Below, piece after piece: positions 1 to 64,000 of a stretch of 64,000 nucleotides of DNA (position 1 is its first letter; each line of letters starts with the position of its first letter). The notes beneath the pieces are model-generated. The model ran no database searches and was not told the origin of the DNA. It worked only from the letters and a program-made list of their open reading frames with translations. Source of the DNA: Hyphomicrobiales bacterium (GTDB lineage Bacteria; Pseudomonadota; Alphaproteobacteria; Rhizobiales; Rhizobiaceae). The stretch spans positions 1 through 64,000 of the forward strand of contig UCMT01000018.1 of NCBI GenBank assembly GCA_900473795.1, given 5' to 3'. A program made the position numbers and the translations under genes.

Positions 1-373
1 TGATCCCCTACCCTGCACACGTCCATGTTGCACTTGGCATAGATTCTCCAGGTCTTTGATAATGCTCCTGCCCCCCACGAGCGGCGGTTCGGTTCCCTTC
101 AAAGCGACTTCACATTTTTCAAATTAAACAAAATATCAATTTGACAGTCTGTTCAATTTATGACCGTATATAGTTGGTCCTTCGCCATTGGCCACGTAGC
201 AGTCAAGAAAGAGCGAAGAGCCTGAGAGTTTAGAGCCGCGTTGCAGATCTATTGATGGCGCCAAAAGCCGAGCTGCAACAATAGTCCGGCATGGAGGCGA
301 AATCGTTCGCTGAGTGCCTAAAGTTTACCGAAATATGATCAGTTTGTTTTCAGTATCAGGGAGGAGCTGAACA
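1..373 (+). promoter_or_regulatory. Leader region of the ligM-like gene
   Basis: No gene is visible here. A TTGACA hexamer at 141-146 could be a -35 element. The best AT-rich partner (TATATA at 167-172) is 20 bp away, so the promoter call is weak. The stretch from 136 to 182 is AT-rich and holds a loose TTGACAG/CTGTTCAA inverted repeat and a GACC/GGTC pair around GTATATAG, which may be a regulator site. The ribosome binding site GGGAGGAG at 359-366 lies 7 bp before the ATG at 374 and fixes the start of the next gene. Confidence 0.4.
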
Positions 374-1756
374 ATGAATATTGCACCAAATATGGGATTC
401 AAGAATCTAGAGTCCATTGTCAATGATGCCGGAGGTCCGGTAAAATTACTTCGTGGATCCAATATAGGGCCTTATACGTTCCCGGTTATTCCGACGGAAT
501 TCACCAATTGGCGCGATGAGGCAAAGTCCTGGAAGGATAGCGTTGCGCTGCTCGAGCTTTCCTTTCATATGACGGAATTGCATCTTCGCGGTCCGGACGC
601 CGTAAAGTTTCTTTCCACGCTGGCAACCAACAAGCTCGATTCCTTCCCGGTTTTGCGCGGCAAACAATTGGTGCTGGCTGGCCACGACGGTTATATGATC
701 GGCGATGCGATTGTCTTCCGGGAGGAAGAGGAATTTCTTCGCATTGTCGGCGCCCCTTTTGCCAGTGACTGGGTGCAGTACAACGCCGGAATCAGCGGCA
801 TGAACGTGACCGCCGTGCGGGACGACAACTTCTCGATCCGTTCGGGAACGCGCGATGTCTTCCGTATCCAGATCCAGGGCCCCAACGCGCTTCCTTTGGT
901 GCGTGAGGTTTCAAACGGCACGTTGCCGGACATCAAGTTCTTCAATATCGGTGAATTCCAGATTGCCGGTCACGCGGTTCGTGCCCTTCGCCACGGCATG
1001 GCCGGCGAGCCTGGCTACGAAATCTATGGGCCTTGGGACATTCAGCACGACATTCGCGCCGCTTTTGACGAGGTCGGTCAAAAATATGGCATGCGAAAAA
1101 TTGGAGCGATGGCCTATTCGACCACTGCGCAGGAATCCGGCTGGATGCCCATGCCGCTTCCGGCGATTTATCACAGCGCCGAAATGAGGCCCTACCGCGA
1201 ATGGCTGAACCAGTACTTCCTGGAATCGGTCGCTTCTCTAGGTGGCAGCTTCCTGTCCGACAACATTGAGGACTATTACGTCGATCCGGTTGAAGTCGGG
1301 TACAAGTCGCTGATCGACTTCAATCACGATTTCATTGGCAAGGAAGCCCTGCGTGAAAGGGTCGCCAATCCGAAACGTAAGAAAGTGACGCTCGAATGGA
1401 ACAACGACGATGTCATGGCATGCATGAACTCGTCGCTGACCGATCCGGACAACGGCGGCATGTTCATGAAACTGCCAAATCCGATGTACGCGACGTTCCA
1501 GTCGGATGCGATCATGAAGGGCGGCAAACACGCCGGCATTTCGCAATGGCTTGCCTATTCCGCCAATGCCAACAGGCTCATCTCGCTCTCTCTCGTTGAT
1601 ATCGAGCACGCCGAACCCGGTACGGAAGTCACAGTGCTTTGGGGTGAGCCGAATTCCCAGCGTCTTCCTGTCGGTATGCACCAGCTCCGCGAAATTCGCG
1701 CCAAAGTCGCCCCGGCACCTTATTTCGAAAAAGTCATCAAGACCGGCAAACAGTAA
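374..1756 (+). CDS. ligM: Tetrahydrofolate-dependent aromatic O-demethylase, LigM/DesA-like (GcvT fold)
   Basis: This 460-residue protein looks like a cytoplasmic aminomethyltransferase-fold enzyme of the LigM/DesA branch. That branch moves the methyl group of vanillate, 3-O-methylgallate or syringate to tetrahydrofolate. Seen in the sequence: an N-terminal segment with the GcvT-type pattern LSFHMTELHLRGPDAVKFL (about residues 62-80), the GEPGYEIYGPW block near 213-223 and the DFIGKEAL block near 321-328. The length fits LigM (around 470 residues) and is too long for a plain GcvT. A strong Shine-Dalgarno sequence supports this start. A MetF-like gene follows 164 bp downstream, which fits recycling of methyl-THF. 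The exact substrate (vanillate, 3-O-methylgallate or syringate) cannot be read from the sequence. Confidence 0.85.
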   Translation: MNIAPNMGFKNLESIVNDAGGPVKLLRGSNIGPYTFPVIPTEFTNWRDEAKSWKDSVALLELSFHMTELHLRGPDAVKFLSTLATNKLDSFPVLRGKQLVLAGHDGYMIGDAIVFREEEEFLRIVGAPFASDWVQYNAGISGMNVTAVRDDNFSIRSGTRDVFRIQIQGPNALPLVREVSNGTLPDIKFFNIGEFQIAGHAVRALRHGMAGEPGYEIYGPWDIQHDIRAAFDEVGQKYGMRKIGAMAYSTTAQESGWMPMPLPAIYHSAEMRPYREWLNQYFLESVASLGGSFLSDNIEDYYVDPVEVGYKSLIDFNHDFIGKEALRERVANPKRKKVTLEWNNDDVMACMNSSLTDPDNGGMFMKLPNPMYATFQSDAIMKGGKHAGISQWLAYSANANRLISLSLVDIEHAEPGTEVTVLWGEPNSQRLPVGMHQLREIRAKVAPAPYFEKVIKTGKQ

Positions 1757-1920
1757 TCTCAAGCGACTTGGCGCTGTAGGCAAGATGAACGGCAGCACTG
1801 CCTGGTGGCCCTTAGCGAGGCCGCGGCAGTCTGCCGTGCATATCCCTTGTGCGATCCAATTGCGTCGATGCCAGTGGCGGATCGTCCATTCTTTCCGAAG
1901 ATGCCTGAAGGGGCCATTGC

Positions 1921-2814
1921 ATGATGCAAAATATCGATATGGTAGACGCTCTTGCCGTGCGATCGGTGATGTTGCCGCGCGTAGCATTGATTGACGGATA
2001 CTCCTTCGAAATCACGGGAAAAGACACTGTCGGTCTGCAAGATGCGAGCAAACTGCTTGCGCCGGCCACATGCGTATCAATTGCCTTCATTCCCAGTGAG
2101 AACCACGACGCGCGCGTTGCGGCCGCGGCAACGGTGAAACAGCTCGGCTTTCATCCGATGCCACATATTTCCGCCAGACGCATCGGTTCGGCTGCAGAAC
2201 TCGATCGTCTTTTGGCGCGGTTTGTGAACGAAGCGGAGGTCGATCGTCTATTTATCGTGGCCGGCGATCCTGACGTGCCTGTCGGGCCATACGAGGACTC
2301 TTTAGCCATCATTCGTTCAGGGCTGTTGTCAAAGCATGGAATCAGGAAAGTCGGCATCGCCGGATATCCGCAAGGTCATCCAAAGATCAGTGAGGGGGTG
2401 CTTTTCGAGGCGCTGCAGGAAAAACATGCTCTCCTGACCGCCGCTGGGCTGGAATATGACATCACGACCCAGTTTTCCTTCGATGCCGAACCGGTCATCG
2501 AATGGATCGAACGCCTTCGCAAGGCGGGCATAACAGCACCCATACGCATTGGTGTCCCCGGACCTGCCAGTGTCAAAACCTTGTTGCGCTTCGCCGCGAT
2601 CTGCGGCGTCGGAGCATCCACCAAGGTCCTGGCAAAATACGGACTTTCGATCCGGAAACTGTTGAATACGGCTGGTCCCGATACGCTTGTGGCAGAGTTC
2701 ATAAGAGACCTCGACCCAAGAGAGCATGGATCCGTAAGCTTGCACTTCTATCCGTTTGGCGGCGTTGGAAAAACGGCCGAATGGATCGGCGACTTTCTAT
2801 CAAATCAAAAATAG
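1921..2814 (+). CDS. Methylenetetrahydrofolate reductase-family protein (MetF-like)
   Basis: This 297-residue protein has the MetF TIM-barrel pattern: FIVAGDPDVPVGPYEDSL (about residues 118-135), GIAGYPQGHPKISE (147-160) and a C-terminal SVSLHFYPFGGVGKTAEW. It would act in the cytosol on folate C1 units with FAD. In the known lignin catabolism of Sphingobium a metF gene accompanies ligM so that 5-methyl-THF made by O-demethylation is reoxidised. The position just behind the LigM-like gene supports the same job here. Two consecutive ATG codons (1921 and 1924) follow a modest AAGGGG ribosome site. Sequence divergence from housekeeping MetF suggests a dedicated catabolic copy. A C1-oxidising role is inference. 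Confidence 0.8.
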   Translation: MMQNIDMVDALAVRSVMLPRVALIDGYSFEITGKDTVGLQDASKLLAPATCVSIAFIPSENHDARVAAAATVKQLGFHPMPHISARRIGSAAELDRLLARFVNEAEVDRLFIVAGDPDVPVGPYEDSLAIIRSGLLSKHGIRKVGIAGYPQGHPKISEGVLFEALQEKHALLTAAGLEYDITTQFSFDAEPVIEWIERLRKAGITAPIRIGVPGPASVKTLLRFAAICGVGASTKVLAKYGLSIRKLLNTAGPDTLVAEFIRDLDPREHGSVSLHFYPFGGVGKTAEWIGDFLSNQK

Positions 2815-3230
2815 AAACAGAGTTCTGTGCGATGAAAACAATGTCACTGAACTCGTTACTCTAAGCGCCAACATTTGCGATTCCAATCAATTCTGAGTCC
2901 GTATCTCCAATACTATTTCACAGTGGTTACGGAAGAAATGGTTCGCCGTGCATTGAAATCTCCGATGAGCGATGTTCTATGAAGCGCGAACTGATCGGTG
3001 CGGGGGAGCCGCAAATCATGATGGCCCCGAAATGCGACTAGGCGCGCTCGTATCTGCTCTACCATATCCCGGTTGGGTGGTTGAACACTGAGGTTGCCGT
3101 AATCGTTTCAAATATGACGGTGCGTCACGCCATGGGCCCGAAAATCTTGTCGCGACGGTCGCGGCGGCCGCGATATTGAAAGGCGGATACCAGCCATATA
3201 CGCTGTGGTCGAATGAGGAATCGATCAGGC
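2815..3230. other. Intergenic region without a recognised gene
   Basis: About 416 bases lie between the MetF-like gene and the first TetR gene. I see no convincing coding stretch, no strong hairpin with a T-run, and no copy of the ATAC-N6-GTAT operator found elsewhere in the island. It should contain the promoter of the TetR gene, but no clear -35/-10 pair stands out. Confidence 0.4.
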
Positions 3231-3881
3231 ATGGCGACGAAAATAAGCCCGGAACGGCGAGTGCAGATCGGCATGGAGAAGCGCGCGCGTACCCGGGCGA
3301 CCATCCTTTCGGCGGCGTTTCAGCTGCTCGGCCGTCCAAACGGGATGTCCACCCGCATTGAAGAAGTGTGTGGAATCGCCCTCATCTCGCGGGGAACCTT
3401 TTACAACTATTTCTCTGATATTGATGAGCTGTTCGAGGTGCTGACCTATGAAATGAGCCATGAGTTCAACGTTGCGGTGCAAGAGCTCATGGGAACACTC
3501 CCAATCTGCGCAATGCGTGTTGCGCTGGCCATCCGTTATTACCTGCATCGCGCGCGCCAAGACCACTCCTGGGGTTGGGCGATGGTCAACCTTTCCAGTG
3601 TCGGGCCCATTTTTGGTTCAGATACGTTTCAATATGCAACGGCGTCCATTCAGGAAGGCGTCGACTCGGGCGAATTCAAATTGCAAAGCGTCATCATCGG
3701 ACGGGACATGATGATTGGCACCGTGCTCGCGTCGATGACAACGCTTCTCCGGCAGGAGCAGGAGTACGATCATCCTGAAAAAGTTGTGCGCCAGATTCTG
3801 TCGGCCTTCCAGGTGCCGGCTTCCATCATCGACGACTGCGTGGCGATCGAATTGCTCGATTTGCCACTCCACCTGCCTTAA
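3231..3881 (+). CDS. TetR/AcrR-family transcriptional regulator
   Basis: This protein of about 216 residues has a typical TetR N-terminal helix-turn-helix: RARTRATILSAAFQLLG, then EEVCGIALISRGTFYNYFSDIDELF (the SRGTFYNYF recognition helix near residues 54-62). A divergent ligand-binding C-terminal domain follows. I chose the ATG at 3231 (MATKIS) over an ATG at 3213, because neither has a strong ribosome site and the later one gives a more usual N-terminus. It probably controls the neighbouring O-demethylase genes or the DoxX gene, but no operator could be tied to it. Just downstream lie transposase remnants, so its original neighbourhood may have been rearranged. Confidence 0.85.
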   Translation: MATKISPERRVQIGMEKRARTRATILSAAFQLLGRPNGMSTRIEEVCGIALISRGTFYNYFSDIDELFEVLTYEMSHEFNVAVQELMGTLPICAMRVALAIRYYLHRARQDHSWGWAMVNLSSVGPIFGSDTFQYATASIQEGVDSGEFKLQSVIIGRDMMIGTVLASMTTLLRQEQEYDHPEKVVRQILSAFQVPASIIDDCVAIELLDLPLHLP

Positions 3882-3891
3882 ATTTTAACGC

Positions 3892-3975
3892 ATCAAGCAT
3901 CCCCTGAGGGCGATTTTCGATGCCCCAGCAGGCGCGTGTGGCCGCCGCGAATGTCTCGGGATCGAGTTGCTGGTT
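3892..3975 (-). pseudogene. Remnant of an ISAs1-type transposase
   Basis: On the minus strand this stretch reads LDPETFAAATRACWGIENRP followed by QGMLDALKF. It matches the conserved ISAs1-family pattern in which a phenylalanine-alanine helix precedes HWGIEN and LHWVLD, with His changed to Cys. Only about 28 residues remain, with no start, no catalytic DDE core and no intact ends, so this is a relic. It sits between the TetR and DoxX genes and marks past insertion and deletion at this point. Confidence 0.5.
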
Positions 3976-4055
3976 GCGTGCAGGCTGGCGGATTGCCGCC
4001 GCCTGCAGGCATCCAGGCTGCAATCAGTGGGCCGTGGTCGAATGGATAGGCCAAG

Positions 4056-4145
4056 TCCCAAGGCCACTACCTCAAGCTCATCAAGTGCCGGATATGCGAC
4101 CGCGCCAAGATCGACCTCCTCGAGGCGCGGTTTACCGATTGGGCG
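4056..4145 (+). pseudogene. Possible C-terminal remnant of a second transposase (ISL3-like)
   Basis: The plus-strand frame starting at 4056 reads HYLKLIKCRICDRAKIDLLE and then ARF. This resembles the C-terminal end of ISL3-type transposases, where a patterned LK-IK----RA--DLL-AR tail is common. Nothing of the rest of a transposase is readable upstream. The frame runs on open to about 4290 without further recognisable sequence. The assignment rests on a short motif and is tentative. Confidence 0.35.
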
Positions 4146-4187
4146 GTGCCGTCAGCGAACATCAGGCGCCGTCTTCGGGCCACAGGT

Positions 4188-4616
4188 TCAGGTCCGAGCA
4201 TTGGCAAGTTGCGGGGACGACCATCTGGTCCGCAGCGCGAAGGGGCCATCTCCAAGGAGGGCGACGCTGAATTGCCCCGCTATCCAAAGGGCTAGAAATT
4301 CCCATCCTCCATTAGGATTATTGAAGAAAAAGCCGGCAGGACCGTGCACTGTCAAAATAGCGCCCAGCAATATCGGTATCAGCGCCAAGGCGGTCCAACG
4401 ACTTAGAAAGCCGATAATCATCGCAAACCCGCCAATGAGTTCCGCTGTGATTGTGAAATATGCCAGCGCTGGCGGAAGCCCAAGACTCTCAAAAAATTGG
4501 GCCGTGCCAGCTGGCGTAAAGACGAACAGCTTCAGGCTTCCGTGCGCCAGAAATAGCGCTCCAAGTGTAACCCTGAGAAGAAGTGCGGCATAGGGCGCGG
4601 TGCGGGTGTCGATCAT
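4188..4616 (-). CDS. DoxX-family membrane protein
   Basis: This protein of 142 residues has four predicted membrane helices: residues 9-28 (LLLRVTLGALFLAHGSLKL), about 50-68, about 72-92 and about 104-120. The ALFLAHGSLKLF and GLPPALAYFTITAELIGG blocks are the usual DoxX-like signature. An AGGAGAA ribosome site lies just upstream of the ATG. DoxX proteins are inner-membrane proteins often linked to oxidoreductases or stress responses, but their reaction here is unknown. It is one of two DoxX proteins in this island and is convergent with the TetR gene across the transposase relics. Confidence 0.8.
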   Translation of the reverse strand: MIDTRTAPYAALLLRVTLGALFLAHGSLKLFVFTPAGTAQFFESLGLPPALAYFTITAELIGGFAMIIGFLSRWTALALIPILLGAILTVHGPAGFFFNNPNGGWEFLALWIAGQFSVALLGDGPFALRTRWSSPQLANART

Positions 4617-4809
4617 CGACGTTCTCCTGTTTTATAGCTCTGTTTCGGTACGTGATATGACGCTCGAGTGTTTGGACGCCTCAGAAGAATTTCTGATCGG
4701 CCGGCACATCTCGGTTGCAAATTTGACCAACGAGAGAGGGGGGCATGTGGTTTTCGGGTAAGGCAACTTCGCCGGCCGGCATACGTTGTACGCACGCGAC
4801 GGACGTGGC

Positions 4810-5919
4810 TCAGATTTCGACAGCGTAGTAGGTGAATCCGCCATCGCTCTTTCCGACGCCGGAGATTGCCTCATTGATCTTCTCCAGTGGCCATACCATG
4901 GGCGTCATCACCGACATATCGATGATGCCAGACCCGATCATTGCGGCGATTTCCATACCTTCGGCCGCGGTGAACCAAACTGAACCCATGAGTTCCATTT
5001 GCTCGTCCATCCACCATTTCACGTCCACAGGCAGGGGACCCGACGTACCGCCGATATTGACGATACGGCCGCCTCTTTTGACGCCGCCCATCGCATCCAA
5101 CATTGAATCAAGGGGTGCTTTTGCACCAAGGGTGTCGAGCATGAGGTCAGCCCCGCTGCCACCAGTTTGCTGTTTCACAAACGCCCCTGACGATCCCTGT
5201 GTATTGGAGAAGGTCACGATCCTTTCCGGGGAAAGAGCCTTCAACCGCTCCAAGAGACGTTCGCCTCTCGCCACGGCATAGATTTTCCCAATGCCCATGG
5301 CGAGAGCGAACAGCGTTGCTCCGAGTCCCAACGTGCCGGTCGCTCCATTGATGATCAGGGACTTGCCCATCAAGGAACCGCATTTCTTGAGAGCTGCGTA
5401 GGAGGTGCCCAGGTAACCCATTCGGGAACCTTGAACGAAACTCATGTTGTCTGGGATTCTGATGACCTGGGCTTGCGGAGCGAGGATGAACTCTCCAAAA
5501 CCTCCGTAGGGGTAGCGGGAAAACATCTCCAAGCTTTTAGGATTGTAACCGAAATACCCTCCCAAGGTCCAATGTTCACACGCCTGCGGCCTGCCGGACG
5601 AGCAGTGATGGCATGCGCCGCAGAACCGCCCCGGGTTTATATATACCCGATCGCCGCGTTTGATGTTGACGACCTGCGGCCCGACCTGATGGACGATGCC
5701 GCTGGGATCAAGGCCGTGTATCGCGGGGCGCGGTGGCAACGGCATCTGTGGGTACCACGTTTCCCAGTTCGCAAGGACGTTGGCGAGGTTGGGCACCATC
5801 CCGCAGGCTTTCACCTCGACAACGACATCCGAACCCATGGCGACTGGCCGCTCGACCTGATCGATGGACATCGGTTGGCCGACGGTGTGCAAGCGAGCGG
5901 CGCGCATCAAATGCGTCAT
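4810..5919 (-). CDS. Zinc-dependent medium-chain alcohol dehydrogenase
   Basis: This 369-residue cytosolic NAD(P)-dependent dehydrogenase carries VKACGMVPN with the first catalytic zinc cysteine near residue 37, the four-cysteine structural zinc loop CGACHHCSSGRPQAC (about 113-127), and the Rossmann motif NGATGTLGLGATLFA near 192-206. The start at 5919 (MTHLMRAARL) is preferred to 5940 because GGGGGGAT lies 5-6 bp upstream of it. In this neighbourhood it could oxidise an aromatic or C1-derived alcohol, for instance coping with aldehyde or alcohol intermediates. The substrate is not shown by the sequence. It is divergent from the second doxX gene, and the region between them holds a shared operator. 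Confidence 0.88.
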   Translation of the reverse strand: MTHLMRAARLHTVGQPMSIDQVERPVAMGSDVVVEVKACGMVPNLANVLANWETWYPQMPLPPRPAIHGLDPSGIVHQVGPQVVNIKRGDRVYINPGRFCGACHHCSSGRPQACEHWTLGGYFGYNPKSLEMFSRYPYGGFGEFILAPQAQVIRIPDNMSFVQGSRMGYLGTSYAALKKCGSLMGKSLIINGATGTLGLGATLFALAMGIGKIYAVARGERLLERLKALSPERIVTFSNTQGSSGAFVKQQTGGSGADLMLDTLGAKAPLDSMLDAMGGVKRGGRIVNIGGTSGPLPVDVKWWMDEQMELMGSVWFTAAEGMEIAAMIGSGIIDMSVMTPMVWPLEKINEAISGVGKSDGGFTYYAVEI

Positions 5920-5953
5920 GCTTATCCCCCCAAGTTTCAAAGATTACATCGTA

Positions 5954-5990
5954 TTGACATTCCATATGGATTGTGAATACCGTATAGTAT
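5954..5990 (+). promoter_or_regulatory. Promoter/operator A: TTGACA-N17-ATAC-N6-GTAT before doxX-tetR
   Basis: TTGACA at 5954-5959 is followed after 17 bp by the palindrome ATAC-CGTATA-GTAT at 5977-5990. The 17-bp spacer contains a second inverted repeat, ATTCCATATGGATT (5959-5972). The layout is almost identical to promoter B (28 of 38 aligned positions by my hand count, B read on its minus strand) and to promoter C. It points toward the doxX and TetR genes, so the TetR protein is a natural candidate binder through autoregulation. On the opposite strand TTCACA (5977-5972) and TACGAT (5953-5948), 18 bp apart, could serve the dehydrogenase gene. Confidence 0.65.
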
Positions 5991-6065
5991 CTGAAAAGAC
6001 AAGCCCGAGGCGAGTATTTTTCCTCGAACGTGATGGACCGCCTACGGACATATGAGGAGGAAACA

Positions 6066-6416
6066 ATGCATCTGGTTCTGGTCGATTGGCTCCGCATCCT
6101 GTGCGGGATCTGGCTCATCCCCCATCTCTTCGGCAAGGGATTGCACTACAACAAAGCCGCCCTCACATTCGACGCCGCCGGCTTCAAACCCGGAAAGCTG
6201 TTCGTCGGCATCACCATGGCAATGGAGGCCGTTGCCGCAATCGGCATGACGTTCTCCATCTATCCGCGAATAGCGGCTGCCTTTGGCGCTCTCGTATTGT
6301 TGGGGGCGGGCTATGCCGTCGTCAAAATCAACGGTCCCAATTGGCGTTGGCAGAAGAGGGGTCCAGAGTATCCGGTCTTCTGGGCGTTGATTTGTTTGCT
6401 CACGGCTATTGTGTGA
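6066..6416 (+). CDS. DoxX-like small membrane protein
   Basis: This is a 116-residue protein with about four membrane segments: LVLVDWLRILCGIWLIPHLFGKG at the N-terminus, LFVGITMAMEAVAAIGMTF near 43-61, then ALVLLGAGYAVVKI and FWALICLLTAIV. It resembles short DoxX-like proteins, with the family-typical glycine and histidine in HLFGKGLH. The ATG at 6066 is chosen because AGGAGGAAAC directly precedes it; an upstream ATG at 6030 lacks this. It lies behind promoter A and is followed 57 bp later by a TetR gene, so the two are probably co-transcribed. The function is unknown. Confidence 0.75.
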   Translation: MHLVLVDWLRILCGIWLIPHLFGKGLHYNKAALTFDAAGFKPGKLFVGITMAMEAVAAIGMTFSIYPRIAAAFGALVLLGAGYAVVKINGPNWRWQKRGPEYPVFWALICLLTAIV

Positions 6417-6473
6417 CAAAGGCTTTTTGAGGTACGCCTCGGTGTCTGGATACGGCATTGACGGGATAAGCGA

Positions 6474-7091
6474 ATGGCACGGCTGACACGTGAGCAAAGT
6501 CAGGCTCTTACGAGAGGGAAACTTCTTGAATCCGCCTACGAGGTGATGGCGCGCTTCGGCTACGCTGGAGCATCGATTGAGAGAATCGCAGAGGATGCGG
6601 GATTTTCGAAGGGTGCATTCTACTCGAATTTTGCCAACAAGGAGGACATTTTCCTTCAACTCCTTGAAGGAAATGCAGGTGGCGACGTTGTCGAATTGAC
6701 GAAGCTTCTAGGCGAATGCGATGAGCCGGAGGAGCTAATCGACGTGTTGGCAAACTGGGCGAACAATCGCGGAGATGATCGAAGATGGGGCATGCTGGCT
6801 ATCGAACTCCTCCGCAGGGCGCAACATGACCACACGCTCGGAGACCGCCACATCAAGCTCTTCCGCGACCAGTGGGAGGGAGTTGGAAAAATCCTGATCC
6901 GCAAGTTGGATCTGACGGTGCAACCGCCTGCCAGCCCGTTCTACATCGGCGGTATCGTCCTGGAACTCACATATGGAGGCATCTCCAGTTTCCTGAAAGA
7001 TGGCGCGCCCGGCGACATGGTCAGGATTGTTCTCGCAGACATGTATCGCGCTTCGCGCGGCACTAAGGCCGTGGCCACGGCCGAAAACTGA
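6474..7091 (+). CDS. TetR/AcrR-family regulator, candidate controller of the island
   Basis: The 205-residue protein begins RLTREQSQALTRGKLLESAYEVMARFGYAGASIERIAEDAGFSK and continues GAFYSNFANKEDIF, a textbook TetR DNA-binding domain (residues about 8-56). The C-terminal ligand domain is divergent. GGGATAA precedes the ATG. Since the gene sits in the unit driven by promoter A, negative autoregulation is likely. The same operator form then recurs at two further promoter regions of the island, which makes this protein the best guess for their common regulator. The other TetR gene at 3231 is the alternative. The inducer, perhaps an aromatic intermediate, is not known. Confidence 0.88.
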   Translation: MARLTREQSQALTRGKLLESAYEVMARFGYAGASIERIAEDAGFSKGAFYSNFANKEDIFLQLLEGNAGGDVVELTKLLGECDEPEELIDVLANWANNRGDDRRWGMLAIELLRRAQHDHTLGDRHIKLFRDQWEGVGKILIRKLDLTVQPPASPFYIGGIVLELTYGGISSFLKDGAPGDMVRIVLADMYRASRGTKAVATAEN

Positions 7092-7211
7092 CATTGGATG
7101 CGAGGAAGCCGGCTTCGAGCCCAGGATGCACGAGGACCTGGAACATTCCTGTTGTCAGATAGACCCGCCACCGGAAGGATGCCGCATGACCGGTATGTAT
7201 CTTGCCGCGAA

Positions 7212-7532
7212 TTAGTCCTCCGGAGCGATCGCCACAACAATGCCGTCCAGTGACTGCTCAAAAGGAATCTGACAGGAGAGGCGGGAATTGTCCTGCCGAT
7301 AGTCGGACCCTTCGAGCAATTCTCTCTCGTCGACCGACGGCGTTGGCAAGTCGGCGCCCGGGGGGACGCTTTCGAAATAAATGTGACAGGTGGCGCAGGA
7401 CAGACATCCGCCGCACATAGCGAGAAGTTCGTCGAACCCGGCGTTGCGGATGTTTTCCATGATGGACATGCCGTTGCGGCCATCGAACTGGTGGAGTTCG
7501 CCGTCGCGCGTGCGGAGTGAAATCGTAGCCAT
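7212..7532 (-). CDS. [2Fe-2S] ferredoxin (adrenodoxin/putidaredoxin type)
   Basis: This is a 106-residue soluble electron carrier. The cluster ligands are visible as CGGCLSCATC (C-x5-C-x2-C, with an extra Cys in between; about residues 40-49) plus a later Cys in RLSCQIPF. Its size and the ELLEGSDYRQDNSRLSCQ block are typical of ferredoxins that serve bacterial P450s. It is the last gene of the unit aldolase-cupin-reductase-ferredoxin. Together with the reductase just upstream and the P450 at 12.1-13.3 kb it makes a complete class I P450 electron chain. The extra cysteine inside the cluster loop is a small oddity. Confidence 0.9.
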   Translation of the reverse strand: MATISLRTRDGELHQFDGRNGMSIMENIRNAGFDELLAMCGGCLSCATCHIYFESVPPGADLPTPSVDERELLEGSDYRQDNSRLSCQIPFEQSLDGIVVAIAPED

Positions 7533-7566
7533 TGTGTTTCCGTGTTCTGTTTCGCGACCTCGGGCG

Positions 7567-8808
7567 TCAATTCGTCTCGAGGGTCAATTCCTTGAGTTGT
7601 TTCGATGTATCAGCCAACTGAACGCTGCCGAGCTTCGCAGCAGTTTCAACGAGCTTCCGCCCTTGGACGTAGTCCCGAGGCGCATTCACACAGTCCAGCG
7701 CGATCACTGCTTCGTTCTTCAGATAGACGAGACTGAAGCTGCGGCTCGCCGGCTCGCCGCGCACGACGACGGCGTCGTAGCCGCAATTGAGGCCGATCGT
7801 CTGGAGCTTCAGGTCATATTGATTGGACCAGAACCAGGGCAATGCATCATAAGCTTTGAAGTTGCCGCAGATGGCTTTTGCGGCCGTCGTGGCCTGGTCG
7901 GTGGCGTTCTGTACGGACTCGACCCTGATGCCCGGACCATTGGTGAGAATCGCGCAGTCACCGACGCAATAAATGTCTGGTAGCGACGTGCGGCAGTATG
8001 CGTCGACATTCACCCCGTTGCTGCCTTGGGCACCTGCGGCCAGAAGCGGGGCGGCAGAGGGGACGATGCCGATGCCGACCACCACAATGTCTGCTTGGAG
8101 GGACTCGCGGGACTCCAGCAGAACGCCGCTCGCACGGCCGTCGCGCCCCGAGATGACTTTGACGTCGCTGTTCAGCCGGATGTCGACGCCGTGGTCCCGA
8201 TGCTCACGTTCGTAGAAGCGGGATATCGGCTCTCCGGCCACACGGGCCAGTACGCGGTTAAGCGCTTCGACAAGAACGACGTGCTTGCCGAGTTCCCGAA
8301 ACACCGCCGCCGCCTCGAGGCCGACATAGCCGCCGCCGATAATTGCGACCTTGCTGGCATCTGGGAGAACGGCCAGAAGCGCGTCACAATCGGCCTTTGA
8401 ACGGATGTAGAATATCCCGGACAACTCGCTGCCGGGGCATGAAAGCTTTCGCGGCTCCCCACCCGCGGCCCAAACCAGGCTGCGGTACGAATAACACGCG
8501 CCATTTTCCAGCGTAACCGTCTTTGCGACCGGATCGACCGCGACGACCCGCGTGCCAAGCACGAGTTCCACGTTTCGCGAACTCCAGAAATCCTGCGGTC
8601 TCAGATGCATCCGTTCGAATGTCTTCTTGCCCGCCAGATATTCCTTCGACAAGGAAGGCCGGTCGTATGGCACCTCCGGCTCAGCACCGAGCAGGGCTAT
8701 GCTTCCTTCGAAACCGGATTGACGAAGCGCAACCGCCGTTTGGCTACCGCCGTGTCCCGCGCCGACAATGATGCAATCGAAGGTGCCTGCGAAGACGTCC
8801 TGCGTCAT
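7567..8808 (-). CDS. NAD(P)H-dependent ferredoxin reductase (rhodocoxin/putidaredoxin reductase type)
   Basis: This 413-residue flavoprotein has an N-terminal FAD motif DCIIVGAGHGGSQTAVALR (about residues 11-29), a middle NAD(P) motif VAIIGGGYVGLEAAAVF near 153-169, and the FAD-binding block DIYCVGDCAI near 278-287. These are the marks of the putidaredoxin-reductase family. The ATG at 8808 is chosen because GGAAAGAGAG precedes it and the upstream cupin gene ends at 8813; a longer reading from 8913 would overlap that gene deeply. It passes electrons from NAD(P)H to the adjacent ferredoxin, and so probably to the P450 of the same regulon. Confidence 0.9.
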   Translation of the reverse strand: MTQDVFAGTFDCIIVGAGHGGSQTAVALRQSGFEGSIALLGAEPEVPYDRPSLSKEYLAGKKTFERMHLRPQDFWSSRNVELVLGTRVVAVDPVAKTVTLENGACYSYRSLVWAAGGEPRKLSCPGSELSGIFYIRSKADCDALLAVLPDASKVAIIGGGYVGLEAAAVFRELGKHVVLVEALNRVLARVAGEPISRFYEREHRDHGVDIRLNSDVKVISGRDGRASGVLLESRESLQADIVVVGIGIVPSAAPLLAAGAQGSNGVNVDAYCRTSLPDIYCVGDCAILTNGPGIRVESVQNATDQATTAAKAICGNFKAYDALPWFWSNQYDLKLQTIGLNCGYDAVVVRGEPASRSFSLVYLKNEAVIALDCVNAPRDYVQGRKLVETAAKLGSVQLADTSKQLKELTLETN

Positions 8809-8812
8809 GACA

Positions 8813-9364
8813 TCACTCTCTTTCCGCGCCGATGAGGATGAAGCACATGGTGGCGGGCTTGTCGCTCCTGTTGCGCCATGCGTGACGCGTGCCGCATTGA
8901 ACGACGATGTCACCTTGCTTCAAGAGCGTCTCTGCGCCGTCATCGAGTTCAAGCCAGACTTCGCCGTCGAGCACGATGTCATAGTCCACCGAGTTCGTCG
9001 TATGCATGCCCGGCGCGTTCGCCTCAAATGCTTGGATGAGGCCAGGGATGTGGACGGCTTGTTCCTTGAACGCTGCTTCGTGATCGACGGTTGCAAACAC
9101 AGAATCCGGGGGAAAGACCACCACCATCAATTTCGTCTCGCCGGGTTCCGGCGGAATTCTGACGTGCGGCGATGCCTGTTCGGCATGATCCTGTGGCAGG
9201 TGAGGTTTCGAAGCCGTGGCGTAGAGCACAGACGTCATATGCCCCGGTACCGACTGATAGACATGGGCATTCGGGGGTGGTCCGTCGCTGACGAAAACGG
9301 ACTTGCCGTTCCTCAATCCGGTGACCACGCGGCGCGGAACGCGAATTTGCGCTTCCTTACTCAT
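8813..9364 (-). CDS. Cupin-domain protein
   Basis: This is a 183-residue protein with one conserved cupin barrel in its second half: [18 protein letters not shown] (about residues 118-135), [15 protein letters not shown], then [18 protein letters not shown] (152-169). The histidines and acidic residues there could bind a metal. Such stand-alone cupins are common in aromatic and carboxylic-acid pathways, but the reaction is not known. The start at 9364 overlaps the end of the aldolase gene by 8 bp and has GAAAGG upstream, suggesting translational coupling. Because the island has no recognisable ring-cleavage dioxygenase, a catalytic role for this metal-binding-type protein deserves thought, although it does not look like a known extradiol enzyme. 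Confidence 0.75.
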
Positions 9365-10025
9365 AGATGAGGCCTTTCGCATTCAACTGAGGACGCATGT
9401 CGTTGATGTCCAGGCTGAGTTGGCCGGCTTCATAGAGGGCGCGCTTCTCGTCCTCCACTGCCTGACGCTTCAGCGCCTTTTCCAAGACCGACGCGGCTTC
9501 GTCGCGCTTGACGACGCAGACACCGTCATCGTCGGCGACAATCACGTCACCGGGTTCGATTGCCACTCCGGCGCAAACGATAGGAACTTGGACGTTGGCC
9601 AAGGTCTCCTTGACGGTGCCCTGAGCCGATATCGCCTTGGCCCAGACGGGAAATTTCATCGCCCTGAGGTCGGCAACATCTCGCACGCCGGCGTCGATGA
9701 TCAAGCCGAGGATTCTCCGCGCCTTGCACGACGTCGCCAGCAGATCACCGAAATATCCGTCCGTGCACGGCGACGTTGGGGCGACGACCAGGATGTCACC
9801 CGGCTCGGCCATTTCGAGCGCGACGTGGATCATCCAGTTGTCGCCAGGGGGAACCTCGCAGGTCAACGAGGTGCCGCCGATCCGCGCGCCGTCGATGATC
9901 GGGCGCAGATGCGAGGCGAGCAGGCCTTTGCGCCCCTGCGCTTCATGAACCGTGGCGACGCCCAATTTGCCCAAAGCTTCGCACACCGCGCGGTCGGTCC
10001 GCGCCGTTTTCGTGACGACTTTCAC
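9357..10025 (-). CDS. ligK: 4-Carboxy-4-hydroxy-2-oxoadipate aldolase-like protein (LigK/GalC, RraA fold)
   Basis: This 222-residue protein of the RraA/HMG-aldolase family has [12 protein letters not shown] (about residues 23-34), [50 protein letters not shown] (about 90-116) and the [12 protein letters not shown] block. The G-x-x-G-D-L-L and D-x-G-x-R-D elements are the family's metal and pyruvate site. In the protocatechuate 4,5-cleavage and gallate routes such an enzyme splits the LigJ product into pyruvate and oxaloacetate. A LigJ-like gene nearby supports this. It starts with GTG behind a strong GGGAGGAAA, and is the first gene behind promoter B. A second family member lies at 30.6 kb. 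Confidence 0.82.
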
Positions 10026-10076
10026 TCGATTTCCTCCCGGGCGAGACTAATAAATCCTAAGTCCTCGCCGCTACAA

Positions 10077-10113
10077 ATACCAGTTAGTATGCAAATTCCA
10101 ATTGGAATGTCAA
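10077..10113 (-). promoter_or_regulatory. Promoter/operator B before the aldolase-ferredoxin unit
   Basis: Read on the minus strand, TTGACA (10113-10108) is followed after 17 bp by ATAC-TAACTG-GTAT (10090-10077). The spacer carries the perfect 14-bp palindrome ATTCCAATTGGAAT (10095-10108). Order, spacing and most bases match promoter A, and the ATAC-N6-GTAT element with the same spacing recurs in promoter C. It lies 52 bp upstream of the GTG of the aldolase gene and separates that unit from the P450 operon behind it. Confidence 0.68.
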
Positions 10114-10147
10114 TCGGAATAACAGAATCCAACCTTCTGCGCGCGGC

Positions 10148-11077
10148 TCATTTCGCCGGCTGATGGCCAAGTGCGACGTCGAGATGAGCACGGTCGAACA
10201 GGCCCGCCGCGGCGCTCCTTGCAGACTCGCTGAGAAGGTTTGCGCGGATCATCAGATCGACTGTCGTTTCCAACGCTTTTCCCGGGATGGAGAGATCGGT
10301 GGGCCACATCCCCATGTCGCGCATGTAACGAAGGCCACGCAGTGCGAGGTCGGAGTCGTCTTTGGTGGTTATCCGTTGGAAGATGGGGAGCGTGATGTCT
10401 TCTTTCGAAGGATCATTGGTGATCTCATACGCTTCGAGCAGAGCCTGGAGAAAGCGAACGACTACAGCGCTGTTTTTCTCGAGCCAGCTCTTCCGTCCGA
10501 TGATCGCGGCGAACACGATCTCAGGGATGACATCGTTGATCTCGCCGATGAGATTGTAGCCTTCTCGCTCCGCAAGGAAATTCCAAGGGGCGGGCTGAGG
10601 AGCGCAATCGATTTCTCCAGCCTGCAATGCCTCCCAACGCTTCGTGTGGATGCCTGCGAGTTCGAACTCGTAATCACCCGGATACTTGAGCCCCTCTTGG
10701 GCAAGAAGAAGCTGGGTGTAGATGGCAGTGCCTTCGGTCAGAGACGACGTGCCGACCCTTTTCCCCTTCAGCTCTTTGATCGACTTGATCGATGAATGTG
10801 CCACGATCGACATCGGAAGCCTGTTGGAGTTGGAAGCGATCGTTCGCAGCTCTCCGCCCTGGACGAAATTCGACACGGCTCCTTCCGGTGGCGTGATTGC
10901 CAGATCAGCTTCTCCTTCGAGGACTGCGGTGGTGGCCTTGTCCACCGTTCCCATTTTCTGGTACTGGATGGACAGCCCGTGCTTGGCAAAAATTCCATGC
11001 TCTTCGGCAACGAAGACGGGGAGCCAATTAAAACCCTGCGCCCCGCCTGCAAGGCTAAGCTGTGTCGTCGACGTCAT
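10148..11077 (-). CDS. NMT1/THI5-like (type 2 periplasmic-binding-protein fold) protein without signal peptide
   Basis: This is a 309-residue protein with the two-lobed binding-protein pattern: FNWLPVFVAEEHGIFAKHGL near residues 16-35, ATTAVLEGEADLAITPPEGA near 48-67, KELKGKRVGTSSLTEG near 100-115 and GEIDCAPQPAPWN. It looks like a nitrate/taurine-type solute-binding protein. However, the likely start (11077, with GGGAG upstream) gives MTSTTQLSLAGG, with no signal peptide or lipobox, and no cognate permease or ATPase lies nearby. The upstream extension to 11197 does not provide one either. It follows the LigJ gene by 31 bp. Some proteins of this fold, such as 4,5-dihydroxyphthalate decarboxylase, are cytosolic enzymes, so a catalytic role is an alternative. 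Confidence 0.72.
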   Translation of the reverse strand: MTSTTQLSLAGGAQGFNWLPVFVAEEHGIFAKHGLSIQYQKMGTVDKATTAVLEGEADLAITPPEGAVSNFVQGGELRTIASNSNRLPMSIVAHSSIKSIKELKGKRVGTSSLTEGTAIYTQLLLAQEGLKYPGDYEFELAGIHTKRWEALQAGEIDCAPQPAPWNFLAEREGYNLIGEINDVIPEIVFAAIIGRKSWLEKNSAVVVRFLQALLEAYEITNDPSKEDITLPIFQRITTKDDSDLALRGLRYMRDMGMWPTDLSIPGKALETTVDLMIRANLLSESARSAAAGLFDRAHLDVALGHQPAK

Positions 11078-11108
11078 GTGGATTACTCCCGGAGGATGAT
11101 GGACCTGT

Positions 11109-12134
11109 TCACAGGTTCCGGTGTTGAAGTTTCTTGTGGAGCAGTGGGTAGACGCTCCTTGCGTTGCCTTCGAAGACGGCGTGTCTGTCCGCGTCACTCA
11201 GGCCCAACTGATCGATGTATCGTTTCGTGTCGTCGAAGGGATGCCCGGTCTCGGGATCAATCGCTTTCACAGCGCCGAGCAGTTCCGAGCCGAACAAAAT
11301 GTTCTTGTTGTCGACAACCCGGAACAAAGTGTCGATTCCGGCCTGGTGATAGACGCAGGTATCGAAAAACAAGTTGTTCATGAGATGCTCATCGATTCCT
11401 GGCTTCTCAAGCATGATCGACAGGCCGCGATAGCGCCCCCAGTGGTACGGCGCGGCACCGCCGCCGTGCGGAATAATCAACTTGAGTTTGGGATGCCGCT
11501 CGAACAGATCGCCCTCGATGAGCTGCATGAACACGGCGGTATCCGCATTGATATAGTGTGCGCCCGTGGTGTGCAGGCAACGTTCGCAGGACCCTGAAAC
11601 GTGGATCATCGCGGGCACTTCGAGCGCGATCATGGCTTCCCAGAGAGGGTCCCACCATTCGTCATGGACCGGAGGCGCGCTCCAGCGTCCGCCCGACGGG
11701 TCGGGGTTGAGGTTGCAGCCCACGAAACCGTGGCCGACACAGCGCTCCAATTCTGAGATCACGGCCGAAAGGTCACCATCGACCGTCTGCGGCAGCTGGC
11801 AGACGGCGGCGAAATTGTCCGGGAACATGTCCACGATCCGCTTGATGTTATCGTTGGAGACCTGCGCCCATTCCTTCGCAATCCCAACGCCAGGAACGTG
11901 GTGTCCCATCCCGGAGGCCCTCGGGCTGAGGAGCGTTACATGTGAACCACGTTCCCGCTGGATCATGAGCTGGTTCGCCTCGATAATCTCGTAGAGTTGC
12001 TTGTCGGGAATATCCGCGTAGACGGGTCGCTCCGAAGATTTGCCTTCTGCGTAGGCGACCTGAGCCTTGCGAAACGCGTGATGCTCCGGCGGCTCGGTTG
12101 TGAAATGGCCGTGGCAGTCGATGATGAGGGTCAT
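11109..12134 (-). CDS. ligJ: 4-Oxalomesaconate hydratase-like amidohydrolase (LigJ)
   Basis: This 341-residue amidohydrolase-superfamily enzyme closely follows the LigJ pattern: IIDCHGHFTTEP at the N-terminus (metal-binding H-x-H near residues 7-9), the SPRASGMGHHVPG block, GFVGCNLNPDPSGGRW, VPAMIHVSGSCERCLHTTGAHY, PHGGGAAPYHWGR and FFDTCVYHQAGID. LigJ hydrates 4-oxalomesaconate to 4-carboxy-4-hydroxy-2-oxoadipate in the protocatechuate 4,5-cleavage and gallate routes. The product is the substrate of the LigK-like aldolase encoded nearby. The ATG at 12134 overlaps the P450 stop codon as ATGA, so the two are translationally coupled. The family assignment is firm; in vivo substrate is inferred. 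Confidence 0.88.
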   Translation of the reverse strand: MTLIIDCHGHFTTEPPEHHAFRKAQVAYAEGKSSERPVYADIPDKQLYEIIEANQLMIQRERGSHVTLLSPRASGMGHHVPGVGIAKEWAQVSNDNIKRIVDMFPDNFAAVCQLPQTVDGDLSAVISELERCVGHGFVGCNLNPDPSGGRWSAPPVHDEWWDPLWEAMIALEVPAMIHVSGSCERCLHTTGAHYINADTAVFMQLIEGDLFERHPKLKLIIPHGGGAAPYHWGRYRGLSIMLEKPGIDEHLMNNLFFDTCVYHQAGIDTLFRVVDNKNILFGSELLGAVKAIDPETGHPFDDTKRYIDQLGLSDADRHAVFEGNARSVYPLLHKKLQHRNL

Positions 12135-13321
12135 CACGCATCCCACTTCGCAGGAAGTTCGGAGATGCCGCGGAAGCGCCAGCCTTTGCCTCGCATTTCC
12201 TTTGCCGGGTCGAGCCGCAGATTGGGCAATTGTGCGAACGCCTCCTCAAGAGCGATCTCGCCCATGGCACGCGAGAGGAAGTGCCCTGAACAGAAGTGTG
12301 GCCGGAAGCCGAACGACAGATGTTGCTTCTTCTTGCGGAACATGTCGAACTGGTCGGCATTCTCGAACCGGGCTTCGTCGCGGTTGGCAGAGCCCATAAC
12401 GATGGCGACCGAGGATCCCTTCGGAATGACCGTTCCGGCAAGCTCGAAGTCCTCCCTGGCAACGCGGGGCGTTACACCGATGGGAGCGATCCACCGCAGG
12501 CCTTCGTCGAATGCGCGCATTGCATTGTCGCCCGGCGCGCTCGCCATGATTTTCGCCTGCGCCGGATTTGTAAGAACGCCAGCGCAAGCGTTTGCTGCAG
12601 CATGACCAGGCTCCTGCAGGCCGCCAAGGATGATGACCCGCATCGTCGGAGAAATCTCGTCCCAGCTGCGGACTTCGCCCTTCGGCATTCCGCCGTACAT
12701 CACGTGGCTGAGAAGCGAGTTGTTGGGTTTCGAGAGGCACGCCTGGTAGAGATCGCCCATCTGCTTGTCGATGTCCACGAGTGCTCGATCGAGACGCTGC
12801 CAGACGGCCGGGTCATTGTTGACATTCTGCAAACCGAGAGCCATGGCATGGAACCATTCCACCAGCGTTTCATTCGGCGTTTCCTTAAGGCCGATGACAT
12901 CGCCGATGCATCGGACTGAAATCGGCTCGAAGAGTTCCGTTGTGAGGTTTGCCCCGCTCTGTTCCTTGATGGCATCGATGTAGCGCTGGACGACCGGGCG
13001 CGTGAGCGCTTCCACGAAGGAGCGGACGCGTTCCTGGGTGAGGTTGGCATCAATGCCTTCGCGAAGGCATTGATGTTCATCGCCGGACATCGTCAAAACG
13101 TTCGGCATGCCCATCACGCGGGCTTCCGGGCGATCCGTCGACCCCGACGGCCCGAAAATCTTGTCGTTGCCGCCAATTGACCGGCAGTCGTCGAAGCGCG
13201 TGATGAAATATTCTTTCGTACCGTCGAAGAATGCGACGGGCTGTTCTTTGCGCAGCCGCGCATAGACGGGGTAGGGGTCTCTATAGAGATTTTCCCCAGT
13301 CAACTCCGTGTGTTTCTCCAC
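12134..13321 (-). CDS. Cytochrome P450 resembling GcoA (CYP255), probable aromatic O-demethylase
   Basis: This 395-residue soluble P450 has the heme-binding loop FGFRPHFCSGHFLS (Cys near residue 350), the E-x-x-R helix FDEGLRW and an unusual I-helix LGGLQEPGHAA in place of the common AGxDT. The QEPGH element, the PISVRCIGDVIGL block, the short GMPKGEVRS loop before the I-helix and the WRFRG segment near the end all recall GcoA, the guaiacol O-demethylase, as far as I remember that sequence. GcoA uses a fused reductase (GcoB); no such gene is seen here, but a separate ferredoxin and reductase are encoded in the island. The GTG at 13321 is chosen because GGAGGAAG precedes it. It is the first gene of the P450-ligJ-binding protein operon. 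Confidence 0.85.
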   Translation of the reverse strand: MEKHTELTGENLYRDPYPVYARLRKEQPVAFFDGTKEYFITRFDDCRSIGGNDKIFGPSGSTDRPEARVMGMPNVLTMSGDEHQCLREGIDANLTQERVRSFVEALTRPVVQRYIDAIKEQSGANLTTELFEPISVRCIGDVIGLKETPNETLVEWFHAMALGLQNVNNDPAVWQRLDRALVDIDKQMGDLYQACLSKPNNSLLSHVMYGGMPKGEVRSWDEISPTMRVIILGGLQEPGHAAANACAGVLTNPAQAKIMASAPGDNAMRAFDEGLRWIAPIGVTPRVAREDFELAGTVIPKGSSVAIVMGSANRDEARFENADQFDMFRKKKQHLSFGFRPHFCSGHFLSRAMGEIALEEAFAQLPNLRLDPAKEMRGKGWRFRGISELPAKWDA

Positions 13322-13445
13322 CTTACTTCCTCCCGTTGCCTGCATCCACAGGTCTTCCGATTCAATTGATCGCCATCAACTCCCATACGGTGGCGAGCTC
13401 CACGTCGTCGCCTCCTTCGGCGGGCCCTCCCGGCACGATTGACAC

Positions 13446-13504
13446 TTGACATACCGAAAAGACTTCGGATACGGATAGGTATCCAAAGCGGGGATGGCTG
13501 TCAA
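13446..13504. promoter_or_regulatory. Bidirectional promoter/operator C between the P450 and liv operons
   Basis: Toward the liv genes, TTGACA (13446-13451) is followed after exactly 17 bp by ATAC-GGATAG-GTAT (13469-13482), which extends to the inverted repeat GGATAC/GTATCC. Toward the P450 gene, TTGACA on the minus strand (13504-13499) stands 16 bp from the same palindrome. One operator therefore covers the -10 regions of both divergent promoters. An overlapping inverted repeat, ACCGAA/TTCGGA, lies at 13453-13468. This fits joint control of uptake and O-demethylation by one repressor. Confidence 0.68.
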
Positions 13505-13554
13505 TAATAGAATTGAAGTCATCCGTGAGGCCGCTGATGGACGGGAGGAAATCC

Positions 13555-14346
13555 GTGAGTGAGAGCAGCTTAAACGTGGCTCAACCCGTGCTACAGGCGC
13601 GGGATGTTTCGGTGCAATTCGGGGGTGTCCAAGCGCTTTCGGACGTCTCCGTTTCGGTGCGAGCGGGCGAGATTTGCGGCCTCATCGGTCCCAATGGTGC
13701 GGGCAAGAGCACGTTTCTTAACGCAGTGACCCGTCTCGCAAGCTACGGCACTGGAACGATCATGCTCGACGGAACGCCAATCGAAGGCGCGAAGGTGCGT
13801 GACATGATCGGACTGGGTGTCGCGCGCACATTCCAGAACCTGGGTATCTACGCCTCGATGACGGTCCTGGAGAACGTCATGCTCGGAGGACACCACCAGT
13901 TTGGCGGCAGGTTCGCTCAGACCATTTTCAATCCGATGAGTTCGGGCGCGCGGGAGCGTGCCGCGCGCGTGAAAGCAATGACTGTGCTCGAGGAGATGGG
14001 AATGGCCGATGTGGCCAATACAATCGCGGGCGCTCTGCCATATCCCTTGCAGAAGCGGATGGAAATCGCCCGGGCGCTCGCCGCCGAACCGAAGATTTTG
14101 TTGCTGGATGAGCCAGCAGGCGGATTGACGCACGGGGAAGTCCACGAATTTGGCGAGCTTGTCGACAAGGTGAGACGCAGCCGTAATCTGTCGATCCTCC
14201 TGATCGAACATCACATGGGCCTCGTCATGGGTCTCTGTGACCGAATTTTCGTGTTCCACCTCGGGCGTAATCTGGCCGAAGGCAAGCCCGAAGAAATCAA
14301 GTCGAATGAAGCGGTAATTTCCGCCTACCTCGGGAGGGCCGCGTGA
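13555..14346 (+). CDS. livG: Branched-chain-type ABC transporter ATP-binding protein LivG
   Basis: This is a 263-residue cytoplasmic ATPase. Walker A GPNGAGKST is near residues 45-53, the signature region reads LPYPLQKRMEIARAL (typical of LivG, where the LSGG is degenerate), and Walker B is ILLLDEPAGGL. The GTG start at 13555 follows GGGAGGAAATCC; an earlier in-frame TTG at 13513 has no such site. It is the first of five overlapping genes (livG, livF, livH, livM, livK). In this island the importer more likely takes up an aromatic acid than leucine, as several Liv-type systems in related bacteria do; that is inference. Confidence 0.92.
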   Translation: MSESSLNVAQPVLQARDVSVQFGGVQALSDVSVSVRAGEICGLIGPNGAGKSTFLNAVTRLASYGTGTIMLDGTPIEGAKVRDMIGLGVARTFQNLGIYASMTVLENVMLGGHHQFGGRFAQTIFNPMSSGARERAARVKAMTVLEEMGMADVANTIAGALPYPLQKRMEIARALAAEPKILLLDEPAGGLTHGEVHEFGELVDKVRRSRNLSILLIEHHMGLVMGLCDRIFVFHLGRNLAEGKPEEIKSNEAVISAYLGRAA

Positions 14347-15059
14347 CCCTCCTTCAAATCAAGGATCTTTCGGCCTTCTACGGACGCACGCAGGCTCTCT
14401 TCAACTGTTCCTTCGACGTGTCCGAAGGGGAGTTCATCGCGCTCCTCGGATCAAACGGAGCTGGCAAGACGACGATGCTGCGGGCTCTCTCCGGTCTGCT
14501 GCACTTCGAAGGTTCCATAGCCTACGCGGGAACGTCGCTTGGGAAGGTGTCACCCCAGAGGCGGCTGGAACTCGGCATCGCGCACATACCGCAGGGCCGG
14601 GGAACTTTCACCGAGTTCACGGTTGACGAAAACCTGTCGCTAGGAGCCACGATCGTGACCAGCAGGTCGCAGATCAAGGAAGACAAGGAGCGGTGGTACG
14701 ACGCTTTCCCCAGACTGAAGGAACGACGGGACCAACTCGCCGGAAACTTGAGCGGCGGCGAGCAGCAGATGCTGGCCGTGGCGCGCGCGCTCATGTCGCG
14801 CCCCAAATTGCTGATGTGTGACGAGCCGTCGCTGGGACTGGCTCCGTCCATAACCCAGGAAATATTGACGATATTCAAGACACTGCATCGCGATCACGGC
14901 ATGACGTTGCTGGTGGTCGAGCAGAACGTGGACATCACGCTTCAATATGCGGACAGAGCTTTCGTCATCGAGGCGGGGCAGATCGTGGCCAGCGGTACAG
15001 CCGTGGAAATGGTTAACAACGAAGACATCAAAAAATCTTACCTGGGAGTCGCCGGATGA
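14343..15059 (+). CDS. livF: Branched-chain-type ABC transporter ATP-binding protein LivF
   Basis: This is a 238-residue ATPase and the partner of LivG. Walker A GSNGAGKTT is near residues 36-44, the signature LSGGEQQMLAVARAL near 138-152 and Walker B LLMCDEPSLGLAP near 158-170. The GTG start overlaps the LivG stop codon (GTGA), which means translational coupling. Length and motifs are ordinary for LivF. Confidence 0.93.
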   Translation: MTLLQIKDLSAFYGRTQALFNCSFDVSEGEFIALLGSNGAGKTTMLRALSGLLHFEGSIAYAGTSLGKVSPQRRLELGIAHIPQGRGTFTEFTVDENLSLGATIVTSRSQIKEDKERWYDAFPRLKERRDQLAGNLSGGEQQMLAVARALMSRPKLLMCDEPSLGLAPSITQEILTIFKTLHRDHGMTLLVVEQNVDITLQYADRAFVIEAGQIVASGTAVEMVNNEDIKKSYLGVAG

Positions 15060-15937
15060 GCCTCTTTTTCCAGCTCGTCGTCAGCGGGCTGACCACTGGA
15101 GCGATTTACGCCGCTCTCGCCCTTGCACTGGTTCTGATTTTCAGGGCGACCAATGTCGTCAACTTCGGCCAAGGAGAAATGGCGACATTTTCCGCTTACT
15201 GTACATGGCAATTGATGGAGTGGGGCGCTCCGCTCTGGGTGGCCCTGCTCGTCAGCCTCGCCGGCTCTTTCGCAGTGGGCGTCATTACCTTTCGTGCGGT
15301 GATCAGGCCTCTGATGTCCGCTCCCGTTGAGGCGATCGTCGTGGTCACCCTGGGTATATTTGTCCTGTTCCAGGCTGCCGGCATGTGGCTGTGGGGAGCA
15401 GAACAGCGCTCCTTTCCCAGCCTGTTCCCCGATGGCGGCTTCAACGTAGGCGATGTGCGTATTTTGAATTCGACCGTGGGCACCCTTGTGATTTTGGTGA
15501 TGATCGCAGTGCTGATGGGATTGATCTTCAGTTTCACGCGTCTGGGTCTCTCAATGCGCGCCGCCGCATTCGACCACGCCAGGAGCGTGCTGGTTGGCGT
15601 GAATGTCGAACGCATGCTCATGCTGGGTTGGGGTTTTGCCGCGGTCATAGGCGCATTTGCCGCCATCCTGATTGCACCAAGACTGTTCCTCAATCCGACG
15701 ATGATGACGCCGATCCTCTTTTACGGGTTGGCCGCAGCGACCCTCGGCGGCTGGGACAGTCCCCTCGGAGCGATCGCGGGTGGATTGATTGTCGGCGTGG
15801 CCGAGAGCCTCGGCGCGAGCTACTTGTCTTTCATCGGCGCGGACATGCGCATCGCGGTGCCTATCGCCCTCACTTTGCTCATTTTGCTCGTGAAGCCCGT
15901 CGGCCTGTTCGGCTCCTATAAGGTGACAAAGTTATGA
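15056..15937 (+). CDS. livH: Branched-chain-type ABC transporter permease LivH
   Basis: This 293-residue inner-membrane permease has about eight hydrophobic segments. The N-terminal LVVSGLTTGAIYAALALALVLIF, FGQGEMATFSAY and the C-terminal GGWDSPLGAIAGGLIVGVAESL block are typical of LivH. It pairs with LivM to form the channel. The ATG overlaps the LivF stop as ATGA. Confidence 0.92.
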   Translation: MSLFFQLVVSGLTTGAIYAALALALVLIFRATNVVNFGQGEMATFSAYCTWQLMEWGAPLWVALLVSLAGSFAVGVITFRAVIRPLMSAPVEAIVVVTLGIFVLFQAAGMWLWGAEQRSFPSLFPDGGFNVGDVRILNSTVGTLVILVMIAVLMGLIFSFTRLGLSMRAAAFDHARSVLVGVNVERMLMLGWGFAAVIGAFAAILIAPRLFLNPTMMTPILFYGLAAATLGGWDSPLGAIAGGLIVGVAESLGASYLSFIGADMRIAVPIALTLLILLVKPVGLFGSYKVTKL

Positions 15938-16932
15938 GTGACGGATCTCGATCGCGCCTGGTCAAGTTTGGCCTGTTTGCCGCGGCGGCGGTTCTGCTGC
16001 CACTTCTCCTCCCCGGCTATGCGCTGCAGCAGGTTTGCATCGCCATCGCATATGCGATCGCCATCATGGGCCTCAATCTGTTGATGGGATTTGGCGGACA
16101 GATCTGCCTCGCGCAGGGCGCGCTTTTCGGCGTCGGAGCCTATGTGACCGCGATCTTGAATTCGGACTACGGCATCCACCCCATCGCGACCTTGCCGATG
16201 TCCGCAACTGCGACCGCTTTGGTTGGTTTGGTCGTGGGGCTTCCGGCACTCCGTCTTCAGGGCCTTCAGCTCGCGATCGTGACATTCGGCATTGCTGCTG
16301 CATTTCCACAACTGTTGCTGAAAATGGGTGGCATAACCGGCGGCGTTTCGGGACTCCCGATTGATGGTCTGGAAGCCCCCACCTGGGTTCCCGTCAGCCC
16401 GGAACTTTGGCTCTACGTCGTTTCGCAGTGCTGCGCAGGGATCGCGGCCCTGCTAGTGACCCTGATGCTATTCGGCGATGTTGGGCGTGCACTGCGCGCC
16501 CAACGCGACAACGCCCAAATCGCCGAGGCGCTCGGCGTCAATCTGACGAAAACGCGGCTCTGGGCGTTTGCCGGAAGTTCGGCGCTCGCAGGACTAGGTG
16601 GAGGCGTATTCGCCATCATCACGGGCTTCATCAGCCCAGAGTCCTTCCTGGCGATCCTGTCGATCAACATTGTCATCGGAAGCATCGTGGGCGGTGTCAC
16701 GAGTGTCGTCGGGGCGTTTTTGGGTGGACTGTTCATGGTCTTTGTCCCCACCTGGGCCTCCGACATCAATCTGAGCCTGGGCAATTTGATCTACGGCCTT
16801 GCGCTGATCCTCATCATGATGGTCGCGCGAAACGGCGTCACTGGTTTCATCGAAAAATGGCTTTCGACGATTTTACGGAGGACCGCAGACAATACAGCGT
16901 CTGTGAAGGAAACAAGGGAGGAACTGACATGA
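15934..16932 (+). CDS. livM: Branched-chain-type ABC transporter permease LivM
   Basis: This is a 332-residue inner-membrane permease. It has the LivM features IAIMGLNLLMGFGGQICLAQGALFGVGAY (about residues 37-65), GLPALRLQGLQLAIVTFG and IAEALGVNLTKTRLWAFAGSSALAGLGG. The ATG overlaps the LivH stop as ATGA, and its own stop overlaps the livK start. No unusual features. Confidence 0.92.
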   Translation: MSDGSRSRLVKFGLFAAAAVLLPLLLPGYALQQVCIAIAYAIAIMGLNLLMGFGGQICLAQGALFGVGAYVTAILNSDYGIHPIATLPMSATATALVGLVVGLPALRLQGLQLAIVTFGIAAAFPQLLLKMGGITGGVSGLPIDGLEAPTWVPVSPELWLYVVSQCCAGIAALLVTLMLFGDVGRALRAQRDNAQIAEALGVNLTKTRLWAFAGSSALAGLGGGVFAIITGFISPESFLAILSINIVIGSIVGGVTSVVGAFLGGLFMVFVPTWASDINLSLGNLIYGLALILIMMVARNGVTGFIEKWLSTILRRTADNTASVKETREELT

Positions 16933-18161
16933 GTCTTATTTCCAAGCTGAAGAGTTGCACGAAGCAGCTGGCCATGACGGTGCTGCTGACGGCGTCTCAA
17001 GCCCATGCAGCCGAACCGTCGCCGGGCGTGGCCGACGACACGATAAGGATCGGCGTGACCGGACCTCTGACTGGCCCCGTTGCGGTGGTCGGAGCTGTCG
17101 CCGAGGGCATCCGCGCGCGGATCGAGCAGGTGAATGCCGAGGGCGGTGTGAAGATGGGGGACGGCAAGACCCGCAAGATCGAGCTCGTCATTGAAGACGA
17201 TGGCCTCGATCCGCAGCGCACGCTGGCCAACGTTCGCAAGATGGTCGAGCAGGATGAGGTATTCGCCCTGGTCGGCACGGCCGCCACGCCGAACAACCTC
17301 GCGATCGGACGCTACATCAATCAGAAAAAAGTACCCAACGTCTTCATGTATTCGGGTGTCCATGCCCTGAACGCTCCCGATTGGGAAATCGGCTTTGTTC
17401 CGTCGTTTGCAACCGAGGCCGATTCTTTTGCAGAGTATCTGAAGGTCGGTAGGCCCGACGCGAAAGTCGCCTTTCTCTACCTGAATACCGAGACGGGCGA
17501 AATCTTCATGAAGGCTTTCGACAGGGCGATCGAGGGGACCTCGATCAGGGTTGTCGATCGTCAGCCTGTCACGTCGCAGGATCCGACGGTTGAAACGCAA
17601 CTGAATACTCTCAAGGCTTCTGGCGCGGACACCTTGGTGATCATAGCCGCCCCGCGTCAGGGCGGTGAAGCCATTCGTTTCCAATCCGAGAGTGGTTGGA
17701 AGCCGCTCACCCTGGTGACCAATCTGTCGTCGGCGTATCCCATACTTCAGTCGGTCGGGCTTGAGAATGCCAAGGGCATCATTACCTCCGATTTCCTGAA
17801 GCCGATCGTCGGCGACAAGAAGACGGATGATAAGGGCATTGACCTGTACCTGGACGCAGCTGCGGCATCCAAGGTGAACTTCAATGTCGCCAACACCATC
17901 GGTCAGACTGGCTACGCCATCGGCGATGCTTTGGTTCAAGCGCTGGAAAAACTCAAAGAGCCAACGCGCGAAGAGTTGATGAAAGTCGTCCGCAATATTG
18001 ACGGATGGCAAAATCCGCTCCTTCCGGCCGATATCAAGATCACGACCAAGGAAGGTTCAGACATCTTTCCGATTGAGGCACTGCAGCTCTATCAGTTCGA
18101 TGGTCAGAAGTACGTGCCCCTCGGTGGAACGCTTGATTTCGAGGCAGAGACAAAGGAGTAG
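16929..18161 (+). CDS. livK: Branched-chain-type ABC transporter substrate-binding protein LivK
   Basis: This 410-residue periplasmic binding protein begins with a signal peptide (KLKSCTKQLAMTVLLTASQAHA, cleaved near residue 25). It continues with the family block DDTIRIGVTGPLTGPVA and NAEGGVKMGDGKTRKIELVIEDDGLDPQRT. The ATG at 16929 overlaps the LivM stop (ATGA), which fixes the start; the reading frame is open much further upstream but that part is not coding. Type 1 binding proteins of this family bind amino acids, amides or aromatic acids. The island suggests an aromatic ligand. Confidence 0.92.
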   Translation: MSLISKLKSCTKQLAMTVLLTASQAHAAEPSPGVADDTIRIGVTGPLTGPVAVVGAVAEGIRARIEQVNAEGGVKMGDGKTRKIELVIEDDGLDPQRTLANVRKMVEQDEVFALVGTAATPNNLAIGRYINQKKVPNVFMYSGVHALNAPDWEIGFVPSFATEADSFAEYLKVGRPDAKVAFLYLNTETGEIFMKAFDRAIEGTSIRVVDRQPVTSQDPTVETQLNTLKASGADTLVIIAAPRQGGEAIRFQSESGWKPLTLVTNLSSAYPILQSVGLENAKGIITSDFLKPIVGDKKTDDKGIDLYLDAAAASKVNFNVANTIGQTGYAIGDALVQALEKLKEPTREELMKVVRNIDGWQNPLLPADIKITTKEGSDIFPIEALQLYQFDGQKYVPLGGTLDFEAETKE

Positions 18162-18597
18162 CATCCAGCTGCCCGTCGCGCGTACAAGAATTAAGCGGCC
18201 TCAGCGCAGGTGAAGGGCATATGTCATATCGGATGATCTCGATCCGATGTGCCTGTGGAGCGTTGAACTTCGATCGGTCGACCAACCACGACACAGAGGG
18301 TAATCGCGGCGCGATCGTCTCAGCTCAATTTATAAGATGATGGCTGGCGGGGGGGGGCGATAAGATGGAAATACGGGCTCACGATTGGCACCAGGCCCAA
18401 ATGTCATGTGGAGGCAACCATGACCTATATATAGGGCTCGACGTTTACTGCGATCTCGATCCGACAAGATGGGAAGCGGATATGGCGGGCTCGCGCCGCC
18501 ATGTCGCGAAGAACCCGGTGAGCTACGCCCGATACCCGGCCTGATCTTCCGGCACGCCGGCAACCGGCACAAAGAGCTTGAAAGGGTCATGCGCGCC
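18162..18597. other. Intergenic region without a recognised gene
   Basis: No gene can be supported in these 436 bases behind the liv operon. A G-run at 18350-18358 and short AT-rich stretches are present. There is no clear rho-independent terminator for the liv genes. Codon patterns on either strand look random, so this is probably decayed sequence. Confidence 0.4.
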
Positions 18598-18903
18598 TTA
18601 AATGCCCGACCCGTCAAGCTCCTGGGCGTCATCGCCTTCCCAGGGTGAGGGCATCGAGGTGCGATTGATGTTGGCCGAGGGCATGGGCATCCAACACTTC
18701 AATTCCGGCTCAGCGTATTCGACGATGCGTCCGGGCGAGGAATCAGAGGCGCGCCAGCCTTCCGCTCCGAACTGATCGCCATGCGACCAATACGCGAGGT
18801 CTACTTCTGCCGGCCCCTGTTCGGACGGGCGGATTGTGACGAGGAGCCGACTCCCGTCTTTCGGCGCACTTGCCATGTGGCGCCAGCGGTCCGGCTCGTC
18901 CAT
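18598..18903 (-). CDS. Small conserved-looking hypothetical protein
   Basis: This 101-residue soluble protein, starting MDEPDRWRHMASAPKDGSRL, has several tryptophans and an EGWRASDSSPGR and CWMPMP segment. I recall similar short proteins with the WRHMASAPKDG and CWMPMP elements in rhizobia, where the opening resembles phage-type DUF551 proteins, but no function is known. The start at 18903 is favoured by GGAGGAAAAACG directly upstream; a longer reading from 18963 lacks one. It stands alone between decayed sequences. Confidence 0.6.
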   Translation of the reverse strand: MDEPDRWRHMASAPKDGSRLLVTIRPSEQGPAEVDLAYWSHGDQFGAEGWRASDSSPGRIVEYAEPELKCWMPMPSANINRTSMPSPWEGDDAQELDGSGI

Positions 18904-19377
18904 CGTTTTTCCTCCTGCCTTGCTGCAGGTTACAAGTGTCGCCTCGCCATCGAAAACGGTCAACTCAAACTTTGCACAACCCGTCCTCTCTCGATTGACT
19001 GTCGGATCCGGGATTCTTGCCGGCTGTTGCGGACATGAATATTTCGCGGTCCTACCGACGTAGTTAAAGGACCTTGGAGGCCAAATCGGTACCCTTTCTC
19101 AGTGAGTTGTCGCCACCCCATGGCCGGCACCTGGGGCGATGCCGAACCCGTGACCGCTGAACCCTGCAGCGTATCTCTGGGTAAGCTTGATCAGGAGGCT
19201 TATGGCGTTGACCGAACATCGCTTCTCGCAGAGTTGCTGTCTCATTCCAAAGGTTTGGACCTCTTTCGCAACGATCGGATCGAGGCATTTTCCCTGTGCA
19301 GACCATTCGGCCGCGGTCATTTAATCGGCGCCCTTGGTTGCCAGAAGCGACGGTGATGCAATTGCGGTTATCCGACC
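18904..19377. other. Intergenic region, probably decayed
   Basis: A 73-codon minus-strand frame (19099-19320) is open here, with no ribosome site and no family I recognise. It lies directly behind the LysR fragment. I do not call a gene. No hairpin or repeat stands out. Confidence 0.35.
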
Positions 19378-19504
19378 TCAACTGTCCGGTCTCAGCTCGA
19401 CCAAACGTCCCCTTGCAAGATCTTCCTCGACCCCGTGACCGTGGCATTGAACCCCAACCGACGCCAGCGAGGATAAGGTCGTACTTGGGTTGGAGGTCGG
19501 AGCC
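19378..19504 (-). pseudogene. Frameshifted C-terminal fragment of a LysR-family regulator
   Basis: On the minus strand one frame reads SDLQPKYDLILAGVGWGSMP, and the next frame, after a shift near 19440, reads VEEDLARGRLVELRPDS before a stop at 19378-19380. Joined, this is the end of a LysR effector domain, where a pattern like LLAGLGWG-MP---VE-DLA-GRLV-L is typical. Everything upstream is missing, cut off just before the SorC gene end. It shows that a regulator gene has been lost at this junction. Confidence 0.6.
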
Positions 19505-19526
19505 CGCTATTCATGGATGATGGTGC

Positions 19527-20486
19527 TCAGAGTGTAAGATCGACAAGCCGCTCAGCCGTGAATCGGTCGGTGACAAGGGTGTCAATCACGCCGATGCGCA
19601 GGGCACCGGCAATTGCGGCCGTCTTCTTCTCGCCGCCGGCCAGCGCGATAACACGATCGACCTTTGCGAGCTCATCCAATGAAATTCCGATCACCCGCTC
19701 GTCGAGCGGCGTCTTCACGGCTTTGCCTTTCCCATCAAAGAAACGAAGCGAGATATCGCCGACCGCTCCGGCATCGGCAAGATCGGCAAGCTCGCGCGAC
19801 GAAAAGATATTGCCCGAGCGCGACAGAAGCTCGGAGGGCTCGACTGCACCGATGCCGACAATGGCGAGGCTGATGGCGCCGAATAAATCAATGGTTTCAC
19901 GAACGAACGGATCTGCCATCATGAGAAGCTTGGCTTCCCGCGAACTCGTCACGCCTTGAACGGGCAAAAGCTTTGGCTCGGCACCCGTCAGCCGTGCCAG
20001 TCTTGTTGTGAGCTGTGTCGCATGTGTCTGAACGGAGGGGTCTCCCATGCCGCCAAGCGTTTGTACGATGTACTTTGCCTGTGCGCTCTTCTGGGGATGA
20101 ATATTCTCCACCATCTTGAAGATGGTCTGGCTCCAGCTCGAGACCCCTATGGTTTCGCCCTGCGACAGCGTGACCTCGAGCAGGTGCGCGGCAGCCTCCC
20201 CGATCCGCGCCATGATCGCGCCGTCGCGATCCTCCGAACATTCCACGACGATCGCTTCGGGCAGATTGAAGCGCTGGCGAAGAGCGCCTTCAAGCTCCGT
20301 GTAGGTGCCGACGGGCGGGATAACGCTGGTACGAACGATGTCCTCGGCTTCGGCACGCTTGAGCATGCGCGACACGGTTGCTTGCGACAGCCGCAGATGC
20401 TGGGCGATATCAGCCTGCCGCCTGTGCTCGAGGTGGTACATCTGTGCTACGCGAGAAATCAGACGAAGTTCATTGATGCGTCCCAT
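19527..20486 (-). CDS. SorC/DeoR-type sugar-responsive transcriptional regulator
   Basis: The 319-residue protein has an N-terminal helix-turn-helix (AQMYHLEHRRQADIAQHLRLSQATVSRMLKRAE, about residues 14-46) and a large sugar-phosphate-binding domain with the family blocks GETIGVSSWSQT and IALAGGEKKTAAIAGALRIGVIDTLVTD. SorC proteins bind a phosphorylated sugar and control their own operon. GGGGAGA precedes the ATG. It is the last gene of the transketolase-kinase unit. An inverted repeat next to its start and related repeats before the operon promoter are candidate binding sites. Confidence 0.9.
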   Translation of the reverse strand: MGRINELRLISRVAQMYHLEHRRQADIAQHLRLSQATVSRMLKRAEAEDIVRTSVIPPVGTYTELEGALRQRFNLPEAIVVECSEDRDGAIMARIGEAAAHLLEVTLSQGETIGVSSWSQTIFKMVENIHPQKSAQAKYIVQTLGGMGDPSVQTHATQLTTRLARLTGAEPKLLPVQGVTSSREAKLLMMADPFVRETIDLFGAISLAIVGIGAVEPSELLSRSGNIFSSRELADLADAGAVGDISLRFFDGKGKAVKTPLDERVIGISLDELAKVDRVIALAGGEKKTAAIAGALRIGVIDTLVTDRFTAERLVDLTL

Positions 20487-20498
20487 GTTCTCCCCAGC

Positions 20499-20516
20499 GG
20501 TGAATTTTTATTCACC
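20499..20516. promoter_or_regulatory. Candidate SorC operator 1
   Basis: The perfect inverted repeat GGTGAAT-TTTT-ATTCACC lies 12 bp upstream of the sorC ATG and covers the stop codon of the kinase gene. Similar GAAT-WWWW-ATTC elements occur in the divergent region at 23.8-24.0 kb. This fits autoregulation of sorC, but no binding evidence exists. Confidence 0.5.
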
Positions 20517-21974
20517 AATAGCGGGCGGTGGCTCGAACGTCGAGCGTGCAATTGCATCACTCCACGTTTTAAGCCGTTCAGAGTTGTCGTTCGCCTGCGG
20601 TCGTATCACGGTATTGTGCCGGGGCAGGCGGGCAACCGTTTCAAGGTCGGGCCACATGCCCAACGACAGTCCAGCAAGATAGGCCGCGCCGAGCGCGGAA
20701 GCCTCTGGTGCGGCACATTGAATGATCGGGTGCGCCAGGAGGTCGGCTACGCACTGCATCAGGAACGTATTCTGGCTGGGGCCACCATCGACATACAAGG
20801 AGCCCATGGTTCCGCCGTTTTGGCTCTGCATCGCAGAAAAGACGTCATGAACCTGAAGTGCGATGGAGTCCGTGACCGCTCTCGCCATCTGCGCCCGGGT
20901 GGTGTTGAAGCTGATCTGCGAGAACAGTGCGCGGGCATCCGAATTCCAGTGCGGGGCGCCGAGGCCGACAAACGCCGGCACAAAGCCGGGTCCGCCAGGC
21001 CCGGCCGTTGCAGCCAGCTCAACCAGAGCGCCGACGTCGGGCAGTCCAAGCACCTCGGCCATCCACGGCAGGCTGGCCGCAGAGACAAGGATGTTGCCTT
21101 CGAAGGCAAAAGTCGGAGTGCCTGCTATGCGCCAGGCAACCGTCGTCGTGATCCCATTGTGGGGAGCGATAAAGCGGGGGAGCGTGGCCATCACGGACGA
21201 ACCCGTCCCGAATGTCACCTTGCCATCCCCTGCCTTGTAAGCGCCATGACCAAAGAGCGCTGCGTGGCTGTCACCGATGGCAGCGCAGATGGGTGTCCCG
21301 GCCGGCACGCCAGGAAGCGCACTGGTCGTTCCAAACTGCCCTGAACTGTCCAGGACTTCCGGCAGCACGTCCATGCTGACGCCAAACAGCGCGCAAAGCT
21401 CGTCGCTCCATCGTTGTGATTTGAGGTCGAAGAGCTGACTGCGCGCGGCGTTGGAAGCATCGCACACGTGCTGCTTGCCGCCGGACAAGCGATGGATCAG
21501 CCAGCTGTCAACGGTACCGATGCGAACCGATCGGCCCTTGGGGCTTCGGTCCAGCAGCCATTTCACTTTCGAGCCAGGGAACATCGGGTCGATAGGAAGG
21601 CCGGTCAATTCCTGGATCCGTTGCGAGTGCCCGCGCTCGATCAGCGTCGCGCAGTCCGGGGCGGTACGGCGGCATTGCCAGCTGACGACAGGTCCCAGCG
21701 CTTCCCCCGTCTCGCCGTCCCAAACCGTCACAGATTCCCGTTGATTGGAAATCGCAACCGCTTCGATCGTGACCCGAGGTGCGGTGTCGATACACGTGCC
21801 TACCGCCTCGCAAACGGACTGCCATATCCGAGTTGGGTCCTGCTCAACCCAGCCCGGTTGAGGATAACTTATTCCGACCGGGGCAAAGCCGCGCGAAATC
21901 AACGCGCCGGTTTCTGACACGAGGATCGCCTTGGAATTGGTCGTTCCCTGATCGATCGCCAGGATGGCACGCAT
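20508..21974 (-). CDS. FGGY-family carbohydrate kinase (glycerol-kinase-like)
   Basis: This is a 488-residue cytosolic kinase. It shows the N-terminal phosphate motif LAIDQGTTNSKAILV (residues 4-18), AVAISNQRESVTVWDGETGE near 72-91, AIGDSHAALFGHG and GKVTFGTGSSVM of the second actin-like domain, and LYVDGGPSQNTFLMQ near 391-405. GGAGGAG precedes the ATG. With a split transketolase and a sugar importer beside it, its substrate is probably a ketose or other short sugar rather than glycerol. Kinases of this family phosphorylate apulose in the described apiose route, which also uses a two-subunit transketolase. Confidence 0.88.
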   Translation of the reverse strand: MRAILAIDQGTTNSKAILVSETGALISRGFAPVGISYPQPGWVEQDPTRIWQSVCEAVGTCIDTAPRVTIEAVAISNQRESVTVWDGETGEALGPVVSWQCRRTAPDCATLIERGHSQRIQELTGLPIDPMFPGSKVKWLLDRSPKGRSVRIGTVDSWLIHRLSGGKQHVCDASNAARSQLFDLKSQRWSDELCALFGVSMDVLPEVLDSSGQFGTTSALPGVPAGTPICAAIGDSHAALFGHGAYKAGDGKVTFGTGSSVMATLPRFIAPHNGITTTVAWRIAGTPTFAFEGNILVSAASLPWMAEVLGLPDVGALVELAATAGPGGPGFVPAFVGLGAPHWNSDARALFSQISFNTTRAQMARAVTDSIALQVHDVFSAMQSQNGGTMGSLYVDGGPSQNTFLMQCVADLLAHPIIQCAAPEASALGAAYLAGLSLGMWPDLETVARLPRHNTVIRPQANDNSERLKTWSDAIARSTFEPPPAIGE

Positions 21975-22043
21975 GAAATGTCTCCTCCAAAACGACCGGG
22001 GCGTTCAACGGACGCCCCGATGATAGCGACTGGCGTGCTGCGG

Positions 22044-23000
22044 TCACTTGCGCTTGATCAAGGCCAAAGTCGCTTCGGCTATCGCACTCGGCGCCATGCC
22101 AAACTCGTCCAGAAGGAATTCGGCCGAGCCCGTGGGGGCATATATTCCAGGAACGCCCAAACGCTTCATCGGGACGGGTGCGTTTTCCACCACCACCTCG
22201 GCGACGGCCGAGCCAAGCCCGCCATAAATTGAATGCTCTTCGGCCGTGACGATCGCACCTGTTTCCGTGGCGGCGGCTATGATCGCCTTCTCGTCGATGG
22301 GACGAACCGTCGCCATATTGAGAACTCTCGCATTGATGCCCTGTTTTGCAAGGATTTCGGCGGCTTTCACCATGCGATGTGTCAGCGTGCCATTTGCGAT
22401 CAGGGTCACGTCGGTACCGTCACGGAGCAGGTTTGCCCGGCCGAGTTCGAAGCTGTGATCCTCCGGCAGGAGATCGGGTACGCCCACGCGCGACAGCCGA
22501 AGGAAGCACGGACCTGCATAGCTGGCCGCCCACCTGACGGCGGCCGCGGTTTCGCTACGATCACAAGGTGCAATGACCGGCAGGTTCGGCAGCACGCGTG
22601 TCCACGCAAAGTCCTCGATCGAATGGTGCGTCGGACCAAGCTCGCCATAGGCCATGCCGGACGAAATACCGATCAGCTTAACATTCGCGTTCGAGTAGGA
22701 AATATCGGCCTTGATCTGCTCCAGGGCGCGGCCGGTCAGGAAGCACGATGCCGCGCAGACGAAGGGAATTCGCCCGCCATTGGCAAGCCCGGCGCCGACG
22801 CCGACCATGTTTTGCTCGGCAATGCCGACGTTGACGAGACGCTCGGGAAATTTCGATTTGAACCCGCCAAGTTTGGATGAGCCAACCGAGTCGTTGCAGA
22901 CCGCGACGATGGTCGGATCGCCGGCGCCCAGCGTCTCCAGGGTTGCGGCAAAGGCATCGCGGCAGTCATAGAGGTTGGCATTCGTGTTGGGCGCATCCAT
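22044..23000 (-). CDS. Transketolase C-terminal subunit
   Basis: This 318-residue protein corresponds to the pyrimidine-binding and C-terminal domains of transketolase: NDSVGSSKLGGFKSKFPERLVNVGIAEQNMVGVGAGLA (about residues 32-69), ISSGMAYGELGPTHHSIEDFAWTR and the C-terminal TAEEHSIYGGLGSAVAE. The conserved glutamate in GIAEQNM activates the thiamine diphosphate held by the other subunit. Its ATG at 23000 shares one base with the stop of the N-terminal subunit gene (TAATG). Two-gene transketolases like this are often dedicated to special sugars, for example the AptA/AptB pair for apulose 4-phosphate. Confidence 0.9.
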   Translation of the reverse strand: MDAPNTNANLYDCRDAFAATLETLGAGDPTIVAVCNDSVGSSKLGGFKSKFPERLVNVGIAEQNMVGVGAGLANGGRIPFVCAASCFLTGRALEQIKADISYSNANVKLIGISSGMAYGELGPTHHSIEDFAWTRVLPNLPVIAPCDRSETAAAVRWAASYAGPCFLRLSRVGVPDLLPEDHSFELGRANLLRDGTDVTLIANGTLTHRMVKAAEILAKQGINARVLNMATVRPIDEKAIIAAATETGAIVTAEEHSIYGGLGSAVAEVVVENAPVPMKRLGVPGIYAPTGSAEFLLDEFGMAPSAIAEATLALIKRK

Positions 23001-23809
23001 TAAAGTGCCTCCGACAGTTCTGCGACCGCCTGTTCGTACTGCTCCCGGTTGGGCACCCTGTGGTGCCAGTCGACACGGTCCTGCATGAACGAGATGCCGT
23101 GGCCCTTGTTGGTATGTGCGACGATACAATGTGGTCGTGGGCCGCGATGCTCCAGCGCGGGAACAATTTCCGCCATCTCATTGCCATTGATCTCGGTGAC
23201 GTCCCAACCGAATGCTTCCAGCTTCGGCCGCAGCGGTGCGACATTATTGGTGTCGGCCAGCGCTGCGCCCTGCTGAAAGCGGTTGTGATCGATGATCAGA
23301 GTCAGATTGCGCAGATCGAATTGCGAGGCGGCCATGATGGCTTCCCAATTTGATCCTTCCTGCATCTCGCCGTCGCCGGTCATGACGTAGGTATGGTAGT
23401 CGGCAGAGGTGAGTTTACCAGCCGTTGCAATGCCCACGGCAACGGGGAGACCGTGTCCCAAGGGTCCCGTGTTCGTTTCAACGCCCGGCACCTTGTTGCA
23501 GTTGGGATGACCGTTCAGCCGTGAATGCGGCTGCAGGAACGTTGAAATCTCCTCTTCCGGAAAGAACCCGCGCTTCGCCAGCGTGATGTACAGCGCACAG
23601 GCGGTGTGTCCCTTCGACAGGATGAACCGATCACGATCAGCACGCCTTGGCTCGTCCGGATACACTTTCAACACCCGGAAATAGAGAGCCGTGAGGATGT
23701 CGATAGCCGACATTTCACCGCCGATGTGACCGGCACCAGCGTCATAGACCGCTTGCAGATCGCGCCGACGTATTTGACGCGCGACGCGCTCGAGTTCCTT
23801 CGTTTGCAT
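23000..23809 (-). CDS. Transketolase N-terminal subunit
   Basis: This is a 269-residue thiamine diphosphate-binding subunit: GAGHIGGEMSAIDILTALYF near residues 24-43, FILSKGHTACALY, NTGPLGHGLPVAVGIA, and the diphosphate motif MTGDGEMQEGSNWEAIM near 138-154, ending IIDHNRFQ. The ATG at 23809 (MQTKELERV) has AAGGAAG just upstream and is preferred to 23827. It is the first gene of the leftward unit N-subunit, C-subunit, kinase, sorC. Confidence 0.9.
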   Translation of the reverse strand: MQTKELERVARQIRRRDLQAVYDAGAGHIGGEMSAIDILTALYFRVLKVYPDEPRRADRDRFILSKGHTACALYITLAKRGFFPEEEISTFLQPHSRLNGHPNCNKVPGVETNTGPLGHGLPVAVGIATAGKLTSADYHTYVMTGDGEMQEGSNWEAIMAASQFDLRNLTLIIDHNRFQQGAALADTNNVAPLRPKLEAFGWDVTEINGNEMAEIVPALEHRGPRPHCIVAHTNKGHGISFMQDRVDWHHRVPNREQYEQAVAELSEAL

Positions 23810-23821
23810 GATGCTTCCTTG

Positions 23822-23987
23822 TGGCATAAATATTCACTTATAGATATTTTTGCACAAAGTGCGATCCAGTCAAGCCCATTCGGTAATTTTTGCGTAGCCG
23901 ACGATGGGTGAAGAGCATACTCCGTCTATTGACACCCCGTATAGGAGTTGCTAATGCATTTTCCAGCGATGATGAATAAATATTCGC
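23822..23987. promoter_or_regulatory. Divergent sugar-operon control region with two SorC-site-like repeats
   Basis: Two elements resemble the repeat before sorC: GCAT-AAAT-ATTCAC (23824-23837), next to the transketolase start, and TGAAT-AAAT-ATTCGC (23973-23987), upstream of the ABC permease. Both keep an AT-only 4-bp centre. Only the second has good arm symmetry (GAAT/ATTC). They lie on the two sides of the divergent region, as expected for a regulator of both operons. Promoter hexamers were not clear. Confidence 0.42.
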
Positions 23988-24032
23988 ATTTGAGTAAATC
24001 GACCTGAAGCAAGCGTATGGGTGGGAGGAAAA

Positions 24033-25013
24033 ATGTCCGCACTAGGCGTCAATGAACAGGGTCGGCAGTCCAGGAATTCGCTCGGATGGCTAAGTGGAGC
24101 CACAGGCCCGCTGATTGGATTGCTGATACTCTGCGTCTTCCTGAGTGTTGCGACCGACAGGTTCCTTTCCGTTCGCAATGCCTTGAACATTCTCGACCAG
24201 ATCACCGTTCTCGGGGTCATGTCGGTGGGCATGACCTTCGTCATCCTCATCGGGGGTATCGATCTGTCGGTCGGCTCGGTTCTCGCTTTGTCGATGATGA
24301 TCATGGGATGGGTTGGCAACATTGCGGGCCTGCCAATGGCAGTCGCGATCCCCCTGGCTCTCCTGGTCTCTGCAGTGAGCGGCTTGATTGTCGGGGTGTT
24401 GGTGACGCGTTTTCGCGTTCCGGCGTTCATCGCGACGCTTGCGATGATGTCGGTGGCACGCGGTGTTGCCAATATGATCACCGATGGCCAGCAAATCGTG
24501 GGCTTTCCCGATTGGTTCACGATGCTTGCGATCGACCGTCATTTCGGTGTCTTGACCGCAACCGTTTTCCTGATGCTGGCCATCGTCGTCCTTGCCTGGC
24601 TTTTCCTGAAATACCGTTCCGAAGGCCGGATGCTCTACGCGGTGGGGGGAAATCCCGAGGTAGCCCGGCTTGCCGGCATCAATGTCGGCCTCGTGACGAT
24701 CGGCGTCTATGTCCTGTGTGCCGTGCTGGCGGGTCTGGCCGGGATCGTGCTCGCGGCACGCCTTGATGCGGTCCAGCCCTCGAGCGGTTTTGGCTACGAA
24801 CTCGATACCATTGCAGCTGTCGTGATCGGCGGCACCTCGCTTTCCGGCGGAGCTGGAGGCATCGGCGGAACCCTTATCGGCGTGCTCATCATCGGCGTTC
24901 TGCGCAACGGCCTGAACCTGCTCAACGTGTCCCCCTTTCTGCAGCAGGTCATCATTGGTGTCGTCATCGTCCTTGCCGTTGGCGCCGAGACGCTCCGCCG
25001 AAAGAAAGCATGA
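24033..25013 (+). CDS. Ribose-type ABC transporter permease
   Basis: This 326-residue inner-membrane protein of the RbsC family has FLSVRNALNILDQITVLGVMSVGMTFVILIGGIDLSVGS (about residues 46-84), LAMMSVARGVANMITDGQQI, GGNPEVARLAGINVG and a C-terminal GGTSLSGGAGGIGGTLIGVL block. About nine to ten membrane segments are evident. The ATG at 24033 follows GTGGGAGGAAAA. It opens the rightward operon permease, binding protein, ATPase, two dehydrogenases. The sugar is unknown. Confidence 0.9.
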   Translation: MSALGVNEQGRQSRNSLGWLSGATGPLIGLLILCVFLSVATDRFLSVRNALNILDQITVLGVMSVGMTFVILIGGIDLSVGSVLALSMMIMGWVGNIAGLPMAVAIPLALLVSAVSGLIVGVLVTRFRVPAFIATLAMMSVARGVANMITDGQQIVGFPDWFTMLAIDRHFGVLTATVFLMLAIVVLAWLFLKYRSEGRMLYAVGGNPEVARLAGINVGLVTIGVYVLCAVLAGLAGIVLAARLDAVQPSSGFGYELDTIAAVVIGGTSLSGGAGGIGGTLIGVLIIGVLRNGLNLLNVSPFLQQVIIGVVIVLAVGAETLRRKKA

Positions 25014-25131
25014 GGTTCGCCGCCCATTTGGGCCGGCTAGAGAAGAATTCCTCTTCAGCAAATGGAGGGGATTGTGAAGGCCCGAGGACGGAGGACGTAA
25101 CCGAGGGCAGGTTAAACCTATGGAGGAACTT

Positions 25132-26061
25132 ATGAAAATTTCCCGCATTCTTCTGACCTCGGCTGCCGCCCTGGCCCTCTCTTTCGGTTCGGCGCAGGCT
25201 CAGGAAGTCAAGAAGCTCGGCCTGGCTGTTGCAAACCTTCAGGCAAACTTCTTCAACCAGATCAAGCAAGCCGTCGAGGCCGAAGCCAAGGCTCGCGGAA
25301 TTGAAGTCGTCACCGTTGATGCCAAGGGTGACGGCCCGACGCAGGTGAACCAAATCCAGGATCTTCTCACGCAGGACATTGACGCGCTCATCTACATCCC
25401 GGCAGGTGCCGCGGCTGCTTCTGTCCCGGTAAAGCTTGCACACCAGTCGGATGTACCGGTTATCAATGTCGATCGTAACGCCGACGGCGCCCCGGGCGAC
25501 ACCTTCCTCGCGACGGACTCGGTTGCTTCAGCCAATGCCGTTTGCAAGCACATCATCGAGAAGGCCGGGGGCAAGGGCAATATGGTCATCATCCATGGCC
25601 AGAAGGGCACGACGCCGGAAGTCGATCGCACGAAGGGCTGCATGGACGCTGTGAGTGCCAATCCCGGCGTCAAGGTCGTCGCCGAACAGTGGTCCAACAT
25701 GTGGAGCCAGGATGAGGGCTTCCAGATCATGCAGAACCTGCTCCAGGCAAACCCTGACGTCTCCATTGTCTTTGCCCAGGCCGACGGCCTCGCACTGGGT
25801 GCCGCGCAGGCGATCAAGGTCGGCAACCCGTCGCAGAAGATCGTCGTTGGCGGCTTCGATGGTGACACCGCCGCTCTCGAAGCTCTCAAGAATGGGGTAT
25901 TCGACGTGACCGCGACGCAGCAGACCCAGAAGATGGGCCGCACGGCCGTCGATATGGCAGTCAGGATCGTCGGTGGCGAGAAGGTCGAGCCTGTGCAGTT
26001 GATGGATGCGACGCTTACCACCAAGGACAACGTCGACGGTTTCATCGCCAACCATCCGTAA
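25132..26061 (+). CDS. Ribose-type ABC transporter substrate-binding protein
   Basis: This 309-residue periplasmic protein has a clear signal peptide, KISRILLTSAAALALSFGSAQA, cleaved near residue 24. The binding domain has LAVANLQANFFNQIKQAVEAEA, QDIDALIYIPAGAAAASVPVKLA and PVINVDRNADGAPGD, typical of the RbsB family. TATGGAGG precedes the ATG at 25132; an ATG inside that site (25120) is less likely the start. It would deliver the sugar to the adjacent permease. Confidence 0.92.
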   Translation: MKISRILLTSAAALALSFGSAQAQEVKKLGLAVANLQANFFNQIKQAVEAEAKARGIEVVTVDAKGDGPTQVNQIQDLLTQDIDALIYIPAGAAAASVPVKLAHQSDVPVINVDRNADGAPGDTFLATDSVASANAVCKHIIEKAGGKGNMVIIHGQKGTTPEVDRTKGCMDAVSANPGVKVVAEQWSNMWSQDEGFQIMQNLLQANPDVSIVFAQADGLALGAAQAIKVGNPSQKIVVGGFDGDTAALEALKNGVFDVTATQQTQKMGRTAVDMAVRIVGGEKVEPVQLMDATLTTKDNVDGFIANHP

Positions 26062-26083
26062 GGTCAGCGAAAGGAGCGGTGCC

Positions 26084-27562
26084 ATGACTGATCCGGTTCT
26101 CTCACTCAGGGGTATCTTCAAGCGCTATGGCCCGCTGGAGGTGCTTAGGAACGTTAGCCTCGACGTTTATCCCGGAGAGGTCGTCGCGTTGCTTGGCGAG
26201 AACGGTGCCGGCAAGTCCACCTTGTCGGGCATCATTGCCGGATCCCGCACCCCTTCCGAAGGCACCATGACATGGCAGGGGCAGCCTTATGCCCCTGCCT
26301 CCCCACGCGAGGCGATCGACAAGGGCGTTGTCCTCATCCATCAGGAGCTTCAGCTGCTGCCGGAATTGACGATCGCGGAGAACGTCTTCATCGGGCGCTG
26401 GCCGGTGAAGAACGGCGTTGTCGACCGCGCAGAGATGGTCGAACGAGCGCAGGAGCAGCTCTCCCGCTTGAACCTGCATGTTCCCGCGACGCGAAAGGTC
26501 GCGGGGCTATCGACCGCCAACCAGCAGCTCATCGAGATCGCCAAGGCCTTGGCGCTGGACGCGAAGCTGTTGATCCTCGACGAACCGACCGCCGCACTCG
26601 GCGGCGCAGAAACCGAGGCGCTTTTCGAGCAGGTTCGAAAGCTGCGCTCCGAGGGTGTCGGGATCATCTACATCTCGCACCGGATGGAGGAAATCAAACA
26701 GATCACGGATCGCATCGTCGTCCTGCGGGATGGGGAGCGCGTTCAGGAATTCGCAGACAGCGCGACACCGGTTCGCACGATCGTCGAAAGCATGGTTGGA
26801 CGGTCGCTCGACAGATTGTTCCCGGCACTGCCGGTCCCTCAGGAGCGACCAGTGCTGGAGGTCGACGGACTGACGGCTGCAGATGATTCGTTCCGCGATG
26901 TAACCTTCGAGGTTCGGGCTGGCGAGATTCTCGGTATTGCGGGGCTCGTGGGGGCCGGTCGCACGGAATTGGTCCGTGCAATCGCCGGTGCCGATCAGGT
27001 CAAGTCCGGCACGGTGCGCCTCAATGGAGAGGGACTGACGCTGCGCAGCCCGGCTGATGCCATTGCGAAGGGCATTGTCATGGTCCCCGAGGACCGAAAG
27101 CTTCAAGGCCTGGTCGTCGGTCATCGCATCGGCGAAAACCTTGTCTATGCCAACCTCGATCGCTTCGGGGGCCGGTGGATCACTCCGTCCATGAAACGCG
27201 ACCTCGCCAGGAAAGCCATCTCGATTTTTGGCATCAAGGGACGTGGCGAGCAGCTGGCATCGGACCTCTCGGGCGGAAACCAGCAGAAGATCGTGATCGC
27301 CAAGTGGCTCATGCGCGATCCGAAGGTTGTCGTGCTCGATGAGCCGACCCGAGGCATCGACGTCGGCGCTCGAGCCGGCATCTACGATATCATCGTCGGC
27401 CTCGCGAAAAAGGGAGTCGCGGTCATCGTCGTCAGCTCCGATCTGGAAGAGGTGCTCGGCGTTTCGAACCGGATACTCGTCCTCGCGCAGGGCAAGCAGG
27501 CTGGCATCCTGGATCGCGAGCAGGCGAATGATGTCTCGGTCATGGAATTGGCTACAATCTGA
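26084..27562 (+). CDS. Ribose-type ABC transporter ATP-binding protein (two-domain)
   Basis: This 492-residue ATPase has two ABC domains, as in RbsA. The first has Walker A GENGAGKST near residues 40-48, a degenerate signature (LSTANQQLIEIAKAL) and Walker B LLILDEPTAALGG. The second has the usual degenerate nucleotide loop GLVGAGRTEL near 288-297, signature LSGGNQQKIVIAKWL and VVVLDEPTRGIDVG. The ATG at 26084 follows AGGAGCGG, 22 bp behind the binding-protein gene. Confidence 0.92.
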   Translation: MTDPVLSLRGIFKRYGPLEVLRNVSLDVYPGEVVALLGENGAGKSTLSGIIAGSRTPSEGTMTWQGQPYAPASPREAIDKGVVLIHQELQLLPELTIAENVFIGRWPVKNGVVDRAEMVERAQEQLSRLNLHVPATRKVAGLSTANQQLIEIAKALALDAKLLILDEPTAALGGAETEALFEQVRKLRSEGVGIIYISHRMEEIKQITDRIVVLRDGERVQEFADSATPVRTIVESMVGRSLDRLFPALPVPQERPVLEVDGLTAADDSFRDVTFEVRAGEILGIAGLVGAGRTELVRAIAGADQVKSGTVRLNGEGLTLRSPADAIAKGIVMVPEDRKLQGLVVGHRIGENLVYANLDRFGGRWITPSMKRDLARKAISIFGIKGRGEQLASDLSGGNQQKIVIAKWLMRDPKVVVLDEPTRGIDVGARAGIYDIIVGLAKKGVAVIVVSSDLEEVLGVSNRILVLAQGKQAGILDREQANDVSVMELATI

Positions 27563-27586
27563 AAACGAAATGAGAAAGGAAGAGCG

Positions 27587-28375
27587 ATGCCCGACATCAC
27601 TCTCAATGCGCCCAAGCTTTTCGATCTTTCTGGCCAGGTCGCCTTCGTGACAGGCGCGGGCAGCGGTATTGGACAGCGTATCGCGATCGGCCTTGCGCAG
27701 TGCGGCGCCGATGTTGCCTTGCTTGACCGCCGGAATGACGACGGTCTGTCGCACACGGCGGAATTCGTTCGCCAGGCCGGGCGCCGATCCATCCAGATCG
27801 CCGCCGACGTCACCAACAAGGCATCGCTGGCGGAGGCTGTTGAGCGGACTGAAAGCGAGCTCGGCCATCTCTCCCTTGCCGTGAATGCGGCCGGGATCGC
27901 GAATGCCAATCCCGCCGAGGAAATGGAAGAAGAGCAATACCAGACGCTGATGGACATCAACCTCAAGGGCGTGTTCCTGTCATGTCAGGCCGAGGCGCGC
28001 TCCATGCTCAAGCGCGGCAAAGGCTCTATCGTCAATATCGCCTCCATGTCGGGCGTTATCGTCAATCGTGGCCTCAGCCAGTGCCACTACAACGCCTCCA
28101 AGGCGGGTGTGATCCACATGTCGAAATCCATGGCGATGGAATGGGTGGATCGCGGAATCCGGGTCAATACGATTTCGCCGGGTTATACCGCCACGCCGAT
28201 GAACACGCGACCGGAGATGGTTCACCAGACGAAGCTTTTCGAAGAACAGACACCTATGCAGCGCATGGCGACCGTCAATGAAATGGTTGGTCCCGCGGTC
28301 TTCCTGCTCTCGGACGCTGCGAGTTTCGTGACGGGTGTCGACCTTCTGGTTGACGGCGGATTCTGCTGCTGGTGA
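27587..28375 (+). CDS. Short-chain dehydrogenase/reductase 1 of the sugar operon
   Basis: This 262-residue NAD(P)-dependent enzyme has the cofactor motif VTGAGSGIGQ near residues 23-32, the NAAGIANANPAEE segment, the catalytic YNASKAG (Tyr near 167, Lys near 171) and a C-terminal GVDLLVDGGFCCW. The family includes polyol and sugar dehydrogenases. It follows the sugar ATPase gene by 24 bp with AAGGAAGAG as ribosome site, so it probably oxidises or reduces the imported sugar or polyol. The substrate is not known. Confidence 0.9.
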   Translation: MPDITLNAPKLFDLSGQVAFVTGAGSGIGQRIAIGLAQCGADVALLDRRNDDGLSHTAEFVRQAGRRSIQIAADVTNKASLAEAVERTESELGHLSLAVNAAGIANANPAEEMEEEQYQTLMDINLKGVFLSCQAEARSMLKRGKGSIVNIASMSGVIVNRGLSQCHYNASKAGVIHMSKSMAMEWVDRGIRVNTISPGYTATPMNTRPEMVHQTKLFEEQTPMQRMATVNEMVGPAVFLLSDAASFVTGVDLLVDGGFCCW

Positions 28376-28613
28376 CGTGATTACCGAGGTGTACGCCGCC
28401 ATGGATGCGACCCTTTCCAAGAGATGTGGAACGGAGGCAAGCGAGATGCGCTTGTTGGCGGCGCATCCCCGCAAGGCATCCGACGTCGTGACGATCCTCG
28501 CGCCGCGCCCCTGAGGCAAGAACCGAAATAGCAACTGACGCGATAGTGGCCGCGCGCGATCGATGCGTCGGGAGGCTCCGCGGCCGCATGCGGAAATAAA
28601 AAGGGAGTCGCGA
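28376..28613. other. Spacer between the two dehydrogenase genes
   Basis: This gap of 238 bases is larger than others in the operon. A 37-codon frame at 28401-28514 is open but has no ribosome site or recognisable similarity. The ribosome site GGGAG at 28604-28608 belongs to the next gene. A separate promoter may lie here; none is clear. Confidence 0.3.
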
Positions 28614-29396
28614 ATGTACCGCTTCGAAAACAAGACTGTCGTCATTACCGGCGCAAGCCGAGGCATCGGTGCAGCCATTGCGAGGCGCTTTGCCCGGGAA
28701 GGGGCCAACCTGCTTTTGTCCGCGAACGAAGAATCCGTGCATGCGGTTGCTGAAGACATCAAGGGCAGCGGCGGCCGTGCAGCATCCTTCGTAGGCGATG
28801 TTACCGACAAAGCGAGCGTCGTTGCCCTGTTCGATGCCGCCGAGAGCGCCTTCGGTTCCGTGGATGTTTCTATCCAGAACGCGGGCGTCATCACCATTTC
28901 GCGGATCGAGGATTTGTCGGAGGCCGACTGGGACAAGGTCATGGCTGTCAATACGAAGGGTGTCTTTCTATGCGCACAAGAGGCGATCTCGCGCATGCGC
29001 AGACATCGCCGTGGCGGTCGCATAATCAACACCGCGTCGGGCCAGGCCCGAGACGGCTTTATCTACACCCCGCATTATGCCGCATCCAAGATGGGGGTCG
29101 TCGGAATAACGCAGAGCCTCGCAAAGGAAGTCGCGACCGAGAACATAACCGTCAATGCCTTCTGCCCCGGTATCATCGAGACCGACATGTGGGCTTACAA
29201 TGATCAAGTGTGGGGCAAGCTGCTTGGGAACTACGGCCCTGGCGAACTGATGAAGGAGTGGGTTCAAGGCATCCCGATGAAGCGGCCCGGATCAGGCGAG
29301 GATGTTGCAGGACTGGTTGCGTTCCTTGCCAGCGACGATGCGGCCTACATTACCGGGCAGACGATCAATGTCGATGGCGGCTTGATCATGTCCTGA
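28614..29396 (+). CDS. Short-chain dehydrogenase/reductase 2 of the sugar region
   Basis: This 260-residue enzyme has VITGASRGIGAAIARRFA (about residues 10-27), SIQNAGVITISRIEDL, the catalytic block NTASGQARDGFIYTPHYAASKMG (Tyr and Lys in YAASK near 159-163) and the C-terminal ITGQTINVDGGLIMS. The ATG at 28614 follows AAAAAGGGAGTCGCGA. It looks like a polyol or sugar dehydrogenase and may act in series with the dehydrogenase upstream, for example at another carbon. Confidence 0.9.
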   Translation: MYRFENKTVVITGASRGIGAAIARRFAREGANLLLSANEESVHAVAEDIKGSGGRAASFVGDVTDKASVVALFDAAESAFGSVDVSIQNAGVITISRIEDLSEADWDKVMAVNTKGVFLCAQEAISRMRRHRRGGRIINTASGQARDGFIYTPHYAASKMGVVGITQSLAKEVATENITVNAFCPGIIETDMWAYNDQVWGKLLGNYGPGELMKEWVQGIPMKRPGSGEDVAGLVAFLASDDAAYITGQTINVDGGLIMS

Positions 29397-29465
29397 CGGC
29401 TGACCGATAGGGCGGGTGCCGCTGATCGCCAATGCCGTTTTCCGCCTCCATACGGGCACCAACGG

Positions 29466-30401
29466 TCATGTCGGTGCATCGGCGCCCATATCACAGGTCC
29501 AGTGTCCCGCCGCGCCCAGCTTTCTGACGACGGAAAGCAAGATCTTCCGCACCTCGATCACCGCCCGCGTCGGTGGATGATTGACCGGCATATCGAGGAC
29601 GAAGCGACGTGCGAGGCCGGGATGCGTCAGGGCGACGGCGGATAGGGTTCTGCTTTCCTCATCGGTGTGCACTGCGCCACGCCCGAGGATCGTCAGTCCG
29701 AGACCGGCGCGGATTGCCGCCTTCGTGCTCGCCACGCCTTCGATTTCGCGCACGATATTGAGGTCTCGTCCGAATATCAGAGCCTGCCGCTCAAGGAGAA
29801 TGCGGATCCCGTGCCGGCGAGTGGGTAGGATCAGTTGCAGGCCCAACGCCTCTTCGACCGTCAACGCGGCATCGGGCGCGAAGTGCCCGGAAGGTCCGAC
29901 GACATAGAGCCTCTCGTCGAAGAGCGGCGCGGATGTCGACTTGGCGACATTGTCCAACGTGACGGCAAGATCGTGGACACGCGTATCCACCGCCGCTCGA
30001 AGCGCCTGGCTGTCGCCCTCGCTGACCGTCAGCCGGATTTTCGGGAATCGCTGCGCGCATGCCTCGATCACCGGGATCGAGAGTATCGGGCTAATCGAGC
30101 TCAGAATCCCGAGCGAGACGTCGCCCGTCGGATATTTCGCCTGTTCTTTCGTCGCTGCTTCTGCCTGATCGAGCGCGCGAAGGATGGCCTGCGCGTGCGA
30201 CAGCAGCGTAACTCCTGCTTCGGTGGCGACCACGCCCCGCGGCGTCCGGTTCAGAAGCTGGACACCCAGCTGCTCTTCGAGCGCACGGATATGCAGGCTG
30301 AGCGCGGGCTGCGCAACGCCGAGTTCGCTGGAGGCGCGCGTAAACGATCCCAGTTCGGCAATCTTGGCGAAGTAGCGCATCTTCAACAGGTCGAGAGCCA
30401 T
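29466..30401 (-). CDS. LysR-family transcriptional regulator
   Basis: This 311-residue protein has an N-terminal winged helix (LDLLKMRYFAKIAELGSFTRASSELGVAQPALSLHIRALEEQLG, residues 3-46) and a complete effector domain ending near residue 300. The ATG at 30401 is chosen because it sits just before the DNA-binding domain and has GGGAA upstream; the frame is open further upstream but that part is not LysR-like. It is divergent from an RraA-family aldolase gene, which is its most likely target. Confidence 0.9.
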   Translation of the reverse strand: MALDLLKMRYFAKIAELGSFTRASSELGVAQPALSLHIRALEEQLGVQLLNRTPRGVVATEAGVTLLSHAQAILRALDQAEAATKEQAKYPTGDVSLGILSSISPILSIPVIEACAQRFPKIRLTVSEGDSQALRAAVDTRVHDLAVTLDNVAKSTSAPLFDERLYVVGPSGHFAPDAALTVEEALGLQLILPTRRHGIRILLERQALIFGRDLNIVREIEGVASTKAAIRAGLGLTILGRGAVHTDEESRTLSAVALTHPGLARRFVLDMPVNHPPTRAVIEVRKILLSVVRKLGAAGHWTCDMGADAPT

Positions 30402-30431
30402 ACGGGTTCCCAAAGGGCAATATACTGAACC

Positions 30432-30446
30432 GATATAGCTAATATC
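30432..30446. promoter_or_regulatory. Candidate LysR operator
   Basis: The inverted repeat GATAT-AGCTA-ATATC lies 31 bp from the LysR start codon, in the AT-rich region shared with the divergent aldolase gene. Its arms and spacing fit the T-N11-A form of LysR sites. A further ATATATAT run follows. Confidence 0.5.
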
Positions 30447-30610
30447 TCCGATATATATTTGTTTGAATAGTCTCTCCCGCTTAAAACAGGCTGGAAGGGG
30501 GAGGATGCGCCGGGGCGAAGCGACTTTCGAAGCACGCCCGGATTTGTTCGTCTCAAAGGACACGTACCCTCGTTCGCCGCAATCACCTGAAACCGACCGA
30601 GGAGACCAAC

Positions 30611-31285
30611 ATGATTCATATCAAGCAAATTCCTGAGCGCCCGGCCAAAGCCGATATAGAGGCGATTGCCCCTTTCTCGCCGGCAACGCTCCATGAAGCG
30701 CAGGGGCGGCGCGGTGCATTGTCCTCTCGCATCAAACCGGTCGATTACCGAATGAAGCTTTGCGGACCGGCCTTTACGGTCAAGTGCGCACCGCGCGACA
30801 ACATCATGCTGCAGCTTGCCATCAACTACGCCAATCCCGGCGATATCATCGTCGTCTCTGCAGGCGAATATGAGGAAGCGGGTTCGTTCGGCGACGTCTT
30901 GGCCAATGCATGCCTGGCCAAGGGCATCGGCGGGCTTGTCACCGACACCGGCGTTCGCGACACCTTGCAGCTTCGAGACCTGGGCTTCCCGGTGTTTTCG
31001 CTGAGTGTCTGCATCAAGGGAACGGTCAAGGAAACGCTGACGGCCGTCAACGATCCAATCATCGTCGGAGGCGAGCTGATCTATCCGGGCGACATCATCG
31101 TCGGCGATGCGGACGGCCTGGTCGTCGTCCGCCGGAACGAGGCGCAGGAAGTCGCGAAGCTCGCCCAGGCCCGCGAGGACGCGGAAGCCGGCTACATTGC
31201 CGCCTACAAGGCCGGCAAGTCGGTGATCGAAGTCAGCAATCTCGAACCTGTTCTCAAGGCCAAAGGCTTCAAGATCGACCTCTGA
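30611..31285 (+). CDS. RraA-family aldolase/hydroxyacid-handling protein, second copy
   Basis: This 224-residue protein belongs to the same fold family as the LigK-like gene at 9.4-10 kb: PATLHEAQGRRGALSS (about residues 24-39), PRDNIMLQLAINYANPGDIIVV, SFGDVLANACLAKGIGGLVTDTGVRD (about 91-116) and IIVGDADGLVVV. The metal and pyruvate-binding residues look intact. Members are 4-hydroxy-4-methyl-2-oxoglutarate/4-carboxy-4-hydroxy-2-oxoadipate aldolases or oxaloacetate decarboxylases. The context gives no clear pathway; control by the divergent LysR is likely. GAGGAG precedes the ATG. Confidence 0.82.
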   Translation: MIHIKQIPERPAKADIEAIAPFSPATLHEAQGRRGALSSRIKPVDYRMKLCGPAFTVKCAPRDNIMLQLAINYANPGDIIVVSAGEYEEAGSFGDVLANACLAKGIGGLVTDTGVRDTLQLRDLGFPVFSLSVCIKGTVKETLTAVNDPIIVGGELIYPGDIIVGDADGLVVVRRNEAQEVAKLAQAREDAEAGYIAAYKAGKSVIEVSNLEPVLKAKGFKIDL

Positions 31286-31293
31286 CCGACGAC

Positions 31294-31332
31294 CTCGCAG
31301 GCGATGCATGCCGAGAAAACATCGCCTGCGAG
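31294..31332 (+). terminator. Stem-loop behind the aldolase gene
   Basis: A perfect 13-bp stem, CTCGCAGGCGATG (31294-31306) with CATCGCCTGCGAG (31320-31332), begins 8 bp after the stop codon. No T-run follows, so it may be a terminator helped by Rho or an mRNA 3'-end stabiliser. Confidence 0.6.
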
Positions 31333-31612
31333 ACCGCGCTTGCGCAGACCAGAATTCGTCAGCATCCGGACGTTGCCAGGGCGTTCGCCGCAGGCAGCGC
31401 TTCGGCCTGTTCCCACACATGACGGCGGAAAGACCGGCAGCCGCGGCGATCGCGGCTCCGCGCCGTGATCGCCGCGAGGGGGAACCGGCTCGTGAAAACC
31501 CGCTCCATCAAAACTTCGTCTGACCCCATCGCGCCGGCACTGATGTACTCAGAATGCAGCCTGATGCTGGTATTGCCAGCGGAATGAGGGCAGCCTTGAG
31601 TATGGGTGACGC
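31333..31612. other. Spacer before the carboxylase operon
   Basis: These 280 bases between the stem-loop and the biotin carrier gene show no recognisable gene. They should hold the promoter of the carboxylase-pxp operon, but no clear hexamer pair could be picked out. Confidence 0.3.
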
Positions 31613-32038
31613 ATGGATCTTTCAAAAATAAGGACGTTGATCGACTTCGTCGGCCAATCCAACATCACCGAGCTTGCGGTCACGGAAAAAGACACGACGG
31701 TGCGGATCTTCCGGACGCGTTCCTCGAACGAAGGCGCATCGCGCCAGGATGCACCGGCGGCCGAGTCCACCGTGCCACCCGCTGCAGCGCCGACCGAGAC
31801 GACCGCCGCCATTCTTGCCCCGATCTTCGGAGTGCTGCATGTGGCGCCGGCGCCCGGAGAGAAAGCCTTCGTCACTTTGGGCGCCGTGGTCGAAGCTGGC
31901 CAGACCCTGTTCATCATTGAAGCCATGAAAGTCTTCAACCCCATTGCCGCCCCCCGCGCCGGCCGGATCGCCCGCCTTGCCGCCATCGACGGCAGCGAGG
32001 TGGAGGCCGGCGACCTTCTGGCGGAGATCGCCGGATGA
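31613..32038 (+). CDS. accB: Biotin carboxyl carrier protein (AccB-like)
   Basis: This is a 141-residue carrier. After an N-terminal helix region and an Ala/Pro-rich linker (about residues 45-65) comes a biotinyl domain with the attachment motif EAMKVFN near 102-108, where the lysine would carry biotin. It is the first gene of an operon continuing with biotin carboxylase, a carrier-like protein and 5-oxoprolinase subunits. The stop overlaps the next start (ATGATG). It is probably not the housekeeping acetyl-CoA carboxylase carrier, given this context. Confidence 0.9.
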
Positions 32039-33426
32039 TGGAGGGACAAAAAGACAGGGCCGGGAAGGATTGCCGCTTCGATACGGTGCTGATCGCCAAC
32101 CGCGGAGAAATCGCGCTGCGGATCCTCAAAGCCTGCAAGGATCTCGGTCTGAAGACGGTCGTGGTCTGTTCACAGCCGGACCGGCAGGCAAGCTACGGCA
32201 CGCTCGCCGACACCTTCCTGTGCATCGGCCCGGCCAGCGCCGGGAAAAGCTATCTGAACCGGGATGCAATCCTTCTCGCCGCCCGTATCACAGGGGCAGG
32301 GGCGGTCCACCCCGGCTACGGATTCCTGTCCGAGAACGCGGCATTCTCGGAAGCGGTCGAAAAGGCGGGAATGGTCTTCATAGGGCCGACGGCCCGGGCG
32401 ATCGCGACCATGGGCGACAAGATTGCCGCCAAGAGCGCGATGATCGCAGCCGGCGTTCCCTGTGTTCCCGGGCCGGATTCGGCCCTTCCCGATGATCGCG
32501 CTGCGATCGAGGCGATTGCGTCTAAGATCGGCTATCCGGTCATCGTCAAGGCCGCGGGCGGCGGCGGCGGGCGCGGCATGCGCGTGGTGCCCGATGCCGG
32601 CGCGCTGCATGCGTCTATCGCGCTTACCCGGGAGGAGGCGCGCCAGGCTTTCGGAACGCCGGCTCTCTACATGGAAAAATTTCTCGAGCACCCGCGCCAC
32701 GTCGAAATCCAGGTGCTCTGTGATGTCCACGGAAACGCGATTTGGCTCGGCCACCGCGATTGTTCCATGCAGCGGCGCCACCAGAAGGTGGTCGAAGAGG
32801 CGCCGGCGCCCGGCATCGCATACGATATCATCGCGCCGGTCGCGGAAGCCTGCCTCAAGGCCTGCCGGCAGACCGGGTATCGCGGCGTCGGCACCTTCGA
32901 ATTCCTCTATGAGGACGGTGGGTTCTATTTCATCGAGATGAATACGCGGCTGCAGGTCGAACATCCGGTGACGGAAATGACGAGCGGCATCGATATCGTC
33001 CAGGCGCAAATCAAAGCCGCGCAGGGCATTCCGCTCGACATCGCACAGAGCGACGTCGAGAGCGACGGCCATGCCTTCGAATGCCGGATCAATGCCGAAG
33101 ACCCGGACACCTTCCTGGCGTCCGCCGGCACGATTACCGCGTTGACGCTGCCGTCGGGACCCGGCGTTCGCGTCGATACCCACGTGCATGCCGGCTACAA
33201 GGTTCCACCCTATTACGATTCTCTCATCGGCAAGCTGATCGTGCATGCGCCGACGCGGGCCGAGGCGATCGTCGTCATGCGGACGGCGCTTGCGGAAACC
33301 GAGATCGAGGGCATTTCGACCAATCTTCCGCTGTTGCGCGCACTTTTCGACGACGACGGCTTTGCGGCCGGCGGGACGGATATCCACTATCTCGAGAAAT
33401 GGCTGAAACGGCGGAGTGCATCATGA
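32035..33426 (+). CDS. accC: Biotin carboxylase (AccC-like)
   Basis: This 463-residue ATP-grasp enzyme has [21 protein letters not shown] near residues 18-38, the glycine-rich loop [15 protein letters not shown] near 171-185, the [12 protein letters not shown] segment and the catalytic [14 protein letters not shown] near 300-313. It carboxylates the carrier's biotin with bicarbonate and ATP. The length fits AccC. It starts inside the accB stop and ends inside the next start codon, so all three are coupled. The acceptor is likely set by the PxpB/PxpC pair downstream, as discussed in the findings. Confidence 0.92.
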
Positions 33427-33851
33427 GCGCGGTGGACTTCAGCGATCCGGCGACGATCGCCTTTCTCGCCGCTGCCCTGCAGGCGGCGGGCGTCGACGGC
33501 ATCGAAATCGAGCAGTCCACGCGCAAGGTGCGGATCGTCGTCGAGCGCGACGCTCCCGGTGCGGCGCCGCTCGTCCAGACATTGCAGACGAGCCCGGGTG
33601 CCACGCAGTTGGAGGTGGTTACGGCGCCAATGGCAGGAATCTTCGGCGCCAACCATCCCGAGTCCCCCGCGCCATCGTCGAAGCCTCCGCGAAAGGTCGC
33701 CGCAGGCGAGACCTTGGGCTTCATCCGGATCGGCTCTGTCCTCCTGCCGGTCAAGGCAACACAGCCGGGCATGCTCACAGGCCGCGTTGCCAAGGATGGC
33801 ACCGTTGTCGGCTATGGCGATCCCCTCTTTGAAATCGAGCTACGCCCATGA
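33423..33851 (+). CDS. Carrier-like protein lacking the biotinylation lysine
   Basis: This 142-residue protein has the layout of a biotin carrier: an N-terminal part ([20 protein letters not shown], then [17 protein letters not shown]), a linker, and a biotinyl/lipoyl-type fold from about residue 67. Where a carrier has EAMK, this protein reads [11 protein letters not shown], so the modified lysine is replaced (by Ser in my alignment) and no M-K pair is present. It may be a scaffold subunit of the carboxylase. The ATG overlaps the accC stop (ATGA), and its own stop overlaps the pxpB start. Confidence 0.8.
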
Positions 33852-34579
33852 CCTCGTCCATGCCTCAGCCAGCAGACCGCTCGGCGGACGCCCTTGCGAA
33901 ACAGCCGCCGAGTACACCGGCGCACCGGCGCCAGGCGCATATTTCCACGATCGGTGCCCGGGCCTTTCTGCTCGAGGCGCCCGGCGACTTCGACCTCCCC
34001 GCGCAGCGGCGCATCTGGGCGCTTGCGCGCGCGCTGGGCCATTGGGACGACCTCGGCGAGATCGTCCCGGGAATGACCAATCTCCTGGCGATCTTCAAGA
34101 CGACGCCCGAGGATCCGGACGCCGTCACGACGCGGCTTCTCGACGCGTGGGAGCGGGCCGAGAGTATCGACATCAAGGGCAAGACCATCGAGATCGGCGT
34201 CCATTACGGCGGCGAGCATGCCATCGATCTTGCAGAACTCAGCAATCGTTCGGGACTGAGCGCCCGCGAGGTCGTCCGCCTCCATTACGAGGGGACCTAT
34301 ACTGTCTTTGCTTTGGGGAGCGCGCCGGGTTTCGGTTATCTGCATGGCCTCGACCCACGTATCCATATGCCGCGCAAGACGGTGCCGTCGCTGAATATGG
34401 CCAGGGGCTGCGTCACCATTGGCGGCATGCAAACGGGCGTCGCGGTCCTGACCGGTCCGAACGGCTGGAACTCCATCGGTTTCGCCGATCTCCAGATGTT
34501 CGACCCCACCGCGGATGTGCCGGCGATCATGGCGCCGGGCGACACCGTGCGCTTCCTGCCGGAAAGGATCGAGCTGTGA
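33848..34579 (+). CDS. pxpB: 5-Oxoprolinase subunit B-like protein (PxpB/KipI)
   Basis: This 243-residue protein of the KipI/allophanate-hydrolase-subunit-1 family has ISTIGARAFLLEAPGDFDLPAQRRIWAL (about residues 33-60), EIVPGMTNLLAIF near 75-87, IEIGVHYGGEHAIDL and the highly conserved FGYLHGLDPRIHMPRK block near 160-175. In many bacteria PxpA, PxpB and PxpC together form an ATP-dependent 5-oxoprolinase. The N-terminus is about 30 residues longer than usual. The same domain also forms part of the carboxyltransferase half of urea carboxylase, which fits the biotin genes in this operon. Confidence 0.9.
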   Translation: MTSSMPQPADRSADALAKQPPSTPAHRRQAHISTIGARAFLLEAPGDFDLPAQRRIWALARALGHWDDLGEIVPGMTNLLAIFKTTPEDPDAVTTRLLDAWERAESIDIKGKTIEIGVHYGGEHAIDLAELSNRSGLSAREVVRLHYEGTYTVFALGSAPGFGYLHGLDPRIHMPRKTVPSLNMARGCVTIGGMQTGVAVLTGPNGWNSIGFADLQMFDPTADVPAIMAPGDTVRFLPERIEL

Positions 34580-35568
34580 TCGAGATTGTCGACACCGGAC
34601 CATTCAACACGATCCAGGACCTCGGCCGGCCGGGCTATCGAAACATCGGCGTCACGGCGAGCGGCGCTATGGATCCGCTGGCGCTGAAGATCGCCAATCT
34701 GCTGGTCGGAAATGACGAAGGCGATGCCGCGATCGAGGTGCAGACCTTTCCGTTCCGCCTCCGCTTCCGCGAGACGACGGTCTTTGCCGTGACCGGCGGC
34801 GGCAACGCAACGCTCGACGGCGTCGCCCTGCCACCCTGGTGGATGCAGACGGCCGGTGCCGGGCAATGTCTCGAACTAAGACCGTCTCCTGCATCGGCGC
34901 GCGCCTACATCGCCTTTGGGGGAGGGGTGGACGTCCCGCCCGTCATGGGCTCGCGCAGCACGTCGCTGCGGGGCGCTTTCGGCGGTATCGACGGGCGTTT
35001 CCTGAAGAAGGACGATACGCTGCGCCTCGGCGAGCCCGCGGGCACCTTGCCGGCCGACGGCCTGGGGGCCGTGCCCCCGGCAAAGGCGCTGGCCGAATTC
35101 TTCCCCAATGCGCCGGACGGTACCTTGCTCATCCGGGCGCTGCCGGCCGGTGAACACGACCTTTTTGGTGCCGATGCCGAACGCTTCTGGAGCCAGAGCT
35201 GGAAAATCTCCTCGCAGAGCGACCGGACCGGCTATCGCCTTTCGGGCGAGCCCGTGCGGCTCCCCGCGTCGGTGGAGATGCGCTCCTACGGGATCGTTCC
35301 GGGCGTCGTGCAGGTGCCACCGGGCGGCGAACCCATCGTGCAGATGAGCGACGCCAACACCGCAGGCGGATATCCGAAGATCGCCGGCGTCCTCGAAGCC
35401 GATCTCTGGCGTCTCGGCCAGGCGCGCATCGGCAGCCGTCTGCACTTCGTCCGCTCCTCGCATGCCGAGGCGCGGGCGCTCGACCGGGCGCTCGCTGACT
35501 ATGTGGAGGATGTCCGCAATACCTCGCAGATGGTTGCCCGTGCGCTGAAGACCATTGCGGGGCGATAA
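34576..35568 (+). CDS. pxpC: 5-Oxoprolinase subunit C-like protein (PxpC/KipA)
   Basis: This is a 330-residue protein of the KipA/allophanate-hydrolase-subunit-2 family. It begins IEIVDTGPFNTIQDLGRPGY, followed by ASGAMDPLALKIANLLVGND, VTGGGNATLDGVALP, YIAFGGGVDVPPVMGSRST, SDRTGYRLSGEPV and DANTAGGYPKIAGVLEADLWRLGQ. It starts with GTG overlapping the pxpB stop (GTGA). It should form a complex with PxpB. Confidence 0.9.
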   Translation: MIEIVDTGPFNTIQDLGRPGYRNIGVTASGAMDPLALKIANLLVGNDEGDAAIEVQTFPFRLRFRETTVFAVTGGGNATLDGVALPPWWMQTAGAGQCLELRPSPASARAYIAFGGGVDVPPVMGSRSTSLRGAFGGIDGRFLKKDDTLRLGEPAGTLPADGLGAVPPAKALAEFFPNAPDGTLLIRALPAGEHDLFGADAERFWSQSWKISSQSDRTGYRLSGEPVRLPASVEMRSYGIVPGVVQVPPGGEPIVQMSDANTAGGYPKIAGVLEADLWRLGQARIGSRLHFVRSSHAEARALDRALADYVEDVRNTSQMVARALKTIAGR

Positions 35569-35594
35569 ACAACCGTCCGGAAAGGGAAGAACCG

Positions 35595-36362
35595 ATGAAG
35601 ATCGACGTAAATTCGGACATGGGCGAGGGCTTTGGGCCCTATCGGCTCTGTGACGACGAGGCGCTGATGACGGTTGTCTCCTCGGCCAACATCGCCTGCG
35701 GTTTTCACGCCGGTGACCCGGACACGATGGCGCGTATGGTTCGCCTCGCCAAGGCGAACGGCGTCGGTGTCGGCGCTCATCCGGGATTGCCGGACAGGAT
35801 CGGCTTCGGCCGCCGCGAATTGCCTTTCTCCGCCGACGAACTATGCCAGCAGATGCTCTATCAGCTGGGAGCACTGACGGCGATCGCGAAGGCGGAGCAC
35901 GTGCCTGTCGCCCATATCAGCTTCCACGCGGCCATGGGCAACATGGTCAACCGCGACCCGGTTCTGGCCGATCTGATGATGGACGCGATCCGTGCGGTCG
36001 ATCCGAACCTCATCGTCTTTGCCATGCCCGACAGCACGATCGCGCATGCCGCAGCCCGCGCGGGCCTGAAAACCCTGCTCCTCTTCCTTGCCGACCGGGC
36101 CTATGACGCGGACGGCAAGCTCGTCGCGCGCGGCCTCCCCGGGGCCGTCGTCAAGGAAGAGGAAGCTCTCCGCGCCCGTGTCCGCCAGTTCCTCAAAACC
36201 GGCACAGTCACGACCATCGAGGGCAGGACCCTTGCCGTGCCTGCCCGATCCATCCTCGTTCACAGCGATACGCCGGGCTCGTTGGAACTCGCGCGGATCG
36301 TTCGCAGCGAGATCGAGGCCACGGGGGCGACGATTGCGCCGGCGGCCGAGATCGTCGGGTAA
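35595..36362 (+). CDS. pxpA: 5-Oxoprolinase subunit A (PxpA, LamB/YcsF family)
   Basis: This is a 255-residue cytosolic protein with the LamB/YcsF signature: DVNSDMGEGFGPYRLCDDEA (residues 3-22), SSANIACGFHAGDPDTMARMV near 33-53, GVGAHPGLPDRIGFGRRE near 57-74 and VNRDPVLADLMMDAI. AAGGGAAGAA precedes the ATG. PxpA works with PxpB and PxpC in ATP-dependent opening of 5-oxoproline to glutamate. Here the biotin carboxylase genes suggest a related lactam or amide as substrate. Confidence 0.9.
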   Translation: MKIDVNSDMGEGFGPYRLCDDEALMTVVSSANIACGFHAGDPDTMARMVRLAKANGVGVGAHPGLPDRIGFGRRELPFSADELCQQMLYQLGALTAIAKAEHVPVAHISFHAAMGNMVNRDPVLADLMMDAIRAVDPNLIVFAMPDSTIAHAAARAGLKTLLLFLADRAYDADGKLVARGLPGAVVKEEEALRARVRQFLKTGTVTTIEGRTLAVPARSILVHSDTPGSLELARIVRSEIEATGATIAPAAEIVG

Positions 36363-36411
36363 CCGCAGGGTCTGCCCAGTTTTCATTCTCACATCATCGA
36401 AAGCAACTCCG

Positions 36412-37614
36412 ATGCCAGCAATTGCCGATCGCCTCAAGAATGTTTCCATTTCCGCTTCCGCCGCCATGACGCAGCGTGCCAGGGACCTTGCCGCGCAGGG
36501 CATCAAGGTCATCAGCCTTTCCGCCGGCGAGCCCGATTTCGCCACACCGTCCCAGGCGATCGAGGCGGCACATGCCGCAGCGCTTGCGGGCGACACGAAA
36601 TATCCGTCGATGGACGGTACGCCGGCCCTGAAGGCCGCGATCGCGCGCAAGTTCAAGCGCGACAACAATCTCGACTATGATGTGAGCCAGATCATCGTCT
36701 GCGGGGGTGGCAAGCAAGTGATCTTCAATGCGATGCTTGCGACCTGCAATCCCGGCGACGAGGTGGTGATCCCTGCGCCGTCCTGGATCAGCTATGCGGA
36801 TATCGTCAAATTCGCAGGCGCTGTCCCCGTGCCGGTCGCCTGCCCGCAGGAGGCCGGCTTCAAGCTGCGCGCCGAGGATCTGGAAGCCGCGATCACGCCC
36901 CGGACGAAGTGGCTGTTCCTGAACTTCCCGAACAATCCGACCGGTGCCGCCTGCTCGCGGGCCGAGATGAAGGCGATCGCCGACGTCATGCTGCGCCACC
37001 CGCATGTGTGGATCATGACCGACGACATGTACGAACACCTGATCTATGACGACTTCGAATTCTGCACGATCGCCGAGGTCGAGCCGAGACTCTACGATCG
37101 CGTGCTGACGGTCAACGGCGCATCCAAGGCCTATGCCATGACGGGTTGGCGGCTCGGCTTCTGCGGCGGCCCGAAGGAGTTGATTTCCGCCATCAGCAAC
37201 GTCAACGGCCAGAACGGCGGCGGTACGGCAACCGTTGTGCAGGCCGCGGCAGCCGCTGTCCTTGACGGGCCGCAGGATCTGCTCAAGGAACGCGCCGCCA
37301 TCTACAAGCAGCGGCGAGACTTCGTCCTTTCGCAACTCGCCAAGATCGACGGACTGAAATGCCACAGGCCGGAGGGCGCCTTCTACATTTTCCCGAATAT
37401 CTCCGGATTGATCGGCAAGACCAGCAAGGGCGGGCACAAGATCGCGACCGACACCGATTTCGTCATGGCCTTGGTCAACGAGCATCACGTGGCGACGGTG
37501 CAGGGCGCTGCCTGCGGCATGAGCCCGTTCTTCCGCATCTCCTACGCCACCAGCATGGAAAAGTTGACGGAAGCCTGCGGCCGGATTGCCCAGTTCTGCG
37601 CCGAGATGCGCTGA
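36412..37614 (+). CDS. Class I/II aminotransferase (aspartate aminotransferase-like)
   Basis: This 400-residue PLP enzyme has VISLSAGEPDFATPSQAIEAA near residues 30-50, FLNFPNNPTGAACSRAEM near 172-189, TDDMYEHLIYDD near 203-214 and the Schiff-base lysine in NGASKAYAMTGWRLGFCGG near 235-253. It fits the aspartate or prephenate aminotransferase group. Following the pxp genes by 49 bp, it could transaminate the amino acid released by ring opening, though a weak ribosome site makes the start less certain. Convergent with a LysR gene. Confidence 0.9.
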   Translation: MPAIADRLKNVSISASAAMTQRARDLAAQGIKVISLSAGEPDFATPSQAIEAAHAAALAGDTKYPSMDGTPALKAAIARKFKRDNNLDYDVSQIIVCGGGKQVIFNAMLATCNPGDEVVIPAPSWISYADIVKFAGAVPVPVACPQEAGFKLRAEDLEAAITPRTKWLFLNFPNNPTGAACSRAEMKAIADVMLRHPHVWIMTDDMYEHLIYDDFEFCTIAEVEPRLYDRVLTVNGASKAYAMTGWRLGFCGGPKELISAISNVNGQNGGGTATVVQAAAAAVLDGPQDLLKERAAIYKQRRDFVLSQLAKIDGLKCHRPEGAFYIFPNISGLIGKTSKGGHKIATDTDFVMALVNEHHVATVQGAACGMSPFFRISYATSMEKLTEACGRIAQFCAEMR

Positions 37615-37624
37615 GCCTCCTCTG

Positions 37625-38539
37625 TCATCCGCGCGGTGGCTTCAGCCGCGCGGTCAGTTCGATCAGGATGTCCTTGACCGCGGTCGCGGGTTCCGAGAGC
37701 GGTGTGTTGTCGGAGACGCACAGCGAGAGCGTCTCCTCGATCCGCGGCGAGACCAGGCGGCAGATCAGCGGCTCGCTCGATTCCGTCACGATCCGGTCGG
37801 CGATGGCCTTCGGCATGATCGTCGCCCCGAGACCGCTGCTGACGGCCCGTGTCAGCGTCCTGACGATTTCCACCTCGCCGACCACCTTCAGATTGGTCCG
37901 CGACCGCGTGAAGACGGTGTCGACGGCACGCCGCACGAAGTTGTAGGCGGGCGGCATGAGCAACGGAAGGCCCTCGAGCGACGTGACGGAGACCGGCGTG
38001 TCCTCGGCCCCGATCGCGAAATCCGGATGCGCGACCAGAAAGAACTCCTCGCTGAGCAGGGGGGTGAACTGCACTCCCTTGATCGGTCCCGCACCATGGA
38101 TCAGTGCCATCTCCAGACGCCCGGTCATGATCATCTGGCTGTAGGTCTGGCCGACGCTTTCGGTCAGATGCAGGAGAATGCCGGGATGGCGCTTGCGCGT
38201 CTCCGCCAGCAGGTCGACGGAGAGCGTTGCGGCACTACTGAAGGGCACGAGCCCGACCGACACGCGTCCGGCGAGCGAGTTTCCGGCCGCAGAGGCATCG
38301 GCCTGGGCCTGCTCCATCTGCCGCAGGATGATCTGCGCGTGGCGATACACGGCATGTCCCGCATCGGTCATGCTCACGCCCTGCTGGCTCCGGATCAGAA
38401 GCTTTTGCCCGAAGTGCTCCTCGAGCGCGGCGAGTTGCTGGCTCAGCGCCGGCTGAGCGACATGCAGTATATCCGCGGCGCGCGTGATGCTGCCGGTGTC
38501 GACGATGACGATAAAGGATTTGAGCCGTCTGATGTCCAT
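37625..38539 (-). CDS. LysR-family transcriptional regulator (NAC/CbbR-like layout)
   Basis: This is a 304-residue protein with an N-terminal winged helix (MDIRRLKSFIVIVDTGSITRAADILHVAQPALSQQLAALEEHFG) and an effector domain with VSVGLVPFSSAATLSVDLL and MALIHGAGPIKGVQF. The ATG at 38539 is preferred on domain grounds; a start at 38575 is possible, and neither has a clear ribosome site. It is divergent from the short-chain dehydrogenase and amino-acid importer genes, its likely targets. Confidence 0.88.
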   Translation of the reverse strand: MDIRRLKSFIVIVDTGSITRAADILHVAQPALSQQLAALEEHFGQKLLIRSQQGVSMTDAGHAVYRHAQIILRQMEQAQADASAAGNSLAGRVSVGLVPFSSAATLSVDLLAETRKRHPGILLHLTESVGQTYSQMIMTGRLEMALIHGAGPIKGVQFTPLLSEEFFLVAHPDFAIGAEDTPVSVTSLEGLPLLMPPAYNFVRRAVDTVFTRSRTNLKVVGEVEIVRTLTRAVSSGLGATIMPKAIADRIVTESSEPLICRLVSPRIEETLSLCVSDNTPLSEPATAVKDILIELTARLKPPRG

Positions 38540-38786
38540 CGTGATGCAACTGGATCCGAGCATTGTTGAGGGCATCGTACAGGCCGGCCGGGCTTTTGCA
38601 AATCTTGGAATCCCAGAAATTTCATGCCCTTACCGGTACCGCGGAAAAGCGCCGCGTGGCTTGGATACTCCAGCGCCTGCCTGGTCCCCAGGCATCATAA
38701 GCCTTGCTTATTGCTCCAGAGATAATCGGTCTTAGGCAGCGCTTCGAAGTTCCACTAAAGTTCCAAAAAACAAGATGGGGAATAAA

Positions 38787-39566
38787 ATGTCATTTTCCGA
38801 TTACAGGACAGCGTTGGTCACGGGCGCCTCTTCCGGGATTGGCGCAGCCATCGTCGAGCGGCTCCGCCGTGAAAATATCGAGGTTCATGCGCTTGCCCGC
38901 AGCGCCGAGCCGCTGCAGAAACTTGCCGAGAAGACCGGCTGCATTGCGCATGCGATCGACGTGACCGACCGCGCCGCGCTGGCCGAACTGACGGCCCGGA
39001 TCGAGTTCGACATCCTCGTCAACAATGCCGGCGTCGATCGTCCGAAGAAGTTCCTGGAAGCCGACGAAGGTGACATCGACCTTCTTGTCGACGTCAACCT
39101 CCGCGCCGTCCTGCATCTCTGCCGCATGGTCGTGCCGGGGATGGTCGCGCGCGACAATGGCCATGTGATCAACATTTCCTCGATCGCAGGCGCCTATAAT
39201 TTCGGCGGAAACTCCTCCTATCACGCGACGAAGGCGGCGGTCAGCATGCTGTCCAACCAGCTGCGCCTCGATGCCTTCGGAAAAAGGGTGCGCGTGACGG
39301 AAATCTGCCCGGGCCGGGTCGCGACCGACATCTTCGCGCATGTCCACGGCGACGATCCCTCGGTCCGCGAACGGTTCATCGACGGCTTCGAGCTGCCACA
39401 AGCGGCCGATATCGCCGACGCGATCGCCTTTGCCATCGCCGCACCCATTGCCGTCAACATCGGCCACATGGAGATCACGCCGACCTTGCAGGTGATGGGC
39501 GGTCTGCAGACGGCCAAACCGGCAACGCCGCGCACCGTGGCTTCCTCGCAAGGATCAAAGCCGTGA
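38787..39566 (+). CDS. Short-chain dehydrogenase/reductase of the amino-acid importer operon
   Basis: This 259-residue NAD(P)-dependent enzyme has ALVTGASSGIGAAIVERL near residues 8-25, ILVNNAGVDRPKKFLEAD near 76-93, the catalytic SSYHATKAAVSM (Tyr and Lys in YHATK) and the C-terminal GHMEITPTLQVMGG. I use the ATG at 38787 because GGGGAA lies about 6 bp before it; an in-frame ATG at 38775 is the alternative. Its stop overlaps the permease start (GTGA). A role in oxidising a hydroxy-amino acid is possible, since serine/threonine-type dehydrogenases of this family look similar. Confidence 0.88.
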   Translation: MSFSDYRTALVTGASSGIGAAIVERLRRENIEVHALARSAEPLQKLAEKTGCIAHAIDVTDRAALAELTARIEFDILVNNAGVDRPKKFLEADEGDIDLLVDVNLRAVLHLCRMVVPGMVARDNGHVINISSIAGAYNFGGNSSYHATKAAVSMLSNQLRLDAFGKRVRVTEICPGRVATDIFAHVHGDDPSVRERFIDGFELPQAADIADAIAFAIAAPIAVNIGHMEITPTLQVMGGLQTAKPATPRTVASSQGSKP

Positions 39567-40270
39567 CCGGGTTCGATCTCGCAGCGATCCTGACCAATCC
39601 GGACTATGTGGCGATGCTGCTGCACGGCATCGAGATGACCTTCGTCATCGCGATCGGTTCCTGGCTTCTGGCGATGACGCTGGCCATCCTGCTGCTCGCG
39701 ATCCGCTTCTCACCCGGTCGCTTCGGCAATTGGTTTGTCGCGGGCTACGTCTCCTACCACCGCAACGTCCCGACGCTCGTCCAGCTGATGCTGTGGTACT
39801 TCGGCATCTTCACGCTGATGCCGGACTGGCTGACCTATTGGCTCGCGGGCCACAATGCCGAGGCGATATTCGCGGTCATCGGGCTTGGGCTTTGCCAGGC
39901 CGCGTATTTCAGCGAGGACCTGCGCTCGGGTCTTCGCTCGGTCGGCCCGGGCCAGATGGAAGCCGCCCGCGCGCTCGGCCACGGCTACCTGTCAGCGATG
40001 CGCTTCGTCCTGATACCGCAAGGGGTGCGCAACGCGTTGCCGCCGCTGATCAACCACAGCGTCTCGCTTTTCAAGAACAGCAGTCTGGGCGTGGTGATCG
40101 GCGCGTCCGAGCTGACGCATGCCGTCAAGGAGATCGAGAATCTCAGCTTCCAGACCTTTGAGATCTACCTGGTCGGAACCGTGCTCTACCTGTTCTTCTC
40201 GCTCCTCATCATGGCCGGTGGCGCCTATGTGACCATGCGCGCCGATCCCGCCTGGAGGGCACGGGCATGA
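39563..40270 (+). CDS. Polar amino-acid ABC transporter permease 1
   Basis: This is a 235-residue inner-membrane permease of the HisM/GltJ type. MLLHGIEMTFVIAIGSWLLAMTLAILLLAIR is the first long helix region; YHRNVPTLVQLMLWYFG and the EAARALGHGYLSAMRFVLIPQGVRNALPPL coupling loop are typical. It starts with GTG overlapping the dehydrogenase stop. It pairs with the next permease. Confidence 0.92.
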   Translation: MTGFDLAAILTNPDYVAMLLHGIEMTFVIAIGSWLLAMTLAILLLAIRFSPGRFGNWFVAGYVSYHRNVPTLVQLMLWYFGIFTLMPDWLTYWLAGHNAEAIFAVIGLGLCQAAYFSEDLRSGLRSVGPGQMEAARALGHGYLSAMRFVLIPQGVRNALPPLINHSVSLFKNSSLGVVIGASELTHAVKEIENLSFQTFEIYLVGTVLYLFFSLLIMAGGAYVTMRADPAWRARA

Positions 40271-41025
40271 TCAGCGATATCCTTGCCATCATTCACGACT
40301 ACTGGCTTCTGCTCCTGATCGGGCAGTATCCGAACGGTCCGCTGGGCGGGCTTGCCAACACGCTGATCCTGTCGGCCTTGAGCATTGCCCTGGCATTCCC
40401 CATCAGTATCGTTCTGGCGCTGGCCCGCCTGTCCAAGTGGCCGATGCTGCGCTGGCCGGTCACGGTGCTCGTCTACGTCACCCGCGGCGTGCCGCTGCTG
40501 ATGCTCATCCTCTGGAGCTACTTCCTGGTGCCCTTGTTGACCGGCGCCAATGTGCCGAGCTTCATTACGATGCTGACGACGCTGGTCGTCTATCAGGGGG
40601 CGTTCCTGAGCGAGGTGGTGCGCGCCGGCATCGTGGCGCTCGGCAACGGCCAGATGGATGCCGGACGGGCGCTTGGCCACAGCTATCTGGGCACGATGCG
40701 CTACATCATCCTGCCGCAGGCGCTCTACAACATGATCCCGAGCATCCTGTCGACCTTCGTCTCGACGATCAAGGACACGACGCTCGGCTATGTGATCAAC
40801 GTGCCGGATCTCACCTTCGCCGCGAGCCAGGTCAACAACCAGCTGCTTACCCAGCCGTTCCAGGTCTTTCTCATCCTGGCGCTGGTCTACTACGTGATCT
40901 GCTGGAGCCTGACCTATGCCGCCCATCGTCTTGAGCGCCGGATCACGCGCAGGCGGGCCGGCCTTGCCGGCGTTCGGCTCGCAGCAGTGATCGCGCCCAC
41001 CAAAATCGTATCGGAGCAGTCATGA
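40267..41025 (+). CDS. Polar amino-acid ABC transporter permease 2
   Basis: This 252-residue permease is the partner of the preceding one: [49 protein letters not shown] and the coupling loop [32 protein letters not shown]. It overlaps its neighbours by ATGA on both sides. Confidence 0.92.
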
Positions 41026-41786
41026 GCACATCAGAATTGCAGCAGGATTTGCAGGCGATCCGCATCTCGAAGGTCTCCAAGCGATATGGCGATTTTCCGG
41101 TCCTGAAAGAGATCGATGCCGAGGTTACCCGGGGCGAGGTGGTGGTCATCTGCGGACCGTCGGGTTCGGGGAAATCGACGCTGATCCGCACGATCAATCG
41201 GCTCGAGGAGATCAACAGCGGGTCGATCTCCTTCGACGGGCAGAACATCCACGCACCGATGAAAACGCGCGAGCTCAACCGCATGCGCAGCCGGATCGGC
41301 TTCGTTTTCCAGAGTTTCAATCTTTTTCCGCATCTCTCCGCCGTCGACAACGTCTCGATGTCGCCAATTCGCGTGAAGGGCGTCGCGCCGGATTTGGCCC
41401 ATAAAAAAGCGCTGCTCCTTCTCGAGCGCGTCGGGCTGGCCGACAAGGCCAACGCCTATCCCGGCCAGCTGTCCGGCGGCCAGCAGCAGCGCGTGGCGAT
41501 TGCCCGTGCGCTGGCCATGGAACCACCGGTCATGCTGTTCGACGAGCCGACCAGCGCGCTTGACCCGGAGATGGTCGGAGAAGTCCTGGCGGTGATGAAG
41601 AGCCTGGCTGCCGAGGGCATGACGATGCTGTGCGTGACCCACGAGATGGGCTTCGCACGCGATGTCGCCGATCGGATCTGGTTCCTCGACGCCGGCCAGA
41701 TCCTCGAAATCGCGACGCCGGAAGAGTTTTTCAAGCATCCCCGCCATCCGCGCGCTCAGCGTTTTCTCGCTGATCTGCGGCACTGA
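41022..41786 (+). CDS. Polar amino-acid ABC transporter ATP-binding protein
   Basis: This is a 254-residue ATPase of the GlnQ/HisP type: Walker [10 protein letters not shown] near residues 46-54, [16 protein letters not shown], signature [15 protein letters not shown] near 148-162, and Walker [21 protein letters not shown]. It overlaps the upstream permease gene (ATGA). Confidence 0.93.
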
Positions 41787-41816
41787 CCCTTCAATAATAA
41801 CCAAAGGAGAACAGCA

Positions 41817-42653
41817 ATGACCCTGAAATGCATCACTCTCGGTTTCGCCATCGCGGCGACCGCCGCGATCACTCCCGCCAAGGCCGACCGGCTGGACGAC
41901 ATCATGTCCGCCAAGACGCTGCGCTGCGCGACTTTCGCCGATGTGCCGCCTTTTGCCTCACCCGACCCGAAGACCCGTGAAATGGCCGGCTTCGATGTCG
42001 ATCTCTGCACCGCGATCGCCAAGCAGCTCGGCGTGGCGGCCGAGGTCAAGCCGGTTTCCGTCGAGGCCCGCGTGCCGGAAGTCAAGCTCGGCCGTGTCGA
42101 CATCACGGTCGCAAACCTCGCCTACACCCAGAGCCGCGCCGAACAGATCCAGTTCAGCGACCCCTATTATCTCGCCAAGGAAATGCTGATCGTTCCGGCC
42201 GATGATCCGGGCCAGACCAAGGCCGATTTCGCCGGTCAGCGCATCGCCTCCACGAAGGGCTCGACCTCCGAAATGTCGATCAAGCTCAACAAATCCGAGC
42301 CGCTGACGTTCCAGGACACGGCATCTGCCTATCTCGCCGTCCAGCAGGGCAAGGCGCGCGGCATGGTGGCGAATACGATGACCACGACGAAGTTCGTCAA
42401 CGAGTCCCAGACCAAGGGCAAGAAGATGCGGATGATCCAGGATCCGATGCTCTTCCAGCCGATCGGCGTCGGCATGGCGAAGGATCAGCCGGCTCTGACC
42501 GCCAAGGTCAACGAAGCTCTGCACGCGCTCGACGAGTCCGGCGAACTCAACAAGATCTGGGACAAGTGGCTCGGTCCAGACACGGAGTACAAGATGACTC
42601 GGACCGACAAGGTCGTGCCGATCACCGAATTGAAATTTACGCCAATTCCTTGA
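41817..42653 (+). CDS. Polar amino-acid ABC transporter substrate-binding protein
   Basis: This 278-residue periplasmic protein has a signal peptide, LKCITLGFAIAATAAITPAKA, cleaved near residue 23. The domain has MAGFDVDLCTAIAKQLGVAAEVKPV, RVDITVANLAYTQSRAEQIQFSDPYY and a C-terminal LDESGELNKIWDKWLG, as in GlnH/HisJ proteins. CAAAGGAGAA precedes the ATG. The ligand is unknown; the operon's link to pxp-type genes suggests an amino acid or pyroglutamate-like compound. Confidence 0.92.
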   Translation: MTLKCITLGFAIAATAAITPAKADRLDDIMSAKTLRCATFADVPPFASPDPKTREMAGFDVDLCTAIAKQLGVAAEVKPVSVEARVPEVKLGRVDITVANLAYTQSRAEQIQFSDPYYLAKEMLIVPADDPGQTKADFAGQRIASTKGSTSEMSIKLNKSEPLTFQDTASAYLAVQQGKARGMVANTMTTTKFVNESQTKGKKMRMIQDPMLFQPIGVGMAKDQPALTAKVNEALHALDESGELNKIWDKWLGPDTEYKMTRTDKVVPITELKFTPIP

Positions 42654-42703
42654 GTTGAGATAAGTGCGGGGGCTGATTGATGGAACAGCAGCCCCTATGC
42701 GCG

Positions 42704-42738
42704 ATTGCGAAGGTCGAGCGCCCCTCGACCTTCGCAAT
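42704..42738. terminator. Bidirectional terminator hairpin
   Basis: A perfect 15-bp stem, ATTGCGAAGGTCGAG with CTCGACCTTCGCAAT, encloses a 5-base loop. It lies between the convergent importer operon and cpaA, so it can end both transcripts. The flanking T-tract is weak on both sides. Confidence 0.75.
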
Positions 42739-42777
42739 GCTTCAGACCTGCTTGTCGCCGCTAATCCGGCCGTCTTC

Positions 42778-43299
42778 TCAGGTCTTGCCGTAGCGAACCG
42801 CCAGTACCGAGAGTGCCGCGATGACCATGACGACGCCGTAGGGGACCTTACGCGTCGTGCGGATTTCCTCGATGCGCATGAACAGGGAAAGATGCGCCAG
42901 CTGCATCGGCATCGGCAATCGTAAAGCCAGCAGAGCAAGAATGCCACCGATCAGGAGAAAGACGGCGAAGGGCAACATGCCGTGCCAGCCGATGAAGAGA
43001 CCGATCGGCAGGAAAAGCTTGGCATCGCCGGCGCCGAAAAGGCCAAAGCTCCAGAGGGCGACGCCAAGGACGAACAGCAGGAGGCCGGCCGCGGCATCGC
43101 CACCGAACCCGGTGGAGGAGAAGAGCGCCGCGCCGATATCGCCGGTCGTCAGCAATCCCGCAAGAGTCCGCAGGCCATAGAGCGCGAGGAGGGCGAGGAT
43201 GGCGCCATTCGGTATCTTCCAGCTGCGGAAATCGCTCCAGGCAGCATAGAGGAAAAGTAATACTGAAAGCGCAGTAATAATGTTGATTATTTGCGTCAT
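42778..43299 (-). CDS. cpaA: Prepilin peptidase CpaA/TadV (A24 family)
   Basis: This 173-residue inner-membrane aspartate protease has AAWSDFRSWKIPN near residues 19-31 (first catalytic Asp in SDFRSWKIPN) and a second GAGDAKLFLPIGLFIGW near 91-107 (Asp in GAGDAK). These are the two conserved sites of the family. About five membrane segments are seen. It should cut the leader of the Flp pilin and of the TadE/TadG-type pseudopilins encoded on the other strand. GAGGGGAAAC precedes the ATG. Confidence 0.9.
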   Translation of the reverse strand: MTQIINIITALSVLLFLYAAWSDFRSWKIPNGAILALLALYGLRTLAGLLTTGDIGAALFSSTGFGGDAAAGLLLFVLGVALWSFGLFGAGDAKLFLPIGLFIGWHGMLPFAVFLLIGGILALLALRLPMPMQLAHLSLFMRIEEIRTTRKVPYGVVMVIAALSVLAVRYGKT

Positions 43300-43461
43300 G
43301 TTTCCCCTCAGCCGTTCAAAACCCTGTATTTTTACAAAATCAAAAAGATGCCAGACGGAGACTAAGTCATTGGGGGTAGATGACGGTCAATAAATACTAC
43401 CATACCTCCTGTTTGTACAGCATATGAACTAGCTATTGACACCATCCCTATCCGATCGGAA

Positions 43462-43536
43462 TTTAACCATAAAATATATATCCCAAAAATGGCCATGTTT
43501 TAGTAATTGACGAAATAATAATTAAGTGATTATTAA
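43462..43536. promoter_or_regulatory. CtrA-type sites before the flp pilin gene
   Basis: A full CtrA box, TTAA-GTGATTA-TTAA (TTAA-N7-TTAA), lies at 43522-43536, about 86 bp before the pilin ATG. A half-site TTAACCAT lies at 43463-43470. A TTGACG hexamer (43507-43512) sits just upstream of the full box. CtrA is the cell-cycle regulator of alphaproteobacteria and controls the pilin gene of the Tad pilus in Caulobacter. The rest of the region 43300-43621 is AT-rich with no gene. Confidence 0.6.
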
Positions 43537-43621
43537 TAATATCAGTCGGAGGGGCGGTCTCGACGACGGGGGCGGGCCGGAGGACATTGCGGGCACGTCG
43601 TATATTTGGAGGTAATTCTCG

Positions 43622-43825
43622 ATGAAAGCACTTTTGTCTGCAGTACGCGCTTTCGCGCGGGAAGAAGATGGCGTTGCGCTGTCAGAATATCTTGTTCTTC
43701 TTGGCCTTCTCGTCGGCGGCGTTATTGCTGCCGTCACACTCGCCGGCCAAAATCTTGCTGCGGCTTGGAACGGCTGGGCCGGGTTCTTCCTGAGCTTGGA
43801 CGATGCCGCGCCTGTGCCAGCCTAA
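43622..43825 (+). CDS. flp: Flp/Fap-type IVb pilin
   Basis: This is a 67-residue prepilin. A short positively charged leader (MKALLSAVRAFAREEDG) ends in Gly, followed by VALSEYLVLLGLLVGGVIAAV, the class IVb motif with the conserved Glu-Tyr at positions +5/+6 after the cut. The length suits Flp pilins. GGAGG is 9 bp before the ATG. A stem-loop follows the gene, which may keep pilin mRNA in excess over the assembly genes. Confidence 0.92.
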   Translation: MKALLSAVRAFAREEDGVALSEYLVLLGLLVGGVIAAVTLAGQNLAAAWNGWAGFFLSLDDAAPVPA

Positions 43826-43838
43826 CAGAAGAAATTAA

Positions 43839-43872
43839 AGAGGAGAGGGATTTTTGTTAACCCCTCTCCTCT
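43839..43872 (+). terminator. Stem-loop between flp and cpaB
   Basis: An 11-bp stem, AGAGGAGAGGG (43839-43849) with CCCTCTCCTCT (43862-43872), has a 12-base loop and an AT-rich tail (AAAATTATATTT). It probably acts as a partial terminator or an mRNA stabiliser, giving more pilin than assembly proteins. Confidence 0.65.
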
Positions 43873-43926
43873 AAAATTATATTTAAGAAACGGGCGTATT
43901 TTCGTCCAGTGTTGCGAGTACCGGCG

Positions 43927-44934
43927 ATGCGTTTCTCAACAATCCTTAGTCTATTCGTTTCCATTATACTTGCTGCAACTGCCGTTTTTGCGATGCGCAG
44001 TTACCTGGCAGACCAGCAAGCGCGGCTTGCGGCGGTTGACACGAAGGCATCGGACAAGATCCTCGTTGTCGCGGCCAAGGAAATGCGCTTCGGCGACCCG
44101 GTCCGTCCTGAAAGTCTAAGAGCCATCCCCTGGCCTGCCGGGGAGCGGCCAGAAGGCTCATTCGACAGCATCGAGGCGGTGGTCGGCGACGTCGACAAGC
44201 CGCGCTATGCGATGGCGGCGATCGATCCCGGCGAGCCCGTGCTCAGCTCGAAGATCACCGGCACCGGCGAACGGGCGACGTTGTCGGCGGCGCTCGACCA
44301 GGGCATGAAGGCCGTTTCGATCCGCGTCAACGACGTTCTCGGCGTTGCGGGCTTCGTGCGGCCCTCGGACCGCGTCGACGTGCTTCTGACCCGTGTCGTC
44401 CAGAACCGGCAGAACAGCAGCGAACAGACCTATGTCGATGTGCTTCTCCAGGGCGTAAAGGTGCTGGCGGTGGACCAGACCGCCGACGAGCGCAAGGATG
44501 AGCCCTCCATCGTCAAGACGGTGACCTTCGAGGTCACGACCGAAGAGGCGCAGCGGTTGACGCTGGGTGCCAATATCGGCACGCTGTCGCTCACGCTGCG
44601 CAATGTCGCGTCTGCCACAGCGGAAGAGACGCGGCCGATCACCGTTGCGGACCTTGGCGGGGGGCCGATGGCAACCGAGCTTAGCAACGATCTTGCGAAG
44701 GCCGATGACGGGCGATTCGACACGATCGAGCGGCTGGTGCGGAAGGTCGGGGAGGACCTGGGGGGCAGGCTCAACTCGGTCGAAGATCAAATAAAGAAGC
44801 CTTTGCGGGAAAAACAAGTACAGATTGTTGAACGTGAAGTCGAAGCGGTATTGCCGATTGAGCCAAAGTGGGCGACGGTAGGCGTCTGGAACACGACGAA
44901 GCGCGAGGAGCACCGAGTCGGCATGATCCAGTGA
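43927..44934 (+). CDS. cpaB: Flp pilus assembly protein CpaB/RcpC
   Basis: This 335-residue protein has an N-terminal membrane anchor (FSTILSLFVSIILAATAVFAM), a SAF-type domain (VVAAKEMRFGDPVRPESLRAIPWPAGERP, about residues 37-65, then AAIDPGEPVLSSKITG) and the RcpC block VSIRVNDVLGVAGFVRPSDRVDVLLTR near 129-155. The C-terminal 80 residues are charged and less conserved. It acts in the periplasm with the secretin. The start at 43927 (ATG) is likely; an in-frame GTG at 43909 is possible. Confidence 0.9.
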   Translation: MRFSTILSLFVSIILAATAVFAMRSYLADQQARLAAVDTKASDKILVVAAKEMRFGDPVRPESLRAIPWPAGERPEGSFDSIEAVVGDVDKPRYAMAAIDPGEPVLSSKITGTGERATLSAALDQGMKAVSIRVNDVLGVAGFVRPSDRVDVLLTRVVQNRQNSSEQTYVDVLLQGVKVLAVDQTADERKDEPSIVKTVTFEVTTEEAQRLTLGANIGTLSLTLRNVASATAEETRPITVADLGGGPMATELSNDLAKADDGRFDTIERLVRKVGEDLGGRLNSVEDQIKKPLREKQVQIVEREVEAVLPIEPKWATVGVWNTTKREEHRVGMIQ

Positions 44935-44993
44935 GCTGAAATGCGGCGTGCCGGGATGCGCGGCAGCCGAACGAGGAGAGGGGCTTAAGCGGA

Positions 44994-46484
44994 ATGTTGA
45001 AGGGAAGCATAAAGGGGGTGGCGCGAGCCAGGACCCTTGCGGCGACGACCGCGGCAATTTTAGCGTGTGGCTGCTGGGGCCTTGGCCTCGTCGGTAGGGC
45101 TGACGCCCAGGAGAAATTCATCAGCCTTGCCGGCTCCGTGCAGCAGGTGACGATACCTCCGAACGACACGATGACGATCACGACCGGCAAACCCTTTGGC
45201 GATCTGGTGATCGGCAGCGCCGAGTTGATCGATGTGGTGCCGCTCTCCGACAAGTCGCTCTTCATTCGCGGCAAGAAGAACGGCGCCACCAACATTTCGG
45301 TCTATGCCGACGACAAGTCGCTTCTCGGCGTCATCGATATCCGCGTTGCCAGCGATTTCACCGAAGTCGCTTCGGCCATCCGCTCCACTGCACCGTCTTC
45401 GCAGGTCAGGGTCTTCAATTCCAACGACCGCATTCGCCTCACAGGCATGGTGCGTGACGCCGTCGAACTGCAGCGCGTGATGGAAATCGCGCAGTCGTAT
45501 TCCGAGTTGCCGGTGCTCAACCAGCTTCGCGTCGCTGATTCGCAGCAGGTCATGCTGGAGGTCCGGGTAATCGAGGCCCAGCGATCGACCGGCCGCGACC
45601 TCGGCATCGGCTGGTCCGGGCAGGGCAGGAACGGCATCGGCAAGGCAACGACGAGCCAGGGCATCGGAACGAATGACGACGACCAGCTCGTGCGCACGCT
45701 CGAAGACGCCTCGGGCGTTGCAACGGGCCTGCAGCCCTTCGGTCAGCTGATTGCCAAGGTGCTGGAAATTTCCGGCGGCCAAATCGACATCGTCATCAAT
45801 GCGCTGGAACAGAAGGGGCTGGTGCGCCGGTTGGCGCAGCCGAACCTGATTGCCATGAGCGGCGAGACCGCAAGCTTCCACGCCGGCGGCGAGGTACCGA
45901 TCCAGACGACGGTCGCCAACGGCGCGACGGTCGCAACCGAGACCGACTATCGGCCGTACGGTGTGCGGCTCACCTTCACACCGGTGGTGCTGGATGGAGG
46001 GCTGATCAACCTGAAGATCGAACCGGAAGTTTCCGAACTCGATACGTCGGTCAGCGTCAACGGCAATCCCGGCTTCATTTCGCGTGCGGCGAAGACCACG
46101 GTCGCGCTGCGCGACGGCCAGAGCTTTGCCATGGCCGGTCTACTGCAGTCGATCAATTCCAAGGACATCCAGCAATTGCCGGGACTGGGCAAGCTCCCGA
46201 TCATCGGGGCGCTGTTTCGCTCGACCAGCTTTGCGAAAAAAGAATCCGATCTCGTCATCGTGGTCACGCCGCATATCGTGCGGCCTTCAGCGCCTGGCGA
46301 GGATCTCTACAGTCCGCTCGACCAGACGCGTTCGTCGAATGACGTCGAACTCTTCGCGCTCGGCATGCTGGAGGTCGACAAGGATATGCTGCGCCGCTTT
46401 CGCAATGGCGAAGGCGTGAAAGGACCCTATGGTCACCGTCTCGATCTCGACGTGGGAGGCACCCTTGCTGTTGTCAAGAAGTAG
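44994..46484 (+). CDS. cpaC: Flp pilus secretin CpaC/RcpA
   Basis: This 496-residue outer-membrane channel protein has a signal peptide ending near ADAQ (about residue 39), an N0-like and BON-type region (SDFTEVASAIRSTAPSSQVRVF) and the secretin domain: VMLEVRVIEAQRSTGRDLGIGW near 184-205, LAQPNLIAMSGETASFHAGGEVPI near 281-304 and KLPIIGALFRSTSFAKKESDLVIVVTPHIVRP near 399-430. It is the pilus exit pore. Upstream ribosome signals are weak. Confidence 0.93.
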   Translation: MLKGSIKGVARARTLAATTAAILACGCWGLGLVGRADAQEKFISLAGSVQQVTIPPNDTMTITTGKPFGDLVIGSAELIDVVPLSDKSLFIRGKKNGATNISVYADDKSLLGVIDIRVASDFTEVASAIRSTAPSSQVRVFNSNDRIRLTGMVRDAVELQRVMEIAQSYSELPVLNQLRVADSQQVMLEVRVIEAQRSTGRDLGIGWSGQGRNGIGKATTSQGIGTNDDDQLVRTLEDASGVATGLQPFGQLIAKVLEISGGQIDIVINALEQKGLVRRLAQPNLIAMSGETASFHAGGEVPIQTTVANGATVATETDYRPYGVRLTFTPVVLDGGLINLKIEPEVSELDTSVSVNGNPGFISRAAKTTVALRDGQSFAMAGLLQSINSKDIQQLPGLGKLPIIGALFRSTSFAKKESDLVIVVTPHIVRPSAPGEDLYSPLDQTRSSNDVELFALGMLEVDKDMLRRFRNGEGVKGPYGHRLDLDVGGTLAVVKK

Positions 46485-46785
46485 GCGCGTCGTGCTGGTG
46501 CTTGCGGCCGCGAGCCTGGTCTCTGGCTGCGCCGATTACATGAATCATCGTGATTCGATCACGTTCGGGCTGGGCAATGCAGTGGAGGCCAATAAGGGCA
46601 TCCACATACAGGATCCTTTCCCGCAGGTGGCTGAGAACACCCGCATCACCACGGACGGCAAGACCATCCAGAAGGTGATGCACAACTACAACGGCTCCAG
46701 CCAGCCCGCAGCGACACCGCAAACGGCGGTGATCCTGCCGGCGGCAACAATGGGAACGAACGGATCGCCGTCGTACGGGCAGTAA
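46465..46785 (+). CDS. Small pilus-locus lipoprotein (short CpaD-like)
   Basis: This is a lipoprotein of about 106 residues. SRSRRVVLVLAAASLVSGC ends in a lipobox Cys, followed by ADYMNHRDSITFGLGNAVEA and IHIQDPFPQVAENTRI. The DSITFG-GNA-EANK-IHI-DPFP pattern recalls short lipoproteins of rhizobial Tad loci that stand where CpaD (usually about 200 residues) is expected. I favour a TTG start at 46465, since GGGAGG lies 5 bp before it and the ATG at 46429 would add a sequence unlike a signal peptide. The gene overlaps the end of cpaC by 20 bp. Confidence 0.72.
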   Translation: MLLSRSRRVVLVLAAASLVSGCADYMNHRDSITFGLGNAVEANKGIHIQDPFPQVAENTRITTDGKTIQKVMHNYNGSSQPAATPQTAVILPAATMGTNGSPSYGQ

Positions 46786-46902
46786 CGGGAAGCGGGCGAC
46801 GAGCGGGAATTGACGAGCGGAATGAAGAAGCAGCGGCGGAAAGGAATGCAGTAAACGCAACACGTCACGGCGAAAGAGGCGCCGCGATGGGGGGATATGC
46901 CA

Positions 46903-48507
46903 ATGTTGTTGAGTACGGCTATCAGGCGGTTCTGGAACGATCATCGTGGCTACGTCATCGCTTTGACGCTGATATCCATGCCGCTGCTCCTTGGTTTTTC
47001 GCTGCTCGTGATCGATGTCGGGCGCAGCAGCAACCTGCACACGGACCTTCAGAATGCCGTCGATGCGATGGCGCTGACCGGCGCCCGCGAACTCGACGGG
47101 CGCGACGACGCGATCACCCGGGCCGAGGCGGCGATCGAGAAGCTCGCCAACACCGCTGCCTTTGGCGGCGGCGGCGCGGGCCTGTCGCTCGGCTCAAGCC
47201 TCACGGTGTCTTACGACGCCGGTAACGACGCCGCGAGCACCGTCACCGTCACGTTTCTCAAGGCTATCCCGGATGACGATGACGACGCCATCCCGGGTTC
47301 CATGGTGACGACGAACCCCAACGAAGCAGCCTATGCCTGGGTCGCTGCCAAGCCTCAGGCGATGCAGACGATCTTCCCGATACCGGTCGGCTTCAATCGC
47401 GATACGATCAACGTTTCGGCGGATGCGGTTGCCGTCTATCACGCAAGTGCCTGCGATATCACGCCGATCTTCATCTGCAATCCCTACGAGCCGGCCGGCA
47501 ATACGAGCCAGGCCTCCAGCGAGCAGGCGGCGGCGGATCTCCATACCAACTTCGCGGCCGGCAATCTCTACGGTCGGCAGATCGAAATGCACAGCACGTC
47601 TTCGTCCAATCCTGGGCCTGGCAATTTCGGGTTCCTGCGGACACCGCTGGGCAATGGCGCAAACGTGCTGGCGGAGGCTCTCGCCACCGGCAATCCGGGA
47701 GCGTGCTATACGCAGGATAGCCTGGATACCAAGACGGGTGCCGTCGCCGGGCCTGTGGAGGCTGGCGTCAATACGCGCTTCGGCATTTATGAGGGTTCGT
47801 TCAAGGGCTCGCGCGATGACGGCCGCTATCGCCCGGCCCAGAACGTGCGCTCCGCGCAAAAGCAAACGGGACAGAACGGCTGCAAGGGTTACGACCCGGC
47901 AATGGTCGGCAGCACGGTCGGCGATGTCACCAAGGCGGTGCCGTTGGGCTACGGTTCAGCCATGAGCGCGCTTGGCGGCGGCAAGATCAGCAGCAGCAAC
48001 AATTGGAACTACGCAAACTACTGGAGCGTCGCACAGGGCGGGACGGCGCCGTCGGTCAGCGCGATTCTCAGCAACTACTCCAGCTATCCGCCGCAGGCCA
48101 CCGGAACACCGAGCCGGCCCTCCGCCTACGATGTCTATCGTTACGAACTCAACACCCCGGCGCTGCTCAGCCATGCCTCGCCGAACGGCGAGATCGGCAC
48201 GCCCACGACAGGCGGCGGCCAGTGCTATTCCGGGCCGGCCCTTTCGAACTACACGGGGGGCGACTATGGCGATCGTCGCGAAATATTCGCCGCGATCGTC
48301 AATTGCGGCTACGAGGCATCGATCGGCCATCTGAACGGCCAGAAGCAGACGCAGGCGGTTGCCTTCGCGCGCATGTTCATGACCAAGCCGGCGATCAAGG
48401 CCGGCAGCGAGCGCTATCTGTCGCTCGAAGTGATCGACATCAGCGGCAAGGGTGGACGCGGCACGCTGGAAGAGTTCCTGCGGGAAGAAGCGGAGCTGGT
48501 CAGATGA
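46903..48507 (+). CDS. tadG: TadG-like pilus assembly protein
   Basis: This 534-residue protein has an N-terminal pseudopilin-like segment (FWNDHRGYVIALTLISMPLLLGFSLLVIDVGRSSNL, about residues 10-45) and the QNAVDAMALTGARELDG block typical of TadG. A large, mostly polar, presumably periplasmic region follows, with glycine- and serine-rich stretches. ATG 46903 is preferred over 46897 because the G-run at 46889-46894 then has a normal spacing. Its stop overlaps the next start (ATGA). Confidence 0.85.
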   Translation: MLLSTAIRRFWNDHRGYVIALTLISMPLLLGFSLLVIDVGRSSNLHTDLQNAVDAMALTGARELDGRDDAITRAEAAIEKLANTAAFGGGGAGLSLGSSLTVSYDAGNDAASTVTVTFLKAIPDDDDDAIPGSMVTTNPNEAAYAWVAAKPQAMQTIFPIPVGFNRDTINVSADAVAVYHASACDITPIFICNPYEPAGNTSQASSEQAAADLHTNFAAGNLYGRQIEMHSTSSSNPGPGNFGFLRTPLGNGANVLAEALATGNPGACYTQDSLDTKTGAVAGPVEAGVNTRFGIYEGSFKGSRDDGRYRPAQNVRSAQKQTGQNGCKGYDPAMVGSTVGDVTKAVPLGYGSAMSALGGGKISSSNNWNYANYWSVAQGGTAPSVSAILSNYSSYPPQATGTPSRPSAYDVYRYELNTPALLSHASPNGEIGTPTTGGGQCYSGPALSNYTGGDYGDRREIFAAIVNCGYEASIGHLNGQKQTQAVAFARMFMTKPAIKAGSERYLSLEVIDISGKGGRGTLEEFLREEAELVR

Positions 48508-48986
48508 TGGCGCTGCGAAACTTCATTTTCCGTCGCTTCTGTTTCGGCTTCTGGCAGAAGGAAGAGGGTGCCGTGCTCGCCGAAGCGCTGCTGGCCGTGC
48601 CCTTCGTGACGCTGTTCGCCGTCGGCATCCTGGAGTTCGGCAACATCTTCTGGGAGCGAATGCAGATCGATGCCGGCCTCAGGGATGCCGGGCGCTATCT
48701 GTCGCGCTGCAGGCCAACCTCGCCGACCTATTCGGCGAACTGCTCGACGGCGACGGCGAAATTGATCGCTTTCTATGGAACCCAGAGCCCAGCCGCGGGG
48801 GCTCGGCTGCGTGTACCGGGCTGGGGCCCCAATCTTGCCGATATCACGGTCACGCCGGTCGATGCCGATGGCACGATTACCGTGCAGACGGCGCATCTCT
48901 ATGAAACGTCTCCGCTGTTTTCCTGGCTCGGCGTTGCTGCGATCACCATCAATTCCTCGCATGAAGAGAGGTATATGGGATGGTAG
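48504..48986 (+). CDS. tadE: TadE-like minor pseudopilin
   Basis: This is a 160-residue protein. KEEGAVLAEALLAVPFVTLFAVGILEFGNIFWERMQID carries the TadE motif, with a Gly cut site and Glu at +5 (about residues 20-57), followed by a periplasmic part with two cysteines (RCRPTSPTYSANC). It should be processed by CpaA. The start overlaps the tadG stop, and ATG codons at 48504 and 48507 are both possible. Confidence 0.87.
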   Translation: MMALRNFIFRRFCFGFWQKEEGAVLAEALLAVPFVTLFAVGILEFGNIFWERMQIDAGLRDAGRYLSRCRPTSPTYSANCSTATAKLIAFYGTQSPAAGARLRVPGWGPNLADITVTPVDADGTITVQTAHLYETSPLFSWLGVAAITINSSHEERYMGW

Positions 48987-49603
48987 ACGTTCGAGTTTCC
49001 TTCTGGCGGGACGATCGTGGCGTATCCCTTTCCGAAGGGCTGATCACCATCCCGATCGTGCTCCTGATATTTTCCGCCTTCGTCGAGTTCGGCTATGCCA
49101 TGTCGCAGTGGAACCAGACGGTGAAGGCTCTGCAATATGGCGCACGTCTTGCGACCGTATCCGATCCGCTGGTGCCGGCGGCGGACTTTGCCGATGCCTT
49201 CCCGACCGACGCTGACGATCCGCTGAACAATGGCCGCGCTGCGCCGAACGATTCGACGATATCGATCACCTGTGGACCCGCGCGCGCGAACTGCAATGCC
49301 GCAGCGTTGAGCCGGGTCGTCGAGGGAAGCGTCGCCGGCTGTGGGGCGGGCGATCCGCGGCCAGGCATTTGCGACCTCAACTGGCGCATTACGCAGGACA
49401 ACGTCGTGATTACCTATCAGCGCTCAGGGCTCGGCTACTGGGGGCGGCCGGATGGCCCGGTACTGACCATGCGGCTGGAAGTCCGCAATATTACCTTTGA
49501 TCTTCCCATATTGAGCGCATTGCTCGGGCTCGATGACATCGTCATTCCCGCCCATCCGGTGACCATTACGACCGAAGACTTGAAGACGTGTTCCACCTGC
49601 TGA
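48980..49603 (+). CDS. Second TadE/TadF-like minor pseudopilin
   Basis: This 207-residue protein has RDDRGVSLSEGLITIPIVLLIFSAFVEFGYAMSQWNQ as a type IVb pseudopilin segment (Gly cut site, Glu at +5; about residues 9-45). The periplasmic part holds ITCGPARANCNAAAL and a C-terminal CSTC, suggesting disulfides. It overlaps the tadE gene end by 7 bp. It completes the minor pilin set. Confidence 0.85.
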   Translation: MVDVRVSFWRDDRGVSLSEGLITIPIVLLIFSAFVEFGYAMSQWNQTVKALQYGARLATVSDPLVPAADFADAFPTDADDPLNNGRAAPNDSTISITCGPARANCNAAALSRVVEGSVAGCGAGDPRPGICDLNWRITQDNVVITYQRSGLGYWGRPDGPVLTMRLEVRNITFDLPILSALLGLDDIVIPAHPVTITTEDLKTCSTC

Positions 49604-49644
49604 AGCTATAATGCTAAACCCTTAATATTGCGTGGTAAAGCGAG

Positions 49645-50787
49645 ATGACAGCTCATATGAATTTTGCAGTGACCACTAAAATCCTTGTTCTCTCCGATGA
49701 CGCGGCTGCTGCGAGCTTCATGCTCGATACGTTCGGTTCGCTTTCGCGCTACGATGTGCGCCATATGGCCGTGATGGCGGTGAAAGACGCAGGGCGGATC
49801 GACGCGGCACAGTTCAACCTTATCGTCCTGGATGTCGATGACGGAGAGGTGCTGAGCCATCCGGAGCTGTTTGCCTTCCGCAGCAAGCATCGGAGTACGC
49901 CACTGGTGGTCGTCTCCGAAGATTTGCCCGATGAGAGGCTGCGGCTGCTGTTCCGCCTGAACGGCAACGATTGGCTGAAGAAACCGCTCGAGCGCCGCGC
50001 GCTGATCGATATGATCTCGACCCATGCGCCGACCGCTGGCGCCAACGAAAGCCGGGTTCATGCCGTCGTCTCGGCCGTTGGCGGGGCGGGCGCCAGCGTG
50101 ATTGCATCCTCGCTGGCGCATGTGCTGGCGCAGCCGACAAAAAATTCCGCGCCGCGCGTCGATCTGTTCGACATGGATTTCTCCTCCGGGTCGCTCGGCT
50201 ATTATCTCAACCTGGTCAATGACTACGATCTGAAGCCGATCCTGGCCAATCCGTCGCGGGTCGATCTCGAATTCATCGATCTCGTGCGCAAGCGCCATCC
50301 GGGCGGCTTTTCGTTGCTGTCGTTCAAGCAACCCTCGGTGCTTTTGACGCCGAAGGGTGGGGAACTCGTGCTGCGGATGTTGGACGTCGCGGCCTTCGAA
50401 AGCGATCACACGGTCCTCGATATTCCCTATTATCAGACGCCGTGGAAAGAGGATGTGCTGGGGTCTGCCAACAGTATCTGCATCGTCACCGAAATGACGA
50501 TCCCCGCCCTGCACGAGGCCAAGGACCTGTTCCTCAACCTGGTGCGGCTGCGCGGCAATTCGGACCAGATCTTTGTCGTCATCAACAAATACCGCACCAA
50601 GCTCTTCAGCCTTGGCGTGCGCCGCCAGCAGATCGACAAGATCTTCAAGGATGTCCGTGCGCATATCATTGCCGATGACTGGGATACGCTGAACGAGGCA
50701 GTCAACCGCGGCGTCTTGCCGTTCGAGGTCAATGCGCGGTCCCGTTTCTGCGGCTCTGTCGGCAAGCTGGGAGCGCTCGTTAAATGA
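49645..50787 (+). CDS. cpaE: Pilus assembly protein CpaE/TadZ
   Basis: This is a 380-residue protein with an atypical receiver-like N-terminal domain (TTKILVLSDDAAAASFMLDTFGSL) and a ParA/MinD-type C-terminal domain. The nucleotide loop reads SAVGGAGASVIASSLAHVL (about residues 140-158). Both lysines of the deviant Walker A (K-GG-x-G-K) are absent, while DLFDMDFSSGSLGYYLN keeps the Asp region. It probably positions the pilus machine at the pole without normal ATP turnover. Its stop overlaps the next start (ATGA). Confidence 0.88.
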   Translation: MTAHMNFAVTTKILVLSDDAAAASFMLDTFGSLSRYDVRHMAVMAVKDAGRIDAAQFNLIVLDVDDGEVLSHPELFAFRSKHRSTPLVVVSEDLPDERLRLLFRLNGNDWLKKPLERRALIDMISTHAPTAGANESRVHAVVSAVGGAGASVIASSLAHVLAQPTKNSAPRVDLFDMDFSSGSLGYYLNLVNDYDLKPILANPSRVDLEFIDLVRKRHPGGFSLLSFKQPSVLLTPKGGELVLRMLDVAAFESDHTVLDIPYYQTPWKEDVLGSANSICIVTEMTIPALHEAKDLFLNLVRLRGNSDQIFVVINKYRTKLFSLGVRRQQIDKIFKDVRAHIIADDWDTLNEAVNRGVLPFEVNARSRFCGSVGKLGALVK

Positions 50788-51389
50788 AGTGGCGCAACGG
50801 CAGCAATGGACAAGACGCGTGGCGCACCACGGAGGCATGCCGCCGAGTGATGGCAGGTGTCCTGGTCGCGGCGTGTTTCTGGTTCTCGGCTTCGTCCATG
50901 CAGGCCTTGGCGAGCGGGCTGGTGCCACGAAATCTCGGGCCAACGACCGGCGTCACCGTCACCACGGAACAAAATTATCCGGCCGGCACGATCGTCATCG
51001 TCAGCAAGGACCGGACGCTCGATCTCATCGTCTCCGGCAACCGTGCGATCCGCTACAGGATCGGCGTCGGCCGCGACGGCTTCCGCTGGAGCGGCATCGT
51101 CAGGGTCGGTCACAAGGCGGAATGGCCGGACTGGCGGCCGCCGGCGGAGATGAAGGCGCGCGCACCGGACCTTCCCGAGCTTGTGCCCGCCGGTCCGTTC
51201 AATCCGCTCGGCGCCCGTGGGATCTATCTCTACCGGGGAAATGCCGACACGCTCTATCGCATTCATGGAACCAACGATCAGTCGACGGTCGGCGGATTCG
51301 CGTCCTCGGGATGCTTCCGCATGAGCAATGCCGACGTGATCGATCTCTATAGCCGGGTGAAGGTCGGAGCCACGGTGATTGTGAAATAG
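50784..51389 (+). CDS. L,D-transpeptidase (YkuD domain) in the Tad operon
   Basis: This 201-residue exported enzyme has an N-terminal hydrophobic signal (VMAGVLVAACFWFSASSMQALA, cut near residue 44) and a YkuD domain with IVIVSKDRTLDLIVSGNRAIRYRIGVGRDG (about residues 69-98) and the catalytic YRIHGTNDQSTVGGFASSGCFRMSN (His near 160, Cys near 176). These enzymes remodel peptidoglycan or attach proteins to it. ATGA overlap with cpaE and 19 bp to cpaF place it inside the pilus operon, so it may open or anchor the cell wall around the pilus machine. Confidence 0.9.
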   Translation: MKWRNGSNGQDAWRTTEACRRVMAGVLVAACFWFSASSMQALASGLVPRNLGPTTGVTVTTEQNYPAGTIVIVSKDRTLDLIVSGNRAIRYRIGVGRDGFRWSGIVRVGHKAEWPDWRPPAEMKARAPDLPELVPAGPFNPLGARGIYLYRGNADTLYRIHGTNDQSTVGGFASSGCFRMSNADVIDLYSRVKVGATVIVK

Positions 51390-51408
51390 TCGACCAGGGG
51401 GGAAACTG

Positions 51409-52851
51409 ATGACAAGCGGGTTCATCGGACGATTTTACAAGCAGCGGCAGCCGGAAGGCGAGGATTCGGAGATTGCCGATCTCGCCATCAATGGAGCACA
51501 GATGGCGCCGCCACTGCAGGCAATCGGCGGGTCTGTGGCGACCGAACAGGAAACGTCGCTTGGCCGGGACATGGTAGCCGAGCGGGTGAACCTGCATCGC
51601 TATCTCCTCGATCGCATCAATCTCGGCATTCTCGACATGCTCGACAATGAAGAGATTGCCACCGAGATCAGGCCCTTGGTCAAGGACTATATCCGGCAGA
51701 ACAATTTCCCGCTCAATGCCAAGGAAATCAATGATCTGATCCATGACATCACCGACGAGATGCTCGGGCTCGGGCCGATCGAGCCGTTGCTGACCGACGA
51801 CACGATCGCCGATATTCTGATCAACGGTCACAACAGCGTCTATGTGGAGCGGTCTGGCAAGCTCGAGAGCACGGCGGTCCGCTTCAAGGACGAGGACCAT
51901 CTGCTGCGCGTGATCAACAAGATCGTCTCCGCCGTCGGGCGCCGCGTCGATGAATCGACGCCCCTGGTCGATGCCCGCCTCAAGGACGGGTCGCGTGTCA
52001 ACGTCGCCATCCGGCCGATCTCGGTCGACGGGCCACTCGTTTCGATCCGCAAATTCACGCGGTCGCCGCTGACGCTGGAGCGTCTCGTCGAATACGGTGC
52101 CATGGCCAATGCGATGCGCATCCTGCTCAGCGCTGCGGTCAAAGGCAAGGTGTCGATGATCATCTCCGGCGGTACCGGCTCGGGCAAGACGACCTTGCTC
52201 AATGCCCTGTCGTCGCAGATCTCCGAGAAGGAGCGCCTGATCACGATCGAGGACGCGGCCGAACTCCAACTGCAGCAGCCGCATGTCGGACGATTGGAAA
52301 CGCGACCGCCGACGCTTGACGGCCGCAACGAGATTCGTCAGCGCGAGCTCCTCAAGAACGCGCTGCGCATGCGTCCGGATCGCATCATCGTCGGCGAAGT
52401 GCGTGGCGAAGAGGCCTTCGACATGCTGCAGGCGATGAACACGGGTCACGAGGGATCGATGACGACCATTCACGCCAACACCCCGCGTGATGCCGTCGGT
52501 CGTCTCGAGCAGATGGTCGGCATGGCCGGCATGCCGATGTCGCAGCTCAGCGTCCGGTCACAGATCGCGTCTGCGATCACGCTCATCGTCCAGGTCCAGC
52601 GCCTCAGCGACGGCAGCCGCAAGGTCGTATCGGTTTCCGAAATCACCGGCATGGAGGGCGAAGTCGTCCAGATGCAGGAGATCATGAAGTTCAAGAAAAC
52701 CGGCACAGATGAGAATGGCCGCATTCGCGGAGAATTCCGCGCCACTGGCCTTCGCCCCCGCTTCGTCGAAGAATTCGCCGAACTCGGCATCATTGTCCCC
52801 GCAGCGATCTTCGATCCGGGGACATCTTTGCAAACAGGGCGGGCTAGCTGA
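51409..52851 (+). CDS. cpaF: Pilus motor ATPase CpaF/TadA
   Basis: This 480-residue secretion ATPase has [35 protein letters not shown] near residues 121-155, Walker [16 protein letters not shown] near 254-268, the Asp-box [11 protein letters not shown] near 281-291, Walker [19 protein letters not shown] near 322-339 and a conserved [18 protein letters not shown]. It powers both extension and retraction of Tad pili. GGGGGGAAACTG precedes the ATG. Confidence 0.95.
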
Positions 52852-53807
52852 TGTCTCTGTCCCTGCTCCTCGTCTACGGTACCGTCTTCATCGCAGCGCT
52901 GATTTCCGTCGAAGCTGTGTTGCGCGGTTATATCAGGACATCCGCACGCCACAAGGCGGTGAACCATCGTTTAGGCCTGCTCGACGGAAGCGCCGATCAT
53001 CGCCAGACCTACGGCGAAATGCTGAAAGAGCGTGGCGTCGGTGAATGGCGATCGCTCCCCATCATGCAGCGGCTTCGGAGGTTCTATACACAGTCGGGAA
53101 TCAAGTTCGATGCGTCGCGATTTGCGCTCTACGCGATCGCCGGCGCAGTGGCCGTCTGGCTGGTCGTTCAGTTCCTGGTGCCGAGCAATCTGATCCGGAT
53201 TCCGATTTTCGTGGTGGTATGCCTCCTGATCCCCGTCGTCGTCGTTTGGCGAGCGCGGGCGATCCGGATGCGAAAATTTACGCAGAAGCTCCCCGAGGCG
53301 CTCGACGTCGGCGTTCGCAGCCTGGCTGCAGGGCATCCGTTGCCTGCGGCGATTGCTCTTATCGGGCGGGAAATGCCCGATCCGATCGGCTCAGAATTCG
53401 GTCTGCTGTCGGACGAGCTGACCTATGGCGTTGTGCTGGAAGATGCGCTCGTCAATCTTGCAGACCGCGTCGGCGTGGAAGATCTGAACCTGTTGGCGAT
53501 ATCGCTGAGCGTTCAAGCCGGGACCGGCGGCAATCTCGTCGAAATCCTGCAGAACCTCTCGAAGACCCTGCGTGACCGGTACATGCTGAAGGCAAAGGTC
53601 AAGGCGATCTCCTCGGAGGGGCGGATCACCGCGATCTTCATGTCGATCTATCCGTTCCTTCTGTACGGAATGATCAAGACGCTCTCGCCGACCTATTTCG
53701 ACCCCGTTTGGGAAAGCGGCTACGGACCGACCGTCGTCAGCGTGTTGCTGGCCATAATGGCCGTCGGAAATCTCATTCTCTACAAGATGGTCAACTTCGA
53801 ATACTGA
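52851..53807 (+). CDS. tadB: Pilus inner-membrane platform protein TadB
   Basis: This 318-residue protein has an N-terminal membrane segment, two helices near residues 88-130 (FALYAIAGAVAVWLVVQFLV and IPIFVVVCLLIPVVVVW) and a T2SSF domain: LPEALDVGVRSLAAGHPLPAAIALIGREM, then LNLLAISLSVQAGTGGNLVEILQNLSKTLRDR. Two C-terminal helices follow. The ATG shares one base with the cpaF stop (TGATG). Confidence 0.92.
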   Translation: MSLSLLLVYGTVFIAALISVEAVLRGYIRTSARHKAVNHRLGLLDGSADHRQTYGEMLKERGVGEWRSLPIMQRLRRFYTQSGIKFDASRFALYAIAGAVAVWLVVQFLVPSNLIRIPIFVVVCLLIPVVVVWRARAIRMRKFTQKLPEALDVGVRSLAAGHPLPAAIALIGREMPDPIGSEFGLLSDELTYGVVLEDALVNLADRVGVEDLNLLAISLSVQAGTGGNLVEILQNLSKTLRDRYMLKAKVKAISSEGRITAIFMSIYPFLLYGMIKTLSPTYFDPVWESGYGPTVVSVLLAIMAVGNLILYKMVNFEY

Positions 53808-53817
53808 GGCGGCTGCG

Positions 53818-54756
53818 ATGTTTGGTGAGTATGGAATATACATCGTCGTATTTTTTTCGGTGTTGATCTTCTCCGCCGCGACTTCCGAGTTTGTTTTTCG
53901 GCGACGTGAGGTCGGTGTCCGCGTCTCGGAAACAGCGGCCGGTGAAGAAGGCTATGTGGGTGATGCGGCGATCGCCGACCTTGGCGAGGCGGAAAATCGT
54001 CTGATCCGCCGCTATTTCGAGATCACCCGGCGTGACACCAATGCCAATTCTACCCAGAACCGCCTGATTCGGGCCGGATATTTCAGCTCCAGTGCGGTAA
54101 CGACATTCCAACTGATCCGGGCGCTTGCCTGCGCCGCTGTGCTGGTCGCAACCGTATGGACCGTCGACCATTTCTTTCCCGAGATGTCGCGGCTCTCGAC
54201 CCTCGTCATCGCGATGTTTGCCGCGGGCAGTACTTTCATTCTGGTCAATATCTATATCGACCGGCGTGGGCAGGCCAAGGAGCGTCAGTACCGGCGTCTC
54301 TTTCCAGATTTCATGGACATGTTGATCGTCTGTCTGGATGCCGGCATGAGCCTCGAGGCGGCGGCAAACCGCGTCGCGCGGGAATTCGTCAGCAAACGCC
54401 AGGACTTCGGGCTGCATCTGGCGATCATGATGCTGGAAGTGCGCGGCGGGCGGCGCCTGCGCGAGGCGTTGGCCAATCTCGCGACACGGTTGCGGATAGA
54501 CGAGGCTCGGGCGCTTTCCGTCCTGTTCCGCCAATCCGAGGAACTGGGTACGAGCGTTACCCAGACGCTGCGGGTCTACAGCAAGGAAATGCGCGATCTT
54601 CGTATCGTGCGAGCCGAGGAGAAGGCCAACGCGCTACCGATCAAAATGCTGTTGCCGCTCGGAGGCTTTCTGTTTCCGGTCAGCCTGATCATCGTGCTCG
54701 TGCCCATTGTCGTTCGTGTCGTCACTCTTCTCGTCGGCATGACACCCGGTGCTTAG
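53818..54756 (+). CDS. tadC: Pilus inner-membrane platform protein TadC
   Basis: This 312-residue protein is the partner of TadB: an N-terminal helix, two helices near residues 95-145, the T2SSF region LFPDFMDMLIVCLDAGMSLEAAANRVARE near 163-191, LSVLFRQSEELGTSVTQTLRVYSKEMRDLR near 240-269 and a final KMLLPLGGFLFPVSLIIVLVPIVVRVV. GAGG precedes the ATG. Confidence 0.92.
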   Translation: MFGEYGIYIVVFFSVLIFSAATSEFVFRRREVGVRVSETAAGEEGYVGDAAIADLGEAENRLIRRYFEITRRDTNANSTQNRLIRAGYFSSSAVTTFQLIRALACAAVLVATVWTVDHFFPEMSRLSTLVIAMFAAGSTFILVNIYIDRRGQAKERQYRRLFPDFMDMLIVCLDAGMSLEAAANRVAREFVSKRQDFGLHLAIMMLEVRGGRRLREALANLATRLRIDEARALSVLFRQSEELGTSVTQTLRVYSKEMRDLRIVRAEEKANALPIKMLLPLGGFLFPVSLIIVLVPIVVRVVTLLVGMTPGA

Positions 54757-54772
54757 GAACAGCGAGGCTTCC

Positions 54773-56074
54773 ATGCAATATTCCCTAGATCATGACCGTG
54801 AAGACGTCGCCCTGGCACTCGATCCGCGCATGCCGCTGGCGGCGACAAGCCTCGAGGAGACGGGGCTTGAACTGTCGTTCATGCTGCGTCTGGCGGCAAA
54901 ATGCGCGACGGAACAGGATACCGTCACGCCATCGCATCTGGCTGCCCGGATGAAACTGCCGAAAGTGCTGATAAATCTGCTGATCAAGGAACTGGTGAAG
55001 CTCGCCCTGTTCGAGGCGCGCGGGCTGGCGGGAGAGGACGTCAGGTCCGACATCCGGTACGCGCTTTCGACCAAGGGGCTGGAATATGCGCACGAGGCGT
55101 CGCGGCAATCGCAATATATCGGCCCGGCCCCGGTGTCGCTGGATGCCTTCTGCCGGCAGATCGGCTTGCAGTCGATCCACGACGAGCGCGTGACGTATGC
55201 ACGCTTGGTCGAGAGCCTCGAAGGGCTGGTCTTGTCGCAATCCTTGGTCGAGAAACTTGGACCGGCTATGAATTCGGGCCTATCCATCCTGCTCTACGGA
55301 CCGCCTGGTAACGGCAAGACGAGTATTGCGGAGCGGACGTCCCGACTGTTTCTTCAGTCGATCTGGGTGCCCTACGCCATCGAGGTCAGCGGCCACGTGA
55401 TCAGTTTCTATGACGAGGCCGTGCATCGGCCCGTCGAGGCGACGGAAAAACCCTACCCGAAGGTGGACCAGCGGTGGATCGAATGCCGTCGTCCGGTCAT
55501 CAAGACCGGTGGCGAGCTGACACTCGACCTGCTCGACCTGACCTTCAGCGAGGGCTCGACCGTGTACGAAGCGCCCATGCATCTCAAGGCGTCTGGCGGC
55601 GTTTTCATCATCGACGATTTCGGCCGCCAGCAAGTCGCGCCGCAGGCGCTGATCAACCGTTGGATCGTGCCGCTCGAGCGCGGATACGACTTCCTCACGC
55701 TGCATACGGGGAGGAAGTTCAAGGTGCCCTTCGACGAACTTGTCGTCTTCTCGACCAATATCGCCCCCAAGGATCTCTCCGACGAGGCCGGGCTGCGGCG
55801 TCTCAAGTACAAGATATATGTGAATAATCCGTCTCAGGACGACTATATCCGGATCTTCCAGTCATATGCGGACAACGTCTCGGTCGAAGTAAATCATCGT
55901 GATTTGGAATTGTTCTACGGTCGCCGGTACAATTGCAACTTGCCAGCGTCCTGCTATCATCCCAAATATCTGCTCGACTTCATCGAATCGTATTGCGACT
56001 TCAACGCGGTACCCAAGATTGCGTCGCTGGAGATGTTGGAACGGGCGTGGGACGGGGTGTTCACGTTGAACTAG
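54773..56074 (+). CDS. AAA-type ATPase of the pilus locus
   Basis: This is a 433-residue cytosolic protein. Residues about 40-120 look like a winged-helix region (KCATEQDTVTPSHLAARMKLPKVLINLLIKELVKLALF). The ATPase core has Walker A LLYGPPGNGKTSIAERTS near 178-195, Walker B GGVFIIDDFGRQQVAP near 281-296 and sensor-1-like VVFSTNIAPKDL near 338-349. It is not one of the standard Tad proteins. Related ATPases, as far as I recall, occur in alphaproteobacterial tad loci without a known role. It follows tadC by 16 bp, so it belongs to the operon. The ATG at 54773 has GAGG upstream; a GTG at 54749 is the alternative. Confidence 0.82.
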   Translation: MQYSLDHDREDVALALDPRMPLAATSLEETGLELSFMLRLAAKCATEQDTVTPSHLAARMKLPKVLINLLIKELVKLALFEARGLAGEDVRSDIRYALSTKGLEYAHEASRQSQYIGPAPVSLDAFCRQIGLQSIHDERVTYARLVESLEGLVLSQSLVEKLGPAMNSGLSILLYGPPGNGKTSIAERTSRLFLQSIWVPYAIEVSGHVISFYDEAVHRPVEATEKPYPKVDQRWIECRRPVIKTGGELTLDLLDLTFSEGSTVYEAPMHLKASGGVFIIDDFGRQQVAPQALINRWIVPLERGYDFLTLHTGRKFKVPFDELVVFSTNIAPKDLSDEAGLRRLKYKIYVNNPSQDDYIRIFQSYADNVSVEVNHRDLELFYGRRYNCNLPASCYHPKYLLDFIESYCDFNAVPKIASLEMLERAWDGVFTLN

Positions 56075-56189
56075 GAGTACCCGAAGGGCGTGATGACGGT
56101 AGCGGCATAGGCCTATATTAAGGAATTCCGGAAATACTGGTGTGGCATTACGAGGAGGGCTCCGGCCCGGCTCGCGGGGAGTAACGTCG

Positions 56190-56765
56190 ATGACCAATAT
56201 TGCAAATGTCGATGTCGAATCTGATGGCCCAAGGCCGCGTTCCGAGCAAACGGCGAAAGAGCCGCCTCGTTCGAAAGGCGCGCCATTCATCGCTATGGCG
56301 CTGATGCTTCTACCGTTGAATGCGGGCATTCTGCTCTATACCGCGAAGAATGCCGCCGACGTGCGCGAAAGCAGTGAGACGCTGGCTGCGCTCAAGCTGT
56401 CGATCGACGGCCTGAAGGCGCAGATCGACAAGCAGGCGCACAATATCGCCAAGGGTGCAAAGGCCGATGACGTGGCGATCCTCCTGCAGCATGTGGAGAG
56501 CCTGCAGAAAGACGTGACGAATTTGGATGGCCGAATGGGTTCCAGCCTGTTTGCTTCTTCCGGCGGCGCGCAGATCTTGAGCGCGCCCGGCAAGGAGGTA
56601 ACGCAGCGTATCGGGCCTTCCTTTGGCGCAGTCTCGGTTCGTGGCGAGATTCCGAATGACAGCCTGGCCTCGATCGATGCCCAGGGCGTTTCAGTTTCCG
56701 ACCTGCCGCGTTATGAACGATCGGTCTCGCCGGAAGGCAAACTGATTCTTCGGAAAGTACAATAG
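56190..56765 (+). CDS. Membrane-anchored coiled-coil protein of unknown function
   Basis: This 191-residue protein has a charged cytosolic N-terminus, one membrane helix (APFIAMALMLLPLNAGILLYTA, about residues 31-52), then a predicted coiled coil with heptad-like spacing from about 60 to 125 (SETLAALKLSIDGLKAQIDK). The polar C-terminus contains SVSDLPRYERSVSPEGKLILRKV. No family was recognised. GGGGAG before the ATG at 56190 supports this start. It follows the AAA ATPase gene and is probably part of the pilus operon, where it could be a periplasmic spacer or anchor. Confidence 0.7.
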   Translation: MTNIANVDVESDGPRPRSEQTAKEPPRSKGAPFIAMALMLLPLNAGILLYTAKNAADVRESSETLAALKLSIDGLKAQIDKQAHNIAKGAKADDVAILLQHVESLQKDVTNLDGRMGSSLFASSGGAQILSAPGKEVTQRIGPSFGAVSVRGEIPNDSLASIDAQGVSVSDLPRYERSVSPEGKLILRKVQ

Positions 56766-56964
56766 TCGCGGGATCTGCGGCGCAGCGCTTGCGTCTTTTC
56801 GTCTGCGGCAGGTGATAACCGCGCCTGTGTCGATTTATTCCCGGATGTGAACAGAATTCACAATGCGCCTTCTAACGGGGCGCATTGTTCGTTTGCGAGG
56901 GTGGCACCGCTGCGCGAATTCGCCGCTGGCCACGCATCAAGACATCTTAGAGCGTCAAGCGGTT

Positions 56965-57492
56965 CTATCGCTGAGCGACGTTCACGCTGTTCTTCATCAG
57001 TTCGAGGTTTCGGGCCGTCGTCTCGTTGGTGGGATCGAGTTCGTAGGCTTTGAGGAAATAACGTCGGGCCTTGGGAAGGTCACCGCGCAAGAGATGGGAA
57101 TACCCGATATTGTTGTAGTACACCGGCGTGTTGCCGATCATCCGCGCGAGCTGCGCATAGGCGCGGTCGGAAGTATCGAACCGGCCGATCATATCCGACG
57201 ATGCTGCAAAGCCCAGCCATGCTGCCGGGTCTTGCGGGAAGACTGCAACTGCGCGTTTGTAAATTGCGTATGACTTTCCGTAGTTCTTTTCCCGGAACTG
57301 AAGCTTGCCCGTGGTGATCAACTCGTCGTCTTTGTAGAAGGCGACCGCCGAATCGTCTTCGACCGTCTTGGCGCTGTCGCCAAAAGCAGACATGTCTTCA
57401 AGACTGGAAGACTGGCATCCGGCCAATGTCGCGACACCGGCAAGGAACAACGTAAGGCATCCGACCCGCTGCATCATCTGAAACGTCACCAT
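56965..57492 (-). CDS. tadD: TPR lipoprotein TadD-like
   Basis: This 175-residue outer-membrane lipoprotein has a signal peptide ending in the lipobox LAGC (Cys near residue 26). Tetratricopeptide repeats follow: NYGKSYAIYKRAVAVFPQDPAAWLGFAA, then FDTSDRAYAQLARMIGNTPVYYNNIGYSHLL and GDLPKARRYFLKAYELDP. TadD proteins act as pilotins for the secretin. It is convergent with the pilus operon. GGGGGTATGA precedes the ATG. Confidence 0.88.
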   Translation of the reverse strand: MVTFQMMQRVGCLTLFLAGVATLAGCQSSSLEDMSAFGDSAKTVEDDSAVAFYKDDELITTGKLQFREKNYGKSYAIYKRAVAVFPQDPAAWLGFAASSDMIGRFDTSDRAYAQLARMIGNTPVYYNNIGYSHLLRGDLPKARRYFLKAYELDPTNETTARNLELMKNSVNVAQR

Positions 57493-58150
57493 TCATACCC
57501 CCAACTTTCAGATATCCTAGCGTTGCATAAGTATGCGCTCACGGAAATCCTGATGAAAAAATGCTAACAAAGAAACAATCAGCATCGTGAGTCGCATTAA
57601 AGAGACACATGGGCCGTTTGTATAGTGTCGCTCTTGCAACACAGCTCGATGGCAAAGCGAAATTTTGTCAGATGAAACTGCGTTTTCTGGGAAAGTTTGG
57701 CTGGCTTGTGCAGAGCTAGTCCTCATGTATGAGAGGCTGGTCTGGTAAATCACAGGTAGGCGCCGTGCCATATATCTGTTGAGATTGACGGCTGTGGCCT
57801 TGGCGAAAGGAAGCAACGTCGAGGGAATTTCCTCATTCGCCCAATGGGGTCCGTCTGCCGTTTATGCCCTGGCAGCGACCTTTCTGTTCAGCATCGTTTC
57901 GGTTGCAACTTATCCGTCAAGGACTTGGGCCCGGTGGCTCCATATGACGATCCTTCCGGTGATGCGCCAACCAATTTCTCTGCTTCTGGCGATCCCAAGC
58001 ATCGCATTCTGGAGCGCCTATCGCGCAAATATGCTTGCCGCGATCCCGTGCGGCACGGCATCGCGACATCAATCAACGTGGTGACGCTCCGAAGCAACTC
58101 GGCAGTGAGCTGGCTGGGTTTCAGCTTTCATGCTCCCCGCAAAGCGTCAT
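57493..58150. other. Intergenic region without a supported gene
   Basis: This gap of about 658 bases lies between tadD and the methyltransferase gene. Two overlapping plus-strand frames are open (57779-58084 and 57844-58173), but neither has a ribosome site, a recognisable domain or convincing codon use. The first part (57493-57760) is AT-richer and probably includes the tadD promoter. Possibly a decayed gene. Confidence 0.4.
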
Positions 58151-58957
58151 TCAGCCAGCCTTCGTCGCCCTGATCGCGTAGCGGTGCTGGATGCCGCGGG
58201 CGAGACCCTTGAACAGATTCCAGTGTTTTGCCTGTGCGCGGTGGATTCTGGCGAGATCGGTGTCAATCGTCACTGTGTCGAAGCCGCTCCGGCGAAGGAG
58301 ATCGGCGACCGCCTCCGCGCGTGCCCCTTGCGAGAAATAGACGCGCGAAAGAATGCTGCGGTGCGTATCCATCATTGCCGCGGACGCCTGCACTGCATCG
58401 CTCTTCAGGATGCCGAGGCGCGTGCCGAAAACGGCGAGCTTGGAGAGCAGCCGCTCCAGCGGTGTCGAACTGACGAAATCGCCGTCGATGATCAGCAGCG
58501 TTCCGCCCGGCTTCAGGACCCGCAGCCATTCGGTGAAAGCCGCCTTCGGATCGACCAGCGTCCACACCAGGTGCCGATTGGTAATCACGTCGTAGGCATT
58601 GTCCGGCTCCATCGTGTTCTCGGCGTCCCCCAGCCGGAAGCTGATGCTGCGCTTGCGGGTCGTTGCCTTGGCGTGGGCGCGCTCCATCATCGGCTCGGCC
58701 CAGTCCATGCCGGTCACCCGAAAGCCCAGATCATCCATCAGGTGCGAAATGACACCGGTACCGCTGGCAAGATCGAGGGCGGCGCGACCGTTGCCAGGGC
58801 CGAGATGCCGCAGAAACAATTGGTGCCAGGCGGCACGCTCTTCCTCCGAAAAGATTTCATGGCCGGGCGACTGGTCGAATGTCGCTGCCCGCTCCGACCA
58901 ATAGGCCTTGATCTCGGCACGCAGGTCGTAATTGGTCAGTCTTTGGGTATCGCTCAT
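58151..58957 (-). CDS. Class I SAM-dependent methyltransferase
   Basis: This is a 268-residue enzyme: YWSERAATFDQSPGHEIF near residues 20-37, motif I AALDLASGTGVISHLM near 61-76, GFRVTGMDWAEPMMERAHAKA, VITNRHLVWTLVDPKAAF and WLRVLKPGGTLLIIDGD near 145-161. The ATG at 58957 (MSDTQRL) has GGGAC upstream and is preferred to 59038. It is divergent from a metal-chelate importer. Such methyltransferases accompany similar importers in other bacteria, where they may modify the imported chelate; the substrate is not known. Confidence 0.87.
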   Translation of the reverse strand: MSDTQRLTNYDLRAEIKAYWSERAATFDQSPGHEIFSEEERAAWHQLFLRHLGPGNGRAALDLASGTGVISHLMDDLGFRVTGMDWAEPMMERAHAKATTRKRSISFRLGDAENTMEPDNAYDVITNRHLVWTLVDPKAAFTEWLRVLKPGGTLLIIDGDFVSSTPLERLLSKLAVFGTRLGILKSDAVQASAAMMDTHRSILSRVYFSQGARAEAVADLLRRSGFDTVTIDTDLARIHRAQAKHWNLFKGLARGIQHRYAIRATKAG

Positions 58958-58997
58958 CTCATGTCCCGGATTGCGCCATGCATTTTTGGTAACTTCC

Positions 58998-59032
58998 TGG
59001 AATCCTTCTAAAAGATAAAACTTGACTGTCAA
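58998..59032. promoter_or_regulatory. Candidate metal-responsive control region of the importer
   Basis: TGGAA-TCC-TTCTA at 58998-59010 resembles the TTAGAA/TTCTAA inverted repeat bound by Irr in rhizobia, with one arm mismatch. TTGAC-T-GTCAA at 59022-59032 is a perfect 11-base palindrome overlapping a possible -35 TTGACT. Both lie between the divergent methyltransferase and importer genes. Regulation by iron is plausible but unproven. Confidence 0.3.
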
Positions 59033-59080
59033 TATCATGAAATACTAAAAGCGCACCAGTTTCCCGATGGAGTGAAGACA

Positions 59081-60217
59081 ATGACGATGTTCGGCAGGGT
59101 GGCCTTGGCCGCCGTGGGTTTCTGCGCGCTTTTTTCCGGCCTGGCTTTTGCCGGTGAGAAAGTCACCATAAAGGATGTCACGGGTCGCGACGTCGAAGTC
59201 AGCGTGCCGGTCGAGCATGTCATTCTCGGCGAAGGCCGCCAGATCTATTTCGTTGCCGCTCTCGATACGGACGCGCCGTTCAAGCGGGTCGTTGGCTGGC
59301 GCGACGATTTCAAGAAGGCCGATCTCGACGGCTACAATGAATATCTCGCCAAGTTTCCGGAGATGGACAAGCTGCCGACCTTCGGCGGCATGAAGGACGG
59401 TACCTTCGACATCGAACAGGCCGTTGCGCTGAAGCCCGATGTCATCATCATGAACATCGATGCCAAGACGGCGACCGAAGAGGCCGGCTATATCGAAAAG
59501 CTCGGCAAGGTCGGCATTCCGCTCGTCTACGTCGACTTCCGCGAAAAGCCGATGGAAAACACCGAGGCCAGCATGCGCGTCATCGGCACGCTGTTCGGCA
59601 AGCAGGAGAAGGCCGAGGAATTCATCGCGTTCCGGGCCGAGCAAATCGCCCGCGTCACCGACGTCCTGGCCAAGGCTGATGCGAAGAAGCCGTTGGTGTT
59701 CATGGAGCGTGCGGGCGGCTATTCCGACGATTGCTGCATGTCGTTCGGCAACGAGAACTTCGGCAAGATGGTCGAGCTCGCCGGCGGCGTGAACATGGCC
59801 AAGGACATCATTCCCGGCACGTTCGGCACGGTCAATCCCGAGCAAGTCATCGCCTCCAACCCGGACCAGATTATCGTCACCGGCGCCAACTGGGAGCTCT
59901 ATGTTCCCGGCGGCAACTGGGTCGGCGTCGGCCCGGGTGCTGATCCGAAGGAATCGGTCCGCAAGCTCGCCAACCTGATGCAGCGCCCTGCGTTCACCGG
60001 CGTCAAGGCGGTCAAGGACAACAATGTCCACGCCATCTGGCACCAGTTCTACAACAATCCCTATCAGTTCGTCGCCGTGCAGCAGATCGCCAAGTGGCTG
60101 CATCCGGAACTGTTCAAGGATCTCGATCCGGACGCCACCTTCAAGGAACTGCACGAGCGCTTCCTGCCCGTCGACTACAAGCCCGGCTATTTCGCCTCGC
60201 TCGCGGTCGCGGGCTGA
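59081..60217 (+). CDS. Metal-chelate ABC transporter substrate-binding protein 1 (FecB/BtuF type)
   Basis: This 378-residue periplasmic protein has a signal peptide, MFGRVALAAVGFCALFSGLAFA. The binding domain has VTIKDVTGRDVEVSVPVEHVILGEG near residues 27-51, DVIIMNIDAKTATEEAGYIEKLGKVGIPLVYVDF and MSFGNENFGKMVELAGGVNMAKDI. A Cys-Cys pair (SDDCCMSFG, near 220-228) is conserved in its tandem paralogue. GGAG ends 8 bp before the ATG at 59081. Siderophore, heme or cobalamin could be the ligand. Confidence 0.88.
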   Translation: MTMFGRVALAAVGFCALFSGLAFAGEKVTIKDVTGRDVEVSVPVEHVILGEGRQIYFVAALDTDAPFKRVVGWRDDFKKADLDGYNEYLAKFPEMDKLPTFGGMKDGTFDIEQAVALKPDVIIMNIDAKTATEEAGYIEKLGKVGIPLVYVDFREKPMENTEASMRVIGTLFGKQEKAEEFIAFRAEQIARVTDVLAKADAKKPLVFMERAGGYSDDCCMSFGNENFGKMVELAGGVNMAKDIIPGTFGTVNPEQVIASNPDQIIVTGANWELYVPGGNWVGVGPGADPKESVRKLANLMQRPAFTGVKAVKDNNVHAIWHQFYNNPYQFVAVQQIAKWLHPELFKDLDPDATFKELHERFLPVDYKPGYFASLAVAG

Positions 60218-60236
60218 TCCGAAGGACAGACCGGCA

Positions 60237-60257
60237 CGGGGCGGGCTTTCCGCCCCG
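60237..60257 (+). terminator. GC-rich stem-loop between the tandem binding-protein genes
   Basis: CGGGGCGG pairs with CCGCCCCG around a 5-base loop, 20 bp behind the first binding-protein gene. With no T-run it is probably an mRNA stabiliser or attenuator, giving more of the first binding protein than of the membrane parts. Confidence 0.6.
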
Positions 60258-60295
60258 ATTGCATTTGGTCGAACTGCTGTCGAAGGACCAAGACA

Positions 60296-61438
60296 ATGAA
60301 GACGCTGACGATCGCGCTGCTGGCGCTCACGGGCCTCATCGGGCTTGCTGCCGAACCGGCCATGGCCGAGAAAACCGTCATCACCGACGTAACCGGCCGC
60401 AGGGTGGAGCTCGATCTGCCGGCAAAGCGGGTTCTCCTTGGCGAGGCCCGGCAGGTCCATGTGATCGCGGCGCTGAAAGGCGACAAGACCTTCGAAACGA
60501 TCGTCGGCTGGCGTGACGACCTGGTGAAGAAGGACGCGGACACCTATGTCAGCTATCGCGACCGCTTTCCCGACATCGAGAAACTGCCGCGTTTCGGCTA
60601 TGTCGGCAACGGCACTTTTGATCTGGAAGCCGCGATCGCGCTCAAGCCGGATGTCCTGACGCTCAATCTGGAATCCGTGAAGGCGGCCGAGGAGGCGTCG
60701 CTCGTCGAGAAGGCGGAAGCCGCCGGTATCGCCGTTGTCTATCTCGATTTCCGCGTCGATCCGGAAAAGAATACCGAAAACAGCATCGCGCTGCTCGGCG
60801 AGATTTTCGGTGCCGAGGAGAAAGCCAAGGAACTGACCGACTATCGCCGCGCGCAGATTGCCCGGGTGACGGACCGGCTGGCCGTGGCAAAGCCCGCCTT
60901 TGCGAAGGTGTTCATCGAACGCTCGCCGGGCATTTCCGGCGATGTCGCCTGCTGCCGGACGTTTGGTCCGGTCAATTTCGGCCGGATGGTCGAGCTTGGA
61001 GGGGGGCACAATATCGGTTCCGACGTGATCACGGGTACATTCGGCGATTTCAATCCGGAACAGCTCGTCGTGGCCAATCCGGACCATGTCATCGTGACCG
61101 GGGCCAACTGGGCGGCGGAGTCCGACATCAACCAGTTCGTCAATGTCGGACCGGGGGCCGATCCGAGGGCGGCGCGCGAGAGGCTCGCCGATCTGATGCA
61201 ACGGCCCGCTTTTCCGGGCCTGAAGGCGGTGAAGCAGGGTCAGGTCCACGCCGTCTGGCACCAGTTCTACGGCAACCCTTATGACTTCGTCGCGATCCAG
61301 CAATTCGCCAAGTGGTTCCATCCGGCGCTTTTCGCGGACCTCGACGCGGAGGAAACCTTCAGGGATTTCCATGAGAAGTTCCTGCCGGTGGCCTATCGCA
61401 CGGGCTATTTCGTCTCTCTTGAAGCGGGAGACATGTGA
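60296..61438 (+). CDS. Metal-chelate ABC transporter substrate-binding protein 2 (FecB/BtuF type)
   Basis: This 380-residue periplasmic protein is a clear paralogue of the preceding one. It has a signal peptide (KTLTIALLALTGLIGLAAEPAMA), VITDVTGRRVELDLPAKRVLLGEARQ, ALKPDVLTLNLESVKAAEEASL, GDVACCRTFGPVNFGRMVELGGGHNIG and KQGQVHAVWHQFYGNPYDFVAIQQFAKWFHP. The Cys-Cys pair is kept. AAGGACC precedes the ATG. It suggests that one permease/ATPase pair serves two ligands or two forms of one ligand. Confidence 0.88.
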   Translation: MKTLTIALLALTGLIGLAAEPAMAEKTVITDVTGRRVELDLPAKRVLLGEARQVHVIAALKGDKTFETIVGWRDDLVKKDADTYVSYRDRFPDIEKLPRFGYVGNGTFDLEAAIALKPDVLTLNLESVKAAEEASLVEKAEAAGIAVVYLDFRVDPEKNTENSIALLGEIFGAEEKAKELTDYRRAQIARVTDRLAVAKPAFAKVFIERSPGISGDVACCRTFGPVNFGRMVELGGGHNIGSDVITGTFGDFNPEQLVVANPDHVIVTGANWAAESDINQFVNVGPGADPRAARERLADLMQRPAFPGLKAVKQGQVHAVWHQFYGNPYDFVAIQQFAKWFHPALFADLDAEETFRDFHEKFLPVAYRTGYFVSLEAGDM

Positions 61439-62505
61439 TGACCTTGGCCATGGCGCAGCCCATTGAAGATGCTGGCGGCGGACGCTACCGCGCCCTTGCC
61501 TTCCGCCGGATTGTCCTGATCCTGTGTCTTGTCGCGGCGCTGTTCCTCAGCGTCGCAGTCGACATGGCGCTCGGGCCGGCAAATTACACGCTTTCGGATG
61601 TTCTGAAGGCATTGTTTCAGCCAGCATCGGTCGATGACCAGTTGCGTGTCGTCATCTGGGATATCCGCATGCCGATCGCGCTGATGGCGGTCACGGTCGG
61701 CGCGTCGCTTTCGGTCGCCGGCGCGCAGATGCAGACGATCCTCGCCAATCCCCTGGCGAGCCCGTTCACGCTCGGCATCTCCGCCGCCGCGAGTTTCGGC
61801 GCGGCGCTGGGGCTTGTCGGGGGAGTAGCGATCTTCCCGGTCGCCGTCCACTACATGGTGCCGATCAACGCCTTCCTGATGGCGATGGTCGCCGCCCTGT
61901 TCATCCATTTCGCCTCGACCATGCGTGGCGTCACCGTCGAGACCATCGTGCTTCTCGGCATCGCACTCGTCTTCACCTTCAACGCGCTGCTCTCGCTGCT
62001 TGAATATCTCGCCTCGGAGCAGGCTCTGGCCGCGGTCGTCTTCTGGACCATGGGCAGTCTCACCAAGGCGACCTGGGTCAAGGTCTGGGTGACCGGGGCC
62101 ATCCTCGTCTTCGCCGTTCCGCTGTTTGCCCGCCGCGCCTGGGCGCTGACGGCGCTGCGGCTCGGCGATGACAAGGCGGCGAGCTTCGGCATCAATGTGC
62201 GCGCCCTTCGCCTGGAAACGATGCTGCTGGTCAGCCTTCTCGCCGCAATCCCGGTTTCCTTCGTCGGCACCATCGGGTTTGTCGGCCTGGTTGGACCGCA
62301 TATTGCGCGCATGCTGGTCGGCGAGGATCAGCGCTTCTTCCTTCCGGCCTCGCTCGTCTGTGGCGCGCTGCTGTTGTCCGCGACCTCGGTCGTCTCGAAG
62401 ACGATCATTCCCGGCGCCATTCTGCCGATCGGCGTCATCACCGCGCTCGTGGGTGTTCCCTTCTTCTTCGTGCTCATCTTCAGTAATCGGAGGCGGTCAT
62501 GGTAA
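61438..62505 (+). CDS. Metal-chelate ABC transporter permease (FecCD family)
   Basis: This 355-residue inner-membrane protein has about ten helices and the FecCD blocks IRMPIALMAVTVGASLSVAGAQMQTILANPLASPFTLGISAAASFGAALGL (about residues 75-125) and GTIGFVGLVGPHIARMLVGEDQRFFLPASLVCGALLL (about 278-314). The start overlaps the previous stop (GTGATG); ATG 61438 and GTG 61435 are both possible. Confidence 0.92.
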   Translation: MTLAMAQPIEDAGGGRYRALAFRRIVLILCLVAALFLSVAVDMALGPANYTLSDVLKALFQPASVDDQLRVVIWDIRMPIALMAVTVGASLSVAGAQMQTILANPLASPFTLGISAAASFGAALGLVGGVAIFPVAVHYMVPINAFLMAMVAALFIHFASTMRGVTVETIVLLGIALVFTFNALLSLLEYLASEQALAAVVFWTMGSLTKATWVKVWVTGAILVFAVPLFARRAWALTALRLGDDKAASFGINVRALRLETMLLVSLLAAIPVSFVGTIGFVGLVGPHIARMLVGEDQRFFLPASLVCGALLLSATSVVSKTIIPGAILPIGVITALVGVPFFFVLIFSNRRRSW

Positions 62506-63254
62506 GTCTGGCACTCAAGGGGCTTGGCGCCAAATACGGCAAACATGTCGTCCTGTCCGGCGTTGATACCGATGTGCTGGTCGGCGGCGCGATCACCGCC
62601 GTGATCGGTCCCAATGCGGCGGGCAAATCGACGCTTTTCAAGCGCATTGCCGGCCTCACCTCCGGCCCGGGCACCGTCTATCTCAGCGATACCGAGAAGG
62701 GGCCGGAAACGATCTGCTACATGCCGCAGGATACCGGCGCCAATGCGGTCCTGACGGTCTATGAATCGGTGCTGCTGGCAGCCAAGCAGGGTTCCGGCTG
62801 GAAAGTTCACGACCGCGATCTCGCGGATATCGATCAGGTCCTGCAGGCACTGAGGATCGACGATCTCGCCTTTCGCGGTCTTGGCGAGCTCTCCGGCGGC
62901 CAGCGCCAACTGGCGTCGATTGCCCAGGCGCTCGTCCGCAAGCCGGAGATTCTCCTGATGGATGAGCCGACCTCGGCTCTCGATCTGTTTCGCCAGATCG
63001 AGGTACTGGGTTTCATGAAGGCACTGGCAGCCCGTTCGGGCATGGCGGTGCTGATTGCGCTGCACGATCTTAATCATGCGCTTCGTTATTGCGCCAACAC
63101 CATCGTCATTGCCGACGGCAAAATGGCCGCCAGCGGCCCGACGGCCGATGTCATAACGCAGGCGATGCTGCGCGACATTTACCGGGTCGAGGCGCGGCTC
63201 GAAGCCTGTTCGCAGGGGAAACCGCTGGTGATCGTCGACAGCTCCATCGTTTGA
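62499..63254 (+). CDS. Metal-chelate ABC transporter ATP-binding protein (FecE/FhuC type)
   Basis: This is a 251-residue ATPase: Walker A GPNAAGKST near residues 38-46, FRGLGELSGGQRQLASIAQAL (signature near 129-136) and Walker [21 protein letters not shown]. It overlaps the permease gene by 7 bp. The Walker A loop has Ala-Ala where Gly-Ala/Gly-Cys is usual, a tolerated variant. Confidence 0.93.
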   Translation: MVSLALKGLGAKYGKHVVLSGVDTDVLVGGAITAVIGPNAAGKSTLFKRIAGLTSGPGTVYLSDTEKGPETICYMPQDTGANAVLTVYESVLLAAKQGSGWKVHDRDLADIDQVLQALRIDDLAFRGLGELSGGQRQLASIAQALVRKPEILLMDEPTSALDLFRQIEVLGFMKALAARSGMAVLIALHDLNHALRYCANTIVIADGKMAASGPTADVITQAMLRDIYRVEARLEACSQGKPLVIVDSSIV

Positions 63255-63364
63255 TCGCAACGTGAAGGCGGTCGCCGCCCAACCACAGTGTCTGTCGGCG
63301 CCTTCGGCGCCGATCGTGTTTCCGGCGGCAATTTCGCAAGTCATACGCTGCTTGCAAAGGCGAG

Positions 63365-63417
63365 TTGACGAGCGCGCGATTTTGCCTCTACAATTAAGTC
63401 AAGGTATTTGACTTAAT
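63365..63417 (+). promoter_or_regulatory. Promoter with a perfect palindromic operator before the GNAT gene
   Basis: TTGACG (63365-63370) and TACAAT (63389-63394) stand 18 bp apart as a good sigma-70-type pair. Directly on and behind the -10 lies a 25-bp palindrome (63393-63417) with 10-bp arms ATTAAGTCAA and TTGACTTAAT around GGTAT. A repressor, of MarR type by its form, would block this promoter. No regulator gene is seen in the window end. Confidence 0.62.
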
Positions 63418-63440
63418 GCAGCCCTCGATCATCCGAAGCA

Positions 63441-63980
63441 ATGGATGGCTTGGCAACCATCGAACAGCCACGGTCACCTGATTCCCAACCGCACGGGTTC
63501 AATATGGATTATCTGGTCAATCTTTCCTTGGTTAAACCCGTTCCCGGTCTCGACGCGCGAATGGAAAAAGCGGGTGTGACGATCCGGCGGGCGCTTGCAC
63601 CGGAGCTTGAGCTGGTGACGGGCTGGGTGCGGGAAAAGTTTGGCTCCGGCTGGGCGAGCGAGACTACGGTCGCCTTGGCCCGGCAGCCGCCGACCTGTTT
63701 TCTTGCGACGCGGGCGGAAAAACTCATCGGCTTTGCCTGCCACGAATCGATCGCCCGCGACTTTTTCGGGCCGACCGGCGTTGACGAGGCGGCGCGCGGC
63801 GAGGGCATCGGCCACGCGCTGCTGCTCGCCTGTTTGCTGGATTTGAAGACCATGGGCTACGGCTACGCCATTATCGGCGATGTCGGCCCATCGGCGTTCT
63901 ACGAGCGCACGGTCGGTGCCACGCCGATCCCCAATTCGACCCCCGGCGTCTATGCCGGGCTGCTCAAAAGCGCCGACTGA
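63441..63980 (+). CDS. GNAT-family N-acetyltransferase
   Basis: This 179-residue cytosolic enzyme has GVTIRRALAPELELVTGWVREKFGSGWASE near residues 45-74, FLATRAEKLIGFACHE near 86-101, the acetyl-CoA loop GVDEAARGEGIGHALLLACL near 113-132 and a C-terminal GDVGPSAFYERTVGATPIPNS. The start is uncertain: ATG 63441 or ATG 63504 (MDYLVNL), neither with a strong ribosome site. The promoter and operator upstream suggest induction by an unknown compound. Confidence 0.85.
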   Translation: MDGLATIEQPRSPDSQPHGFNMDYLVNLSLVKPVPGLDARMEKAGVTIRRALAPELELVTGWVREKFGSGWASETTVALARQPPTCFLATRAEKLIGFACHESIARDFFGPTGVDEAARGEGIGHALLLACLLDLKTMGYGYAIIGDVGPSAFYERTVGATPIPNSTPGVYAGLLKSAD

Positions 63981-64000
63981 CCCTTTCTCCGGAGCAAAGA

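Follow-up and report, generated by a model that had tools for sequence, protein, structure and literature searches.

Genes of the O-demethylation island

The window, a 64,000-nucleotide stretch at the start of contig UCMT01000018.1 of a Hyphomicrobiales soil bacterium, carries the genes of the island in several transcription units. One of these is transcribed rightwards and begins with DoxX2 (6066..6416, plus strand; Pfam PF07681), a small membrane protein, followed by TetR2 (6474..7091, plus), the proposed repressor of the regulon, which matches the N-terminal TetR helix-turn-helix model PF00440 with 49.3 bits against a cut-off of 24. A second TetR protein of the island, TetR1, is encoded at 3213-3881. 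The leftwards-transcribed LigK operon comprises LigK (9357..10025, minus), a 4-carboxy-4-hydroxy-2-oxoadipate aldolase above the cut-off of two NCBIfam equivalog models, a cupin (8813..9382, minus; PF07883), an FAD-dependent reductase (7567..8808, minus; Pfam Pyr_redox_2 and Reductase_C) that is probably the redox partner of the P450, and a ferredoxin-like protein (7212..7532, minus) with no Pfam match of its own, the homologues of which are annotated as 2Fe-2S.

Also transcribed leftwards are a cytochrome P450 (12134..13345, minus; nearest solved chains: 8u09, aromatic O-demethylase GcoA), a LigJ-like 4-oxalomesaconate hydratase (11109..12131, minus; 1.2e-135 to 6dwv) and an NMT1/THI5-like protein (10148..11080, minus; PF09084). 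Divergent from the P450 are five genes of a liv-type ABC importer in the order LivG, F, H, M and K (13555..18161, plus). Against liv models LivG and LivK score below the cut-off, and LivF, LivH and LivM are named from sequence and gene order; their orthologues in the related locus L084 are annotated as parts of a branched-chain amino acid ABC transporter.

A double operator at three sites

The first-pass annotation described three copies of the pattern TTGACA-N17-ATAC-N6-GTAT, identically spaced and each just upstream of a transcription unit, and a pattern search of the window recovers exactly these three, on the strands reported and at distances of 88-112 bp from the first base of the site. 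Site A (5954..5990, plus) lies over promoter-like sequence 112 bp upstream of the DoxX2-TetR2 unit and is divergent from ADH; site B (10077..10113, minus) is 88 bp upstream of the LigK-cupin-reductase-ferredoxin operon; and site C (13446..13482, plus) separates the P450 and liv operons, with 101 bp to the P450 and 109 bp to livG.

Sites A and B had also been credited with a distinct spacer repeat, ATTCCA-WW-TGGAWT. The repeat is present, and the two sites do share sequence (27 of 38 positions on recounting, rather than 28), but it is not a separate element; it and ATAC-N6-GTAT are one operator, ATWCC-N4-GGWAT, used twice. Each site thus holds two 14-bp palindromes 18 bp apart, of which O1 lies over the -35 and spacer and O2 over the presumed -10. 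In site A both O1 (5959..5972, plus; ATTCC-ATAT-GGATT) and O2 (5977..5990, plus; ATACC-GTAT-AGTAT) have one mismatch to the operator consensus. O1 of site B (10095..10108, minus) is the perfect palindrome ATTCCAATTGGAAT with no mismatches and its O2 (10077..10090, minus) has one, whereas O1 of site C (13451..13464, plus) has an intact left half and a degenerate right half, and O2 (13469..13482, plus), with one mismatch, is proposed to serve both promoters.

The same architecture emerges from the collected sites. Palindromicity is maximal at site positions 24 (0.67) and 6 (0.56), corresponding to O2 and O1, and conservation falls off at both edges, with 0.13-0.16 bits per position outside the element compared to 1.0-1.65 within the blocks formed by TTGACA and the operators, although the sites were gathered by pattern or matrix and the conservation of TTGACA, ATAC and GTAT is therefore partly by construction. 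Pairs of single operators are spaced at 18 bp in 46 instances and at 17, 31, 36 and 58 bp in one each, while a Markov control yields one pair, at 16 bp. The TTGACA is exact in all three window sites, but the -10 hexamers have just 3-4 of 6 consensus matches, and a promoter scan called only site B of the three.

At site C the minus-strand TTGACA noted in the first-pass annotation is real (13499..13504, minus), lies 16 bases from the O2 palindrome and is the proposed -35 of the P450 operon. When 82 sites were collapsed to 66 distinct 37-mers, ten of these had an opposite-strand TTGACA at that very offset, site position 54, nine of them ahead of the P450. This constant distance supports the earlier suggestion that one operator can serve both the P450 and liv operons, probably as a shared divergent promoter.

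Specificity within the genome

Throughout the 6.39 Mb genome the pattern has three exact matches, all in the window, and no match with one mismatch; at two mismatches there are six matches outside the three sites, and two for a reversed control pattern. No copy is expected from 100 dinucleotide shuffles of the window. The random scatter of matches that would have told against the first-pass annotation is thus not seen; at zero or one mismatch the island sites are the only matches. A matrix trained on relatives only, without the window's sites, ranks A (64.5), B (55.1) and C (49.9) as the top three, with a null maximum of 11.9. Single palindromes are non-specific, with 16 places in the same genome, each reported on both strands, compared to four for the control. 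Genome specificity is a property of the operator pair only.

Conservation of the proposed regulon in relatives

Comparison with related loci shows the same sites before the same genes despite a shuffled gene order, and the identical operator design recurs in root-nodule relatives. We compared 31 stretches, leaving out L018, L019, L024, L026 and L029 as repeats of included stretches and dropping alignments under half of the query; LivG/LivF matches below 45% and ADH/AdhC matches below 33% identity were dropped here and for the plasmid records below, and LivG/LivF matches below 40% in an initial neighbourhood comparison. All 23 loci holding DoxX2 have a site before this gene, with TetR2 the next gene in 22, and sites precede livG in 13 of 13 loci and the P450 in 13 of 14, although some loci are closely related and the counts overstate their independence. 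The P450 for which no site was found is that of G596. Of 17 loci with LigK, six have a site for that gene itself; in the others LigK follows another gene. Counterparts of site B (L080, position 28204, on an Agrobacterium tumefaciens plasmid) and site C (L053, L054, L080 and L086-L089) are at equivalent places. In more than one genus, then, the same operator lies before several operons of the pathway, as in a catabolic regulon, and in many relatives sites also adjoin formaldehyde-detoxification and chemoreceptor genes. Among ten plasmid records outside the training of a matrix that also excluded sequences with an initial TTAACGG, which in L017-L019 arise from an overlapping match on the opposite strand, sites are present in nine, and the accompanying scan of 1.83 Mb of null sequence gave no match scoring at least 16.

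Association of the operator with TetR2

TetR2 orthologues are found in seven of 297 genomes of the family, and the exact motif occurs in all seven of these compared to three of the 290 without TetR2 (Fisher p 3e-12, a statistic that ignores kinship). The three matches in genomes lacking TetR2 are at chance level, since the reversed control pattern has one match each in six of the 297 genomes. The operator also accompanies TetR2 where the P450 was not found: in a search of 13 genomes with positive controls the P450 was present in six (G000, G281, G023, G455, G526 and G596) and not found in G456, G099, G225 and four congeners, and G456, G099 and G225 carry relatives of TetR2 with the operator beside them. 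A relative of TetR2 on a Paraburkholderia plasmid likewise has the operator beside it.

A palindromic operator precedes TetR2's own unit in the window and in 22 of the 23 DoxX2 loci. L028 and Rhizobium sp. BT03 differ. Mesorhizobium has its site beside DoxX2, but TetR2 of L028 is 3.5 kb distant; in BT03, with TetR2 at 78%, the 36.6 kb covered contain neither a site scoring at least 28 nor a single operator within one mismatch of the consensus. No site adjoins the other TetR2 copy of L029/G456. The first-pass annotation had proposed the TetR protein at 6474 as the binder from its place behind site A, and this assignment is now well supported by the co-occurrence, by the genomes in which no P450 was found and by the general failure to find TetR1 alongside the sites.

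A proposed switch and its alternatives

The sites are established, as are their specificity within the genome and their conservation, the pairing at 18 bp and the link with TetR2. From the sequence we infer binding by TetR2, repression, cooperativity and the identity of the inducer. The likeliest scenario, to which we assign a probability of about 0.8, is that TetR2 represses the whole route through double operators and that an aromatic compound or an early product is the most likely inducer. Each site would be a sigma-70-type promoter overlaid by two ATWCC-N4-GGWAT operators 18 bp apart, with O1 extending over the last part of the -35 and the spacer, and O2 over the -10. TetR2 would bind as one dimer per palindrome, and two dimers, probably cooperative, would exclude RNA polymerase, silencing both its own DoxX2-TetR2 operon and the LigK-cupin-reductase-ferredoxin operon, while at site C a single shared O2 would silence the P450-LigJ-NMT1 and liv importer operons together. 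The inducer, for which a methoxylated aromatic or a compound formed early from it is the likeliest candidate, would release TetR2 and switch on uptake, P450 O-demethylation and the lower ring-cleavage pathway together. Very probably, then, one repressor controls an uptake and demethylation pathway for plant aromatic compounds.

The same TetR2 double-operator regulon could instead have as its signal the formaldehyde that O-demethylation releases, or a formaldehyde adduct. In 13 of the 23 DoxX2 loci a class III S-(hydroxymethyl)glutathione dehydrogenase is no more than 420 bp from a site, and gfa, fghA or pntAB are in the same neighbourhoods; but the two AdhC fragments of this genome, both at contig ends, have no site in the stretches covered, and the Paraburkholderia homologue sits among efflux and hydroxyquinol dioxygenase genes. 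TetR2 moreover has no conserved cysteine, and seven of 13 sequences have none at all, making a cysteine-based formaldehyde sensor unlikely. We regard this signal as improbable, although less so than the remaining alternatives.

That the sites are alternative sigma factor promoters, or simply strong promoters in which the palindromes are incidental, is very unlikely. TTGACA is better conserved than the opposite symmetric arm of O1, though the search pattern favours TTGACA, and against this are palindromes without TTGACA that neighbour a TetR2 homologue in G099 and on the P. terrae plasmid and lie downstream of TetR2 in Rhizobium, together with the 18-bp peak in single-palindrome spacing, which was scored without any hexamer. 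There is still less reason to favour TetR1 or another island regulator as the binder; TetR1 shares the island here, in R. hainanense and on the A. tumefaciens plasmid, but is present in only one of seven site-bearing genomes searched, whereas TetR2 is in all seven, and we reject it. Recent duplication of a promoter segment would account for the identity of A and B noted above, but in pairwise comparisons of A, B and C the upstream 40 bases match at only 9-13 of 40 positions and bases 44-83 at only 7-15 of 40. These divergent flanks and the recurrence of the element at equivalent places in other genera lead us to reject recent duplication, the least credible of these readings.

Repression by TetR2 can be tentatively extended, though we hold the full version to be doubtful, to a self-contained and often plasmid-borne root-nodule regulon, in which one TetR acting on 18-bp-spaced operators would join uptake and P450 demethylation, with methoxylated gallate-type aromatics as substrates, to the removal of formaldehyde, the supply of NADPH and chemotaxis in a single switch. 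The ring would in this version be opened not by a LigB-type dioxygenase but by another enzyme, possibly the co-regulated cupin.

Relationship to known systems

The type of switch is already known; the circuit appears to be new, and among the literature matches listed (titles and the beginnings of abstracts, with subscription journals mostly outside) there is none on this regulon. For a P450-based route of aromatic O-demethylation that is uncharacterised and occurs on plasmids of legume symbionts and their relatives, the comparisons provide a probable repressor, an operator code and a list of targets. In many of these bacteria a formaldehyde-producing pathway is coupled with formaldehyde removal. 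The regulon also highlights uncharacterised enzymes (the cupin and the NMT1-like protein) as probable pathway members, and the operator pair could become an inducible promoter or a part for an aromatic biosensor.

QacR is a TetR repressor of which two cooperative dimers bind one operator region. Two dimers are likewise proposed here, but on separate palindromes 18 bp apart, whereas those of QacR occupy one overlapping 28-bp repeat.

MbdR of Azoarcus sp. CIB is described as a TetR repressor that controls the 3-methylbenzoate (mbd) cluster, with ATAC...GTAT operators over the -10 and -35 of several promoters, three of them predicted in its own, and an aryl-CoA inducer from an anaerobic pathway (PMC4424350). 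The two systems share a TetR-family regulator, an aromatic catabolic cluster and the same half-sites at several promoters including the regulator's own. They differ in that MbdR recognises ATAC-N10-GTAT, whereas all three window sites have ATAC-N6-GTAT in pairs 18 bp apart; in that TetR2 matches the MbdR structure 4uds in the DNA-binding region only (residues 6-66, E 5.3e-5); and in the oxygen-dependent P450 route of the island.

DesR of Sphingobium sp. SYK-6 is a MarR-type repressor of vanillate and syringate genes, and both compounds inhibit its DNA binding (PMC6888825). Here too a single repressor would act on inverted repeats that resemble one another at several promoters of O-demethylation genes, but the DesR pathway runs through LigM/DesA, with DesB for ring cleavage, and the abstract names no P450 (PMC6888825).

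An enzymatic parallel is GcoA/GcoB, a P450 aromatic O-demethylase acting on lignin aromatics; the main text of the paper on it lacks the word 'regulator', and 'tetr' stands there, in the matches shown, for tetrahydrofolate (PMC6021390). GcoA has a relative in the P450 of the window (about 4e-67), but GcoB is a single-polypeptide reductase (PMC6021390), whereas here ferredoxin and reductase are encoded by separate genes.

Paired putative operators at three probable promoters

Pattern searches find TTGACA-N17-ATAC-N6-GTAT exactly where the first-pass annotation had placed it, upstream of DoxX2-TetR2 (site A, 5954-5990, plus strand), the LigK operon (site B, 10113-10077, minus strand) and the divergent P450 and liv operons (site C, 13446-13482, plus strand); 100 shuffles of the window gave no chance match. 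Random scatter of the motif across the genome, named at that time as evidence against a shared design, is not seen, and sites A, B and C are the sole matches with 0-1 mismatch in the 6,385,884 bases scanned, with six two-mismatch matches elsewhere versus two for a reversed control. Sites A and B are identical at 27 of 38 positions (28 by the original hand count), A and C at 24, and B and C at 25, and the sites differ outside the element (pairwise, 9-13 of 40 matches upstream and 7-15 of 40 downstream).

The spacer repeat and the ATAC/GTAT palindrome had been described as two different elements. Both are present, but they are two copies, O1 and O2, of one 14-bp operator, ATWCC-N4-GGWAT, beginning at site positions 6 and 24. 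Among 66 distinct sites palindromicity is 0.67 at position 24, 0.56 at position 6 and 0.50 at position 15 (the everted register lying between O1 and O2), the peak at 24 being partly imposed by the search pattern and that at 6 far less so. In these sites the mean information rises from 0.13 bits upstream to 1.65 in TTGACA and is 1.0 in O1, 0.64 between the operators, 1.35 in O2, 0.88 at positions 38-43 and 0.16 at positions 44-58. The spacing was examined in 31 stretches picked by TetR2 presence or nearness to a site, some of them from near relatives. Single operators with up to two mismatches match 285 times. Of the pairs they form, 46 are spaced by exactly 18 bp, and spacings of 17, 31, 36 and 58 are each seen once; a Markov copy has 104 matches and one pair, at a spacing of 16. 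With up to one mismatch there are 104 matches and eight pairs, every one at 18 bp, and the Markov copy yields two matches and no pairs. O2 overlaps the presumed -10, whose position we infer; a promoter scan called TTGACA-16-CATACT at site B only.

A matrix trained on 35 sites from relatives only, leaving out those of the window, scores A, B and C at 64.5, 55.1 and 49.9, against a maximum of 11.9 over 12 Markov windows, and the matches ranked next within the window come from these three sites again, read out of register or in reverse. Sites scoring at least 28 are present in nine of 10 plasmid records taken from 17 that bear TetR2, and 1.83 Mb of Markov sequence has no match at 16 or above. The exception is Rhizobium sp. 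BT03, in which TetR2 adjoins pntAB and 36.6 kb contain no DoxX2, P450 or operator.

The proposal that one operator serves both the P450 and liv operons at site C gains support from TGTCAA (TTGACA on the opposite strand): of the 66 sites, 10 have it starting at position 54 (nine before P450, the tenth lying between liv and DoxX1), and no other offset occurs in more than four. One O2 could therefore serve both promoters.

Probable target genes

The gene set reads as uptake, O-demethylation and a lower route of the gallate/protocatechuate 4,5 type, a pathway assignment made from predicted products. The nearest solved chain to the P450 is 8u09 (1.6e-84), which we take to be SyoA, and GcoA is also matched; the amidohydrolase matches 4-oxalomesaconate hydratase, the aldolase is LigK, and the O-demethylase at 374 matches the DesA and LigM models, both below cut-off. 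LigJ and LigK are present despite the absence of a LigB-type (PF02900) dioxygenase, of which there is none at 1e-10 in this genome or in G281, G455, G526 and G596; the relative G456 has four. A possible unorthodox enzyme for ring cleavage is the conserved cupin of the LigK operon (8813-9382). The NMT1/THI5-like protein (10148-11080) lies in an operon without a permease gene and mostly adjoins LigJ in relatives; it may be a cytosolic enzyme and not a binding protein.

Counting sites that score at least 34 in the 31 stretches, DoxX2 is preceded by a site in all 23 loci that hold it and is followed by TetR2 in 22, the exception (L028) having a cupin gene after DoxX2 and TetR2 about 3.5 kb off. 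A site accompanies livG in 13/13 loci and P450 in 13/14 (the miss is G596). For LigK, a dedicated site is present in 6/17 loci, and elsewhere the gene lies downstream of another island gene; site B is also found on the Agrobacterium tumefaciens plasmid L080, the closest syntenic record seen, and in Rhizobium loci the NMT1-LigK gap (about 40-55 bp) has no site. In relatives, sites also precede DesA/LigM (3), class III formaldehyde dehydrogenase (AdhC; 13) and a chemoreceptor (3). Where a site lies between chemoreceptor and AdhC it points towards the chemoreceptor, so any control of AdhC there would come from the divergent side.

We note that this genome has two class III AdhC fragments (G000:C63:19571-20242 and C83:1-363, 92 and 93% to the query), both of them N-terminal parts cut off at contig ends; the stretches examined contain no site. 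The regulon is carried on large plasmids of Rhizobium, Sinorhizobium and Agrobacterium (L080-L089), many with gfa, fghA, class III AdhC or pntAB nearby and one with purU and folD; in Mesorhizobium sp. L-8-3 TetR2 is chromosomal.

Association of the operator with TetR2

Operator occurrence tracks TetR2 (6474-7091), not P450. Of 297 family genomes, seven encode a TetR2 orthologue (E up to 1e-40) and 10 have the motif in its TTRACA form without mismatch, all seven among them (Fisher p 3e-12, taken without correction for relatedness); the three others have one match apiece, as do six genomes with a reversed control pattern. Four congeners of the window's genome lack TetR2, motif and P450 alike. 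An exact site is present in 13/13 loci with a 66-88% TetR2 (L017-L029; Rhizobium, Mesorhizobium and Rhizobiales), a set overlapping in part with the seven genomes. TetR1, the second TetR protein of the island (3213-3881), is detected in one of seven site-bearing genomes. P450 and operator part company in G456, where two copies of TetR2 occur together with an exact site and a P450 search at 1e-100 finds nothing, whereas the six other TetR2 genomes yield P450. No such P450 was found in G099 and G225, from another family, which encode a 39-41% TetR2 homologue; adjoining it, G099 carries a pair of ATACC-N4-GGTAT palindromes at a 19-bp spacing, and G225 has one good operator copy and a second intact in its right half only. 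Paraburkholderia terrae plasmid pPT365 (L085) has a 43% homologue and two 18-bp operator pairs before efflux genes (12984-13025 and 15300-15341), with no P450 match seen within 36.6 kb; one pair precedes a DUF4148 gene and an efflux outer-membrane gene, and the other an MFS-HlyD-TetR run, extending into the annotated MFS start.

Operator arrays of 18-bp period without TTGACA are also seen downstream of TetR2 in Rhizobium (L023 9933-9974, L089 18838), before a YceI gene and an ORF that matches nothing in Pfam or NCBIfam.

Proposed mechanism and comparison with known systems

Operators lying over the -35/-10 region, together with putative autoregulation, indicate that control would be by repression, which an inducer would lift. 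For that inducer an aromatic compound is preferred to formaldehyde, though not decisively, because no cysteine is conserved in TetR2 (7 of 13 sequences lack cysteine altogether) and because TetR2 occurs in a range of contexts. Judged by titles and abstract openings, we found no literature on this regulon. The nearest described case in logic and half-site is MbdR, whose operator has an N10 spacer (PMC4424350) in place of the N6 of the window sites; DesR, a MarR protein, performs an analogous role (PMC6888825).
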